The notes under the pieces were generated by a model, which had not been told where the DNA came from, made no database searches, and worked only from the letters and a program-made list of their open reading frames with translations. Made by a program: the position numbers and the translations under genes. A stretch of DNA of 32,787 nucleotides, from positions 1-32,787 of the forward strand of contig JAQYWN010000005.1 of the NCBI GenBank assembly GCA_029379265.1. The letters run 5' to 3'. The DNA comes from Rhizonema sp. NSF051. Its GTDB lineage: Bacteria > Cyanobacteriota > Cyanobacteriia > Cyanobacteriales > Nostocaceae. Positions 1 through 32,787 of this stretch are shown here, piece by piece (the stretch's first letter is position 1; each line of letters starts with the position of its first letter).

Positions 1-171
1 TAATATATCTTATCAAGATTTACAGACATCGTGCTTGGTGTAATGTTTAGTAGGGGCGGGTTGAACAATATGAACCTAGAAGTAGGTAGTGATTTGCACC
101 TTTTCCCCGCCTATACAGTAGTTATTAGTACTGTTTGAAAAAAACAACCAATAACTAACTACTAACATCAG

Positions 172-726
172 TTACGAAACAATGACCTTTTTCAGTTCAG
201 AAGTGACTTCTTCTAGGGACTGGTTGCCATTCACTACAAGGAGTTGCTGGCGATCGCCATAGTAGTCAATCAAAGGTGCAGTTTCAGAGCGGTAGACTTC
301 TAAACGACGGCGAATCACTTCTTCAGTGTCGTCTTTTCGCCTTCTTTCCAATAAACGTGCTACTACAACATCATCTGGCACTTCTAAATTGACGACCTTT
401 TTGCTATCCTGATTAAGGTCTTGCAGTAATTCCTCTAGGAAAGATGCTTGATTAACAGTGCGGGGAAAGCCATCAAGAATCCAACCTGGGTTAACATCGG
501 GTTGTCTGAGCCGCTCTAGCACCATATCCTGCACGAGTAGGTCGGGAACTAACTCACCTCTATCTACATAACCTTGAGCTTTAATACCCAAAGAGGTTTG
601 TTCTTTCATCGCTTGACGCAATATATCACCTGTAGAAATATGAGGAATATTACAGTTGTCAGCTAATGTTTTAGCTTGAGTTCCTTTACCCGCCCCTGGC
701 GGTCCCAAGAAGATTAGTCGCGTCAC
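172..726 (-). CDS. adk: adenylate kinase
   Basis: Protein [22 protein letters not shown] with P-loop [16 protein letters not shown] motif; GTG start overlaps the secY TAG stop by one base. Confidence 0.97.
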
Positions 727-2042
727 TATTGTTTCACCATTCCTTCGTAGCGCTGAGAAATCAGGTAGGTTTGAATTTGTCTAGCAGTATCAATCGCCAC
801 ACCAACCAAAATTAACAAAGAGGTAGCACCAAAACCTCTAAAAGTTTTGACGTTCAAAGCACTTTCTACTGCGGTTGGGATAATAGCAATCAAACCTAAA
901 AAGATAGCACCCAAAAAAGTTAGTCTATTCAACACACGTTCAATATACTCAGTCGTTGCCTTCCCCGGACGAATCCCAGGAATGCTGGAACCCATTTTCT
1001 TCAAGTTCTGCGCCACATCCACCGGATTGACAATCAACGAAGAATAGAAGTAGCTAAAGAAAATGATTGAAACTAAGTAGATTAGAGCATATGCCCAAGA
1101 CCCAGAAGCGCCTGGAACAAGATAAGTTCTAACTATTTTGGAGTAATCTGGGTTGTGGATAAAGTTTTCTATCAAAAGTGGTAAACTCAGAACCGCTGCG
1201 GCAAAGATGATCGGCATTACGCCTCCTTGATTGAGCCGCAGTGGTAAAAAACTTCGCTGTTCTGCCAAGACACGCCGACCGACCTGACGACGCGCTGAAA
1301 TAATTGGGATGCGACGCATTCCTTCTTGGACAAAGACGATCCCGACAATCGTCGCGAGGAAAAGCAGCATGAGCACAACTACGCTCCCGACTGTTTCTCT
1401 TCCTCCTGTCTGAGCAAAATTGATCGTATCGCCCAATGATTTAGGCAGTGTCGCCACAATGTTGACAAAAATCAACAAAGATGCTCCATTCCCAACACCA
1501 CGCTCTGTAATCAGTTCAGATGCCCACATCACGAACATTGAACCTGCAACAAGAGCGAGCGCTGTCTCAGCTACAAAAATTGGACCGAAATCCAAGGCAA
1601 AGCTTTTAAGCCAGAAAGAGGCGATAAAGACACTTTGAATAATTGCCCAACCTGCGGCGACATAGCGGGTAATTTGGGAAATCTTCCTTCGTCCTGCTTC
1701 ACCTTCATTTTTCTGATAATTTTCTAAAGCTGGGATAGCAGCAGTCAGCAACTGGATAATAATAGAGGCGTTAATGTAAGGCAAAATGCCCAAAGCAAAA
1801 ACACCTAAAGCAGAAAGACCGCCTCCGGAGAAAATATCCAAAAAGCTTAATACTTGTTGGTTGCTACCTCCAAGAGCTGCTCGAAACTGCTCTCGATTAA
1901 TACCTGGTATTGGTATGTGTATACCCAATCGAACCAAAAACAAAATACCGACGGTAACAAGCAGCCGACCTCTTAGCCCTGCTGCTTGCGCCATTTGCAT
2001 AAAAGTTTCTTGAGCCGTTGGGGCTTTATCTCGACTGATCAT
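726..2042 (-). CDS. secY: preprotein translocase subunit SecY
   Basis: 438 aa multi-TM protein with SecY signatures ([36 protein letters not shown]); position between rplO and adk. Confidence 0.98.
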
Positions 2043-2113
2043 AAAGGGCTACCTTGATAGTGAAGTAAAGCGCGTGGCTAGAGTAGATGTATTTAGGTGC
2101 CATGTTCGTTAAC

Positions 2114-2560
2114 TCACTCTAAAACTTCACAACTCCCACCAGCTGCCTCAATTTTGGTACGAGCTGCGCCTGTAAATGCTGCTGCTTTAACCTTAAGCGC
2201 AATATTCAATTCCCCATTCCCTAAGATTTTTAAAGGTCCTTGATCGCCAGTAAGAATACCGGCTTCTTTTAACGAGGTTAATGTGACCTCTGTATCAGCA
2301 GGAAGGGAGGCTAGCTTTTCTACATTGATCGTAGTGTATTTTTTACGATTAATGAGAGGAAAGCCCTTCAACTTAGGTATCCGGCGGTATAATGGCTGTT
2401 GACCACCCTCAAAACCCGGTCTAGTACCAGAACCAGAGCGAGATTTTTGACCTCGCATACCGAGACCAGCACTGGCACCTTGACCTGCAGAAATACCTCG
2501 ACCTACACGACGACGGCGTTTCTTTGAGCCTTTTTGCGGACGAACATCATTGAGTCTCAT
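2114..2560 (-). CDS. rplO: 50S ribosomal protein L15
   Basis: [43 protein letters not shown], typical L15; operon position. Confidence 0.98.
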
Positions 2561-2652
2561 AATCTTAATATTGTGTAAGACTGTGTAATGATTATTTACA
2601 TAATTGTTAATTGTTAGTTGTTAATTGCTGTTAACCACTAACTATTAACCAC

Positions 2653-3180
2653 TTATATGTAAAGATTTTCTATGGGAATACCTCGGTCTTCGGCTACTTC
2701 TGCAAAGGTACGCAGTGTAGACAAGGCATTAACCGCAGCTCTAGCATTATTAAGTGGATTGTTTGATCCAAGTTGTTTAGCTAAGATATTGCGAACTCCT
2801 GCCAACTCCAAAACAGTACGGACTGCGCCACCGGCAATAACCCCAGTACCAGGTGCGGCCGGTCGCATCATTACCTTTGCACCGCCACCGACACCATCAA
2901 TTGGGTGCGGAATGGAGTTAGATTTAGTGATTGGTATATCAATGAGATGTTTTTTGCCGTCAGCTACGCCTTTTTTTACGGCACCAATAACATCTGAAGC
3001 TTTGCCTACTCCGACGCCTACTTGACCGCGTTCGTTTCCAACAACAACGATCGCTCGGAAACTCAGTTTTTTACCTCCTTTGACGACCTTGCTTACCCGT
3101 CGGATCTGAATGACCCGTTCTTGCCAGTTTGTTTCTTCTTTTTTTGTCCGATTGGTTTTACGACGATTAGCTGTTGCCAT
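2653..3180 (-). CDS. rpsE: 30S ribosomal protein S5
   Basis: [30 protein letters not shown]5 signature; operon position. Confidence 0.98.
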
Positions 3181-3248
3181 AATGAATTACTCAGAATTGT
3201 TAATTGCCAGTCTTCTATTAGCACTCATTGAGCCATTAGCGATTGACT

Positions 3249-3611
3249 TTAAAAATCTAAACCAGCTTCTCGCGCCGCTTCAGCTAATGCTTTAATCCGA
3301 CCGTGATAAAGATTACCACCGCGATCAAAAACGACTTTAGTGATCCCTTTTTCTTTTGATCGCACTGCGATTAATTTGCCAACTTCTGCCGAAGCTTCGC
3401 AGTTGGACCCTGAAGCTAATTTGGATTTCAATTCTGGTTCTAAACTTGAGGCTGCTACTAACGTATGCTGTAGTGTATCGTCAATAATTTGAGCATAAAT
3501 ATGCTCGTGGGATCGAAATACAGCTAGCCTTGGACGTTCTGTAGAACCATTAACTCTGCCACGAATGCGTCGATGGCGACGCTGCTTTGATTGTCTACGA
3601 GTTAACTTCAT
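3249..3611 (-). CDS. rplR: 50S ribosomal protein L18
   Basis: [45 protein letters not shown]; operon position. Confidence 0.98.
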
Positions 3612-3613
3612 TT

Positions 3614-4159
3614 TTACTTCTTGCTCTTACCAGTCTTACCTGCTTTACGTCTTACCACTTCACCGGCATAGCGAATACCTTTACCTTTATAAGGTTCTGG
3701 TCGGCGAACATCACGAATTTTAGCGGCTGTGTTGCCAACCTCTTCTTTGTCATAACCACTCACTATGACGTTGGTATTATTTTCCACAGCAAACTGAACT
3801 CCTGCTGGGGGAGCAATTTGCACTTGGTGGCTATAACCCATGTTCATAACTAAGTTACCACCTTGAACTTGTGCCCGGTAGCCAACTCCTTGGATTTCCA
3901 AACGCCGTTGAAATCCTGTAGAAACTCCTTCAACCATGTTGGCAACCAAAGTACGGCACAAACCGTGAAGTTGTCTGGAAGTGCGAGACTCATCCTGACG
4001 GGTTAAGAGTAATGTTTCTCCTTCTTGGGAGACTGTAACATTCGTCGGCAAATCGCGATGAAGTTCACCTTTAGGACCTTTAACAACAACTTTTGTGCCG
4101 TCTACAGTCACTTGTACCTTGGCAGGAATTGTAATTGGGCGTTTACCTATTCGAGACAT
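3614..4159 (-). CDS. rplF: 50S ribosomal protein L6
   Basis: [17 protein letters not shown]...[22 protein letters not shown], typical L6. Confidence 0.98.
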
Positions 4160-4285
4160 AATTCTCCTTTTGTTAATTGTTGGTTGTTAGTTGTTAATTA
4201 TTAATTTTTAGTTGTTGGCAGTCATTAATGACGACTAACGACTATCGACTAGCAACTATCGACTAACTACCTACTAACATCGTAC

Positions 4286-4687
4286 TTACCAAACATAAGC
4301 CAGCACTTCTCCACCCAAGTTTTGCCGTCGTGCTTCTCTGTCGGTCATTATGCCACTTGATGTAGAAATAATGGCAATGCCAATACCGCCTAGTACTCGT
4401 GGTAATTCTTTTTTGGTAGAGTATACGCGCAAACCCGGTTTGCTAACCCGCTTCAAAGTAGTGATCAGAGGTTGACGATGCTTGCCCTTATATTTTAAGG
4501 AGATCGCTAGATTAATTTTTACTCCCTCTCCGATTTCTTCAAAATCCCCAATAAAGCCTTCCTCTCGGAGTACTTTTGCAATACTACGAGTCATTCTTGT
4601 CGCAGGCACTTGTGTCGTTTGATGCCTCGCTAGGTTGGCATTGCGGATGCGCGTCAGCATATCTGCAATAGTGTCGTTAGCTGCCAT
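4286..4687 (-). CDS. rpsH: 30S ribosomal protein S8
   Basis: [18 protein letters not shown]...[31 protein letters not shown]. Confidence 0.98.
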
Positions 4688-4708
4688 CGTTTCCTCATTT
4701 AAATGAAC

Positions 4709-5257
4709 TTATTGATCTCTAAAAGGCATTCCCATCTCTTTAAGTAAAGCACGACCTTCTTCGTCGTTCTTTGCTGTAGTGATGATAGAAATATCCATTC
4801 CTCGGACTTGATCGATGCTATCGTACTCGATTTCTGGAAAAATCAGTTGCTCTCTGAGTCCTAAAGTATAATTGCCGCGTCCATCAAAGCTTTTGGGACT
4901 AATCCCACGAAAGTCTCTAATTCTAGGTAACGCTAGACTAATTAATCGGTCGAGAAAGGCATACATCCTTTCCCCTCTGAGAGTCACCATAATACCTACA
5001 GGCATACCTTGGCGAAGTTTAAAGCCTGCGATCGCTTTCTTTGCCCGCGTTACGACTGGTTTTTGACCGCTAATCAGAGCAATTTCACTTAAAGAAGCTT
5101 CTAAGGATTTAGCATTTTGAGCTGCTTCCCCCATACCTCGGTTAAGCGTAACTTTGATCACCTTCGGTACTTGATGAATGTTTGTGTACTGAAACTGATT
5201 GTTCAGTTTGGGGACTATAGAGTCTTGGTAAAGCGTTTTAAGTCTTGTTGTTGGCAT
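4709..5257 (-). CDS. rplE: 50S ribosomal protein L5
   Basis: [15 protein letters not shown]...[28 protein letters not shown], typical L5. Confidence 0.98.
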
Positions 5258-5394
5258 AGTTTTAAGAGTGATTATCCCTGGGCTTTGTCAGGGAACGTTG
5301 TTGGTTCTAGGGTTGAGTGTAGTTATCTATTAGTGAAGAATTGTTAATTGTTTGACTAATTACTGATCATTAACAATTAACTATTAACCTACAA

Positions 5395-5742
5395 CTATTT
5401 ATCGATGATTTCGCCAGTTTTCTTCAGCATCCGTACTTTCTTTCCTTCCGAGGTGAAGGTATAACAAATACGACTAGCAACGTTTTGTTTGGTGGAATAG
5501 AGCATCACGTTAGAACTATGAATTGGAAATTCCTGAGTGACGATGCGCCCGGATTCTCCTTCTTGCTGTGGTTTTACGTGCTTAGTTTTAATATTGACAC
5601 CTTTAACAACAACTTTGCTAAGTTGGGGAAATGCTTTAACGATTTCACCGACTTTGCCTTTGTCTTTTCCGGCAATCACCTGTACGGTGTCGCCAGTTTT
5701 GACATGCATTTTGTGGAACTGTTTTTCTATTTTTAGCGACAT
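5395..5742 (-). CDS. rplX: 50S ribosomal protein L24
   Basis: [27 protein letters not shown] motif; operon position. Confidence 0.97.
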
Positions 5743-6110
5743 TACAGCACCTCCGGAGCCAAGGACACAATTTTTGTAAAGTTTTTGTCCCGCAGTTCTC
5801 GTGCAACCGGACCAAATACTCTGGTTCCTCTAGGATTGCCGTCTTTGTTAATAATAACTGCTGCATTGTCGTCGAAACGAATACTCATCCCACTGTCTCG
5901 ATTGATATTGTGTCGAGTGCGGACAATCACTGCTTCCACAACGTCTGATTTTTTGACAGCCATATTCGGAATTGCATCTTTGACAACAGCAACAATCTTA
6001 TCACCGACAAAACCGTAACGGCGGTTTCCTGCGCCTAAGACACGGATGCACATTAATTTGCGGGCACCGCTATTATCAGCAACATTAAGGTAACTTTGGG
6101 GTTGAATCAC
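5742..6110 (-). CDS. rplN: 50S ribosomal protein L14
   Basis: [26 protein letters not shown], typical L14. Confidence 0.98.
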
Positions 6111-6194
6111 GTTCTTATCTCCCTTTATGTGTTGTTAGTTATTAGTTGTTAATTGTCAGTTTTTGGCTTTCGGTTATCAAAAACTGTGACTAAC

Positions 6195-6266
6195 GACTGT
6201 ACGGGCGGATTGGCGTCTGATTGTTCGTTTTTACTCACAAGTTACTAAATTAAACCCACCCCTACT
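6195..6266. repeat. Diverged copy of the GTACGGGCGG...CCCACCCCTAC repeat in the rplN-rpsQ spacer
   Basis: actgtacgggcggatt ... taaacccacccctact. Confidence 0.65.
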
Positions 6267-6271
6267 AACTT

Positions 6272-6520
6272 TTAACTATTTTTGGTACTGAGAATCTCTT
6301 TGAGTGTCCAGCGCTTAGTCTTACTCAGGGGTCTAGTTTCTTCAATCCGAACGCGATCGCCTATTTTGCACTGATTGTCTTCATCGTGAACTTTATAGCG
6401 CTGGGTTTTCACTACAATTTTGCCGTACTTAGGATGGGGAGCGCGGTTTTCTATGGCGACAACTACAGTTTTCTGCATTTTGTCGCTCACAACTAAGCCA
6501 ACTCGTTCTTTAACTGCCAT
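6272..6520 (-). CDS. rpsQ: 30S ribosomal protein S17
   Basis: [30 protein letters not shown], typical S17. Confidence 0.97.
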
Positions 6521-6595
6521 GATTTCCGTTCTTTAGTTTTAGTTATGAGTTATGAGTTAAAAATGCCAGAGTACTTTTTACTTGACTCCTAACTC

Positions 6596-6786
6596 CTGTA
6601 CGGGCTGGTTTAATCAGATAACGTACATCAGTATAGAAAATTGCTCAAGAAAACTTACTGTACGGGCAGGTTTCATGAGAAAACTTGCCTACTCAATAAA
6701 ATCTTCCTTGAAAACCTACTGTACGGGCAGGTTTCATGAGAAAACTTGCCTACTCAATAAAATCTTCCTTGAAAACCTGCCCCTAC
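6596..6786. repeat. 61-bp tandem repeat (two near-identical copies plus one diverged copy), GTACGGGCAGGTTT...AAACCTGCCCCTAC family
   Basis: actgtacgggcaggtttcatgagaaaacttgcctactcaataaaatcttccttgaaaacct repeated at 6657-6717 and 6718-6778; diverged unit from 6596. Confidence 0.95.
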
Positions 6787-7001
6787 TGACTTTGTGTAGC
6801 CGCTTTCCGTTTCCGTTCGCCTTCTACTGTTAACAACTGAGCTAGACGGTGGCGAGCATGTTTAAATTGATGAGGTTTTTCTAGTTGTCTGGTAGCTTTT
6901 TGCAGCCGCAACTGAAATAGTTGCTTTTTGACGGCTAAAATTTCCCCGTTCAATTGTTCGTCACTTAATTCTCTGGCGTCTGAAATTTTAGGAAGAGGCA
7001 T
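6783..7001 (-). CDS. rpmC: 50S ribosomal protein L29
   Basis: MPLPKISDARELSDEQLNGEILAVKKQLFQLRLQKATRQLEKPHQFKHARHRLAQL, typical cyanobacterial L29. Confidence 0.96.
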   Translation of the reverse strand: MPLPKISDARELSDEQLNGEILAVKKQLFQLRLQKATRQLEKPHQFKHARHRLAQLLTVEGERKRKAATQSQ

Positions 7002-7004
7002 AAC

Positions 7005-7433
7005 TTATACCTGAGGCGTCTCTTCTGGAGAGCGCATAATAAACTTGGTTTTAATTGGCAATTTGTATGCTGCCAAACGCATGGCTTCTCGAGCCGTTTC
7101 TTCGGTAACTCCACCAATTTCAAACATAATCCGTCCTGGTTTGACGACAGCTACCCAAAATTCAGGTGAACCTTTACCGGAACCCATCCGAGTTTCTGCG
7201 GGACGCATGGTAACTGGCTTATCTGGGAAAATCCGAATCCAGATTTTACCACCCCTGCGAATATAGCGAGTCATTGCCCGACGGGAAGCTTCAATTTGCC
7301 GGGAAGTTATCCATGCTGGCTCTAAGGCTTGGAGCGCAAAATCACCAAAGTTTAGATTGCTACCGCGTGTAGCCATCCCTTCCATTCGTCCGCGCTGTTG
7401 TTTGCGGAATTTAGTTCTTCTAGGACTTAACAT
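7005..7433 (-). CDS. rplP: 50S ribosomal protein L16
   Basis: [19 protein letters not shown]...[20 protein letters not shown]. Confidence 0.98.
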
Positions 7434-7447
7434 GATTTATTACTTGA

Positions 7448-7515
7448 GTAGTGTTAGTTGTTAGTTGTTAGTTGTTAGTCGTTACTAATGACAACTAACT
7501 ATTAACAACTAACTA
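7448..7515. repeat. Heptanucleotide STRR/inverted repeat between rpsC and rplP
   Basis: gtgttagttgttagttgttagttgttagtcgttactaatgacaactaactattaacaactaacta. Confidence 0.9.
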
Positions 7516-8268
7516 TCCTTCGTTTGAACGGTCTTCAAATTGCTGGCGACGGCGTTGTTGTTGGCGGCGACGGGGTTCGCGTTCGCGAGATGTTGGTTGA
7601 GAGGGGGCTTCTTCCTGTCCGGGAATTATTTCTCCCTTAAATACCCACACTTTAATTCCAAGAATGCCATAGACAGTTTTGGCTGTGCAGTATGAGTAGT
7701 CAATGTCTGCCCGTAAAGTATGTAGAGGAACTCTGCCTTCACGAGTCCACTCTGTTCGGGCAATTTCCGCACCGTTGAGACGACCACCCACTTGAACTTT
7801 GATACCTTGCACTCCTGCACGTTGGGCACGCTGAATAGCTTGCCGCACGACTCGTCGGAAGGATACCCGACGTTCTAACTGTTGAGCAATGTATTCCGCA
7901 ATCAGGTAGGCATCAGCGTCAACTCGTTGCACTTCAACTACGTTGATCCGAATTTGGCGATTACCACCCAATGCTTGTTGGAGTCCGACACGCAACGATT
8001 CTATACCTTGTCCACCGCGACCGACGACTACACCAGGTCGAGCTGTGCGGATCTCTAAATCGATTTGGTCAGCTTTGCGATCAATCCGCACTTCCGAGAT
8101 TCCGGCATTGTTTTGAGCGTATCTTCCCAGCTTGTCTTCTATATATTTACGAAGTTTATAATCTTCTTGCAGAAGTTCTGGATAGCGGTCGGAATTAGCA
8201 AACCAACGAGATTGGTGTTCTTGGGTAATTCCTAAACGAAAACCTACTGGATGAATCTTTTGTCCCAC
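7513..8268 (-). CDS. rpsC: 30S ribosomal protein S3
   Basis: [24 protein letters not shown]... KH domain; operon position. Confidence 0.98.
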
Positions 8269-8320
8269 AAATGCTTCCTCTAAAATTTCTTCCTGTACAC
8301 AATTTTTCGTTTAGGTGTGC

Positions 8321-8680
8321 TTATTTAGCTGTGTTATCAGCAGCCACCGCCACAGTGATATGGCACGTTGGCTTGCGAATTTGGTAAGCTCGACCTTGTG
8401 CTCTTGGTTGGAACCGTTTCAACACTGGACCTTGGTCGGCGTATGCTTGAGTCACTTTAAGAAGCGCTCGATCTAACCCTGCATTGTGTTCCGCATTAGC
8501 CGCCGCACTTCTTAAAACCTTCAAGACTGGATCGCAGGCTCGGTAAGGCATAAATTCAAGGATAATGAGCGCTTCTCGGTAGGAACGCCCTCGAATTTGA
8601 TCGAGTACGCGACGTACTTTATAGGGAGACATGCGTATAAAACGCGCGATCGCTTTGACTTCAGTAGTATCAGTAGCCAT
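8321..8680 (-). CDS. rplV: 50S ribosomal protein L22
   Basis: [42 protein letters not shown]. Confidence 0.98.
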
Positions 8681-8756
8681 ATATTTTCTCCAACTTTGTT
8701 AGTTGTTCATTGTTAATTGTTGATTGTAAGAATGCAATTAACAATTACCCAATTAA

Positions 8757-9035
8757 CTATCTCCCCGCTTTTTTATCACTTTTGGAGTGACCTCTAAAGC
8801 TACGTGTAGGTGCGAATTCACCTAATTTGTGTCCTACCATCTGGTCTGATACGAAAACAGGAACGTGCTGGCGCCCATTATGAACAGCGATGGTGTGACC
8901 TACCATTTCCGGTAAGATTGTTGAAGCCCGCGACCAGGTTTTGATGACTTCTTTTCTGTTGTTTTCATTAAGCCGCTCAATCTTTTCCAGAAGATGATCG
9001 GCAACAAAAGGACCTTTTTTTAGAGAACGACCCAT
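8757..9035 (-). CDS. rpsS: 30S ribosomal protein S19
   Basis: [20 protein letters not shown]...[32 protein letters not shown]. Confidence 0.98.
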
Positions 9036-9172
9036 AGTTTTATTTCGGATGAGAGGAGTTATTTTTTCGGATGAACGGATGCTTGTATTGACGAGTTTCT
9101 AATCAATTAAGATCAACTTTTTAACTCATTAGGAACCCATCATCTAAAACCCAAAATCTAAAATTTTAAATT

Positions 9173-10036
9173 TTATGATTCGCGTCCACCACGACCGCGC
9201 TTGGAAGACTTGCGGCGACGACGTACAATCAACTTGCTACTGGGTTTTTTCGGTTTGCGTGTTTTCAAACCCAAAGCAGGTTTACCCCAAGGTGTCACAG
9301 GTCCCGATCTCCCGATGGGTGCTCTACCTTCACCACCACCGTGGGGATGGTCTACTGGGTTCATGACACTACCTCTAACGGTAGGACGGCGACCTTTCCA
9401 ACGGTTTCTTCCTGCTTTACCCAAACTTAGGTTGCGGGCCTCGATGTTGCCTACTTGTCCGATGGTGGCGTAGCACTCGCGCCGGATCATGCGGACTTCT
9501 CCTGAAGGTAACCTCAGAGTAACGTAGCTACCCTCTTTTGCCATCACCTGAGCTGTGGCACCTGCTGAACGAACGAATTGAGCACCTTTTCCAGGTGTTA
9601 GTTCGACGTTATGAACGTTGCTTCCCAAGGGAATGTTAGACAGGGGTAAAGCATTACCATTTTCGATTGGAGCATCGGAACCTGCAATAATTGTTGTTCC
9701 CACTGCCAAACCTTGGGGATGGAGAATGTAACGCTTTTCGCCGTCTTGGTATTCTAAAAGGGCAATCCGCGCATTCCGGTTTGGATCGTATTCAACTGCT
9801 ACAACTTTAGCTGGAATACTACGCTTATCCCGTTTAAAGTCAATAATGCGATAAAGACGTTTGTGTCCGCCACCCCGGTGCCGACAGGTAATACGCCCTT
9901 GATTATTTCGACCTTTGCGGCGATGTATGTGTTCTGTTAGTGATTTCTCAGGCTTCGATTTCGTAATTTCAGCAAAATCAGAGATCGTTACCTGACGAGT
10001 ACTGGGGGTATAAGGGCGAAAAGAACGGGTACCCAT
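9173..10036 (-). CDS. rplB: 50S ribosomal protein L2
   Basis: [17 protein letters not shown]...[24 protein letters not shown]. Confidence 0.98.
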
Positions 10037-10044
10037 AGAAGTTC

Positions 10045-10136
10045 TTGGTTGTTAGTTATTGGTTATTGGTTATTGGTTGTTGGTTGTTGGTTATTGGTTG
10101 TAATAACTACTAACCACTAACCACTAACCACTAACC
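10045..10136. repeat. Heptanucleotide STRR with inverted half (TTGGTTR)n ... (CACTAAC)n between rplW and rplB
   Basis: ttggttgttagttattggttattggttattggttgttggttgttggttattggttg then tactaaccactaaccactaaccactaaccc, strict 7-bp period. Confidence 0.93.
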
Positions 10137-10146
10137 CAAAACCGAG

Positions 10147-10461
10147 TTACACGTCAGGGAAGAGAATTTGTCTGATCTTCTCTACGTCAGATGCTGCTAC
10201 TGTAACAATGGCTCGTTTATACTGAGGTTTGAAACCTACAAACTTACCAATCCGCCGCTTTTTACGCGGTGGCATCATGGTGTTTACACTTGTCACCTTG
10301 ACGGTAAACAGATTCTCAATTGCAAATCTGATTTGTGGCTTAGTTGCCTTTGGACTGACTTCAAAAGTGTACTTATTCTGCTCCATCAGGATAGTCGCCT
10401 TTTCTGTGACAATTGGGCGACGCACTAAGTCAGCAAGATTGCGCTCGTCAAACTTAGCCAT
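10147..10461 (-). CDS. rplW: 50S ribosomal protein L23
   Basis: [42 protein letters not shown]; overlaps rplD by 8 bp. Confidence 0.98.
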
Positions 10462-11086
10462 TGTAGACCTCCTGAATTTTTTCTAACGCTGACGCCGTTA
10501 CAACAATTTTGTCGGCATGCAGGATGTCATATACATTTAATTGATCTGCAACAATTAACTTTAAATTTTCGACGTTCCGGGCTGACAAATACACCATTTC
10601 TTGACGTTCCGGCACGATTAACAAAGTTGTGCTGGTTTTGTCTACTCCCCAGCGAGCGATCGCTTCCACTAACTCTTTGGTTTTGGGACGTTGTAGCTGT
10701 TCGTTAAATTCTTCTACCACAATTAAATCGGCAATCCGACTAGCAAATACTGTCCGCAGTGCTAAACGTCGCTCTTTCCGATTCATTTTCAGGTTAAAGT
10801 CTCTGGGCTTTGGTCCAAAGATGACACCACCACCCCGCCACAATGGTGAACGAATCGAGCCAGCACGAGCACGACCTGTCCCTTTTTGCCGCCAAGGTTT
10901 GCGACCTCCTCCTCTGACTTCAGAGCGAGTTTTTGTACTGGCGGTTCCCTGACGAGCGTTAGTTGTTTGCCTTACCAAAGCTCTATGCACAACATGAACT
11001 GCTGTTTCTTCCTTGGCAACCCGCAAGTCGAATGTCTTTTCCCCGACTTGTTCTCCTTGCCAATTTTTGACTACACACTCTAGCAT
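10454..11086 (-). CDS. rplD: 50S ribosomal protein L4
   Basis: [45 protein letters not shown], typical L4. Confidence 0.98.
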
Positions 11087-11170
11087 TTTCGTTTTTTTGT
11101 TCGTTGTTAATTGTTAACCGTTGATTGTTAAAGAGTTGATTGTTGATTGCTATTAACCATTAACAATTAA

Positions 11171-11806
11171 CTACTTACCAACTAGGTTTGCCGGCGCAAT
11201 ACTCAACAATGCGCCCGGTTTACCGGGAACGGAGCCTTGGATTAGCAATATATTGCGCTCTGGGTCTACTCGTACCACAGTCAGCTTGCTAATTGTCACG
11301 CGTTTCCCACCCAAACGTCCTGCCATGCGCTTTCCTGGATATACGCGACCGGGAGTTGTACCAGCACCAATCGAACCTGGTTCTTTATGGTTTTTGGAAC
11401 CATGAGACATAGGTCCCCGACCAAAGTTATGCCGTTTCTGGTTGCCAGCAAAACCGCGACCGATACTTGTCCCACTGACATCTACAATCTGACCTGCACT
11501 AAAAATATCAGGATTAATCTGTTGACCTAAAGTATATTCACCGGAGTTATCAACGTGATACTCCCGTAAATGACGCAATCCAGGTGCAGATGATTTAGCT
11601 AAATGTCCTAGTGATGGTTTATTTAACAACTTTGGCTTTACTTCGCCATAGCCTACTTGAATGGCGGAGTAACCGTCGGTCTGTTTCGTTTTTACTTGTG
11701 TAACTGTGCATGGACCCGCTTTAACGATGGTCACAGGAATGGCAACTCCTGCTTCATCAAATATTTGAGTCATGCCCAGTTTAGTGCCGAGAATACCTAC
11801 AGACAC
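11171..11806 (-). CDS. rplC: 50S ribosomal protein L3
   Basis: [26 protein letters not shown]...[35 protein letters not shown]. Confidence 0.98.
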
Positions 11807-11961
11807 AGTTACTGGCTCCCCTTTTAATTGTTAATTTGAGTTGCTGATTTTTGAGGACAAGATGCAACAAAACGCCAATGAGGCTTACTGTCACTGACCT
11901 CTGAAGTCTGTACAGCTTAGGTAAAACTGTTCAAACTTCTTGGTTGTCTCCACTAATTGTT

Positions 11962-12009
11962 TGTACTGATTTGATAACGTGTATTTTTACTTACTTCGTT
12001 ACCAGTACA
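11962..12009 (-). promoter_or_regulatory. Candidate stem-loop in the leader region upstream of rplC
   Basis: tgtactg (11962-11968)+taacg (11975-11979) pair with cgtta (11997-12001)+cagtaca (12003-12009); about 155 bp upstream of the rplC start. Confidence 0.35.
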
Positions 12010-12648
12010 TCCAAAAGTAATTCCCACAATGGAAGGAGATAACTTCTCGATTTTCAATGCAATGCGTTGGAGCTTTGAGCTTTGTGCAGCAATGCTTTGA
12101 GCCAAGCTATTGCTTTGGCACTTTTTAGTTTCAATAGGACTTAAGCGATCTTATTGCGCCCAGTATCCATTTTCAACAGACTCAAGCAGTGCGAAAAGCG
12201 CGCCAAGACTGCTCAGCTTTTACTTCTAGTTAATTACCTTAAACAATTGTTTAAAGTTTGCCTACTTTTTTGAGGATATACAGGCTTCCATCCACCTTTC
12301 ACCTTAAGGTTAGCTTTGGTTTTCACCCAAACACTCCTAAGTTGACATTAAGGCTTTTCTAGTTTAACAGTCTCTAACCAATTTCAGCTAGTTTATTCCG
12401 ATCAAAATTTTAATCATCAACGTTTGATGCTAATTTCAGCCGGAAATGCTAACAAATGTGCAACCTGAGCTAAAAAAATGGTCACGATCTTAGAGTATAA
12501 GTTATTCAACTAAATTTGTCCAGATTATTTTCAGAAATTCTTAAGGTGCTTCCCTTATCCCTACACATAACCCAAAACACTTTGACTTCTTAGCCTTATT
12601 CTTCGTAAATAATAGTAGATATTCAAGTGGGAAGGAACAAAACAATCT

Positions 12649-13125
12649 ATGGCACTCATTACCACTGGCAACGGTTTGATTCGCGATCTGGAAAAATTTG
12701 GTTCTATTGGTGTTTACGTACCTCTGGAAGGGGGTTTTGAAGGTCGGTACAGACGTCGGTTGCGTGCAGCTGGCTACACTACACTCCATATTACTGCTAG
12801 AGGATTGGGGGACGTAGCTGCTTACCTCACAGGAGTTCATGGAGTTAGACCTCCTCACCTTGGTAAAAAAACTACTGCTAATGGTGCTGCAGTCGGTTCT
12901 GTATATTATCTACCGCCAATTATCGGCTATCAACTAGAACAGTTGCCACCCAAGTCAAAAGGTCTACTGCTCTGGATTATCGAAGGTCATATTCTTTCCG
13001 ATCAGGAGGTAGAATTTTTGTCGGCTTTACCCAGTTTGGAACCAAGAGTGAAAGTGGTCATCGAGAGGGGTGGCGATCGCTATTTCCACTGGAAGCCCCT
13101 ACAAAAAACCCTGCTAGCTAGCTAG
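12649..13125 (+). CDS. ndhN: NAD(P)H-quinone oxidoreductase subunit N
   Basis: MALITTGNGLIRDLEKFGSIGVYVPLEGGFEGRYRRRLRAAGY...TARGLGDVAAYLTGVHGVRPPHLGK, cyanobacterial NdhN. Confidence 0.95.
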   Translation: MALITTGNGLIRDLEKFGSIGVYVPLEGGFEGRYRRRLRAAGYTTLHITARGLGDVAAYLTGVHGVRPPHLGKKTTANGAAVGSVYYLPPIIGYQLEQLPPKSKGLLLWIIEGHILSDQEVEFLSALPSLEPRVKVVIERGGDRYFHWKPLQKTLLAS

Positions 13126-13130
13126 AAAAA

Positions 13131-13236
13131 GTTATGAGTTATGAGTTTTGATTCCTGACTCCTAACTCTTGTAGGGGCAGGTTTAACTAGATAACAGACT
13201 ACCCAATAAATATTGATAGGTAAAACCTGCCCCTAC
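13131..13236. repeat. Dispersed repeat: gttatgagttatgagtt...ctcctaactc plus inverted pair gtaggggcaggttt/aaacctgcccctac
   Basis: Arms 13171-13184 and 13223-13236, 14-bp perfect; same arrangement as 6540-6786. Confidence 0.92.
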
Positions 13237-13707
13237 TCACAACTCGATCAACATTTCCCTCGTGCCAGTTCTAAAACCACATGAAGCAAACAATTGCCGA
13301 GCTGCTTCGTTAACCTCTGCCGTATCAAGGCGAATTTGTTTGACACCCATCTGATCAAAGCGTTCAATACTGAGCATCACCATCTGCCGTGCAATTCCTT
13401 GATGACGATATTCTTGCTCAACCCAGATCTCGTGGATAAAAGCGAATTCCTGCAAACGGTAAATCGGTACTTCACGTTCAACTATCGCTGCGAGAAACCC
13501 CACCAGCCGCAGTTCATCCTCAGCTACCAGAAGCACGCTTCGCTCCTGACTAGCCAGCCGCGTTAACCATCCTTCATAACGCTGTTCTGGATGTGGTAAA
13601 AAACCAAATTTGGCAGAGTCCCAAGATTCGTGTAAAGCACAAATCTTAGCAACCATCGGTAAAATTGCAGGTACGTCAGTTATTGTGGCAGAGCGAATTA
13701 TTAGCAT
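13237..13707 (-). CDS. GNAT family N-acetyltransferase
   Basis: IHEIWVEQEYRHQGIARQMVMLSIERFDQMGVKQIRLDTAEVNEAARQLFASCGF, GNAT acetyl-CoA binding motif. Confidence 0.9.
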   Translation of the reverse strand: MLIIRSATITDVPAILPMVAKICALHESWDSAKFGFLPHPEQRYEGWLTRLASQERSVLLVAEDELRLVGFLAAIVEREVPIYRLQEFAFIHEIWVEQEYRHQGIARQMVMLSIERFDQMGVKQIRLDTAEVNEAARQLFASCGFRTGTREMLIEL

Positions 13708-13847
13708 ATAAGCGGTTGTAAATCAAGGAAATAAACAATCAAGAAAGTTAAAAAGAGGCATTTTAGCTTGAGGAAAGGGGGTCAAACCCCATAGACACTT
13801 GATCCCCAACTTGCTTAAGATTAGTGTTCTCACAAAAAATAACACCT

Positions 13848-13882
13848 ACGCCAGTTTTTGCACCGTATTTACTGGCGTTTTT
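13848..13882 (+). terminator. Intrinsic terminator-like hairpin, copy A
   Basis: acgccagt (13848-13855) / actggcgt (13871-13878), followed by a T-run. Confidence 0.6.
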
Positions 13883-14002
13883 GTCTTAAAGAGAATTGGC
13901 AATTACGAATAACAAAGAAGTAGCCACAGCAGGGGGTTTAACCCTGTAGACAGTTCGTTAACAGTTTGTATATAGTGGGTTTTCACAAAACCGATAATAC
14001 TC

Positions 14003-14037
14003 GCGCCAGTTTTTGCACCTTACTTACTGGCGCTTTT
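14003..14037 (+). terminator. Intrinsic terminator-like hairpin, copy B
   Basis: gcgccagt (14003-14010) / actggcgc (14026-14033), followed by tttt. Confidence 0.6.
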
Positions 14038-14306
14038 CGTCTCTAAGTGAAATTTATACTAATAAGGCTCGGATTGTCCCTTTGAAGATCGGAACGACCT
14101 TAAGGACGAAGTGCGAACACGGCGAAATAATTTAAGATAAAGTGGCGGGCAATAAAACTCAATAATTGTCCTTTGTCATTAGTCTTTGGTTATTAGTATT
14201 ACACTCGTACAAATGACTTTTGACGCCCTCCTCCTCGCTCCTTTTAAGGGTGCGATGAGTTTAACCTCGATCTTTAATCGGGATTTCCACACTCCCATAA
14301 GGTTTT

Positions 14307-14858
14307 ATGAGACGTAAATCTACAGGTAGAACAACTACTGCTACTAATACTACTACGACTAAATCTCCTGGTTTCAAATCCCCCATGTTTAATTTCAGCA
14401 CCATAGCAGTTATGGCGGGTATACTTATTTTAGGAATTGGGATTGGAATTGCTTTTAGCTCCACAGCGACCTTTTCACCAGAAAATGTCGCTTCCCGTGA
14501 ATTTATTGATACTAAAGCGCCAAACCCAGAGCTTTGCGTACAGTATGGAGCCAGTGCTATGGTCATGGATGCCAGATTGTTTGTGACTCTTAACCCCTTT
14601 AATGTCTACGTTTCTCAACCGAGTATGCGTCCTGGATGCGTTATTCGTCAAACCGACTGGGCGATTTTAGAGCAAAAGAAGCTTGTGTCCTCAGAACAGG
14701 TGAGAGATTGTAAGCAACGGTTAAACACCTTTGGCTTTACAGGTGACTTAAACAGTGACAGACCTGATATTAGGTGTATTTACCAGAATGAGGCTGCTCA
14801 AAATTTCTTTATCGCACAACCAGGAGCAGTTCAGTCGCAGGAGACGCAAAGATTTTAA
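14307..14858 (+). CDS. DUF3172 domain-containing membrane-anchored protein
   Basis: N-terminal TM segment then ELCVQYGASAMVMDARLFVTLNPFNVYVSQPSMRPGCVIRQTDWAILEQ, typical of the cyanobacterial DUF3172 family. Confidence 0.8.
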   Translation: MRRKSTGRTTTATNTTTTKSPGFKSPMFNFSTIAVMAGILILGIGIGIAFSSTATFSPENVASREFIDTKAPNPELCVQYGASAMVMDARLFVTLNPFNVYVSQPSMRPGCVIRQTDWAILEQKKLVSSEQVRDCKQRLNTFGFTGDLNSDRPDIRCIYQNEAAQNFFIAQPGAVQSQETQRF

Positions 14859-14872
14859 GGAAGTTAGAACAG

Positions 14873-14907
14873 TCCTGAGTACTCAGTACTGAGTACTGAG
14901 TGCTGAG
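14873..14907 (+). repeat. Short tandem heptanucleotide repeat (ctgagta)n with palindromic character
   Basis: cctgagtactcagtactgagtactgagtgctgag, 7-bp periodicity. Confidence 0.8.
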
Positions 14908-15031
14908 CGTATTATTTTTTAGTCTATTCATAGATTGTACTTAGCTGACAGGAGAAAAGGTAGATATACTCTTGCCAGCTGCTTCGGTGTGGCTGCGATC
15001 GCACTCTTTTCAGAACTCAGGACGAATAATT

Positions 15032-16156
15032 CTAAGGATTGGGGTTCGTCAAAGGTTGACCAAACTCAACGACTCGTGAGTTAGGGGAAGATGATGAATA
15101 GTTAGGGATATTTGGGGCAGGAAAATTAGATGTAGGTAAAGGAGAAACACTGTTGATATTGTGTTGATATGGGAAACTTGCTGGCGGCAGAACAGGGTTA
15201 GGTAGTTGAGAGGGGTTATCAGAAGTTAGGGGCGGCACACTGATAAAAGAGGGCTGTTGAAGGTTATTGATTGTTGGGGGTAGGGTTGTGAGTGGCGGTA
15301 AGCTGCTAGTTGGTGGTACGTTAGTGGGTGCTTGTGGAGAGTTGTTGACATTTGGTGGCAAGTTATTCGGTATTTGTGGAGTGTTCTCGTAGGTAGCTGG
15401 TGAAAGGTTCCTCAGGGGTTGTGAAGTGAGAACTGGTGGTAGATTACTGGGTGGTAGTGGAGCGTTGTCGATAGTTGGTGGTAGGTTAGTGGGTAGTTGT
15501 GGGGCGTTGTAGACAGTTGGTGGTAGGTTAGTGGGTGGTTGTGGGGCGTTGTAGACAGTTGGTGGTAGGTTAGTGGGTGGTTGTGGGGCGTTGTCGATAG
15601 TTGGTGGTAGATCATTGGATTGGGATGGATCTCTTAACGCGTTATCGGCACGTTCACTAGTAATTAAAGGACGCAATACCCAGCGAGTAGGGTTTGGCCA
15701 GGAAACGGGTTGTAGCTGTACCTGATGTGGATTTAAAACAGTTCCTGGTGCTAAATCCATAACAATGCGAGTTGTGCCAGCTTTTAATTGGGAAACGCGA
15801 ATGCTTTGGATTGGGCCATAAAAATTTTGTTTGGTAGGAACGTAACCCAACTTAGTGGCTGGCAAATCTATAACAAGACGAGAAGGTTGGCGGAGGTAAA
15901 AGTAGTGAGGTTGTGAAGCGGCTGTAAGAGTGATTTCTAGTTGCGAAGCTTCTGGAGAAAAGCGCCAATCCTGGAGCATTGCTGTTGGAGTGGTAACAAG
16001 GCTGCTCTTTTTGGATGAGTTGACTTGTAAACGCTCTCTAGGTGGCTTACTGGAAGCGATCGCTAAGCTGTGAAACATCATTAAGTACAAGACAAACAAG
16101 CTAATTCCATGTCTGCACCATCGAAAAATTTGTTGATTCTTTAATTGCTGGTTCAT
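15032..16156 (-). CDS. AMIN domain-containing secreted protein with Pro/Asn-rich C-terminal repeats
   Basis: N-terminal signal-like segment, then LQDWRFSPEASQLEITLTAASQPHYFYLRQPSRLVIDLPATKLG...IRVSQLKAGTTRIVMDLAPG (AMIN-like). ORF extends to 16174; ATG at 16156 is a likely start. Confidence 0.8.
   Translation of the reverse strand: MNQQLKNQQIFRWCRHGISLFVLYLMMFHSLAIASSKPPRERLQVNSSKKSSLVTTPTAMLQDWRFSPEASQLEITLTAASQPHYFYLRQPSRLVIDLPATKLGYVPTKQNFYGPIQSIRVSQLKAGTTRIVMDLAPGTVLNPHQVQLQPVSWPNPTRWVLRPLITSERADNALRDPSQSNDLPPTIDNAPQPPTNLPPTVYNAPQPPTNLPPTVYNAPQLPTNLPPTIDNAPLPPSNLPPVLTSQPLRNLSPATYENTPQIPNNLPPNVNNSPQAPTNVPPTSSLPPLTTLPPTINNLQQPSFISVPPLTSDNPSQLPNPVLPPASFPYQHNINSVSPLPTSNFPAPNIPNYSSSSPNSRVVEFGQPLTNPNP
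15425..15620 (-). repeat. Intragenic tandem repeat, 42 bp / 14 aa unit (LPPTxxNAPQxPTN)
   Basis: LPPTIDNAPQPPTN LPPTVYNAPQPPTN LPPTVYNAPQLPTN LPPTIDNAPLPPSN, further degenerate units downstream. Confidence 0.9.
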
Positions 16157-16447
16157 TGCTACACCTGTTAACAAAAATTATGTCTATAACGTTAATCACT
16201 TTATGAGTGAAAATTATATCTTTGAATGCAACTGCCGCTCCGATTGTTCTGGAGATTTTTGTCGTATTGCTGTAAACGCAATAACTCTAGAGAGTTACTC
16301 AGTTTTATTTGACGCATGAAACGTTTGTCAACTGCTTGGCTGTAGATTAAGAACCATTAACACCCCATCAGGTAAAGCTCGCTCTTGGGAAGATCCCCCG
16401 GCAGACTTTACGTAAAATTATGTTTATTCACGCCAACTTATTTATTT

Positions 16448-17059
16448 ATGTCTGTGCAATTACAGGAAGTCAGAATTTGCTTTTTTGGTGAGTCGTTTGT
16501 TAATGGGACTGGCGATCAGTCATGCCTGGGATGGACTGGAAGAATATGTGTTGATGCGAATAAAAAAGGTTATGATATTACTTACTATAATTTAGGAGTT
16601 AGGCGGGAAACAAGTACTGCGCTTGAAAAGAGATGGTTCCCTGAGGCTTCCTATCGGTTACCTAAAGAATGTGATGGAAGAGTAGTATTCTCTTTTGGGG
16701 TTAACGATACAACGATTGAGAATGGAAAAACTCGCGTAGAGTTAACAAATTCACTTAAAAATGTACATAACATTTTAAGTGGAGCTAAAGAATTATATCC
16801 AGTTTTGATGGTTGGTCCGCCACCCTTGTTAGAGCGAGAACAGAATCAGAGAATTGCCGATTTATCAAATCAGTTTGCTTTAGTGTGTAATGCACTCTCT
16901 GTGCCATATCTAAATGTTTTTCCTACATTGGAAAAATCGAATATTTGGAGAGATGAGGTGAAAGCTAATGACGGCGCTCATCCAAGAGCAGCAGGTTATA
17001 CGATCCTAGCAGAAATCGTGCAAAATTGGGACGCTTGGTTAAATTGGTTTGATGGGTAA
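16448..17059 (+). CDS. SGNH/GDSL family hydrolase
   Basis: FFGESFVNG (block I-like), FGVNDTT (block III-like), DGAHPRAAGY (catalytic Asp/His block V); internal ATG at 16448 is more likely than the ORF start. Confidence 0.88.
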   Translation: MSVQLQEVRICFFGESFVNGTGDQSCLGWTGRICVDANKKGYDITYYNLGVRRETSTALEKRWFPEASYRLPKECDGRVVFSFGVNDTTIENGKTRVELTNSLKNVHNILSGAKELYPVLMVGPPPLLEREQNQRIADLSNQFALVCNALSVPYLNVFPTLEKSNIWRDEVKANDGAHPRAAGYTILAEIVQNWDAWLNWFDG

Positions 17060-17185
17060 GTTATGGTAAGCAAGCAAAAGCGCCGACTGAATAACAAGCA
17101 TAGATTTCAACCAAAAGATAGGTGAGCAACTGTAGCCAAAAAAACTTAACATTGATTTAAGAAGAACTCTCTATTACCCAGGATT

Positions 17186-18646
17186 ATGAGCTACTACATC
17201 TCTCCTCGCTTTCTTGACAAACTTGCCGTTCATATTACCAAAAACTTTATCGAACTTCCTGGCGTTCGAGTTCCCGTGATTCTAGGTGTTCATGGACGTA
17301 AAGGCGAGGGAAAGTCTTTTCAATGTGAGTTAGTCTTTGAGAAAATGGGTATTGAGGTGACTCACATATCTGGTGGAGAACTTGAAAGCCCAGATGCGGG
17401 CGATCCTGCACGTTTGATTCGCCTGCGTTATCGAGAAACAGCAGAACTCATTCGTGTGCGCGGTAAAATGTGCGTGCTAATGATTAACGACTTAGATGCA
17501 GGTGCTGGACGTTTTGACGAAGGGACTCAGTACACTGTTAATACTCAGTTGGTCAATGCCACACTGATGAATATTGCCGATACTCCCACCAATGTACAAC
17601 TTCCTGGTAGTTACGATTCAACGCCTTTGCATCGCGTGCCAATTATTGTGACAGGTAATGATTTTTCCACTCTGTATGCACCTTTGGTAAGAGATGGGCG
17701 GATGGAAAAATTCTACTGGGAACCCGATCGCGACGATAAAGTGGGAATTGTTGAGGGAATTTTTGCAGAAGATAAACTTCCGCGTCAACAAGTTGAACAA
17801 CTCGTCGATACTTTTATCAATCAGTCGATTGACTTCTTCAGTGCTTTGCGATCGCGCATCTACGACGAACAAATCCGTAATTTCATCCACAAAATAGGAT
17901 TTGAGCGCATCTCGTTACGTGTTGTAAATAGCACAGAAAAACCACCAGAATTTAACAAACCCGATTTTAATTTATCTCGCTTGGTTGAGATGGGTAAGTT
18001 GATGGTTACTGAACAAAAACGGGTGGAGAATTCCCACTTAGTTGACGATTACAATCGACTCAACAGAAAAAATTATCAACCAGTTGCACCTCAAGAAGTG
18101 ACACCAGTACCAGCCCCGGTGCCAAATGGCTTGACAAAAGTAGATAATTCATCATCAACGTTCAATTACAATCAAGACTATACCAAGCAAAAACCAACCC
18201 CTCAGCCAAATAGCTTGACAAAAGTTGATTATCCTTCAACGTTCAATTACAATCAAGACTATACCAAGCAAAAACCAACCCCTCAGCTAAATAGCTTGAC
18301 AAAAGTTGATAATTCATCAACCTTCAATTACTATCAAGACCATAGCGAGCAAATACCAAGTACGCCCATCAGCCAAGAAACATTAGGGCAGATGCGGCAA
18401 ATTTTTGCTCAAGGATATCGTATTGGAATTGAATATGTAGATGAAAGACGCTTCCGTACAGGTTCTTGGCAAAATTTTGCCGAGCATCAAATTGATAATA
18501 TGGCGGAGGCGATCGCTATTTTGGAATCTTGTCTCAGCGATCACAGTGGCGAATACGTGCGTATAGTAGCAGTCGATACTAGAGTCAAGAAGCGGATGGT
18601 GGAAACGATTGTCCAACGTCCAAATGGTAGAATTAGTGACTCTTAA
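17186..18646 (+). CDS. rca: Rubisco activase (AAA+) with C-terminal Rubisco small-subunit-like (SSUL) domain
   Basis: AAA+ core GVHGRKGEGKSFQCELVFEKMG, MCVLMINDLDAGAGRFDEGTQYTVNTQLVNATLMNIADTPTNVQLPG; C-terminal MRQIFAQGYRIGIEYVDERRFRTGSWQNFAEHQIDNMAEAIAILESCLSDHSGEYVRIVAVD resembles SSUL/RbcS. Confidence 0.92.
   Translation: MSYYISPRFLDKLAVHITKNFIELPGVRVPVILGVHGRKGEGKSFQCELVFEKMGIEVTHISGGELESPDAGDPARLIRLRYRETAELIRVRGKMCVLMINDLDAGAGRFDEGTQYTVNTQLVNATLMNIADTPTNVQLPGSYDSTPLHRVPIIVTGNDFSTLYAPLVRDGRMEKFYWEPDRDDKVGIVEGIFAEDKLPRQQVEQLVDTFINQSIDFFSALRSRIYDEQIRNFIHKIGFERISLRVVNSTEKPPEFNKPDFNLSRLVEMGKLMVTEQKRVENSHLVDDYNRLNRKNYQPVAPQEVTPVPAPVPNGLTKVDNSSSTFNYNQDYTKQKPTPQPNSLTKVDYPSTFNYNQDYTKQKPTPQLNSLTKVDNSSTFNYYQDHSEQIPSTPISQETLGQMRQIFAQGYRIGIEYVDERRFRTGSWQNFAEHQIDNMAEAIAILESCLSDHSGEYVRIVAVDTRVKKRMVETIVQRPNGRISDS
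18131..18350 (+). repeat. Intragenic tandem repeat in the rca linker (84/81 bp units)
   Basis: LTKVDNSSSTFNYNQDYTKQKPTPQPNS / LTKVDYPSTFNYNQDYTKQKPTPQLNS / LTKVDNSSTFNYYQDHSEQ. Confidence 0.95.
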
Positions 18647-18738
18647 GGTTTAAACTCTGATGTCGGCAAGGTAGTCGCTCTCCTGTGACTGCCTTGCAAC
18701 TCGACAAAATTCATGAGTATAGCTGAAGTGCTGAATGC

Positions 18739-19149
18739 TTACCGAGAGGACAAATAATCGCGTAAATCTTTTGTGCGTTGTTTTGTGACTCTTTCTCTGC
18801 ATCCGTTGCGGAAGATTTCATAACCTGTGCCACCACGATTGTCATAGACTTCAAAATCACAGTTGTTATCACGAAACTTAATCCAAGCTTGCTGTGCGGT
18901 AATGAGTAACTGTCTTGCCTCACCGTTTAAGTTTGATATAACTTGTTGATACACCTGATTGAGTTGTTTGTCTGCTGCTTGATAGGACTGTTGAGAACAA
19001 TACTTCATTGTTACTGTATTGTTTGCCTTGGAACAATCAATTTTCTGTGCGATCATCTCTTTTAGTATAATTCTTGCAGAAACTGGGATTGATAAAGATG
19101 CATGAGCGAAGCTTGCTACCAGAATGATCCTGACAAATTTTGTATACAT
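18739..19149 (-). CDS. Lysozyme inhibitor LprI family (DUF1311) protein
   Basis: Signal-like N-terminus; YCSQQSYQAADKQLNQVYQQVISNLNGEARQLLITAQQAWIKFRDNNCDFEVYDNRGGTGYEIFRNGCRERVTKQRTKDLRDYL. Confidence 0.85.
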   Translation of the reverse strand: MYTKFVRIILVASFAHASLSIPVSARIILKEMIAQKIDCSKANNTVTMKYCSQQSYQAADKQLNQVYQQVISNLNGEARQLLITAQQAWIKFRDNNCDFEVYDNRGGTGYEIFRNGCRERVTKQRTKDLRDYLSSR

Positions 19150-19503
19150 AGAGTTGAGCCAACAGACAAAAGTTTCTTTTGCTACTTTATAGCTAAAAAA
19201 TACTGTGATGTAAATTAGTAATTTTTTCTTTGAAAGTCCGGATACTCAACCCCACACCTCCTCGCTTTCTAGGAGGGTAGGTTTATACTTAAGTCATAAG
19301 TATTCATGCGAACATAGGATAAGTTTTTCTATTGACAATATCTGAGTATCAAAAATGTTAATGATTCTGTGGTTGATAACAGAAATAGCAAACAAAGACT
19401 TTAATCATGATTTATTCCACAAACCTTCAAAAAATTAGGAGTAATGGTTTTAACAAGCTATAATTTTATATTGGCAAGTTGCTATGTGTAGTGATTGACA
19501 TCC

Positions 19504-22116
19504 ATGACAACGAATCGCACTGCATCCCAAACAACGGAACCCAATGACTCGACTGCGCCTCACGCTGATACTCGCGTCGTGGATCGCACCAGGCTGAGTA
19601 AAATGTATCAGCACTATGTGGAGACGAAGGATAAGTATCCTCACGCGCTGTTGCTGTATCGGGTGGGAGATTTCTTTGAAACTTTTTTTCAAGACGCAGT
19701 GACTGTCTCTCGGGAACTGGAACTTGTCTTAACCAGTAAGCACGCTGGGGAAGTAGGTAGAGTCTGCATGACAGGTGTTCCCCACCATGCTTGGGAACGT
19801 TATACAACTCAACTGGTGGAAAAAGGGTTTGCCGTTGTCATCTGCGATCAAGTGGAAGACGCAGCGGAAGCCGTCGGTTTGGTGAAGCGTGAAGTCACTC
19901 GCATTCTTACCCCCGGCACTTTGTTGGAAGAGGGAATGCTAAAATCAAGTAGCAATAATTACCTATGTGCTGTGGTGATTGCTGCTGAGCATTGGGGTTT
20001 AGCTTATGCAGATATTTCAACAGGTGAATTCCTCACATGTCAAGGTAGCAATTTAGAGAATCTTACACAGGAATTAATGCGCTTGCAGCCAGCAGAAGTG
20101 CTATTTCCGACTAATGCGCCAGATTTGGGGATTTTGCTTCGTCCGGGAGAAAAATCGACACATTTACCGGAATGTTTGCCACCATCATTTTGCTATTGCT
20201 TGCGATCGCAAACTCCGTTCTCAATTGGGGAAGCGAGAACGAGATTGTTGCATAAATTCAAAGTGCGATCGCTTGAAGGGCTTGGCTGTGAACACCTCAC
20301 CTTAGCAGTCCGTGCAGCAGGAGGTCTTTTAGAATACCTAGAAGATACGCAAAAAGAAAACTCAGTTCCTTTGCAGCCACTTCGCACCTACACTCTCACT
20401 GACTTCTTAATTGTTGATTATCAAACCCGTCGGAACCTGGAAATTACGCAAACCGTCCGCGATGGCAGTTTTGTGGGTTCCCTCATGTGGGCATTGGATA
20501 GAACGAATACGACAATGGGCAGTCGGGCGTTACGAAGGTGGTTGTTGCAACCTTTACTTGACATTAAAGGTATTCGCTCTCGGCAAAACACAATTCAAGA
20601 GCTAGTAGAAAACACAGCTTTACGTCAAGAGTTACAGCGATTGTTGCGGCAAATTTACGACTTGGAACGGTTGACAGGACGCGCGGGTTCTGGTAAAGCG
20701 AATGCGAAGGATTTAGTCGCTTTAGCAGATTCACTATCACGCCTGCCGGAATTATCTCGCATTGTAGCTGAGACTCACTCACCCTTTCTCAAGGCTTTGC
20801 AGAAAGTTCCACCTGTGTTGGAAGAACTGGCACGAAAATTACAACTTCATATTGTCGAGTCACCGCCCATATATCTGACAGAAGGTGGGTTAATTCGCCC
20901 CACTGTCAATCCCCAGTTGGATGAGCGGCGTAGTTTGGTAGAGGAAGATCACCAATGGATTGCTAATTTAGAAGTTGAGGAGAGAGCAAAGACGGGAATT
21001 TCTACGCTGAAGGTGGGATTTAACAAGACTTTTGGATATTACATCAGTATTTCTCGTTCTAAAGCTGACCAAGTTCCATCAGATTATATCCGCAGACAAA
21101 CTTTGATGAATGAGGAGCGCTACATCACTCCGGAATTGAAGGAAAGAGAAGCGCGGATTCTGACGGCAAGAGATGATTTGAATAAGCTGGAATATGAGAT
21201 TTTTGCAGCGTTGCGGCAAGAAGTGGGCGAACAAGCAGAGGTGATCCGTAATATTTCCCGTGCAGTGGCAGCAGCAGATGTGTTGTGTGGTTTGGCTGAG
21301 TTAGCGGTTCATCAGGGTTACTGTTGTCCATCGATGATTTCTGGACGGGCGATCGCGATTGTGGAGGGGCGTCATCCAGTGGTGGAACAGTCTCTGCCTG
21401 CGGGGTTTTTTGTGCCGAATTCTACTAGTTTGGGTAAAGAGTATGTGAACCGCCAAGACGCTAAGGAAGCCAAGGAAGAGGAGAGGCAGGGGAATCCCTC
21501 TCCCGATCTTGTCATCCTTACGGGGCCTAACGCCAGTGGCAAGAGTTGTTATTTGCGTCAGGTGGGGTTGATTCAGTTGATGGCGCAGATTGGTAGTTTT
21601 GTGCCTGCGAAGTCTGCGACTTTGGGTGTGTGCGATCGCATTTTCACTCGTGTCGGTGCAGTAGATGACTTGGCAACGGGTCAATCGACTTTTATGGTAG
21701 AGATGAATGAGACGGCGAATATTCTCAACCATGCAACATCTAACTCACTGGTGCTGTTAGATGAAATTGGACGCGGAACGGCAACTTTTGATGGGCTTTC
21801 AATTGCTTGGGCAGTGGCAGAGTACTTGGCAGCAGAGATTTGCGCCCGCACGATTTTTGCGACTCACTACCATGAGTTGAACGAACTAGCTTCGCTGTTA
21901 ACAAATGTCGCTAATTATCAGGTGACGGTGAAGGAGTTGCCTGATCAAATTATCTTTTTGCACTCGGTACAACCAGGAGGTGCTGATAAGTCCTATGGGA
22001 TAGAGGCAGGAAGGTTGGCGGGTTTACCAGCAGTGGTAATCAAAAGGGCAAAGCAAGTCATGGGGCAGATTGAGAAACACAGTAAAATTGCGATCGGTTT
22101 GCAAAATATGGATTGA
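19504..22116 (+). CDS. mutS: DNA mismatch repair protein MutS
   Basis: [31 protein letters not shown]; Walker [56 protein letters not shown] opens at 19495 with TTG; ATG at 19504 preferred. Confidence 0.97.
21447..21486 (+). repeat. Dispersed-repeat-like segment read in-frame inside mutS
   Basis: gaaccgccaagacgctaaggaagccaaggaagaggagagg encodes [14 protein letters not shown] immediately before the Walker A strand. Confidence 0.6.
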
Positions 22117-22274
22117 GTTTTTGTAAATTAACTAATTATTTGGGTTCTTGTCCGCGTTGACAAATTTACGTCGTCAAATACTATTGGCTAACCATTAACA
22201 AAATCATGACTTACGCAAAAATGGTCAAAAAGCTTAATACAATGCCTATAGACCACAACTTTCTAGGTATCTCT

Positions 22275-22478
22275 CTACTGCATTTTCTCAAGCAATACTA
22301 TATCCTGCTTCAACACATCATTTAGCAAGTCACTCAACTCAACCCCCTTTGCTTCTGCTCGCTTGGCAAAAAATTCCACTACCTCATCAGCCAAATAAAT
22401 AGGTATTTTTAACGTCATATCCTCGCGGTAAAACTTTCCTCGCTCCGCTCCCGAAAAATCATATTCAGGCTGCATCAT
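22275..22478 (-). CDS. Putative antitoxin-like small protein (ribbon-helix-helix-like), no toxin partner seen
   Basis: YDFSGAERGKFYREDMTLKIPIYLADEVVEFFAKRAEAKGVELSDLLNDVLKQDI resembles cyanobacterial BrnA/CopG-type antitoxins. Confidence 0.6.
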   Translation of the reverse strand: MMQPEYDFSGAERGKFYREDMTLKIPIYLADEVVEFFAKRAEAKGVELSDLLNDVLKQDIVLLEKMQ

Positions 22479-22695
22479 ACTCCTCCCTCATAGTTTCCTT
22501 TTCAATTCTAGTCCCACCTATCTCCAAACGACGCCGCATCGTTGCCTACCTCAATGAACTCCATGCCAAGGTAGATATAATGAAGCGACTCTGAGAAGAG
22601 GTGATGAAATAATTTGATGCGCTGTAACCTTTTATACTTGACAAAGGATTCAAAGGGGAACAGTAAATATTTGGTATATAAAATAACAACTTAGT

Positions 22696-22920
22696 ATGAA
22701 GTCAGAAGACTTTCAAAATAGCCCAACAGGTCGATTAGTGCAAATTATACAAGGAGAAAATCCTTGTTTTGCTTTTGTTCCAAACCCTTTACCACCAGTG
22801 CTAGAACTCGATACAGAAATTTGGCGCACACTTTCTGATGCTGACCGAGCCTTGGGTGAACTTGCAGGATTAGGACGTACTATGCCCTCGCTGCTTACCG
22901 TAGAGAAAGACAGGAATTAA
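22696..22920 (+). pseudogene. Truncated Fic family protein, N-terminal region only
   Basis: MKSEDFQNSPTGRLVQIIQGENPCFAFVPNPLPPVLELDTEIWRTLSDADRALGELAGLGRTMPS matches the Fic N-terminal domain; no HPFxxGNGR motif anywhere downstream. Confidence 0.75.
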
Positions 22921-23904
22921 ATTCCAACGCCAGCGAACTCAATGATGATGACCAGTGGCTACTTTTTGTCCTAAATACGATCGCTAGACATCCCACCTAA
23001 AAAGGAGAATACTGTCTTACCATAGCCGGATTAATCTTATTCGGAAATGCGATCATCAGCAATCAAAGGTGATGCCAAAAAGCCGGAAACAACGTGTTTA
23101 CGTTAACACACAAGATGGTTATTTTGTACAGTGCTTAAGTCCTACAGACCTCATGTCTCAACTTAGAAGATTCTAAACTAGAAAAAACAAAAAAATAATA
23201 CACCTGGAAAGGGCCGGTCATACAGACTACAAACATTACCTTGAAAACGCCGACACTTGTTCTCAGCCAGATTTAGACAAAGCTGAACACTTACAATCGG
23301 TGATGGGTAAAGAGCCTGATTTTGCCATATAAAGACAAAAATTAGCTTGGGAAATTTAGATTGAGATAAATAGTGGGCTTATCGTAAATTTTAAATCATT
23401 CATAGTACTCCATAGTCTCAACTTTTCACAAACAAACGTATGCTCAAAATTTTAGTTACTTTCGGGATTACTTCTATTCTCGTTGTCAGTGGAGTTTTAG
23501 TCGTCAAAGAACCTAAAACTTAAGAGGCTGATTTTGCTCTTACCTCACGTTATTTTCAGTAAATATACGTATAAATACGAAGAGACCGAGGAAGATAGCA
23601 CAAAAATTGAGTAGAACGACAATTTATTTTTAAAGTTTTTAGTAATATTTTCAGCTTAAATAACAGCTACTTGCAATAGTGAAACTACGGATGTTGCAGT
23701 TGAATTAAAAAATTCAAGCAACCTTATCTGGTGAATTACCACACCTGTACTAACGATCCGCTTAATTCTCAGCGGCAGTAACTCTAGTTAAGGACTCATT
23801 AAAAACAGGTTACAACTCATAGCGATAGCCAAGGAATACTAGTGGATAGCACCAGTGGGTGTGAATCAAAGCAGATCTCAAAAAAAATTTAAGAGGAAAC
23901 GACT

Positions 23905-24132
23905 ATGCCTAAGAAGATTAAGGAGTTAAAACATTGGTTACGCCAATTAGGTTTTACTGAACTCCCAGGAAAAGGAAGCCACACTAACTGGATACATCCA
24001 TTATATGCTGGAAAGCTAACGGTTTCAGGGAAAGATAGTTCGGACGCAAAACTCTACCAAGAAAAGGATGTGCAACAAGCGGTAAAAGAGGTAAAGTCCA
24101 AACAACAGCAGGAAAAGCAGGAAGATGAGTAA
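23905..24132 (+). CDS. hicA: HicA-type toxin
   Basis: MPKKIKELKHWLRQLGFTELPGKGSHTNWIHPLYAGKLTVSGKDSSDAKLYQEKDVQQAVKE: GSH(T) plus dsRBD-like HicA fold; overlaps the HicB ORF by 8 bp. Confidence 0.85.
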   Translation: MPKKIKELKHWLRQLGFTELPGKGSHTNWIHPLYAGKLTVSGKDSSDAKLYQEKDVQQAVKEVKSKQQQEKQEDE

Positions 24133-24343
24133 ATTTAAGTATCAAATGTTGATTCAATGGTCTGAAGAAGACAACTGCTTCTTAGTTGGATTTCCTGATT
24201 TTCCTGGACAGCGTTGGCGGACTCATGGCGATACTTATGAAGAAGCTGTGACAAATGGCATTGAAGCGTTAGAATCCCTAGTTGTGGCTTACGAAGCTAC
24301 AAATGAACCACTTCCACAGCCAACTGTTAATCAAGTTGCCTAA
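24125..24343 (+). CDS. hicB: HicB-type antitoxin
   Basis: YQMLIQWSEEDNCFLVGFPDFPGQRWRTHGDTYEEAVTNGIEALESLVVAYE, HicB partial RNase H-like fold. Confidence 0.88.
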   Translation: MSKFKYQMLIQWSEEDNCFLVGFPDFPGQRWRTHGDTYEEAVTNGIEALESLVVAYEATNEPLPQPTVNQVA

Positions 24344-24433
24344 CCTTAGCTTGTTACCAAATGTTTCAGAATTGCTATACAGCCTGCAAGTTAAACTTCT
24401 TTTATTTTTAATTTCATGCAGTGATACTAGTCA

Positions 24434-24646
24434 TTACTCAATAATTTCGTCATATTGATTGGTGTCGTCTGACTGCAATTGTTCCATCTCCACCAAGACT
24501 TCAGGCAAACTTTTTTCATCAAGCCATTAATGACGTTCTTTGGTACAATCTCCTTTTCCGGGACTAAAATATTGAACAAATCGAATAGTATCGGTAACTC
24601 CCAGAAAATTTATTAAGGCCTCGTAGCCCTGTTTGATAATTTCATT
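24434..24646 (-). pseudogene. Small-ORF relic with a single in-frame TAA
   Basis: Read on minus strand: NEIIKQGYEALINFLGVTDTIRFVQYFSPGKGDCTKERH*WLDEKSLPEVLVEMEQLQSDDTNQYDEIIE*; one frame throughout, stop at 24527-24529, no ATG at the NEII start. Confidence 0.7.
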
Positions 24647-24818
24647 TGATGGTGATTATGTAACTGTCCGAGGTGTTAATGTTTTTACTGCAAATGGTGG
24701 TGCGTATTCAGCTGCAATAAGTCAAGGCAAACTTTTGGTTAGGTATAATCCCATCTGAAGTCAGTAATTCTCGATTGAATCACATACAAAATACTTTGAC
24801 CGCGTTCTTGATTGGCAT

Positions 24819-24842
24819 CCCTCTCCCAAACTTGGGAGAGGG
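24819..24842. repeat. REP-like inverted repeat (ccctctcccaa ac ttgggagaggg) followed by ggctgggggtgagggc
   Basis: 11-bp perfect arms with a 2-nt loop in a non-coding region. Confidence 0.75.
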
Positions 24843-25221
24843 GCTGGGGGTGAGGGCGAGTATTGAGAACCGCCATAGATAAATGAGAGCGCGATCGCAT
24901 ACCACGACTTTTTTAGTAACCATGTACGAAAAAAGAAGATTTCCGTTTCCCCCAAGACGGGAAGGTGAGGAAATGCGATCGCCACTGAACTCACTCGTGA
25001 AATTACTGCCTTGCTTCAGCATATCTCGAGAATTTACACAATTGCTATTTAAACCTTTTTAATCTTTCTCAGAGATATTTCGGATGCTGAAATGTTACAT
25101 CTGAAACTATAACTGTCAAGCAAGTAGTAATAAATTTTATTTTGGCACGTTGGAATTAAGTAGTGAGAAATCCATTCTGACTACCTATTTTCTGCTGCCT
25201 TTACACCAAAACAGGGAAACG

Positions 25222-26886
25222 ATGACAGAAATCTTGACCCCCACACCCGGTTCTATAGTCAGTTGTCGCCGTCGGCAGTGGGTTGTGCTGCCTGCTGAAA
25301 ATAAAGATGTGATTCGATTGCGTCCCTTGGGTGGCAATGAAGACGAAATCGCGGGAATCTTTCAGTTGCTGGGGCTGGAAACTCTTGAACCTGCAATATT
25401 TCCCTTGCCAAGTTCAATTGGGGTCAAAGATCATACATCGGCACTCTTACTGATGGATGCAGCTCGTCACTTACTACGGAGTGGGGCGGGGCCATTTCGC
25501 TGCTTGGGACGGTTATCGCTGCGTCCCCGTCCTTATCAGTTAGTCCCTTTATTAATGGCATTGCGATTGGCAACAGTCAGATTACTGGTAGCAGATGATG
25601 TTGGTATCGGTAAAACTATTGAAGCTGGATTAATTGCCCGTGAACTCTTGGATAGAGGTGAGGTAAAGCGGATTGCAGTTTTGTGTCCTCCGCATTTGTG
25701 CGAGCAGTGGCATACTGAATTACGAGAAAAATTTCATATTGATGCGGTGGTGGTACGCTCGGGTACGGCTTCTAAGTTGGAGAGGGCAATACCTAATAAT
25801 TCTCATATATTTAGTTATTATCAACACCTGATTGTCAGCTTGGACTATGCTAAGGCTGAACGTCGCCGTGCAAGTTTTGTGACACACTGCCCTGATTTGG
25901 TGATTGTGGATGAGGCACATACTTGTACTCGTTCCAGTAATAAGAGTACATCCCAGCAGCAACGTCATCAACTTATTCAGGAAATTGCTCATAAAAGCGA
26001 TCGCCATTTATTGCTCCTGACAGCGACTCCTCACAGTGGTATTGAAGAGGCTTTTCTGTCGCTGCTAGGTTTACTCAAGCCTGAGTTTGAACATGTGAGC
26101 TTAGATAGACTGACTGAGCAACAGCGAACTCAGCTAGCAAGTCATTTTGTGCAACGGCGGCGGGCAGATGTCAAGCAGTGGTTGGGAAATGAGACTCCTT
26201 TTCCGGAAAGAGAATCAGAGGAAAAGCCTTACAAGTTATCGAAGGAGTACAAGCAGTTATTTGAGGATGTCTATAACTTTGCTCGTGGGCTGGTAAAAAC
26301 GACGACACAAGACATGAGCTATGCCCAACGTCGGGGACGTTATTGGGCAGCTTTGGCTTTGATTCGTTGCGTTATGTCTTCCCCTGCTGCCGCAGTCGCA
26401 ACATTAAACCGTCAGGTGAGTAAATCCGGTGGCGAAATACTTGCCGATTTAGACGAAGACTTGATGAGTTCCTACGTCTACGACTCTACAGAGCTTGAGC
26501 AAGTTGTTGATGCACCTCCCACTGTCGTCGTCGAACAGGGACAACAAAGTTATGGTGATGCAGATAAACGCAAACTCAGAGCTTTTGTGCAAGCAGCTGA
26601 TAAGTTACACGGTGAGAAAGACCAAAAGTTGCAATCATGTATTGCTTTCATCCAAAGTTTACTCTCAGACGGTTATAACGCGATTATTTGGTGTCGCTAT
26701 ATTGCCACAGCGAAATATGTTGCTGATGCTCTGAAGCAGAAACTAGAGAAGAAGGGTAGTCAAATTCGCGTCATTGCCATCACTGGAGAACTGTCAGAGG
26801 ATGAGCGAGAAATCCGCCTTCAAGAGTTAAGGGTTTGCGAGTTACTTTTCGCTTGTTTGATGAAAACTGGCGGGGAGAGTATTTAG
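25222..26886 (+). CDS. SNF2-family DEAH helicase, DrmD-like, C-terminally truncated
   Basis: ADDVGIGKTIEAGLIARELL (Walker A), LVIVDEAHTC (motif II), LLLTATPHSG (motif III); second RecA lobe breaks off after DEREIRLQEL, before helicase motifs V/VI. ORF opens at 25150 (TTG); ATG 25222 preferred. Confidence 0.8.
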   Translation: MTEILTPTPGSIVSCRRRQWVVLPAENKDVIRLRPLGGNEDEIAGIFQLLGLETLEPAIFPLPSSIGVKDHTSALLLMDAARHLLRSGAGPFRCLGRLSLRPRPYQLVPLLMALRLATVRLLVADDVGIGKTIEAGLIARELLDRGEVKRIAVLCPPHLCEQWHTELREKFHIDAVVVRSGTASKLERAIPNNSHIFSYYQHLIVSLDYAKAERRRASFVTHCPDLVIVDEAHTCTRSSNKSTSQQQRHQLIQEIAHKSDRHLLLLTATPHSGIEEAFLSLLGLLKPEFEHVSLDRLTEQQRTQLASHFVQRRRADVKQWLGNETPFPERESEEKPYKLSKEYKQLFEDVYNFARGLVKTTTQDMSYAQRRGRYWAALALIRCVMSSPAAAVATLNRQVSKSGGEILADLDEDLMSSYVYDSTELEQVVDAPPTVVVEQGQQSYGDADKRKLRAFVQAADKLHGEKDQKLQSCIAFIQSLLSDGYNAIIWCRYIATAKYVADALKQKLEKKGSQIRVIAITGELSEDEREIRLQELRVCELLFACLMKTGGESI

Positions 26887-29705
26887 AATTGTCGCCTTTA
26901 AATGGTGATTTATTCGGTTCCAATACCCTACAAGCGTTGGATGATTGCGCCATTGATAATCACGATTTACTAGTAGCGATTCGGCATTTGTCGCTGTACC
27001 AACAAAAGGGACAATTGCGACGCGTGAATTATGCTGCTTTGGATGTGGAAGAATTAGGAAGTGTGTATGAAAGTTTGTTGGATTTTCACCCTCAGGTAAT
27101 CCAGCGTCAGGGGTTATATAAATTTGATTTGGTGTTAGGAAGCGATAGAAAAACCACTGGATCTTATTATACTCCACCACAACTCGTCCAACAACTCATC
27201 AAAACTGCATTAGAACCTGTTATTGAAGAGAAGGTTCGTAGTGCTTTACCAGATGCGCTAAAGCGTTACGAACAAGCACTCCTCAGTCTCAAAATTGTCG
27301 ATCCCGCTTGCGGCTCAGGGCATTTCCTCCTCGCTGCAGCACGTCGCCTTGGTAAAGAATTAGCTAAAATCCGCACTGGAGAAGCAGAGCCCGGATATCT
27401 ACCGTTACGCCAAGCAATTCGAGATGTGATTCAAAACTGTATTTATGGGGTGGATATCAACCCTTTGGCAGTAGATTTATGCAAAGTGGCGCTATGGATT
27501 GAAGGCTTTGCTAGTGGGATGCCACTCAACTTTTTAGATCACAGAATTAAGTGTGGCAATTCCCTCGTGGGGGTATTGGATATCAGTTGTCTGGAAGAGG
27601 GAATTCCCGATGAAGCATACAAAGCTGTGACGGGGGATGATAAGAAGTTATCAACACAGTTTAAAAAGCGGAATCAGAAAGAACGGGATAACCAGGGACA
27701 ATTATCGATATTTGAGAAATTGGAAGGCGATCGCGCACAGTATGCTGAAACTGCGCGGGAGTTAGGAGAAATTGCCGAAACCACACCGCAACAAGTCAGG
27801 CAAAAACAAGCGCAATACCAGCAAAGTCGTGAAAATCCCGGTTGGTGGCGAGACTATTCAGCGTGTAATTTATGGACAGCTGCATTTTTTATGCCACTAA
27901 CAGAACATAATTTACAATTATTCCCCACCACAGAAACGCTAACTCAGCTATTGCGGGGTAATTTATCAACGCAAAGGATAGTAGAGGCGGCGAATAAGTT
28001 AGCGGAGGAGAAGCACTTTTTCCACTGGTGCGTCGAGTTTCCTGAAGTGTTTGAGGTGGGTGGTTTTGATTGCGTGTTGGGAAATCCACCTTGGGAACGG
28101 ATTAAGTTGCAGGAGAAAGATTTTTTTGCGGCTCGTAATGCTGATATTGCTAAAGCTAATAAGGCAGAACGAGAAAGATTAATTAAGCTGTTATATAAAA
28201 ATAAGCCAGAGTTAGCACATGAATTTGAGCAGGCAAAACATGATGCTGAGACACAGAGTAAGTTTCTTCGTGAGTCTGGAAATTTTCCAACAACTGCTGT
28301 AGGGGATGTTAATACATATGCTTTATTTACTGAAAAAAAATGGTTGCTTACTAATAAAAAAGGATGGGTTGGTTGTATAGTCCCATCAGGAATTGCTACT
28401 GATGATTCTAACAAGATTTTTATCCAAAAAATAGTAAAAGGTTACGCTCTTGCGAGTTTCTATGATTTTACGAATAGAGGGTATATTTTTCCAGATTTAG
28501 AAAGTACACATTCATTTTCTTTATTAACGTTTTCAAGAAGAGAAGTTAAGGAAGTAAAACTAGCAGCACAGCTATGGAAAACAGATGACATAAGAAGAAT
28601 TGGCAGGGTTTATAGTCTCAAAGTTGAAGATATTAAAAAACTTAACCCAAATACCTTAAATCTTCCAATCCTTAAAACAGTTAAAGATGCTGAATTCATC
28701 AAAAGTATTTATCAAAATGTTACTGTTTTGGTAAATGAAAGTTTACACAATAACCGTTGGGGTATTTATTTCTTACGGATGTTTGACATGACAAATGATT
28801 CTGTGTCCTTTTTCTGTAAGAGAAATCAACTAGAGAAAGATGGATGGATTCTTGAAAATAATTTAATGAAGAAAGACAACCTTACTTATCTTCCTTTATA
28901 TGAGGCAAAATTGACAGACATTTTTAACCATCGTGAATCCACTTTTTCTGGAATCCCAGCGCAAGATATGTATGGTACTCGTCCCCGTACTAATAAAGCT
29001 GACTTAGAACAGCTTCAGAATCCTGACTGGATAGTTTTGCCAAGATATTGGGTGTCTCAAGAAGAGGTTTTAGTAAGAGTTCCAGAATTTTGGAAATATT
29101 CATGGTTAATTGGCTTTCGGAATACTATAAGTGCTGTTGCAGACTCAAGGAGTGTTAGATTTACGATTATTCCTAAATTTGGTGTTGGTAATTCCATGCC
29201 ATTAGTTTTTTCAGATCAAAATCCCAAAAAAGTAAGTGCATTAGTTGCTAACTTTAATTCGTTAATTCTTGATTACGTCGCAAAGCAAAAAGCAAGTGGT
29301 GGAAATTTAAACTTTTACGTTGTCCGACAACTACCCATCCTTCCCCCAGAAACATACACCCCAGAAGACACAGAATTCATCAGTACCCGCGTACTCGAAC
29401 TCGTCTACACTGCTTGGGATATGCAGCCCTTTGCCAAAGACATGGGATGCGATCGCGAACCATTTATTTGGAACAGCAACCGCCGTGCATTATTAAGAGC
29501 AGAATTAGACGCATATTACGCCAAACTCTACGGACTCACCCGTGATGAACTGCGTTATATTCTCGATCCTACTGATGTCTACGGCGAAGACTTCCCTAGT
29601 GAAACATTTCGGGTGTTGAAGAACAATGAGATTCAGCAATTTGGAGAGTATCGCACGCGAAGGTTAGTTTTGGAGGCTTGGGATAAGATGTTCGGTAAAT
29701 CTTAA
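26835..29705 (+). CDS. N6-adenine DNA methyltransferase (Eco57I/PglX/DrmMI-like), N-terminally truncated
   Basis: IVDPACGSGHFLLAAARRLGKELA (SAM motif I), FDCVLGNPPWERIKLQEKDFF (NPPW motif IV); open frame starts abruptly at an unlikely TTG at the junction with the upstream helicase. Confidence 0.85.
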   Translation: MRVTFRLFDENWRGEYLELSPLNGDLFGSNTLQALDDCAIDNHDLLVAIRHLSLYQQKGQLRRVNYAALDVEELGSVYESLLDFHPQVIQRQGLYKFDLVLGSDRKTTGSYYTPPQLVQQLIKTALEPVIEEKVRSALPDALKRYEQALLSLKIVDPACGSGHFLLAAARRLGKELAKIRTGEAEPGYLPLRQAIRDVIQNCIYGVDINPLAVDLCKVALWIEGFASGMPLNFLDHRIKCGNSLVGVLDISCLEEGIPDEAYKAVTGDDKKLSTQFKKRNQKERDNQGQLSIFEKLEGDRAQYAETARELGEIAETTPQQVRQKQAQYQQSRENPGWWRDYSACNLWTAAFFMPLTEHNLQLFPTTETLTQLLRGNLSTQRIVEAANKLAEEKHFFHWCVEFPEVFEVGGFDCVLGNPPWERIKLQEKDFFAARNADIAKANKAERERLIKLLYKNKPELAHEFEQAKHDAETQSKFLRESGNFPTTAVGDVNTYALFTEKKWLLTNKKGWVGCIVPSGIATDDSNKIFIQKIVKGYALASFYDFTNRGYIFPDLESTHSFSLLTFSRREVKEVKLAAQLWKTDDIRRIGRVYSLKVEDIKKLNPNTLNLPILKTVKDAEFIKSIYQNVTVLVNESLHNNRWGIYFLRMFDMTNDSVSFFCKRNQLEKDGWILENNLMKKDNLTYLPLYEAKLTDIFNHRESTFSGIPAQDMYGTRPRTNKADLEQLQNPDWIVLPRYWVSQEEVLVRVPEFWKYSWLIGFRNTISAVADSRSVRFTIIPKFGVGNSMPLVFSDQNPKKVSALVANFNSLILDYVAKQKASGGNLNFYVVRQLPILPPETYTPEDTEFISTRVLELVYTAWDMQPFAKDMGCDREPFIWNSNRRALLRAELDAYYAKLYGLTRDELRYILDPTDVYGEDFPSETFRVLKNNEIQQFGEYRTRRLVLEAWDKMFGKS

Positions 29706-29706
29706 G

Positions 29707-29770
29707 GTTCGTAGTTGCGCTTCAGCGCCTCTTGATCCTGATGAAGATGCGCTGAAGCGCAACTACGAAC
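29707..29770. repeat. REP hairpin 1 (22-nt perfect inverted arms)
   Basis: gttcgtagttgcgcttcagcgc (29707-29728) / gcgctgaagcgcaactacgaac (29749-29770), starting just after the methylase stop. Confidence 0.93.
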
Positions 29771-29832
29771 AAATTATAAGGAATTTGGGGAATATCGTGT
29801 GCGAAGGTTGGTGTTGGAGTCTTGGGATAGGA

Positions 29833-29890
29833 GTTCGTAGTTACGTTGTCTTCGCTCAAGATTTGAATGCGCTGAAGCGCAACTACGAAC
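29833..29890. repeat. REP hairpin 2 (diverged left arm, intact right arm)
   Basis: gttcgtagttacgttgtcttcgctc ... gcgctgaagcgcaactacgaac (right arm 29869-29890). Confidence 0.85.
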
Positions 29891-29897
29891 AAATTAT

Positions 29898-30488
29898 TTA
29901 GCGATCCCAGTCTTTACCGTAATCTTTTAGCGGATATTTAGTCCAACAACTGCGTAACCAATCTCTTCCATGATTTTCTAAATACCAATGAACGCTAGTT
30001 TCAACCCAATTATAAGGAGATTCTGCCCAATTATGTTTTACAGGATTGTAATGAATATAGTTTAAGGTTGTGTAGTAATGTCTTTCAGAACGAATGGCGC
30101 GATCGCTAAAGGAACACCAAACTTTACCAGTGACATTATCTTCAATATTCCATTGGCGGGCAAGAGAACCGTGAATTGAGCGGAATAATTGGCTTAACAG
30201 TTTGAAGTTAACGTTTTTTGTTAACAAATGATAATGATTAGGTAAAACTACCCAACCAAGTATTTCTATTTCTTCATATGTGAACTTTTCAAACAATGCA
30301 TTCAACAGTTGCTGACGACGTTCCTTAGTATTTATCCGACATTTATGTTCATAACAAGTAGTCGTTATCAAGTAAAATTCACTGTCTTGTATTGGATGTG
30401 GTGGCGAGTGTGGAGGATAACCTTTCGCCAATCTTTCTTGAACAAGTGTTCTTTTTTGTTCCTGAGTCAGTTTCCGATATTCGTACAT
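29898..30488 (-). mobile_element. REP-associated tyrosine transposase (RAYT, IS200-like Y1 family)
   Basis: FYLITTTCYEHKCRI; VVLPNHYHLL (HUH motif); LNYIHYNPVKHNW (catalytic Tyr region); flanked on both sides by REP hairpins. Confidence 0.93.
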
Positions 30489-30503
30489 ATGGTATCGTCT
30501 TAA

Positions 30504-30596
30504 GTTCGTAGTTGCGCTTCAGCGCATTCAACTCTCTTTACGAAGACAGCCATCAAGATTCGTAGTTACTGAGAGCGCTGAAGCGCAACTACAAAC
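30504..30596. repeat. REP hairpin 3 upstream of the RAYT gene
   Basis: gttcgtagttgcgcttcagcgc (30504-30525) ... gcgctgaagcgcaactacaaac (30575-30596, one mismatch). Confidence 0.9.
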
Positions 30597-30674
30597 AGAA
30601 TGCATGAATTTTGAATAGCCGTAATAATACGGTTGCGTGAGGCACTCTACTTAAAATAATATCAATAACAAAAT

Positions 30675-32774
30675 ATGAAACTTCCAATAAAACTACAGGA
30701 TTTATTACAGCAGGATGAACGTGCGATCACAGCCGCGAGTACTTTTCTTAGTCAAAAGCTAGCAATTCTAGATTGTACGAGTATTGAGTCAGTTACGCCA
30801 GAACAATTAGCTCTTTTATTCTCTAGCATTCCGGAAATTTGGGATTTAACAGATATTGAAGAAGTGTTGGATTTTTCGACAGTTAATACAATTCTCAGTC
30901 ATCAACTTCGAGAGTGGATTAATAAACGAGGAAGTACAATTCAGTCAAAATCAATTACGAATTATGAATTCAAACAGAATTACCTGGACATTTTCAACTT
31001 CCGGAATGAAGTCATTGGAGACTATCGCCGCTATATTGAAAGCTTCTTAAAAATTCGCGATGCTAAAGTAAAAGCTTTTGTAGATGCCGAATTGGATAAA
31101 GGGCAATTGTGGACTGAACCTTTAATACAACTCAATCCTACCTACAAAAAAGGTGCAATTGTTAGTGAATTGGTGCAACAGCGAGTTCTTCATGAAGAGT
31201 GCGATCGCTACTTCTCTAAATATACTTTCCACTACCATCAAACACAAGCGTTCCACACGGCACAACGTCAAGAACCCTTTGTTGTCACCACAGGAACAGG
31301 TTCTGGGAAAAGCATGACTTACGTTGTGCCTATCTTTAATGATTTACTCCACCATCCGGAAATTGAGGGAGTGAGGGCAATCTTAGTTTATCCTATGAAT
31401 GCCTTAATTAACTCCCAAAAAGAAGAACTCGACAAATTTTTGCGCCAGATTCCTAACACTCACATTCGCGTTGAACAGTACACTGGACAAGAAGATTTAA
31501 CGAAGAAAACCGAAATTCAAAATAACCCTCCCCACATTTTACTGACCAACTATGTGATGCTAGAGTTAATGCTCTCTCGCACTCATGAAAATAAACTGGT
31601 AGAGTCTCCCAATTTAAAATTCCTCATACTCGATGAACTCCACACCTATCGGGGAAGACAAGGTGCAGACGTTGCCATCTTAATTCGCAAACTCCGCCAA
31701 CGCAGCAAAAATCATCATCAAATACTCTGTATTGGCACGAGCGCCACTATGTCAACGGAAGGTTCTCGCGAACAACGCCGTCAAGTTGTGGCGGATGTCG
31801 CTAGTAAGTTATTTGGTGTGGAAATCAAACCTAGCAATGTTATTGATGAAACTCTAGAGCGTTCTATCAAACGTGCTGAACCTACTATAGAGGAACTACG
31901 CCAAAGTATCCAAGCTGGTTTACCAAACGAGTCAGCACAAACGTTGGAGAATTTCCAACAGCATCCCCTCAGCGACTGGATTGAGATGAACTTCGGGTTG
32001 AAGGAAGAAGTCGTCGATGGGGTAACGGAGAATAAGATTATTACTTTCCCAACAAAATCTGCTCGGCTTGCGGCTGCATCTACTGGGAAATACACGACAT
32101 CTTCTCAAAAATCTGTGAGTTATGTTCGCCGTATACCAATTACGCTTCAGGAAGGTGCGGAGAAATTGGCTCAAGTTTGTAGTTGTGTGGCGGCAGATGA
32201 TGAAGATGCGCTGAAGCGCAACTACGAACAATGTTTGAAGGTTCTTAAACAGATGTTTCTGTGGGGAAGTAAGACTAAGGGATTGGCTTTTCGCCTGCAT
32301 CAGTTTATTTCTCAAGGGGGTAGTGTTTACGCCACGATTGAACATCGAGACAAGCGTCTTCTCACTCTTGAAGGTCAGTATACAACGACTGAAGACCGCT
32401 TGTTGTATCCGCTTGTTTTTTGTCGGGAATGCGGACAAGACTATTACGTTGTGCGCTACGATGCTGATAAGCAAATTGTCTTGCCTCAGTTACCGACGGC
32501 GTTGGATGTCAGCCCTGATGATGCAGATATTACTGAAGGTTATCTTACTTTAGATGAACGGGAACTTTGGGATGAAGGTGATGAAGATAGGCTTCCTGAC
32601 TCCTGGTTTAACGAAACTAAGAAGAAAGGGCGGGTTGCCAAGAAGGATTACATGCGGTTTATTCCCCGTAAATTGCAAGTGTTACCTAATGGCAAGACAA
32701 GTTCTCTGTTGCAGGGAACGAGTTGTTGGTTAACTCAGATCTTGCACCTGGAAACTTCAATGTTAATTCCTTGA
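30675..32774 (+). CDS. DEAD/DEAH-box helicase, DrmA/YprA (MrfA)-like; possibly truncated at its 3' end
   Basis: VVTTGTGSGKSMTYVVPIFND (Walker A), FLILDELHTYRGRQGADVA (motif II), CIGTSATM (motif III), VFCRECGQDYYVV (zinc-binding-like); stops at LLQGTSCWLTQILHLETSMLIP. Confidence 0.8.
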   Translation: MKLPIKLQDLLQQDERAITAASTFLSQKLAILDCTSIESVTPEQLALLFSSIPEIWDLTDIEEVLDFSTVNTILSHQLREWINKRGSTIQSKSITNYEFKQNYLDIFNFRNEVIGDYRRYIESFLKIRDAKVKAFVDAELDKGQLWTEPLIQLNPTYKKGAIVSELVQQRVLHEECDRYFSKYTFHYHQTQAFHTAQRQEPFVVTTGTGSGKSMTYVVPIFNDLLHHPEIEGVRAILVYPMNALINSQKEELDKFLRQIPNTHIRVEQYTGQEDLTKKTEIQNNPPHILLTNYVMLELMLSRTHENKLVESPNLKFLILDELHTYRGRQGADVAILIRKLRQRSKNHHQILCIGTSATMSTEGSREQRRQVVADVASKLFGVEIKPSNVIDETLERSIKRAEPTIEELRQSIQAGLPNESAQTLENFQQHPLSDWIEMNFGLKEEVVDGVTENKIITFPTKSARLAAASTGKYTTSSQKSVSYVRRIPITLQEGAEKLAQVCSCVAADDEDALKRNYEQCLKVLKQMFLWGSKTKGLAFRLHQFISQGGSVYATIEHRDKRLLTLEGQYTTTEDRLLYPLVFCRECGQDYYVVRYDADKQIVLPQLPTALDVSPDDADITEGYLTLDERELWDEGDEDRLPDSWFNETKKKGRVAKKDYMRFIPRKLQVLPNGKTSSLLQGTSCWLTQILHLETSMLIP
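32175..32231 (+). repeat. REP-like unit embedded in-frame in the helicase CDS
   Basis: tgatgaagatgcgctgaagcgcaactacgaacaa (32198-32231) is identical to 29739-29772; degenerate left arm gtttgtagttg at 32175. Confidence 0.85.
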
Positions 32775-32787
32775 CTAAGTGCTAGGT

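Follow-up and report, generated by a model that had tools for sequence, protein, structure and literature searches.

Within the window, by which we mean the whole 32,787-nt stretch of Rhizonema sp. NSF051 DNA that was analyzed, a 107-nt repeat occurs in two copies, copy A at 13776-13882 and copy B at 13931-14037, between a GNAT acetyltransferase gene on the minus strand (13237..13707; Pfam PF00583) and a DUF3172 gene on the plus strand (14307..14858; Pfam PF11371). The copies align without gaps, are 70% identical (E=2.8e-13 when A is compared with B by blastn), and are spaced by 155 nt, in agreement with an earlier note on this DNA that had reported two similar non-coding copies about 155 bp apart; they are the only two copies in the window's genome, and both are retained in 4 of 4 Rhizonema genomes examined. 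The GNAT gene, with ndhN further to its left, reads away from the small RNA (sRNA) genes proposed here and lies outside the system, and the DUF3172 gene is a neighbor in this genus only, the neighbors of the sRNA genes differing from genus to genus. Short repeats also occur nearby: an inverted pair TGTAGGGGCAGGTTTA / TAAAACCTGCCCCTAC is found downstream of ndhN, among short repeats at window 13130-13245, and GAGTACTGAGTACT is repeated at window 14880-14906, among short repeats beside genes (14870-14910).

Copies A and B have in common a G/C palindrome, the hexamer TAGACA, a stem with loop TTTTGCACC, and a T-run, and each is best read as a complete sRNA gene rather than as part of one long structured RNA. 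In copy A the palindrome GGGGTCAAACCCC (13778..13790), which contains a GGGN5CCC of the HetR type and keeps its position in homologues, is followed on the plus strand by TAGACA (13792..13797), at a position that other genera conserve only moderately, by the -10 box TAAGAT (13816..13821), matched by TANNNT at the same distance in 27 of 28 homologues, and by the terminator stem ACGCCAGT/ACTGGCGT (13848..13878) with the conserved loop TTTTGCACCGTATTT at 13856-13870. The corresponding elements of copy B are the palindrome AGGGGGTTTAACCCT (13931..13945), with its GGGN5CCC, GGGTTTAACCC, at 13934-13944; TAGACA (13947..13952, plus strand); the -10 box TATAGT (13971..13976, plus strand), seen both by promoter scan and in the homologue profile; and the plus-strand terminator stem GCGCCAGT/ACTGGCGC (14003..14033) with loop TTTTGCACCTTACTT at 14011-14025. 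The promoter scan assigns one sigma-70-like promoter to each copy (TAGACA-N18-TAAGAT at 13792-13821 in A, TAGACA-N18-TATAGT at 13947-13976 in B), and the GGGN5CCC palindrome lies 31-32 bp upstream of the TANNNT -10 box.

Because it stands directly upstream of a predicted promoter, the palindrome is more likely a DNA site than part of an RNA; it is best read as a transcription factor site of the HetR type, and TAGACA as a -35-like element, so that the RNA would be about 58 nt long and would not comprise the whole module of about 110 nt. Placing the start 6-8 nt past the -10 box and the end at the terminator gives plus-strand predictions of about 58 nt for sRNA A (13828..13885) and about 59 nt for sRNA B (13983..14041): transcripts should start near 13828 and 13983 and finish within the T-runs, at 13885 and 14041, and the 5′ palindrome, lying outside the RNA, should not be transcribed. 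Each predicted RNA is unstructured and A-rich at its 5′ end and closes with a terminator carrying the conserved 15-nt loop UUUUGCACCGUAUUU. A conserved promoter and an intrinsic terminator around a short non-coding segment, the marks of an intergenic sRNA gene, are both present. Of the architecture that the earlier note had ascribed to both copies, the palindrome, TAGACA, the terminator stem with its loop, and the T-run all stand; the first G/C hairpin is not confirmed as an RNA element, being positioned upstream of the predicted -10 box, nor is a second hairpin near cacaaaa.

That second hairpin (helix 1) is not supported, on two grounds: it is paired in just 50% of cells across 22 homologues, and, since it begins 2-3 nt past the -10 box in both copies, it would be only partly transcribed. 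The plus strand of both copies folds more stably than shuffled sequences (z of -3.3 and -2.9) and the minus strand of neither does (z of -1.2 and -1.6). Folding of the transcripts by themselves leaves the 5′ part largely open in most homologues and gives a single strong terminator stem around a 15-nt loop, and a frequent inner 3-bp UGC/GUA pairing exposes ACC. The reported change from A-T to G-C between the copies is real and falls at the base of the terminator stem (13848/13878 in A vs 14003/14033 in B); compensatory change as evidence for structure, on the other hand, found no backing among the 22 homologues, where the terminator stem is preserved in 97% of cells, only one pair varies on both sides (with a G-U intermediate), 5 of the 8 pairs are invariant, and no covariation above shuffles was found (445 of 500 shuffles reached the observed score). 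With so few stem changes and no statistical covariation, what is conserved is the sequence, above all the loop, and this points to a seed for base pairing more than to a structural part.

We searched for homologues with a covariance model, R1, built from the transcript alone and including no upstream sequence, which matches copy A at 13821-13887 (76 bits) and copy B at 13976-14042 (73.6 bits). Strong matches (E<=2e-8) were found in 37 of 217 genomes of the heterocystous family, representing 15 of its 56 genera; no convincing match was found outside the family, an order-wide sample yielding one weak match that is an ordinary terminator. A DNA search of 120 relatives found the family in 20 genomes, and among 84,980 named species genomes scanned for an exact pattern 26 stretches were found, every one in heterocystous cyanobacteria (Fischerella, Calothrix, Nostoc, Goleter, Rhizonema, Richelia, Scytonema, Dulcicalothrix, and one unassigned Nostocaceae), the closest named relatives of the window being a Scytonema MAG (L050) and two Rhizonema MAGs (L032, L038). 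Tandem copies of about 60 nt with their own promoters, as in NsiR1, are present in Rhizonema; most genera have single or dispersed copies, one genome (G035) has a diverged second copy nearby, and several Calothrix-like genomes have two dispersed copies. Even with lax filters no clear copy was found in 13 genomes of the genus containing the HetR of Nostoc sp. PCC 7120, in which HetR identity to the 7120 protein reaches 100%. No plasmid relatives of the sRNA genes were found.

Rfam, which the earlier note had suggested checking for NsiR1 and the Yfr families, gave no match, none of its covariance models (Yfr1, Yfr2, and others) exceeding the gathering threshold. A mobile-element end, the identity that would have counted against the sRNA reading, is excluded by the presence of only two genomic copies and by flanks that are unrelated between genera. 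We discarded weak R1 matches that lie inside a coding gene (L107, L109-L112) and others that are ordinary terminators (L087, L103-L105, L113, L121, L253); the latter illustrate that AGCGCCAGA...TCTGGCGCT is an ordinary terminator stem in many cyanobacteria, sometimes preceded by GGGGTCA...AAAGACCC repeats. The proposal of a duplicated small RNA rather than a protein is upheld by a promoter, core, and terminator conserved in 15 genera with no conserved start codon, and we consider it very probable that a conserved sRNA family exists.

HetR is the master switch for making nitrogen-fixing cells. Since R1 contained no upstream sequence, conservation upstream of the matches is an independent test. 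An exact GGGN5CCC is found upstream of 23 of 28 non-redundant copies compared with 3.4% of background 140-bp tiles, where the 23 are related by descent and do not represent 23 independent events, although their contexts are unrelated and the surrounding bases have diverged; its center falls solely at -63 to -66 or at -78 to -82 from the stem. A profile aligned on the -10 box (TANNNT in 27 of 28 copies) gives its strongest signals at a proximal GGG...CCC, whose bases are conserved in up to 26 of 27 copies (as is the C at -28), at a weaker distal GGG...CC lying 16-17 bp above the proximal palindrome, and at the -10 box itself, with no conservation further upstream; three copies, Richelia and Calothrix rhizosoleniae among them, have GGGN6CCC at the proximal position. 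The motif GGGN5CCC alone is weak evidence, the window containing 3 such sites where 2.7 are expected by chance. Control of the sRNA genes by HetR is nonetheless likely, if unproven, on the basis of i) the fixed position of GGGN5CCC; ii) the published finding that 5′-gggn5ccc is indispensable for HetR binding (PMC4649674); iii) the resemblance of these sites to the hetP HetR site, GAGGGGTCTAACCCCTC (PMC4192349), the Fischerella copies of the palindrome reading GAGGGGTCTGACCCTCT; and iv) a 299-aa HetR in the window's genome that matches solved HetR structures over its full length, with R62, E71, and K73 intact. A GGGN5CCC core at the promoter and a host HetR with intact DNA-contact residues are what a member of the direct HetR regulon should have, and both are present here. 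The DIF1 motif TCCGGA was not found in 13600-14100, and an NtcA site (GTAN8TAC) was rejected as absent by sequence check. Elsewhere in the window's genome a dispersed repeat (L228 and L230; G000:C172, C347) shares GTGTGGGGTCTGACCCAC and CGAAAAGCCGA.

Our main reading, to which we give a probability of about 0.6, is that the locus holds a tandem pair of genes, each with its own promoter, for a single small regulatory RNA that acts in trans, is activated by HetR, and pairs with mRNAs. Possible, though in our view doubtful, is that the same tandem sRNA genes serve a general stress response and that the palindrome is bound by a factor other than HetR with a GGGGTNNNACCCC-like operator. An unrelated order-wide sRNA family has the promoter palindrome GGGGTGACACCCC and hosts that may not all possess HetR; the window's genome has just five GGGGTCNNACCC sites, two of them inside the dispersed repeat; and the missing DIF1 motif points the same way. 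Against such a factor, the present sRNAs occur only in the heterocystous family. Their operator, frequently present twice, 16-17 bp apart, is placed farther upstream, by one helical turn, than that of the order-wide family, and closely resembles the hetP HetR site.

Position would also be compatible with one long structured RNA, or with tandem attenuator-like cis-regulatory terminators in a DUF3172 leader, since both copies precede DUF3172 (14307-14858) on its own strand and the modules of about 110 nt, taken whole, fold better than shuffles; but the neighbors in other genera are unrelated, the palindrome and -10 box show the fixed spacing and conservation of promoter elements, and read-through would be stopped by two strong terminators that stand 265 nt ahead of the gene, which makes this reading improbable. 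Ordinary terminators or repeat-element remnants with no RNA function are a still poorer explanation: although the GCGCCAG/CTGGCGC stem does recur in the family as just such a terminator (weak R1 matches L087, L105, L113), the 15-nt loop, -10 box, and palindrome are conserved jointly at different loci in 15 genera, and the window's genome has no further copies. Hardly credible, finally, is a very small peptide gene read in register with the stem. That frame is open in both window copies, beginning with GTG in copy A (VFSQKITPTPVFAPYLLAFLS), and in the Rhizonema and Scytonema copies and the Nostoc linckia type frame 0 runs through the stem without a stop; however, a start codon is missing from copy B, the majority of the other genera either lack a start or carry an in-frame stop immediately upstream, alternative frames vary, insertions have lengths not divisible by three, and a Shine-Dalgarno sequence is absent. 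We rejected the peptide gene because no open frame with a conserved start is found among the homologues.

Returning to a HetR-activated regulatory RNA, the duplication, the conservation, the fixed positions of palindrome and -10 box, the terminator, the want of a conserved frame, and a HetR with intact contacts are directly supported; we infer that the RNA is transcribed, that HetR regulates it, when it is made, and that it acts on mRNAs. A dimeric regulator, most likely HetR, would occupy the GGGN5CCC palindrome centered about 44 bp upstream of the start, and would aid RNA polymerase at this promoter, whose -10 box is good; an RNA of about 58 nt might then be produced in cells committing to the heterocyst fate. 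The 5′ end of this RNA would be A-rich and single-stranded, and its 3′ part would be a Rho-independent terminator. The large conserved loop of the terminator, UUUUGCACCGUAUU, is predicted to stay unpaired and is the likely seed for contact with target mRNAs; its CACC is complementary to GGUG-like ribosome-binding sites, and translation repression would be the most likely effect. The RNA is probably trans-acting, since genomic contexts differ between genera. A search of 14 host genomes for exact complements of 11 nt of the loop found no target gene recurring across genera beyond shared coding sequence: the matches that recur lie within conserved protein-coding stretches, such as the GAK motif of petJ, with no 5′ leader shared across genera, and petJ was rejected as a target in this genus because its match is explained by the petJ protein sequence. 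Function is thus argued from anatomy, that is, from an open conserved loop UUUUGCACC able to cover GGUG-type ribosome-binding sites.

Heterocyst differentiation is a main model of bacterial cell differentiation, and to our knowledge the regulatory RNAs described for it come almost wholly from Nostoc 7120. We see roughly even chances that the present genes define an unnamed sRNA family, directly activated by HetR at one GGGN5CCC operator or at two lying 16-17 bp apart, that is spread over 15 genera and absent from the genus of 7120; if so, it would constitute a post-transcriptional arm of heterocyst development not demonstrable in that model organism. We know of few promoters with a clean HetR site, and the family offers a compact, repeatedly conserved promoter-operator pair for testing HetR action in Fischerella or Calothrix, as well as a conserved candidate RNA seed from which to begin finding targets.

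The family is probably new but of a known type, a small conserved promoter-to-terminator sRNA gene, duplicated in Rhizonema and probably under HetR. A longer locus of Nostoc-type genomes (L084, L086, L088, L092-L095, L115), a conserved intergenic stretch of about 190 nt that is probably another, longer sRNA, may be a distant relative with a shared 3′ part: ACCGATAACAC and the GCGCCAG/CTGGCGC terminator stem are common to both, whereas the longer locus has the loop UUUUAUUCCGCUUU and no GGGN5CCC. The window's genome also contains a second, unrelated tandem sRNA-like pair downstream of gatB (L231:1487-1593 and 1670-1776; G000:C478; also L254-L307), with palindrome GGGGTNNCACCCC, -10 box TATACT, and core TAGATGCACCCTGATGATCTGGAGAGCTG...GGCTCTCC-TTTTTT; this second family is found in 211 of 217 family genomes and in 196 of 368 order-sampled genomes, with 1-9 matches each, often tandem, and may be a known cyanobacterial sRNA, though Rfam gave no match.

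Among RNAs described in Nostoc sp. PCC 7120, 4547237r (Northern-verified), 19177f, and 1938093f, of 51, 62, and 70 nt, occur in heterocystous genomes only (PMC4734099), and by their descriptions resemble ours in this and in being short; identity with any of them is unlikely, as none of the 13 genomes from the genus with the 7120 HetR has a clear copy of our family. NsiR8 and NsiR9 are HetR-dependent and likewise restricted to heterocystous cyanobacteria (PMC4734099), but are 171 and 122 nt long compared with about 58 nt here, and the present family shows no clear copy in those 13 genomes. NsiR1 of 7120, an RNA of about 60 nt, is encoded in tandem diverged copies with their own promoter and terminator and depends on HetR (PMC9045159). 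It is distinguished by description, and by the absence of any Rfam match to our sequences: NsiR1 promoters have DIF1, whereas TCCGGA is absent here and a GGGN5CCC palindrome is found instead, and the NsiR1 array comprises 12 copies upstream of hetF, whereas the present genes occupy another locus with GNAT and DUF3172 neighbors. In size, in tandem and slightly diverged copies, in individual promoters and terminators, and in belonging to a heterocyst former, NsiR1 is nevertheless the closest in kind to the sRNA genes of Rhizonema.

Follow-up and report, generated by a model that had tools for sequence, protein, structure and literature searches.

The locus described here raises the question of how a second, diverged copy of the 3′ end of a methylase gene came to lie behind that gene, between two REP pairs and close to a RAYT gene. 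The window (the whole stretch of 32,787 nucleotides that was analysed) lies in contig C618 of the fragmented draft genome of Rhizonema sp. NSF051, a genus known as a lichen cyanobiont. From position 25150 it holds a DISARM-like anti-phage locus encoding a SNF2-type helicase, an Eco57I/DrmMI-type methylase and a DEAD/DEAH helicase (see Table 1). The resemblance to DISARM lies in the occurrence of a SNF2-type helicase, a large adenine methylase and a DEAD helicase in one locus, whereas the genes here are truncated and neither helicase nor methylase scores above the curated cut-offs. The PADLOC DrmMI match to the methylase had an E-value of 2e-69, with the methylase below all NCBIfam cut-offs, and the DrmD-like model reached 372.5 against a cut-off of 610, even for the intact homologue L048.

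Table 1. Features of the methylase–helicase region, in coordinates of the window.
Feature	Position	Strand	Basis or remark
Eco57I/DrmMI-type adenine methylase ORF, truncated	26835–29705	+	N-terminal part of full-length homologues missing
Tail copy A, inside methylase gene	29635–29688	+	Ungapped alignment to 29779–29832
REP1, inverted REP pair (REPIN-like), GTAG-tagged, near-perfect hairpin	29707–29770	+	MFE −48.7, z −11.3
AAATTAT flank (f2), unit 1	29771–29777	+	Identical to flank after REP2
Fragment B, second methylase tail	29779–29832	+	Frame closes ..WDRSS* via TAG of the GTAG of REP2
REP2, inverted REP pair, left arm of another subtype (TTGTCTTCGCTC)	29833–29890	+	MFE −23.6, z −3.8
AAATTAT flank (f2), unit 2	29891–29897	+	Abuts RAYT stop codon
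RAYT gene, 196 aa	29898–30488	−	NF047646, 87.4 bits against cut-off 80
REP3, 5′ side of RAYT gene, upstream of helicase	30504–30596	+	MFE −45.6, z −8.6
DEAD/DEAH helicase ORF, same defence locus	30675–32774	+	ORF, profile matches
REP half-element, in frame inside helicase ORF, peptide DEDALKRNYEQ	32198–32231	+	Sequence

The methylase tail (copy A) and the fragment between the two REP pairs (fragment B) were found to be identical at 44 of 54 positions in an ungapped alignment with an offset of 144, their translations in the methylase frame being QFGEYRTRRLVLEAWDK and EFGEYRVRRLVLESWDR. The local alignment score of 36 lies well above those of 20,000 dinucleotide shuffles (mean 8.6, maximum 18), which rules out a chance match as the source of the repeat. 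A sequence-only reading had reported a diverged duplicate of the methylase 3′ end at this place, at an offset of exactly 144 and with these two peptides, and on all of these points it was borne out. Chance similarity or an assembly artefact, for which the fragmentation of the draft (1,010 contigs) might speak, is considered highly improbable given a score so far outside the shuffles and two copies that differ by 19% and lie inside a contig. An att-type integration repeat was rejected, as only REP1 lies between the copies, with no integrase there. A functional small gene was likewise rejected, the open frame of fragment B being just 31 codons long and extending back into REP1; fragment B itself is probably without function. 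No third copy of the tail was found in the assembly.

The repeat extends beyond the methylase tail. Positions 29747–29777 are identical to positions 29867–29897 over 31 nt (ATGCGCTGAAGCGCAACTACGAACAAATTAT), reaching 7 nt past the REP, and when 39 further REP ends from 20 stretches of the genome were examined, the AAATTAT flank followed none of them. Because the unit ends are identical up to and including a flank which is not REP sequence, and because this flank is absent from the other REP ends examined, the duplicated unit is taken to consist of the methylase tail, the REP pair and AAATTAT. The description of fragment B as trapped between two REPs is correct as to its literal position, but the repeated unit takes in more than the tail, REP1 and its flank being part of it. 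The first unit continues from the methylase body and the second runs up to the RAYT stop codon, which is the arrangement predicted by tandem duplication. Fragment B is probably the left-hand portion of unit 2 in an old tandem duplication, located where methylase and RAYT meet, whose unit comprised the methylase 3′ end (f1), the REPIN and AAATTAT (f2).

The strand-exchange step, the order of the later changes and the role of RAYT that we infer would be as follows. In the ancestral order the methylase tail was followed by a REP pair, AAATTAT and RAYT, and a template switch or out-of-register exchange would have joined the unit end (..CTACGAACAAATTA) back to upstream methylase codons (..AAGAACAATGAGATTA-AGG..). 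The sequence at the joint, CTACGAACAAATTATAAGGAATTTGG, is similar to the REP end as well as to the methylase codons AAGAACAATGAGATTA(A)G, with the strings GAACAA and ATTA in common, and the joining was probably aided by these short strings, by hairpins and by RAYT nicking of the REPs. Unit 2 lacks 17–18 nt that lie between two GTTCG strings in unit 1; their subsequent loss would have fused tail B to REP2, with the GTAG box supplying the stop codon, and unit 2 would then have drifted to 81% identity. The units have not diverged evenly along their length, the tails differing at 10/54 positions and the unit ends at 0/31 (Fisher p=0.012), and REP1 and REP2 have left arms of different subtypes, so that either later conversion between the REPs or the involvement of two alleles must be added to the duplication.

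The arms of REP1 are 94% complementary, with REP2 forming a weaker pair (12/13 in the outer arms), and the right half of REP3 is common to the congener PD38. The region gives 79 matches within the genome, nearly all of them to its REPs, and the GTAG was seen in the copies. The RAYT gene, which scores below the cut-off of Pfam Y1_Tnp (21 against 23), is the single close copy in the genome, the one other match having 25% identity. Orthologues of 67–77% occupy this methylase 3′ end in three further genera (L053, L046 and L062), so that the association of REP/RAYT with the methylase end is long-standing. The TnpA-REP protein of E. coli cleaves REPs in single-stranded form, at CT dinucleotides close to the hairpin (PMC8266576). 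Both units have a minus-strand CT some two bases beyond the identical flank, which may be a RAYT cleavage site; as CT is a common dinucleotide, this is only suggestive.

A scan of the individually retrieved loci revealed further and younger tandem units made of a gene tail and a REP in other cyanobacteria. These comprise the methylase tail and REP pair in L162 (123 bp, 1.9 copies, 99%), the last methylase codons and REP in L174 (84 bp, 2.9 copies, 86%) and the last codons of the RAYT orthologue and REP in L062 (64 bp, 2.0 copies, 100%). A stop codon supplied by the REP was also seen in L064, where the tail ends KSS*, and in L062 (TCGTAG). The ordered REPIN clusters of Pseudomonas consist of tandem repeats in which the flanking sequence is repeated too, and some of these clusters lie beside RAYT genes (Bertels and Rainey, 2011; PMC3116915). 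The present locus resembles these f1-REPIN-f2 clusters in its two tandem units, each with a 5′ flank, an inverted REP pair and a short 3′ flank, and in its adjacent RAYT. The inverted REP pair forms the core of both units (hairpin z-scores in Table 1) and both flanks are repeated with it, f1 as 54 nt at 81% and f2 as an identical AAATTAT. It differs in that f1 here comes from a protein-coding gene, of which it is the 3′ end, and in that the units have diverged, whereas the published units are typically nearly identical, a property that is not strictly defining. Near-identity is seen in L162 and L062 but not here, where 10 of the 54 positions of f1 and the left arms differ; this may reflect either age or two alleles. 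With independent tandems of this kind elsewhere and a published cluster type to compare, the earlier suggestion of a REP-mediated recombination scar is well supported.

The locus also shares the GTAG box, the multicopy palindrome with its palindromic arms and the adjacent, REP-flanked RAYT with the GTAG-tagged REPs/REPtrons, which have been reported in cyanobacteria and for which TAG stop codons supplied by the REP and REPs inside ORFs are already known (PMC3733652). In the present locus the duplicated unit has also captured a gene end, a feature not found in the passages of that paper that were consulted, and the literature searches gave no direct report of REP tandem amplification of gene ends. 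Fragment B and its REPs are a diverged case of the known kind of tandem REPIN cluster, and the gene end caught inside is what is added. The locus shows that gene ends, and not just intergenic flanks, can be copied in REP/RAYT tandem duplication, and that such copies leave coding-looking fossils which may be misread as second alleles or as small genes. The young parallels in L162 and L062 provide unit boundaries usable for testing how REPIN clusters arise.

A serious rival to tandem duplication, which remains the best reading, is allele replacement, in which tail B would stem from a methylase allele, either foreign or formerly present, that was joined to RAYT, and would have been stranded when an incoming tail A with REP1 recombined at the REP. 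This is possible but rather unlikely. The tails closest to B were those of PD38 (45/54), of the adjacent gene (44/54) and of PD37 (43/54); no other genome exceeded 41/54, and in about 72% of bootstraps the tail nearest to B came from its own genus. Fragment B keeps an A at 29648 and a T at 29654 (copy A numbering), as does PD38, whereas the local tail and PD37 differ. These two ancestral bases argue for a replacement, as do the different subtypes of REP1 and REP2 and the finding that the ten changes between B and A lead to four amino-acid changes and no stop, a mild coding constraint (p=0.03) in a weak test that also counts constrained change on the A branch. Fragment B has decayed too, however, with Val where every other tail listed has Thr. 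No allele matching it better than 45/54 was found, and the 217 genomes of the family contained no closer donor tail, the best non-self matches being 80–82% over about 50 nt (in G025, the genome of L064, and in G523). Against the tandem duplication, on the other side, it counts that neither PD37 nor PD38 has REP1/REP2 after the methylase, so that the intermediate was not seen in the genus.

Allele replacement is also favoured by L052 (UBA8803, 7896–8360), where a second tail follows the first at a distance of 375 bp and precedes a XisH-like gene. As its 9 differences over 90 nt are all synonymous (0 of 20,000 simulations), it is a true second-allele tail, which shows that such tails do get stranded at this gene end. 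The recent parallels in L162 and L062, on the other hand, are plain tandem duplications. The other half of the earlier interpretation, that fragment B is the tail of a second, related methylase allele, is only possible; the tails nearest to B are those of its own genus, and B has the two PD38 bases and the weak constraint.

It may also be asked whether tail B arrived as the passenger of a mobile RAYT/REP cassette from another methylase locus. In favour of this, small mobile-type genes elsewhere are directly preceded by orphan tails: Rpn genes in G523 (twice) and G050, a XisH-like gene in L052, and others, toxin-antitoxin genes among them. Tails in short frames made up 15 of 67 tail matches, against 0 of 46 matches to the catalytic segment and 2 of 59 to the N-terminus in the same genomes. 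This excess is a lead, the family-specific threshold for catalytic matches having been set by eye after the list had been seen and the frame cut-off of ~130 aa likewise post hoc; at a looser cut-off (200 aa) the contrast between tail and N-terminus gave only p=0.06. With RAYT found at this methylase end in three further genera as well, no transfer is needed, and no other methylase tail that could have served as donor was found in this genome, so that a passenger origin is judged improbable.

Methylase and helicase are separated by as little as 52 bp (L054) or by more than 4 kb (L058), and the contents of this gap include Rpn nucleases or RAYT, along with what we take, from names assigned by eye, to be XisH-like genes, transposases and toxin-antitoxin-like genes. 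It is tentatively suggested that recombination recurs at the methylase 3′ end and strands the tails of diverged alleles next to small mobile genes that arrive there (RAYT/REP, Rpn, XisH-like, toxin-antitoxin). If so, stranded tails at this gene end would record past allele swaps in a defence locus. It should also be noted that G523 carries two copies of a cassette with an orphan methylase tail and an Rpn nuclease gene (L230, 633–2287; L231, 920–2630), the first gene of which is presumably Uma2-like; in this genome the tail moved together with its neighbours.

The defence locus is decaying in this group. The methylase has 956 aa, compared with about 1,300 aa in intact homologues, and its N-terminal segment is absent from the whole genome. 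Relative to PD37 and PD38 there is a joint at 26830, where the helicase ORF (25150–26886) and the methylase ORF overlap and where about 756 bp (PD38) to 2,300 bp (PD37) are missing. In L066, the closest relative, the methylase C-terminus and the helicase N-terminus have been lost. Three other methylases of the family, in L152 (2512–2715), L153 (2505–2705) and L154 (1–198), start exactly at the LRAELDAYY codons, as if broken; the break in L153 abuts an apparent transposon end and that in L154 is a contig edge. These codons are a possible insertion hot spot. The REP insertion in the helicase occurs at the same site in several genera and is absent in others, it has expanded to three repeats in L053 (12400–12480), and its peptide is also found in L066 (ORFs 3819–5807 and 6297–8354), inserted in the methylase.

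Follow-up and report, generated by a model that had tools for sequence, protein, structure and literature searches.

In-frame copies of a GTAG-type REP hairpin in a helicase gene and its neighbours within a defence operon of cyanobacteria

The segment at positions 32175 to 32231 (forward strand) of the window, that is, of the whole stretch of 32,787 nucleotides from Rhizonema sp. NSF051 that was analysed, is a GTAG-type REP hairpin that is read in frame inside the gene of a YprA/MrfA/DruE-like (armC-like) helicase. The account judged likely is that a resident REP of this type inserted into a turn of the helicase and was kept because it fitted the frame and was tolerated, that REPs also entered several loops of the two other proteins encoded by the operon, probably in several independent events, and that the operon carried such copies between Nostocales. 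The case belongs to a known kind, namely the intragenic in-frame REPs reported by Di Nocera et al. 2013 (PMC3733652). In comparison with that report, its supplementary gene list aside, three elements are new: the copies are concentrated in a single defence operon, homologous sites have been filled repeatedly across genera, and some genomes have hardly any copies that are not coding. The initial annotation of this DNA recognised the helicase copy and missed the overall pattern, which comprises several sites in three genes, read in one frame, within one operon and in several genera.

The helicase ORF (30675 to 32774, forward strand) encodes 699 aa, of which residues 501-519 (VCSCVAADDEDALKRNYEQ) derive from the REP, whose right arm is perfect and whose left arm is degenerate. 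The unit presents the feature that characterises the GTAG superfamily, a short palindrome that carries GTAG at one of its ends (cGTAGTTGCGC...). Direct comparison confirms that the 34 nt at 32198-32231 are the same as those at 29739-29772, in the REP that follows the methyltransferase (MTase) gene, without any difference, as had been noticed at the outset. The same applies to the degenerate left arm starting at 32175, since the region 32172-32237 can still form a hairpin (z -3.3), and to the frame, which remains open through the whole unit of 57 nt, a multiple of three.

The 22-nt core of the repeat, GCGCTGAAGCGCAACTACGAAC, is present in 6 copies in the window (0.00 expected from 100 shuffles) and at 100 places in the 7.9-Mb genome when up to one mismatch is allowed, while the reversed-pattern control gives 0. 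These copies are dispersed and mostly intergenic, as is typical of GTAG-superfamily REPs: only one of the 98 core contexts examined in the genome lies in a long ORF, that of the helicase, and the next longest frame has 124 aa, so that a general insertion of REPs into genes of this genome can be discarded. In-frame REPs in genes had already been described elsewhere (PMC3733652). Regarding other coding sequences that bear the repeat, for which a genome search had been proposed, the core leads, among these contexts, to the helicase copy as the only one in a long ORF, and an eroded second copy exists in the MTase gene of the window (27234-27275).

The remaining copies of the window surround a RAYT (REP-associated tyrosine transposase)-like gene located at 29898-30488 on the reverse strand, 1.7 kb from the helicase segment. 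Just past the MTase stop codon, an inverted pair of cores (29707-29770) folds as an intact hairpin (z -12.1) with the same frame open (VRSCASAPLDPDEDALKRNYEQ), and represents the source or the sister of the 34-nt identity. Directly after it comes a degenerate duplicate of the C-terminal end of the MTase (KEFGEYRVRRLVLESWDR; 29779-29837, forward strand; score 36, against 16 for the best of 500 shuffles), which suggests that the pair was perhaps at one time read in frame within an MTase end. Two further cores flank the RAYT-like gene (29869-29890, forward; 30504-30525, reverse) and another, with one mismatch, lies upstream of the helicase (30575-30596, forward), so that the gene is bracketed by the same REPs, with cores at 29707-29890 and 30504-30596. 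Its product contains the HUH motif NHYH and the motif YIHYNPVK, both seen in three homologues, and scores just under the cut-off of Pfam Y1_Tnp (21.0 vs 23). A RAYT is the likely mover of these repeats, as the analogy to REPIN-RAYT pairs suggests (Bertels and Rainey 2011, PMC3116915). That study, which includes Nostoc punctiforme among its genomes, describes inverted REP pairs, hairpins and an adjoining RAYT gene, as observed here; however, REPINs are described there as extragenic, and the coding copies have another spacing and another loop than the most frequent class of intergenic copies. In the window's genome, this class has an arm distance of 35 nt (22 of 40 pairs), which is not a multiple of three and hence makes both arms unreadable in one frame, whereas the arms of the coding copies are spaced in multiples of three. 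A search of 29600-32787 against Rfam matched no family.

Alignment of the helicase with its homologues, which come from Nostocales, from other cyanobacteria and from further phyla, shows that the common state at this site is a 9-residue turn, such as LA-EQTQLPEET-C, and that distant homologues are plain there. In the window, these 9 native residues give way to the 20 of LA-QVCSCVAADDEDALKRNYEQ-C, and the net gain of only 11 residues indicates that native codons were replaced by the REP. Filled alleles, restricted to a subset of Nostocales, extend over 15-51 residues and encode RSCASA...ALKRNYEQ or derivatives of it. In their DNA both REP arms can be recognised, nearly perfect in G070 (CGTAGTTGCGCTTCAGCGC...GCGCTAAAGCGCAACTACGAACAA) and likewise intact or nearly so in G139 and G037. 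Two near relatives (92-95% identical) have the same helicase segment; near relatives carry the labels Rhizonema and Scytonema, and the left arm of the Scytonema-labelled one is 15 nt shorter than that of the window. The copy is thus in frame and wholly within an ORF longer than 120 aa that has known homologues, some of them with an empty site. From the initial proposal of a lineage-specific insertion of about 19 aa, the insertion itself stands, given the empty distant homologues; its size is to be corrected to a replacement with a net gain of about 11, and its restriction to one lineage does not hold, as 14 of the 59 homologues placed on the helicase tree contain a version of the insert. A conserved ALKRNYEQ segment in distant homologues, which had been named as the observation that would speak against an insertion, is absent from the alignment. 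The similarity might alternatively be fortuitous, with ALKRNYEQ as a native helicase motif, and in the window only the right arm is perfect. This reading can be dismissed almost with certainty, since a chance match is ruled out by the shuffles (0 expected) and by the reversed-pattern control, an ancestral motif by the empty homologues, and the alleles of G070, G139 and G037 have kept both arms complete or almost complete.

The helicase site is one of several. In-frame REPs occupy three sites of the MTase, site A following HLRQK, site B preceding the DPACGSG motif and site C following LLRx, as well as one site of the SNF2 helicase, which makes about four sites besides that of the YprA-like helicase; empty alleles exist in relatives. 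All coding copies are read in one frame, VRSCASA-loop-ALKRNYEQ. Site B includes the second in-frame segment of the window (27234-27275, forward strand; VRSALPDALKRYEQ), which was not reported in the initial annotation and which, although eroded, has both arms still folding as a hairpin. For the clear MTase REP alleles none of 1000 shuffles was as good, whereas nearly all empty alleles are at chance level. A search for proteins with the REP peptide in 120 relatives retrieved long open frames mainly on the contigs of the helicase. Furthermore, of 171 distinct REP cores taken from nine genomes, the 24 that fall in frames of 200 aa or more all belong to the three genes of the operon, and none of the other 147 is in such a frame; as the operon loci were deliberately included, 24 of 171 is not an unbiased rate. 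This census covered G000 nearly in full, G070, G137 and G096 in full, and a sample of each remaining genome. A REP in a 225-aa ORF of G025 (contig C54) was set aside, as it lies before the likely start MKNFS, where the sequence is probably non-coding.

The simplest history would be a single ancient in-frame insertion into the helicase, inherited vertically and lost many times, with the similar MTase copies as separate events. The grouping of most REP alleles in a few clusters and their common position and frame are in line with it. Nevertheless, in the helicase tree, built from the 59 homologues without the insert columns, the REP alleles require at least five changes, three of which are forced by well-supported branches, and their placement in one clade is rejected by the AU test (p-AU 3e-52), which, recombination aside, excludes one insertion followed by inheritance. 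In addition, the empty alleles retain the native turn that is common to the outgroups (QTQLPxET), and loss of an insert would not restore the turn that it had replaced; simple loss is thus unlikely, and the pattern calls either for repeated insertion or for operons that exchanged segments. In G139, moreover, the helicase insert and one MTase insert bear an arm variant (TAGCGC/GCGCTA) that is also present in the intergenic copies of that genome, which favours some independent insertions. A single ancient origin is accordingly improbable. Insertion has probably been recurrent, to judge from these sequences, and recombination between alleles may have contributed; if empty alleles have displaced REP alleles through recombination, the count of independent insertions could be lower.

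Recombination acquires more weight when the distribution of the copies is considered. The operon carries REPs in genomes that are otherwise almost without them: the helicase insert holds all copies of G137 and of G055 (at most two mismatches), six of the seven copies of G070 are in the operon, and the sole exact copy of G096 is also in the operon. A loop with GATCCnGA ('LDPD') is found in four units among 187 cores, three of them coding and the fourth right after the MTase; the units come from different genes and different genera, but always from this operon. This confinement hints at shared descent of the coding copies, either because coding copies beget coding copies or because recombination exchanges segments. 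Recombination or horizontal transfer of operon segments might thus have spread a few original coding REPs, with the repeat as a passenger of the operon and not as a transposer. This is a serious possibility, though short of an even chance, as it is opposed by the filling of different sites in different genes, by the match of the two G139 inserts to the local REP variant and by the many intergenic copies of Rhizonema-type genomes. A more speculative extension, in which the REP subfamily behaves as a protein-coding mobile element, is rather unlikely: its spacing and loop would keep one frame open, it would spread from coding copy to coding copy within one defence operon and, in some genomes, it would survive almost only there. 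REPs may travel with the defence operon into genomes that nearly lack them, which suggests their use as possible tracers of operon transfer.

In the AlphaFold model of the helicase (mean pLDDT 79.8) the insert falls between the helices 491-502 and 510-534, with a loop at 503-509. To judge from the sequence and from what is generally known of such enzymes, the MTase site B is situated in the linker that precedes the SAM-binding motif. According to the preferred account of insertion into tolerant turns, a copy of the GTAG-type REP, presumably mobilised by RAYT-type transposases, would have landed in the inter-helix turn of the helicase, its left arm becoming a linker and its right arm an extension of the next helix, as modelled. 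It would have been retained because its length and loop fit the one open frame (VRSCASA...ALKRNYEQ) and because the turn tolerates added residues; several loops of the other two proteins would have been filled likewise, probably in several independent events, and the operon would then have moved such copies between Nostocales. Local hopping is supported at most for G000, G139 and G137, the only genomes in which a RAYT gene was seen between the MTase and the helicase. In the case of G137 this gene (L221, 5171-7248), 77% identical to that of the window, lies beside the operon and has no REP-like core within 5 mismatches around it, the sole REP found in the genome being the one inside the helicase gene.

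Whether the peptides are useful is a separate matter. Other dispersed or tandem repeats (NYELRITNYEL, LTPQPPSLQGKGE, YSDTGLL) occupy the same MTase loops (L219, L262-L263, L280-L282), which suggests that these loops are permissive, and the peptides encoded by the REPs may be near neutral. The term domesticated, used in the initial annotation, is not supported, given that the peptide differs between close relatives, in which it also erodes or is lost in part (L077, and MTase site B in G003), that other repeat families fill the same loops and that the window's own operon is broken. A function of the peptide or of the DNA or RNA hairpin within the operon, for instance in RAYT binding, regulation or as a self mark, with selection of the insertions, is unlikely, in view of the decay of the inserts and of the unrelated repeats in the same MTase loops. 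It could account for the extreme concentration in one operon and one frame, for a hairpin that can still fold (z -3.3) and for the retention of copies in genomes with almost no others; against it, the insert is absent from many intact homologues, and a single frame is expected anyway, as the other frames hit stop codons at such unit spacing. Repeated insertion into permissive loops, and not a new function, is the best reading, with the counterpoint that permissive loops alone leave unexplained why only this operon is hit. In G025 (L213:8922-11873) EALKRNYEQ is present four times in tandem inside the MTase, the arm of a coding REP expanding there as a tandem repeat.

The operon corresponds, as identified from its genes and from models of related systems, to the recently described ARMADA defence systems. 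The helicase contains a DEAD domain and an MZB domain, its best PADLOC matches are DruE, and the solved structure closest to its predicted fold is MrfA, a DUF1998/YprA-type helicase. Upstream are an Eco57I/DrmMI/PglX-like (armB-like) DNA methyltransferase (26835-29705, forward strand) and a BrxHII/DpdE/DrmD-like SNF2 (armA-like) helicase (25150-26886, forward strand), so that the three core genes of ARMADA are present according to the PADLOC models DpdE/DrmD/BrxHII, DrmMI and DruE, together with the MZB domain and the MrfA fold. Intact homologous operons of relatives consist of the same gene trio, to which G070 and G096 add a RelE/ParE-GajB-like gene. In the consulted portion of the preprint by Bell et al. 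2025 (PMC12458937), the same composition and gene order are reported for cyanobacterial ARMADA, including a BrxHII/RapA-like helicase, a PglX-like methyltransferase and a YprA-like helicase, and an additional RelE/ParE-GajB-like gene is reported for Type II ARMADA; that portion mentions no REPs, and, unlike the systems described there, the window's copy is degenerate. Its SNF2 gene breaks off after homologue residue ~551 and continues, out of frame, into an MTase gene that lacks the N-terminal ~361 residues, residue 551 running into residue 362 at 26829-26832. If the assembly is right, this join is a deletion and the defence operon is degenerate in this genome. At the other end, homology of the helicase stops at residue 686. 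What follows is the terminal part of a multicopy element (32732-32787, the last 56 nt of the window), with 40 genomic matches that lie mostly at the ends of contigs, which indicates that the helicase is interrupted there. The in-frame state of the REP thus mirrors constraint in ancestors and demonstrates no present function.

Regarding known systems, PMC3733652 describes GTAG-superfamily (GTAG/CGTC) REPs wholly inside ORFs, in frame and in many cases as dimers that encode 20-30 aa, found preferentially in genes for helicases and for DNA repair, and considers that they may be neutral or tolerated in flexible linkers or loops. The present case differs in that at least five sites in three genes of an anti-phage-type operon are involved, with homologous sites filled across genera, and in that some genomes have nearly all copies within genes, a comparison made without the supplementary gene list of that study, so the genes could overlap. 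The Rickettsia palindromic elements (RPE), as cited in the same source, are also palindromic repeats in frame within genes that are probably still functional; they are likened here as a functional analogue, being a different element in a different phylum that is spread over many unrelated genes and not over one operon. A search of the literature, supplements aside, retrieved no account of REPs in ARMADA or Druantia-like genes. The empty, freshly filled, decayed and tandemly expanded sites of three proteins in several genera constitute a natural series, with which the long-standing question of whether inserted repeats are merely tolerated in loops or turn useful becomes testable. Outside the operon, an intergenic stretch of G000 (L123, contig C203), which also includes a run of N, contains REP cores in a tandem array with a spacing of ~73 nt.
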